A program made the position numbers and the translations under genes. This document shows, piece after piece, positions 1 to 13,379 of a DNA stretch of 13,379 nucleotides. Source of the DNA: an uncultured Blautia sp. (GTDB lineage: Bacteria; Bacillota; Clostridia; Lachnospirales; Lachnospiraceae); the NCBI GenBank assembly GCA_934358405.1, contig CAKRKL010000048.1, positions 1 through 13,379 of the forward strand, read 5' to 3'. The notes below the pieces were generated by a model. The model saw only the letters and a list, made by a program, of their open reading frames with translations. It made no database searches and was not told where the DNA came from. How positions within the stretch are numbered: the first letter of the stretch is position 1; each line of letters opens with the position of its first letter.

Positions 1-392
1 ATCCGGACAAAATCTCCCACAAATTGTGACGCACATCTTGCAGAAAGCCTTTTTCAAACACGCTCTAGGAGTAACAGATGCCCAGAGGCTGTGCATCGGC
101 TGTCAATAAGTATCGGTCTGAATTCCCTCTCAGTGCCAGTGAAGAAGTATCGTTTTAGCACATTCTCCTTACCAGTAACCAGTGAGTTTGCAATGTATAT
201 TCGTGAGCAGGTCATTTCAGGAGCGCTCTTAACGGAGACGAGATCCACTGTCTACGAAGACTTAACATCGAAGGCTCTCCTGAGATGTTTAGTCGCAGTT
301 GACAGTTAGCTCGGCGAAGTGTTGCGACGACCTGCGATGAATATACATTGCGAACTCACGTCCTGCAAACGATTGCTTCACTAAGTTCCGCC
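1..392. other. Non-coding, structured stretch of unknown nature
   Basis: I see no credible gene here. A plus-strand frame stays open from the window edge to the TAG at 307-309, but its translation (many Ser, Arg and Thr, no motif) resembles no family I know, and it opposes every gene in the window. The stretch is richer in TCG/CGA than the flanking genes and dense in repeats. These are a long imperfect inverted repeat (182-213 with 329-359), an inner pair (217-223 with 277-283), a small hairpin GTCT-ACGA-AGAC at 250-261, an 11-base palindrome CACAAATTGTG at 18-28, and a direct repeat AAGTATCG at 108-115 and 145-152. No terminator with a T-run is visible after the ATPase stop. It could be the end of a mobile element, a dispersed intergenic repeat or a structured RNA. 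Confidence 0.5.
182..359. repeat. Long imperfect inverted repeat (arms 182-213 and 329-359)
   Basis: The left arm (182-213) and the reverse complement of the right arm (329-359) agree at about 28 of 32 aligned positions. They share a perfect 13-base core GCAATGTATATTC, preceded by GTGAGTT and followed by GCAGGTC. About 115 bases separate the arms and contain further smaller inverted repeats. As RNA this would form a long hairpin with a branched head. As DNA it could be a recombinase or transposase recognition pair. No T-run follows on either strand, so it is not an ordinary terminator. Confidence 0.75.
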
Positions 393-1493
393 TCAGCCTC
401 CAAACACCCTTCCGCTCTTTTCTGCCGCCTCAATCAACTGCCCCAGCCGCATATTACAGCTGCCCACAGGCACATCCGTGCAAATAATTCTCTCGCACTG
501 CTCCATCGCATGGAGAGCTTTTTGAAAGGTCTCTTCGGAGATATCCATAAAAGGCTTTTCTGTTATTACATCTGCCGCCAGAAGTCGTGCCAGACGGTAG
601 TCTACATCATTGGTATAAAGAATTCCCGCAACAAACGGCGTATGCTCCTTCTGCAGCTGCCGGAACACAGGAATACCCGTTCCGTTTCCGCAGATCACAA
701 ATGTTTTCGCCTCTCCCTCCGGCTTTGGAAGCTCAATACTTCCAAACAGAGGATCAAAAAAGCCATTGTTAATGTCATACAAATCCCGGATCATATTTTC
801 CTCAAAAATATCCTCCGGCCTTCCGAAATGGGAAATGGTATCTCCTTTTACGCAAATGATCTTATCCGCAATCTTCTGTGCCAGATCGATTTCATGAAGA
901 GACATGATTACTGTAATATGCTTCATTTTTGCCATATCCCGGAGAATGGAAAGCAGATCCAGCTTATGCTTGATATCAAGGAAGGAGGTTGGCTCATCCA
1001 GGATAATAATATCCGGCTCCTGGCAGATGGCACGGGCAAGCAGAACACGCTGCCGCTGTCCGTCACTGATATTGTTAAAATCACGGCCTCCAAGCTCCTG
1101 GGCATGTACTGCACGCATGGCCTCTTCTACCTTTTCCTCATCCTCTCTTGTAAGAAGACCAAGCCGTCCTGTATAAGGATAGCGTCCTGTTGCCACAATA
1201 TCATGGCAGGTCATCAGCTCCGGCTTCATACGCTCTGTGAGAACCACCGCCATACGGGTGGAAAGATCCCTAAAAGAAAAGGAGGTGAGATTCTGGTCGT
1301 CAAAGTAAACCTTTCCGCCAATAATCTGCAGCTGACGGGTGATACTTTTTAAAATTGTAGATTTACCGGAGCCATTTGGTCCGATCAGGGTCACAATTTC
1401 TCCTTTTTTGATGCCAATACAGATATCGTGGATCAGTGCTTTTTTGTTGTATCCTACGGACAGATGGTCCATTTTAAAATAGTAATTTTCCAT
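393..1493 (-). CDS. btuD: ABC transporter ATPase of the cobalamin/iron-siderophore (BtuD/FecE) type, with C-terminal extension
   Basis: This 366-residue cytoplasmic ATPase would power the importer encoded with it. Visible motifs are Walker A GPNGSGKST (38-46), the signature ISDGQ (142-146, in place of LSGGQ), Walker B IIILDEP (162-168), the D-loop SFLD (170-173) and the switch His200. The Q-loop position reads VVLTE, so the usual Gln appears to be Thr86. After about residue 255 comes an extra domain of some 110 residues with a GNGTGIP turn and a nucleotide-fold look. I recall such tails on some Firmicutes ATPases of this family but know no proven function. The gene starts 2 bp after the permease stop and has GAGG about 9 bases before the ATG, so the two are translated together. 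Cobalamin as substrate is inferred from the riboswitch ahead of the operon; the ATPase alone could equally serve siderophores or heme. Confidence 0.87.
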   Translation of the reverse strand: MENYYFKMDHLSVGYNKKALIHDICIGIKKGEIVTLIGPNGSGKSTILKSITRQLQIIGGKVYFDDQNLTSFSFRDLSTRMAVVLTERMKPELMTCHDIVATGRYPYTGRLGLLTREDEEKVEEAMRAVHAQELGGRDFNNISDGQRQRVLLARAICQEPDIIILDEPTSFLDIKHKLDLLSILRDMAKMKHITVIMSLHEIDLAQKIADKIICVKGDTISHFGRPEDIFEENMIRDLYDINNGFFDPLFGSIELPKPEGEAKTFVICGNGTGIPVFRQLQKEHTPFVAGILYTNDVDYRLARLLAADVITEKPFMDISEETFQKALHAMEQCERIICTDVPVGSCNMRLGQLIEAAEKSGRVFGG

Positions 1494-1495
1494 CT

Positions 1496-2548
1496 TTAGT
1501 TTCCTCTCTTTTTACGCAGCATCATAAAAATAACTACCGGTGCACCAAATATGGAGGTGACAGTACTGATATTCAGCTCCAGCGGCGCAAATGCCATTCT
1601 GGCGATCAGGTCACACATCATACAGAAAACAGCTCCTCCAAGAAAGGTTCCCGGGATAATAATAAGTGGTCTTGATGTGTTAAAGCTTCTTTTCATCAGG
1701 AAGGGAACTGCGATTCCAACAAAGGAAATCGGTCCGGCAAAAGCAGTTACAGTTGCAGACAAAATGCTGGAAAGCAGGATCAGGGCAACACGGAAGAAGC
1801 GGATATTTACTCCCATGCTCTGGGCATATGCCTCTCCAAGCTGATAAGCACCTATGGGCTTTGACAGAAGGAAGGTCAGAAGCAAGGTAATTCCGATCAC
1901 CACAAAGGAAATATATACGTTGCTCCAGCTCATACCGGAAAAGCTTCCCTGAGACCAGCCGTGAAGATTGACAATATCAGAATCATCTGCAAAGGTAACT
2001 ACAAAGTCTGTCACTGCAGAGCAAATATAGCCGATCATAATTCCGGCAACCAGAAGGGTAGCCATATGCTTGATCCTTTTTGAAATCAAAAGGATAAATC
2101 CAATTGAAATCAAAGAACCGATAAAGGCTGCAATGATCAGGGTATAAGAAGTAACACTTGCTGCTCTTCCAAGATAATAGATCATGGTAAGAGCTACTAC
2201 CATTTTTGCACCGGAGGAAATACCAAGTACAAATGGTCCGGCAATTGGATTTTCGAAAAAGGTCTGCAGCAAAAAACCGGATAAGGATAAAGCGCCGCCC
2301 AAAATTGCTGCCATCAGGATTCGGGGCAGACGGATCTTCCAGATAATGCTGTATTCTTTTGTATCTGTCACTTTTTTCAAAAGAATGTCTGCGATTTCTG
2401 ACAGGGAAATATGGACATTACCGGTATTGATATTCAGCACGGTGATCACGCAAAATGCCAGGATCAAAAGAATAAACACCAGGGCGTAGCGGGATCTTCT
2501 TTTGAAATTTTCCATATGGAAGCTGGTTCCATCAGGTTGTTTACTCAT
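1496..2548 (-). CDS. btuC: FecCD/BtuC-family ABC transporter permease
   Basis: A 350-residue integral membrane protein of the FecCD family, which forms the translocation channel as a dimer and usually has about ten transmembrane helices. The first helix is at about 20-40. The family segment RLPRILMAAILGGALSLSGF starts at 73 and continues into NPIAGPFVLGISSGA (100-114). The GPISFVG loop follows at about 272-278, and ELNISTVTSIFGAP near 324-337 precedes the last helix. The common GLVVPH after that loop reads GIAVPF here, so the frequent His is absent. The N-terminus is hydrophilic for about 18 residues. I keep the first ATG because GGAG lies about 10 bases upstream; Met12 has no good ribosome binding site. 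It follows the binding-protein gene after 67 bp containing a hairpin and is almost fused to the ATPase gene. Confidence 0.9.
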   Translation of the reverse strand: MSKQPDGTSFHMENFKRRSRYALVFILLILAFCVITVLNINTGNVHISLSEIADILLKKVTDTKEYSIIWKIRLPRILMAAILGGALSLSGFLLQTFFENPIAGPFVLGISSGAKMVVALTMIYYLGRAASVTSYTLIIAAFIGSLISIGFILLISKRIKHMATLLVAGIMIGYICSAVTDFVVTFADDSDIVNLHGWSQGSFSGMSWSNVYISFVVIGITLLLTFLLSKPIGAYQLGEAYAQSMGVNIRFFRVALILLSSILSATVTAFAGPISFVGIAVPFLMKRSFNTSRPLIIIPGTFLGGAVFCMMCDLIARMAFAPLELNISTVTSIFGAPVVIFMMLRKKRGN

Positions 2549-2582
2549 TTTAGGTTTACTCCATTTGTGTTTTATTAAGGGA

Positions 2583-2610
2583 AAGCGGACTACTTTAAAG
2601 AAGTCCGCTT
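2583..2610 (-). other. Intercistronic stem-loop between binding protein and permease genes
   Basis: A perfect 9-bp stem AAGCGGACT / AGTCCGCTT encloses a 10-base loop in the 67-bp gap, 5 bases after the binding-protein stop codon (stop at 2616-2618). On the minus strand the stem is followed by TCCCTTAATAAAA, not a clean T-run. I therefore read it as a weak or partial terminator, or an mRNA-stabilising hairpin, that would give more binding protein than membrane components. Confidence 0.7.
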
Positions 2611-2615
2611 AGAAA

Positions 2616-3809
2616 TCAGTTTAATCTATGCAGGAAGGTCATATCCTCCTCGCTGCCGCCTGTGAACATCAGATTGAAATCATTGATCAGCTCGCCGATG
2701 GTATCCGTGTGCTGATACATGGAATTATCTGTGATCCATACATTGCCATCTTTTACTGCCTTGAAATCTGCCAGAAGACTGTCCTTGGCAAGAAGATCGT
2801 CAAGGCTTTTCACAGAGGCATCAATGCTGGAATTGTAAATAAGATAATCTGCATCAACGGCAGTGTTGTAAAACTCTTCCATTGTAATGGATACGGAGGT
2901 TTTGCCGCTATCGTCCTGAAGGTCAGAAAACGCATTTCGACCGCCTGCAATATCGATCATACTGGAAATGTAATCCTTCGGATTACGTACAACTGGTGCA
3001 CCGCTGGTGTTGATATAGAAAAATGCAACGGTTTTCTCTGTGTTTTTGAAATCCTTTAATTTCTCAATGATCTGTGCCTGGCTGTCAAAGAAGGCATCTG
3101 CCTCCTCTTCCTTATTCATCAATGCACCATAAAGCTTAATCCACTCAGTACGTCCAAGAGGCTGACTCTCATAGCTGGAGCGGTCAATAAGTACAGGAAT
3201 CCCAAGAGTTTCGATCATTTCCTGCACCTTTGGCGCATGGAGGATCATAGTAGATTCAATTGCAAGATCACAATCCTCTCCTACCAGAAGCTCATAATCC
3301 GGTTCATCATATTTGCCTGCGAAGGTCATGTCGCCGGAATTAATGGCATCTGCTGCGGACTGGATATACCAGCCGGAAGCGTCCAGTCCGGATAATTTGA
3401 TGGAACCTACCGCACCGATGGCATCAAACAATGCCATTGGGGAAGTAGCTGCCATGTAGATCGTATCCAGTGGCTGATAAAGTACCTGAATACTGTCATC
3501 CAGGCCATCCGGTGCCTCCATTCCTTCCGGTACTACAAGGTACTGTGCATTATCATGGACATCCAGAAGCTTATAGCCATCATTATAGTAATACACATCA
3601 AAGCATTCTGCAAAGGACAGCTCCATGGTGGACTGGTAAGTAAGTCCCGGAAGGTCTGGTGCTGTATGATCAGAGGAAGTGTCCACGGAAGCATCCGTTT
3701 CAGATACTTCCGTATTTTCTTCTGCCCATACAGGAGCTACTGCTGTAAAAGTCATCACAGCTGCTGCAAAAATGCCAAGAATCCGGTATTTCAGCTTTTT
3801 ATCATACAT
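2616..3809 (-). CDS. Secreted BtuF-like substrate-binding protein of the ABC importer
   Basis: A 397-residue extracellular protein that should bind the ligand (probably a corrinoid) and hand it to the permease. I start it at 3809, where AGGAG sits 7 bases before the ATG and a clean signal peptide follows: MYDKKLKYR, a hydrophobic core, then APVWA with cleavage after about Ala29. A longer open frame to 3920 overlaps the upstream gene and would bury that signal. There is no lipobox Cys, unusual for a Gram-positive binding protein. The mature part has two lobes. The first (about 50-210) contains YLVVPEG, TFAGKYDEPDY and CDLAI; a linking helix TEWIKLYGALM (221-231) leads to the second (about 255-397) with DIAGGRNAF and GNVWIT. 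This is the layout of the periplasmic binding fold of the cobalamin/iron class. The first lobe is clearly homologous to the end of the preceding gene product. Confidence 0.85.
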   Translation of the reverse strand: MYDKKLKYRILGIFAAAVMTFTAVAPVWAEENTEVSETDASVDTSSDHTAPDLPGLTYQSTMELSFAECFDVYYYNDGYKLLDVHDNAQYLVVPEGMEAPDGLDDSIQVLYQPLDTIYMAATSPMALFDAIGAVGSIKLSGLDASGWYIQSAADAINSGDMTFAGKYDEPDYELLVGEDCDLAIESTMILHAPKVQEMIETLGIPVLIDRSSYESQPLGRTEWIKLYGALMNKEEEADAFFDSQAQIIEKLKDFKNTEKTVAFFYINTSGAPVVRNPKDYISSMIDIAGGRNAFSDLQDDSGKTSVSITMEEFYNTAVDADYLIYNSSIDASVKSLDDLLAKDSLLADFKAVKDGNVWITDNSMYQHTDTIGELINDFNLMFTGGSEEDMTFLHRLN

Positions 3810-3825
3810 AGTTTTCTCCTGTGGC

Positions 3826-6800
3826 TTATGCCTCTTCGTCTGTTTCAGTGAAAATTGCCTGGTATGCTTTTGTCCATTCTGCTTTTGCATCCTCATCCTC
3901 TTCGTCTGCAGAGCGGTCAATAATAAACGGAATCTTCAGGGTTGCATACTTTGCTGCCATATCCTTCAGTGCTTCCAGCTTTTCTTCTGTTTCGGTTTCT
4001 TCTGCCGGAAGAATATCGGATGGAAGGATGGCAAGATTGCACTGGCTCTTAACAAGCTCTTTATAATCGGTGTCATCGTATTTGCCTGCAAAGGATACAG
4101 AGCCATCCTCTAATGCTGCAGTGAGGCTGTCAGAGGTTACCTCGTCTTTTTCCAGGCCAAGGCTGGTGATCTTGTCAGTAAGACCAAGCTCATCCAGGAG
4201 GTTAAGGGCGCCCTCAGATGCAACGTAAACGCTTTCAACCGGTTTTTGGATCAGGATTACGTCTTTATCAAGACCTGCAGGGATCACTGCACCTTCCGGC
4301 ACGATCAGGTATTTGACAACATTGCCTGTGTAAAGCTTCTCAGAAGCAGATGCATCTTTATCTTCTGCCGCTGCAACTTCCTTAGAATCTGCAGTTTCCG
4401 GTTTTCTTGCAGTGTCTGCGGTCATGTCAACCTCAAACAGGGTGATGCCTTTTGCATAGTTATACAGTTTAAAGTATTTTGCATGCTCAAGCTTGGTTTC
4501 ATCCTTGTACTCAAGGCCTGTAATCTCCGGTGCACTTTCATCCAGCTTCTTGTTTCCTGTGGAAAGCATACTGTTCTCATCTGCCGGATTTTCCTTGTCT
4601 GTTTTTTTCGGATCGCTTGCACCCTTTAATGCAGCATAAATGGTGTAAGTAATCTCATGGGCCTGAGACATTCTGGTGGTCATACCGATGATGGTATTGT
4701 TCTGGTTTAATGCAATCGGAATAGTAAAGGTGGAGGTACCGCCTCCGCAGGATCCGTAATAGGTGTTGCCGTTTGCCTTTACATATCCGTAATATTCACT
4801 GCTGAATACAATTGTTGCATAGGCTTTTCCGCCGGTTACAGTAATCTTATTACAGGAAATACTTACCTTACCGGTACCGCCTGACCAGGAGAAGCTGTCT
4901 GGTGTGTAGGTTCCGTCTGCCAGTGTGGTGGAGCTGTTTACAGAGGAGGTTCCTCCGCTAAGATCAGAGTCATATTTGGACTCCTTATCCGGTTCCGGAT
5001 TTGGTGTTGGTGTAGCAGTAACAGCTGCTGTTGGAGTTGGTGTAGGAGTACCTGTCAGTTCAACGGATGGTGTCGCAGTCGGTGCCGGAGTTGTGTCTGG
5101 TTTCTGAGTGTCATCCTTGATATCACCGATCTTATTTAAGGTAGCTGACTCAAAGGTCAGGGTTCTGTCATACCAGGTCTGTCTTTTGTGAGAAAATGCA
5201 GCAATTGAAAGTCCCTGATCAAGAGATTCCACCGGAATTTCATAAGTATATTTACCATCAGCATTTACAGTATATGGAATCCATTTGGAGGAATCTGCTT
5301 TTGCTGCCTGCTCACCGGTTCCTGCAAAGAGGTAATCATAGCCTGTGCCGCTTAAGGTAAGAACTGCTGTCATTTTTCCGTTTTTGGAGGTAAGGGTACA
5401 GCCTACTACTCGGAACATGGAGGAGCTGGAAGTTACATCCACATTATAGATTCCGTTCTCACATACACCGGATGGAACCTTAGTTGGCTCCGGTGCAGCT
5501 GTTGGAACAGGGGTTTCGCTTGGCTGCGGAGTCTCGCTTGGACTCGGAGCTTCACTTGGCTGCGGAGCTTCTGTCGGAGCCGGAGTTTCGCTTGGAGTTG
5601 GAGCTTCTGTAGGATCTGGAGTCTCACTTGGATTCGGAGCTTCGCTTGGCTGCGGAGTCTGTGTTGGTACCGGAGTTACCTCTGGCTGCTCACCGTATCC
5701 GGGAACTGCCGGGATTGTAATGGAAAGAATTCCCTTGCTATACCAGTTCTGACTTTTTTTGGAGTGCGGAACTACAGAAACTGTCTGTGTTTCCTTGCTT
5801 GCCGGAATCTCAAAGGTATATGTATAGCCTCCGGCTTCATTCTCAGCACCACGGATTGCCTGCTCTTCTTTGTTGTCGTCACTTGCACTGCCAAAATAGA
5901 TCATATCATAGTTCTGTTTCGCTGTGGAAAGGGTAACTGTATATTTGTCACCGTTTAATTTTACAGTAGAACCGGTGATAACGAACATGGCAAATTCATT
6001 TCCGTCTTCTTTTACCAGCTTAATACCGGCATCCTTAATCTCATTAACTGAGGAGTCCGGTGACTGTGTTGGTTCCGGAGTCAGTGTTGGCTGTGGAGCT
6101 TCTGTTGCTTCCGGAGTCTGGGTTGGTGCCGGAGCTTCTGTGGCCTCCGGAGCCTGGGTTGGAGCCGGGGCTTTCATGCCCGGAACATTCAGCTTCAGAT
6201 CCTGAGTGATGTACCAGGAGTTCTTTTTGGTAGAGTGCGGAACCAGATAAATGGTCTGTGCCTGCTCACTTGCCGGAACCTCAAAAACAAAGGTATATCC
6301 AGTTTCTGTTTCCACTCCCTGGATTGCATTTGCATCCATTTCAGATGTGGCATCTTCTTTATGGCCAATGTAAAGCTTGTTATAGTTTTTTCCGGAGGAG
6401 GTCAGTGTTACTTTGATCTTATCTCCCTTTAATTCAGCAGAAGAGCTTGCGATAAGAAACATTTTGTAGGCAGTATCATCTGCCTTATCAATGGTCATAT
6501 TAGAACCATCTTCCTTCAGATCATCCACCTGTGTGTATGCTTCGACTTCATTGCCTGCAGCAGCTTCTGTCGCCGGAGCCTGTGTAACTGCAACCTCTTC
6601 CTTACTATCTTCAGGCTGTGAGGAGGTTTCTTCCTTTACAGCTTCATCAGCCTGTGTGGCATCCTCTTCTTTTGCAGCTTCATCAGTTTTGGTGGTATCC
6701 TCTTCTTTTGCAGCTTCATCAGTTTTGGCGGCATCCTCTTTTTTTGCAGCTTCATCAGCTTTGGTGGTATCCTCTTCTTTTACAGCTTCATTCGACTGTG

Positions 6801-6978
6801 TGGTGTGATCCTCTTCTTTGGCATCTTCCCCATCAGTCCTTGAAGCTTCTTCTGCTGCCGGAGTTAAGGTGAGCTGTACACCTGCTTCCTTATCTTCTGC
6901 CTGTGTAAGCACTGCAGGAGAAATAGTCATTGCTACAGAAAGAAACAATGCCAGAAAACGTTTTGAATTTCTTTTCAT
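3826..6978 (-). CDS. Large secreted modular protein: acidic repeats, four beta-rich modules, C-terminal half binding-protein lobe
   Basis: A 1050-residue exported protein, first gene behind the cobalamin riboswitch. The start is supported by GAGGG upstream and a signal peptide ending near LTQA (about 27). Residues 45-130 are a Glu/Lys/Ala/Thr repeat of 12 residues. Four modules follow at about 158-267, 313-424, 506-612 and 685-785. The first three share an MF[LVR] start, a GDK/GKM turn, a Tyr-rich strand and an S..K...WY ending; the fourth is more divergent. Proline-rich PxPTEAP-type linkers separate them. Residues 815-1050 match the first lobe of the next gene's binding protein (YLIVPEG, SFAGKYDDTDY, CNLAI, IPFIIDRS, AEWTKAYQAIF) and stop where the second lobe would begin. 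No LPXTG or membrane anchor is visible. The operon and riboswitch suggest corrinoid capture at the cell surface. I have no name for it, and ligand binding by the modules is inference. Confidence 0.88.
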   Translation of the reverse strand: MKRNSKRFLALFLSVAMTISPAVLTQAEDKEAGVQLTLTPAAEEASRTDGEDAKEEDHTTQSNEAVKEEDTTKADEAAKKEDAAKTDEAAKEEDTTKTDEAAKEEDATQADEAVKEETSSQPEDSKEEVAVTQAPATEAAAGNEVEAYTQVDDLKEDGSNMTIDKADDTAYKMFLIASSSAELKGDKIKVTLTSSGKNYNKLYIGHKEDATSEMDANAIQGVETETGYTFVFEVPASEQAQTIYLVPHSTKKNSWYITQDLKLNVPGMKAPAPTQAPEATEAPAPTQTPEATEAPQPTLTPEPTQSPDSSVNEIKDAGIKLVKEDGNEFAMFVITGSTVKLNGDKYTVTLSTAKQNYDMIYFGSASDDNKEEQAIRGAENEAGGYTYTFEIPASKETQTVSVVPHSKKSQNWYSKGILSITIPAVPGYGEQPEVTPVPTQTPQPSEAPNPSETPDPTEAPTPSETPAPTEAPQPSEAPSPSETPQPSETPVPTAAPEPTKVPSGVCENGIYNVDVTSSSSMFRVVGCTLTSKNGKMTAVLTLSGTGYDYLFAGTGEQAAKADSSKWIPYTVNADGKYTYEIPVESLDQGLSIAAFSHKRQTWYDRTLTFESATLNKIGDIKDDTQKPDTTPAPTATPSVELTGTPTPTPTAAVTATPTPNPEPDKESKYDSDLSGGTSSVNSSTTLADGTYTPDSFSWSGGTGKVSISCNKITVTGGKAYATIVFSSEYYGYVKANGNTYYGSCGGGTSTFTIPIALNQNNTIIGMTTRMSQAHEITYTIYAALKGASDPKKTDKENPADENSMLSTGNKKLDESAPEITGLEYKDETKLEHAKYFKLYNYAKGITLFEVDMTADTARKPETADSKEVAAAEDKDASASEKLYTGNVVKYLIVPEGAVIPAGLDKDVILIQKPVESVYVASEGALNLLDELGLTDKITSLGLEKDEVTSDSLTAALEDGSVSFAGKYDDTDYKELVKSQCNLAILPSDILPAEETETEEKLEALKDMAAKYATLKIPFIIDRSADEEDEDAKAEWTKAYQAIFTETDEEA
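4987..5100 (-). repeat. Third Pro/Thr-rich linker-coding segment
   Basis: Codes for residues about 627-664 of the large secreted protein, with PTPTPT and TATPTPNPEP runs. It separates the third and fourth modules. The repeats are short and impure. Confidence 0.7.
5473..5688 (-). repeat. Proline-rich tandem repeat, second linker of the large secreted protein
   Basis: Codes for residues about 431-502, a run of P-x-P-[ST]-E-[AT] units with an 18-base period that varies slightly between copies. It joins the second and third modules. Such extended linkers commonly act as flexible stalks spanning the cell wall. The repeated DNA makes copy number prone to change by slippage. Confidence 0.85.
6058..6171 (-). 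repeat. First Pro/Thr/Glu-rich linker repeat
   Basis: Codes for residues about 270-307, with repeated PTQAPEATEAP-like units between the first and second modules. It is similar in composition to the longer linker at 5473-5688. Confidence 0.75.
6625..6813 (-). repeat. 36-bp tandem repeat coding an acidic 12-residue unit
   Basis: About five copies of a 36-base unit coding for EEDTTK[TA]DEAAK-like residues (about 56-118 of the large protein). The central copies are nearly identical in DNA, which points to recent tandem duplication. The peptide is highly charged and probably helical or disordered, forming a spacer between the signal peptide and the first module. Confidence 0.87.
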
Positions 6979-7011
6979 TACTTTCCCTCGATTCTTTTAT
7001 GTTTGAATTTA

Positions 7012-7051
7012 TGAATAAATAAAAAATGCCCGCTCCCCTGGGGGAACAGGC
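7012..7051 (-). terminator. Intrinsic terminator of the cobalamin riboswitch
   Basis: On the minus strand a GC-rich hairpin (7028-7051; arms GCCTGTTCCC and GGGAGCGGGC, with two G-T pairs) is followed by ATTTTTTATTT. It lies after the aptamer and about 34 bases before the start codon of the large secreted protein. This is the classic place for a riboswitch expression platform that stops transcription when ligand is bound. Confidence 0.88.
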
Positions 7052-7117
7052 ACAAGAAATCTGATATATTACGCAATTGGAATATACTATTCATGAGAAT
7101 GAAGTGCTTTCCTCGGA

Positions 7118-7285
7118 AGCTTTCATTTACGAATTCAGCAGGTTTCCTGGCTTCAGATCATCACGGAACCTGACCTTCTCAGCAATTACTGCCAATGGCA
7201 TAACCAGATTCCATTCCCTGTGTACAGTGACCGGATCGCTCAGGATTTGCACCTGATTCCCTATGTAAAGGCACTGAAAACGGAT
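7118..7285 (-). promoter_or_regulatory. Cobalamin (B12) riboswitch aptamer
   Basis: Read on the minus strand, the leader contains the two hallmark blocks of cobalamin riboswitches. The 5' block (7223-7261) reads GGGAATCAGGTGCAAATCC, then GAGCGATCCGGTCACTGTA. The 3' B12-box-like block (7134-7154) reads GAAGCCAGGAAACCTGCTGAA, with GATGATC just before it. A closing P1 helix is plausible between TTTAC near 7266-7270 and GTAAA near 7125-7130. The exact ends are approximate. It lies between its own promoter and a terminator, so it most likely turns the downstream uptake genes off when adenosylcobalamin or a related cobalamin is abundant. This is the main evidence that the transporter handles corrinoids and not iron siderophores. 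Confidence 0.93.
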
Positions 7286-7301
7286 TTATTCAATTCATCT
7301 C

Positions 7302-7330
7302 ATTATAGCAGACTGCTTTGTCGAAATCAA
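7302..7330 (-). promoter_or_regulatory. Promoter of the riboswitch-controlled uptake operon
   Basis: A -35 box TTGATT (7325-7330), a 17-base spacer and a perfect -10 box TATAAT (7302-7307) lie just upstream of the aptamer. Transcription would start near 7295, about 10 bases before the riboswitch. The -35 box is only 35 bases after the vanW-family stop codon, so this unit is separate from the histidine operon. Confidence 0.8.
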
Positions 7331-7339
7331 TAGGTTGGA

Positions 7340-7355
7340 AACTGTTTCCACAGTT
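7340..7355 (-). other. Small hairpin after the vanW-family gene
   Basis: AACTGT-TTCC-ACAGTT forms a 6-bp stem 10 bases after the stop codon. It has no T-run in the minus-strand direction, so it is at best a weak terminator. I see no better terminator between this gene and the next promoter. Confidence 0.4.
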
Positions 7356-7365
7356 ATTCACAGAG

Positions 7366-8796
7366 CTACTGCTTGTACTGACTGTAACCCACTTCTTCCG
7401 TGCGAAGCAGGTTTCCCTCTTCATCATATACGCTGCGGTATGTTTTGCAGGTATTGGGGTCAGAATGCTCGGTTGTGATTTCCACTTTGTTGTTGTTTTC
7501 CTTTGTACCGTAAATGGATACGGTCACAGATTCCTCTTCATCATTATAAACTGCAGAAAGCCTGATCGGATAAGAAGTATTGTTCTTGAAGCAAAAATCC
7601 TGGCTTCCGTAGACAACTGCCGCATCCAGGCCATCGTCCACATAATCAATACGTGCCGCATGATTATGACGCTCTACAATGGAAAGATCTGCCTGCAGAC
7701 ATGCCATAAACAGTGTGGTAGATACCTGACAGATTCCTCCGCCGATATCCTGGGCATGCTCTCCGCCTACAATAACCGTAGCCTCCTTATAGCCCCGCTC
7801 TTCTGTTCTTGGACCTAAGGTTTCGTTATACGAAAAGGTCACTCCAGGTTGCAGCTCCACGCCATCACAGGCAGTGACAGCCAGCTTCAGATTGGTGATC
7901 CGGTTACTGGTACCGCCTCCATAGGTGGTGTAGGTTCCGAGAAGGTTCAGATAAGGCAGCGCTTCAATTTGCTCTGTGGAAACCGCTGGCAGCGTGATTT
8001 CAAGGGGAATGTTGATCACAAGCCCCTCTCTTGCACGATCAAGACGGTTCTGTGCTGCTTCCACATCAAAGGAAATACCGGTAACAGCTGGGATAATCTC
8101 ATTATTTTCCCCAAGGGAAGCGTCGGCTGCTTCTGTATGTACCTGCTCATAATAAGCCTCCATGTCAACAGCCTCCGGCGGAGTCTCCATAGTTGGACAC
8201 GGGATCACAGCTTCATAATCTCCATCGGAAACGGCACTTATTATTTCCTTTTTGAGGGCGTCCATATCCGGGCCGATTCCTGTGATTCCTTTGGTGATCA
8301 CAAGGCTGGTATCTGTCAGCTCACAGGAGGTCTGAATTGTGGTGGAGCCATTCTGGATTCCGGCATCCGCCAGAACCTGATCCAGGTCATCCTGATTGCG
8401 GATAGTTGGCAGAAGCGTCATTTCCTCCCGGGACTTACTGTTCATAAGCTGGATGCGGTCTGTACCATGGGTGATCCAGGAGCCGTGTCCAAGAGAATAG
8501 GCACTTGCCACTACTGCTTTCACATCCATATTCAGCGCTGGATAAACAGATACCTTAAATTCCTGTCCGTTCAAAGTGACCGTCATCTGCTTATCCTCAT
8601 AATTTTTCCGGAAATCCTCCGTAATAGCCTGAATAGCCTCATCCTGGGTCATTCCCTGGATGGGGATACCATTTACTTTAAGCTTTTTCCAGATTACATG
8701 ATCTGTGAGAAAATGGCACCACAGACAATAAGCGCCTGCAAGAAGTACAACAAAGATCAGAACCTTGATCAGGGTGTTTTTCATTTGTTTAGTCAT
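7366..8796 (-). CDS. VanW-family cell-wall protein with membrane anchor and peptidoglycan-binding-like domain
   Basis: A 476-residue protein with one N-terminal membrane helix (about 8-30, then outside the cell). The region at about 40-270 resembles the peptidoglycan-binding-like domain often found before VanW. The VanW domain at about 285-430 has the family hallmarks YTTYGGGTSNRITN (289-302), GVTFSYNETLGPRT (318-331), GGGICQVSTTLF (352-363) and ERHNHA (375-380). A short tail with DEEGNLLRTEEV resembles the start of a G5-like domain. VanW proteins are named after a vancomycin-resistance cluster member, but their biochemical role is unknown and this copy gives no evidence of resistance. The start has only a modest AAAGG site; Met5 is an alternative. 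It begins 28 bp after hisI in the same direction with no terminator between, so it may be the last gene of that transcript. Confidence 0.9.
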   Translation of the reverse strand: MTKQMKNTLIKVLIFVVLLAGAYCLWCHFLTDHVIWKKLKVNGIPIQGMTQDEAIQAITEDFRKNYEDKQMTVTLNGQEFKVSVYPALNMDVKAVVASAYSLGHGSWITHGTDRIQLMNSKSREEMTLLPTIRNQDDLDQVLADAGIQNGSTTIQTSCELTDTSLVITKGITGIGPDMDALKKEIISAVSDGDYEAVIPCPTMETPPEAVDMEAYYEQVHTEAADASLGENNEIIPAVTGISFDVEAAQNRLDRAREGLVINIPLEITLPAVSTEQIEALPYLNLLGTYTTYGGGTSNRITNLKLAVTACDGVELQPGVTFSYNETLGPRTEERGYKEATVIVGGEHAQDIGGGICQVSTTLFMACLQADLSIVERHNHAARIDYVDDGLDAAVVYGSQDFCFKNNTSYPIRLSAVYNDEEESVTVSIYGTKENNNKVEITTEHSDPNTCKTYRSVYDEEGNLLRTEEVGYSQYKQ

Positions 8797-8824
8797 ATGA
8801 TATTTTTACCTTTGGCTTACTTTT

Positions 8825-9169
8825 TCAGAGCAGCGAGGTAAAAAAACATGTCCTGTTACCAGTGTGACACGCAGCACCTACCTGCTCCACTTTTGCCAAG
8901 ATTGTATCATTATCACAGTCAATAGTCAATGATTTCACATACTGAACATGTCCTGAGGTAAGCCCCTTGGTCCAAAGCTCATTGCGGCTGCGGCTCCAGT
9001 AGGTCATTTTTCCAAGCTTCAGGGTGGTAAGATATGCCTCCTCATTCATATAGGCAAGCATAAGGACTTCATTGGTTTTGTAATCCTGGACAATTACGGG
9101 AACCATGCCATCACTGTTTAATTTAAACTCTGACCAGGAAAGTTTGCTTTTTAATTCTTTTTGTTCCAT
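8825..9169 (-). CDS. hisI: Phosphoribosyl-AMP cyclohydrolase
   Basis: HisI opens the adenine ring of phosphoribosyl-AMP in the third step of histidine synthesis. The 114-residue product has the full family pattern: [14 protein letters not shown] (29-42), [17 protein letters not shown] (57-73), the metal-binding CDNDT (85-89) and the C-terminal [13 protein letters not shown] (98-110). I start at the ATG at 9167-9169 because AGGAG lies 8 bases before it; an upstream in-frame GTG abuts that site and is less likely. There is no HisE (phosphoribosyl-ATP pyrophosphatase) domain, so the preceding step must be encoded elsewhere. It lies 11 bp after hisB. Confidence 0.95.
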
Positions 9170-9180
9170 ACAAGACACTC

Positions 9181-9768
9181 CTATAAGCTTCCCTTTGTAG
9201 ACAGAACATCTGTAATACGGGGGTCAAATGCCACCGCCATATCCAGCGCTTTTGCGAAGCTTTTAAACATGGCTTCTGCCATATGGTGATTGTTTCCCGG
9301 GGTAAGCACCTTAATATGAAGATTCATGGATGCAGTGTAGGAAATGGCATAGAAAAATTCCTTTACCATTTCAGCAGACATATCTCCTATTTTTTCACTT
9401 GTGAATGCTCCATCAAAGGAAAGATAAGGGCGGCCTCCAAGATCTACTGCACAAAGCACCAGACATTCATCCATTGGAAGGATGCAGCTTCCATAGCGCC
9501 GGATTCCTTTCTTGTCTCCTACGGCTTCTTTGATGGCAGTGCCAAGAACAATACCGGTGTCCTCGATGGTGTGATGATCGTCAACCTGAAGATCTCCCTT
9601 CACCTTTACATCCAGATCAAACAGTCCATGGCGGGCAAAGCCATCCAGCATATGGTCAAAAAAGCCTACTCCTGTGTTAAGGCTGCTTTTGCCGGTTCCG
9701 TCAAGAGCAAGTGCAAGGGAAATCTGAGTTTCCTTTGTATTTCTGGTTACTGTAGCCTCTCTGTTCAT
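9181..9768 (-). CDS. hisB: Imidazoleglycerol-phosphate dehydratase
   Basis: HisB removes water from imidazole glycerol phosphate to give imidazole acetol phosphate. At 195 residues it is the monofunctional form without a histidinol-phosphatase domain. The metal-binding His-rich motifs are intact: [13 protein letters not shown] (36-48), [10 protein letters not shown] (63-72) and [19 protein letters not shown] (158-176). Its ATG overlaps the hisD stop codon (ATGA), with AGGAGG inside the end of hisD, so the two are translationally coupled. Confidence 0.97.
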
Positions 9769-11078
9769 GCTTCCTCCTTTTTGTCATCCTTTTCGAAACG
9801 GACTGCAATGGAATTTGCATGTGCAGTCAGCTGCTCAGAGGTGGCAAATTGGATGATGTCTTTATGGATTTCCTGTAATGCAGATCTTGAATAATATACA
9901 ATACTGGATTTTTTAACAAAATCATCTACAGAAAGGGCGGAGAAAAATTTGGCAGTTCCGTTGGTTGGAAGTACGTGATTCGGTCCCGCAAAATAATCGC
10001 CAAGAGGCTCGGAGCTATACTCACCAATAAAAATAGCACCTGCGTTTCGCACCTTCATCATTACCTCAAAGGCGTCCTTTGTCACGATTTCCATATGCTC
10101 GGATGCAATCTCATTTGCAGCATCAATGGCCTCGTCCATATTCTCTGCAAGAAGGATGTAGCCAAAATTCTCCAGGGATTTCTCTATGATCTCTCTTCTG
10201 GAAAGCACCTTCAGATAGCCTTCAATTTCTTTTTCTACGTCTTTTGCCAGCTGTGCACTGGTGGTAATAAGAATTGCGGAAGCCATTTCATCATGCTCTG
10301 CCTGGGAAAGAAGATCAGCTGCAACATAGTGTGCGTTGGCTGTTTCATCTGCAAGAACCAGGATCTCACTTGGCCCTGCAATAGAATCAATGCTAACGTG
10401 ACCGTAAACAGCCTTCTTTGCCAGTGCCACAAAAATGTTTCCCGGACCTACGATCTTGTCCACCTTCGGAACGCTTGCAGTACCGTAGGCAAGTGCTCCG
10501 ATTGCCTGTGCTCCGCCTACTTTGTAAATTTCATCAGCACCTGCTTCTCTTGCTGCAACCAGTGTGGATGGATTTACCCGGCCGTCTTTACCCGGAGGTG
10601 TAGTCATAATGATATGGGGAACTCCTGCAACCTTGGCAGGAACAATGTTCATAAGAACAGAGGAAGGATAGACTGCCTTACCACCCGGCACATAAACGCC
10701 TACACGGTTCAGAGTCGTTACCTTCTGGCCAAGCATGGTGCCATTTGGACTGCTGGTGAACCAGCTGTTCTGACGCTGCTTTTCATGGTAGCTGCGGATA
10801 TTCACAAGAGCCTTGCGGATCACTTCCAGCAAAGAAGCATCTACCGCTTCATAAGCTTCCTGAATTTCCTTTTCAGTTACACGAATGGTGTCTGCACTGA
10901 TTTCTACCTTATCAAATTCTTTCGTATAGGAAAAAAGGGCTTCGTCTCCCTTGGCCTTGACATTTGCAAGAATATCTGCCACCGCTGTTTCAAATTTTCC
11001 ATAGTTATTCGGACTTCTTTTTAACAGATTTTCCAGAATATCCTTTGTGGATTCCTTTGTTAATCTTACTGTACGCAT
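9765..11078 (-). CDS. hisD: Histidinol dehydrogenase
   Basis: HisD carries out the last two oxidations, histidinol to histidine, with NAD and zinc. The 437-residue length is normal. Residues matching the known zinc ligands are visible: Gln259 and His262 in SQAEHD, Asp361 in GDYFAGPNHVLPT and His420 in TAHANS. The catalytic Glu-His pair is in SEHMEI (327-328). The GGAQAIGALAYGT (188-200) and GPGN (211-214) motifs are present. The start has GGGAGG about 8 bases upstream and is preceded by an 8-bp-stem hairpin in the 46-bp gap after hisG. The end overlaps hisB by 4 bases. Confidence 0.97.
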   Translation of the reverse strand: MRTVRLTKESTKDILENLLKRSPNNYGKFETAVADILANVKAKGDEALFSYTKEFDKVEISADTIRVTEKEIQEAYEAVDASLLEVIRKALVNIRSYHEKQRQNSWFTSSPNGTMLGQKVTTLNRVGVYVPGGKAVYPSSVLMNIVPAKVAGVPHIIMTTPPGKDGRVNPSTLVAAREAGADEIYKVGGAQAIGALAYGTASVPKVDKIVGPGNIFVALAKKAVYGHVSIDSIAGPSEILVLADETANAHYVAADLLSQAEHDEMASAILITTSAQLAKDVEKEIEGYLKVLSRREIIEKSLENFGYILLAENMDEAIDAANEIASEHMEIVTKDAFEVMMKVRNAGAIFIGEYSSEPLGDYFAGPNHVLPTNGTAKFFSALSVDDFVKKSSIVYYSRSALQEIHKDIIQFATSEQLTAHANSIAVRFEKDDKKEEA

Positions 11079-11094
11079 TTTTATAATCCTCCCT

Positions 11095-11120
11095 GTAACT
11101 GTAAAGCTGCTGACAGTTAC
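11095..11120 (-). promoter_or_regulatory. Perfect stem-loop between hisG and hisD, next to the hisD ribosome binding site
   Basis: On the minus strand GTAACTGT, a 10-base loop and ACAGTTAC form a perfect 8-bp stem. It ends one base before GGGAGG, the hisD ribosome binding site. No T-run follows, so it is not a terminator. It may tune hisD translation or mark an mRNA processing point. Function is inference. Confidence 0.6.
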
Positions 11121-11124
11121 CTCA

Positions 11125-11760
11125 TCAAATTACTTTTTTCAGATCCTCGATCAGCTTGCTGATACGTTCATTTTCCATTTTCATGCTGACCTGGTTTACT
11201 ACCATTCTGGCAGAAAGAGGGCAAACCTCATCAAGAACCTTCAGACCGTTTTCCCGAAGGGTACTGCCGGTTTCCACAATGTCCACGATCACTTCGGAAA
11301 GCCCTACAATAGGTGCAAGCTCAATAGAGCCATTTAACTTAATGATCTCAACTGTCTGATGCTTTTTATTATAGAAATAATCCTTGGCAATGTTTGGATA
11401 TTTGGTAGCTACCCGGATCAGCTGATTGGATTCAAGAAGAGGCCTTGCACTTTCCGGTCCGCACACACACATGCGGCAGTTGCCAAAGCCAAGATCCATG
11501 ACCTCATAGAGCTTGCGCCCTTCCTCCAGGATAGTGTCCTTTCCTACAATTCCAATGTCAGCTGCGCCATATTCCACATAAGTAGGTACATCCGGTCCCT
11601 TTGCAAGGAAAAAACGCACCTTTAGTTCTTCATTTACAAATATAAGCTTACGTGAATCCTTGTCCTTCATTTCCTCGCAGGTAATGCCTGTTTTTTCAAG
11701 CAGGGCAAGAGTCTTTTCTGCAAGCCTTCCCTTAGTAAGGGCAAAAGTCAGATATCTCAT
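11125..11760 (-). CDS. hisG: ATP phosphoribosyltransferase catalytic subunit, short form
   Basis: HisG joins ATP to PRPP in the first, committed step of histidine synthesis. At 211 residues it is the short form, lacking the C-terminal regulatory domain and depending on HisZ for activity and feedback by histidine. Visible motifs are [10 protein letters not shown] near the start, [12 protein letters not shown] (65-76) and the PRPP-binding [14 protein letters not shown] (160-173). I start at 11760: this ATG overlaps the hisZ stop (TTATGA) and has GAGGTGG just upstream. An in-frame ATG five codons earlier lies inside hisZ with no good site. Confidence 0.95.
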
Positions 11761-12893
11761 AATTCCACCTCGCATACTTTCGTAACTTTCTCCGGGCGAA
11801 GGGCTACGTTTTTGCCCTGGGCACGAAGCTCTATGGCTTGTTTGATCGCCTGGATTCGGTTCTCCTTGCTGTAGGTGATCACCACCACATCTTCCGGCTC
11901 ACTGGCTTCAAGCTTCTGCCTGGAAAGTGCCATAAGAAGGTTATCTACTACAATAGCGAATCCAATAGAGGCTGCCGGCTTGCCGAAATGCTTCATCAGC
12001 TGGTTATAACGGCCTCCCTTGATCAGCGGCTCTCCTGTACCATAGGTATACGCCTGGAAAATAATTCCTGTGTAATAATGATATTTGCTGAGCATTGCAA
12101 AATCAAAGGTAATATATTTCTCATATCCATAAATCTTAAGAAGATTGTAGATTTCCTCCAAGCGGGCAACTGCCTTAAGGGCCTGGGAATTGTCTGTAAG
12201 CGCTTTGGCCTTTTCAAGGATCTCTGCACCGCCAAACATCTTAGGAAGCTGGGAAAGAACTTTTGCAAGAGAGGCATCCATCTTCTTGCTCTTTACCAGC
12301 TCTTCCACACCGAAATAATTCTTCTGCTGGATCAGCTCCCGAAGCTCTTCTTCCTCATCAGGATGAAGTCCTGTCTGGGCAAAAATTGCCTTATAATAAT
12401 CAACCTGTCCCACACTTACCTGAAATTCCGTAAGTCCTGCAGCAAGAAGACACTCTACAGTCATGGCAAGAATCTCTGCATCAGCCTCCGGTGAATCATC
12501 TCCCATGCGCTCTACGCCCATCTGTGTGGTTTCTTTAAGCCTTCCCCGGAAGCTGGAATTATTGATAAAGGTATTGCCTGTGTAGCAAAGGCTTACCACA
12601 TCCTTCTCCGGATTAAAATAAGTAGCGCAGGCTCTGGATACAGACGGTGTGAAATCCGGCCGAAGCACCAGAGTATTGCCCTCCCTGTCAAAAAATTTAT
12701 ATAACTCCCTGGAGGGAATGGTTCCTACCTCCTTGCTGAATACTTCAAAATATTCAAAGGTAGGGGTCTCGATATCTTCGAAGCCATACTGATGGAATAC
12801 GTGGTGAAGCTTTTCCTGTAGCCTGCGCTTTTTGCTGCATTCCTGACTGTAAATGTCCCGCACTCCCTCTGGCGTATGAAAAATTCTCTGCAT
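11757..12893 (-). CDS. hisZ: ATP phosphoribosyltransferase regulatory subunit (HisRS-like)
   Basis: HisZ is a catalytically dead relative of histidyl-tRNA synthetase that completes short-form HisG and senses histidine. The 378-residue protein shows the class II synthetase core: [12 protein letters not shown] (77-88), motif 2 [17 protein letters not shown] (115-131) and a motif 3-like [12 protein letters not shown] (309-320). The pairing with an adjacent short HisG favours HisZ over a true synthetase. The C-terminal part after about 335 is brief ([14 protein letters not shown] onward) and ends in VCEVEL, shorter than I would expect for an anticodon-binding-like domain. GGAGG lies 9 bases before the ATG. 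It is the first gene of the operon and overlaps hisG. Confidence 0.93.
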
Positions 12894-12929
12894 ATACTGT
12901 TTCCTCCATAGTGTTTCTCTAAAAATACT

Positions 12930-12949
12930 TTATCACGCTACCGTGATAA
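12930..12949. promoter_or_regulatory. Palindromic operator candidate in the his operon leader
   Basis: TTATCACG-CTAC-CGTGATAA is a perfect inverted repeat with 8-base arms and a 4-base centre. It sits about 10-29 bases downstream of the expected transcription start, where a bound repressor would block elongation. The TrpR-like YerC family has been proposed to control his genes in Firmicutes; whether it binds this sequence I cannot tell. As RNA it would be a short hairpin, but no T-run follows. Confidence 0.7.
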
Positions 12950-12965
12950 TACGAAATTATTAATG

Positions 12966-12994
12966 ATTATAGTAGAAATAGGGGAAAATGTCAA
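12966..12994 (-). promoter_or_regulatory. Consensus sigma-A promoter of the histidine operon
   Basis: A perfect -35 box TTGACA (12989-12994), a 17-base spacer and a perfect -10 box TATAAT (12966-12971) lie in the recU-hisZ gap. Transcription should start near 12959. A fully consensus promoter is strong by default, which fits control by a repressor at the palindrome just downstream. Confidence 0.9.
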
Positions 12995-13022
12995 GCTGTT
13001 CTGAACACGCTTCAGGCAAGCT

Positions 13023-13379
13023 CTATCGCTGCTTTAGATCCAGCTTTAATCCTTCCAGGTAGGGAACCAGTATGCCGCCTTTTTTCGGCAGGTAAAATTC
13101 CTCTGTCAGCTCCTGCTGCCGGAAGCTTTTGCGTCCCCCCTCTTCCATTCTTTTCCAGAAGCTCATCAGCTCACGGAAGGTCAGATAGTAAAATTCATTC
13201 AAATGGCTGAAAAATATAAGAAAAAATGCCACGCCGTTCTGTTTCTCAAAATCCTCCATAAATTTCACCTGATGTGGGTGGATATTTGCCAGAGGAAACG
13301 TCTGGGCGCTGCATTCCTTTGCATCAAAGCAGACAGGGATTCCCTGAACTGCACCTATATAGTCTACGGTACTTCGCTG
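13023..13379 (-). CDS. recU: Holliday junction resolvase RecU, C-terminal part (cut by window edge)
   Basis: The last 118 residues of a RecU-like PD-(D/E)XK nuclease; the 5' part lies beyond the window. RecU cleaves Holliday junctions during recombination and chromosome segregation in Firmicutes. The retained part begins in the active-site region: TVDYIGAVQGIPVCFDAKEC gives the Asp and the D-x-K pair, where Bacillus subtilis RecU has E-x-K as I recall it. Then come SAQTFPLANIHPHQ, GVAFFLIFFSHLNEFYYL and GGRKSF, all typical of the family. The frame continues to the window edge without a stop, so the downstream ATG at 13268 is internal and not the start. It ends 29 bp before the -35 box of the his promoter, with only a weak 5-bp hairpin as a possible terminator. 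Confidence 0.9.
   Translation of the reverse strand, partial: QRSTVDYIGAVQGIPVCFDAKECSAQTFPLANIHPHQVKFMEDFEKQNGVAFFLIFFSHLNEFYYLTFRELMSFWKRMEEGGRKSFRQQELTEEFYLPKKGGILVPYLEGLKLDLKQR

Follow-up and report, generated by a model that had tools for sequence, protein, structure and literature searches.

A B12-type riboswitch, an exported array of NEAT-like domains, half of a substrate-binding protein (SBP) and a full importer are conserved together as a set. In the window (the whole stretch of DNA analyzed, 13,379 nucleotides from an uncultured Blautia sp.), all of the genes discussed for the operon lie on the minus strand (Table 1). The best explanation for this set, and one we hold to be fairly probable, is an Isd-like relay that has been repurposed for corrinoids.

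Layout of the giant protein

The original prediction described an exported 1050-residue protein with four related or similar-sized modules on proline-rich stalks. The open reading frame is real, and inspection by eye indicates a type I signal peptide with an AxA site at the N-terminus and stalks rich in Pro and Thr between the modules. No lipobox, LPxTG motif or C-terminal membrane helix was seen by eye anywhere in the protein. The kinship of the modules held in part. Modules 1 to 3 are related by direct alignment (z 35.9 for modules 1 and 2, 10.0 for 1 and 3, and 16.5 for 2 and 3), whereas module 4 gave z values of 0.4 to 2.9 against modules 1 to 3, which is unrelated at this level, and joins them only in profile comparisons (E 9e-7 against module 3 and 9e-6 against modules 1/2). 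The modules 1/2 profile matched module 3 with an E value of 9e-26, which is favored by some module-3-like members in the modules 1/2 set.

Table 1. Features of the operon in the window
Feature	Residues	Position	Strand	Basis or remark
ABC ATPase with C-terminal extension		393..1493	-	best NCBIfam match FecE, 209.6 bits
FecCD-type permease		1496..2548	-	FecCD E 1.3e-76; best NCBIfam match BtuC
Full SBP, Peripla_BP_2, 397 aa		2616..3809	-	PF01497 E 7.9e-42; signal peptide without lipobox
Giant, 1050-aa exported NEAT-array protein		3826..6978	-	ORF confirmed; relatives
Lone N-lobe, class III SBP type	811-1050	3829..4548	-	
NEAT module 4	685-787	4618..4926	-	H774xxxY778
NEAT module 3	512-609	5152..5445	-	W602-Y603-D-R motif near its end
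NEAT-like module 2	322-423	5710..6015	-	HMM annotation and alignment
NEAT-like module 1	164-266	6181..6489	-	HMM annotation and profile comparison
Intrinsic terminator, 12-bp stem and T run		7026..7053	-	between aptamer and gene
Cobalamin riboswitch aptamer, RF00174		7120..7293	-	90.3 bits, E 1e-21, model 1-189 complete
Promoter-like site TTGATT-17-TATAAT, TG before second hexamer		7302..7330	-	consensus match only

NEAT identity of the modules

The NEAT domain is known so far as a haem-binding fold. The predicted folds of the modules are the NEAT Ig-like fold, and Isd NEAT structures were matched in fold searches. Against a clostridial NEAT profile, module 3 gave an E value of 3.3e-6 and module 4 of 1.9e-5, compared with 0.68 for the lobe as a control, and the modules 1/2 profile matched clostridial NEATs with an E value of 2.3e-3. 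The profile of ordinary NEATs was built from 15 of 20 loci, with L077, L078, L081, L085 and L086 left out. A Pfam search of the window giant gave no match to the NEAT family PF05031 (curated cut-off 32.8 bits). At E<=0.1 this family was matched in 3 of 27 giants, and scores under the cut-off were obtained for P0121 (26.9 bits), L015 (28.6), L057 (31.6) and L066 (30.5). When sequence profiles of the modules and the lobe were run against the PDB, neither NEATs nor SBPs were matched; both were found by fold searches alone.

The original prediction had set a corrinoid-linked function against an adhesin or carbohydrate-binding family with no corrinoid or metal link. Fold searches with the modules gave NEAT, a tetrapyrrole- and metal-linked family, rather than either of these. 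An adhesin or carbohydrate-binding protein that lies in a B12 operon by chance would fit the Ig-like folds on Pro/Thr stalks and the lower-ranked fold matches to an adhesin and to carbohydrate-active proteins, but this identity was rejected on the NEAT fold matches and is very improbable.

Regulation and importer genes of the window

The cobalamin riboswitch lies upstream of the giant on the same strand, as the original prediction had proposed, and its score of 90.3 bits exceeds the RF00174 gathering score of 31.5 bits. The terminator has a stability of -22.4 kcal/mol (z -4.1), which was equaled in 0 of 200 shuffles, and is likely the expression platform of the riboswitch. Because this strong intrinsic terminator comes after the cobalamin riboswitch, the operon is likely controlled by transcription attenuation by B12. 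Two promoter-like consensus matches were found, against 1.1 expected in shuffles. By eye, the genes upstream of the operon resemble what we take to be a VanW-type gene and a histidine-biosynthesis set.

The start codon of the full SBP is ATG at 3809 instead of the TTG at 3920 given in the ORF list. The permease falls below the BtuC NCBIfam equivalog cut-off (208.9 vs 334 bits), and residues 7-344 of the ATPase match the corrinoid ABC ATPase model below its cut-off (193.4 vs 537 bits). The best PDB sequence match for the SBP family profile was Lmo2184. The riboswitch and the neighboring genes suggest that the importer transports a corrinoid. The SBP is without a lipobox in 9 of 32 operons (the window, L001, L002, L003, L006, L009, L013, L017 and L019), which is unusual for a Gram-positive importer; a lipobox was counted by pattern in 20 of the 32, and L011, L012 and L018 were added by eye.

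Relatives of the giant

A search of 6018 candidates with the lobe region gave 1692 proteins at E<=1e-3. A single-protein scan of genome contigs found no giant loci, and an alignment-based scan gave 33, from Blautia, Coprococcus, Fusicatenibacter, Faecalicatena, Dorea, Oliverpabstia and others, many assigned only to Lachnospiraceae or Clostridia. Alignments A2, A3, A4 and A5 held 26, 28, 31 and 31 of these 33 loci, respectively, each with the window in addition.

Module 4 directly precedes the C-terminal lobe in 33 of 33 loci; the lobe is interrupted by a broken frame in L033 and truncated where the contig of L026 stops. The break in L033 (5501-8363) leaves frames of 658 and 314 aa and reflects a mutation or an assembly error. 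Before module 4 there are one to seven modules of the 1/2/3 type in the 28 loci with a closed 5' end, and the giant of L010 has a second module-4-type domain. The giant is followed by an SBP in 32 of 33 loci (partial in L014), by a FecCD permease in 30 and by an ATPase in 29, and the missing importer genes are explained by contig ends except in L020. One 725-aa protein, P0109, joins iron-dependent alcohol dehydrogenase-type Pfam domains to module 4 and the lobe, and may be an assembly chimera.

The B12-regulated uptake context first read from the window recurs among its relatives, which do not consistently lie outside B12-regulated operons: of the 28 giant loci whose 5' end is closed, 26 have a cobalamin riboswitch upstream of the giant and on its strand. 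The distance to the giant is 45-400 nt in 19 of these 26, and other genes lie between the two in the other 7. Exported-looking Ig-like repeat proteins were found there in L002, L003 and L006 (Pfam on L003 only), and CbiK with a small module in L013, L014 and L017 (Pfam on L013 only). In L018 (674-5461) the intervening gene encodes a protein of 1595 aa that contains Big_2 domains and, as judged by eye, ends in a sortase-like tail. The two exceptions are L032 and L020. The contig of L032 begins 825 nt before the giant, which is immediately preceded by a gene for a tetrapyrrole (corrin/porphyrin) methylase (PF00590, E 1.8e-45; CobI/CbiL-like by eye). L020 is an orphan pair of giant and SBP with no riboswitch, permease or ATPase in 15 kb, and its positions 2500-5100 gave no riboswitch with Rfam at a relaxed threshold. 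Further cobalamin riboswitches lie downstream or on the other strand at L016:11963-12137, L013:13204-13342 and L017:13722-13915.

The lone lobe and its unit with module 4

The C-terminal domain had been predicted to match only the first lobe of the adjacent SBP, and the alignment agrees. The lobe aligns with SBP residues 47-236 with a BLOSUM62 score of 274, compared with 61 for the best of 300 shuffles, and the motifs first quoted for it occur in order. The giant ends past the EWxKxY helix, so there is no second lobe and hence no SBP cleft. The predicted fold is that of a class III SBP N-lobe. A Pfam search of the window giant gave no PF01497 match; this family was matched at E<=0.1 in 8 of 27 giants (best 9.1e-8). 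The domain is thus a true N-lobe only, but the idea that it stands free did not survive, as module 4 and the lobe are predicted as one rigid unit (pTM 0.84). Their order is the same as in NEAT-SBP fusions elsewhere.

A recent broken copy of the adjacent SBP, produced by decay or assembly artefact, would account for a related half SBP directly before the full one. However, the lobes form one clade apart from the SBPs sampled in two trees (support 1.0), where the SBP side of the split has support of 0.417 after midpoint rooting and 0.924 in the second tree, from which one SBP without an anchor motif (L064) was omitted. Mean identity of the lobes is 33% to the SBP of their own genome and 32% to SBPs of other genomes. 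With the lobe also present in 33 of 33 loci, a recent duplication or decay is contradicted and is hardly credible.

There are 26 columns conserved at >=80% in lobes and SBPs alike, and 48 columns conserved at >=90% in SBPs that are not conserved in lobes. The latter include the HxPKVxEMIE stretch, where the lobes carry an acidic insert of variable length. With many SBP-specific conserved residues gone, the lone lobe has probably lost the SBP manner of ligand binding. Most likely it is a fixed partner of module 4 that either acts as a dock or keeps the NEAT-SBP contact in frozen form. A lobe that is a permease-docking or anchoring piece, competing with the full SBP and simply tethering the array, is a somewhat unlikely reading that is compatible with corrinoid capture; it gains from the N-lobe fold, the 26 shared columns and the lack of any other anchor in the giant, and loses from the 48 columns that were not kept. 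A bolder proposal, which we think quite unlikely, is that module 4 joins with the half SBP in a novel type of corrinoid clamp, where the NEAT replaces the second lobe and His774 is an axial cobalt ligand, so that the array would end in a hybrid receptor from which the full SBP takes over the corrinoid.

B12-linked NEATs in a wider set of genomes

A set of 200 genomes was drawn from the family of one relative, including four encountered before. At E<=1e-10 the profile of module 4 and lobe matched at least 77 of the 200. At least 15 genomes have a long single protein covering module 4 and the lobe with more than 300 bits, and in many other matching genomes a module-4 NEAT is either fused to a full SBP or encoded next to one. 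Eighteen such NEAT-SBP loci were sampled by choice (13 fusions and 5 neighbors). Of the 18, 14 have a correctly oriented cobalamin riboswitch upstream, 15 have a permease of this kind and 13 have an ATPase. No cobalamin riboswitch was found in L051, L052, L062 and L063, the last of which is a 3.7-kb cut contig. L050, L054 and L059 each have a module-4 HMM match carrying an HxxxY segment; they had no separate module-4 match after overlap resolution because the SBP profile took the stretch. In Blautia glucerasea, L048 (1387-5712) encodes a second NEAT-like protein of 1441 aa, which contains Big_2 domains and is preceded by a cobalamin riboswitch of its own.

Of 196 genomes from the order, 11 contain ordinary NEATs that score above the Pfam cut-off, and one genome (G029) holds both kinds. 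No cobalamin riboswitch was found in the 12 ordinary NEAT loci, which range from 5.4 to 14.5 kb and total 130.7 kb, and 8 of the 12 have an importer-type SBP, permease or ATPase gene near the NEAT. The comparison of giant and NEAT-SBP loci with ordinary loci (40/46 vs 0/12) gives a Fisher P of 2e-8, which is not a strict probability because related genomes were compared and some of the loci come from the same assembly. A chance riboswitch was rejected on the recurrence of the element at giant and NEAT-SBP loci, against none of the ordinary loci.

Candidate ligand site and substrate

In the model of module 4 the last strand begins at His774, with Tyr778 four residues on, a position we take to be that of YxxxY in haem NEATs. 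The YxxxY motif of haem NEATs is described in PMC4143258. This iron-ligand motif of strand 8 is absent from modules 3 and 4. Among 35 aligned module-4 domains, the His and the Tyr are each kept in 34, and M770 and T767 in all 35; in module 3, all 29 aligned domains have W602 and 27 of them have Y603. HxxxY was found in 20 of 39 module-4 HMM matches, one per locus in 20 further loci, and the other 19 are by eye module 1/2/3-type segments, mostly with WYD[RH]. The signature of the putative B12-linked NEAT branch is TTxMSxxHxIxY, with small variations. Neither HxxxY nor YxxxY occurs in the last 50 residues of 15 ordinary NEATs, so those sampled are not of the classic YxxxY type. The site suggests that His774 may bind cobalt.

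CbiK-type cobaltochelatases with signal peptides by eye were seen at L013:1219-2565, L014:2966-4312, L017:1796-3031, L052:1625-3226, L054:1638-3350 and L046/L049. PF06180 was matched in L013 (E 2.7e-71), L052 and L054, and the others were recognized by eye. The CbiK of some relatives hints that the substrate could be a precursor tetrapyrrole. The array could take another tetrapyrrole (haem, sirohydrochlorin or cobalt-porphyrin) as feedstock for B12 rather than finished corrinoids, with the exported CbiK of some relatives inserting or exchanging cobalt. The NEAT fold is a haem fold, CbiK follows a cobalamin riboswitch in L013, L014, L017 and L054 (none was found in L052 or in the 3.3 kb of L046), CbiK and a NEAT-like domain form one protein in L052 and L054, and the Lmo2184 match also speaks for this. 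However, the interval from riboswitch to giant is free of CbiK in the window and in 23 of the 26 giant loci that have a riboswitch, ordinary NEAT loci lack the riboswitch, and module 4 has HxxxY in place of YxxxY. Uptake of such a precursor is judged unlikely.

Proposed mechanism

In a corrinoid relay, a shortage of B12 would lead the riboswitch to let the operon be read, and the cell would export the chain of NEATs on its Pro/Thr stalks. The regulation, the fold and the neighboring genes suggest that the NEATs catch corrinoids outside the membrane. The corrinoids may then pass along the NEATs to module 4, with His774 and Tyr778 at the position of the haem-NEAT metal ligands. The predicted rigid unit of module 4 and half SBP could place the array at the importer, whether it docks on the SBP or permease or instead mimics a NEAT-SBP hand-off complex. 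The ligand would move to the full SBP and then through the FecCD permease and ATPase.

Comparison with known systems and significance

In the Isd haem relay of Gram-positive bacteria, the NEAT proteins IsdA, IsdB, IsdC and IsdH act with the SBP IsdE and the permease IsdF, and IsdX1 and IsdX2 are secreted hemophores. The window operon is similar in the NEAT fold and in several NEATs per protein encoded with an SBP, a FecCD-type permease and an ATPase; one related operon (L018) adds the sortase-like tail. It differs in its cobalamin riboswitch, in the half SBP fused to the array, in HxxxY of module 4 with no YxxxY in modules 3 and 4, and in the absence of a sortase signal from the giant. It resembles BtuCDF and corrinoid ABC importers in its class III SBP, FecCD permease, cobalamin riboswitch and an ATPase akin to the corrinoid ATPase family, but has the NEAT array and lone lobe in front, and the NCBIfam equivalog cut-offs are not reached.

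To our knowledge, surface B12 capture by Gram-positive gut bacteria is poorly known compared with Bacteroides. The folds of BtuG and BtuH differ from the NEAT fold. PMC6143338 and PMC8941943 describe these Bacteroides proteins as surface B12-capture lipoproteins, which are alike in outline in placing surface capture ahead of an importer. They are, however, other proteins in an outer-membrane system, whereas the window system is Gram-positive and NEAT-based. A further close likeness is a clostridial NEAT group from anaerobes without YxxxY, for which the authors of PMC4143258 leave an alternate role open; the words 'cobalamin' and 'B12' are absent from its main text. The ordinary NEATs sampled here differ from the window branch in both HxxxY and riboswitch. 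In open PubMed Central, with subscription literature mostly outside its scope, no related paper was found on a NEAT domain with a corrinoid or on CbiK with NEAT, and none of the matches listed concerned such a B12-linked NEAT system.

If the corrinoid relay is correct, common gut commensals possess a B12-linked branch of the NEATs, domains that have been studied in pathogens for grabbing haem, and this branch can be recognized by a simple signature and a riboswitch. The role of anaerobe NEATs without YxxxY would then become directly testable, and the conserved half SBP offers a handle on how a NEAT passes cargo to an SBP. If the clamp were also true, NEATs would be general-purpose tetrapyrrole modules, and their B12 branch would extend across Lachnospiraceae.
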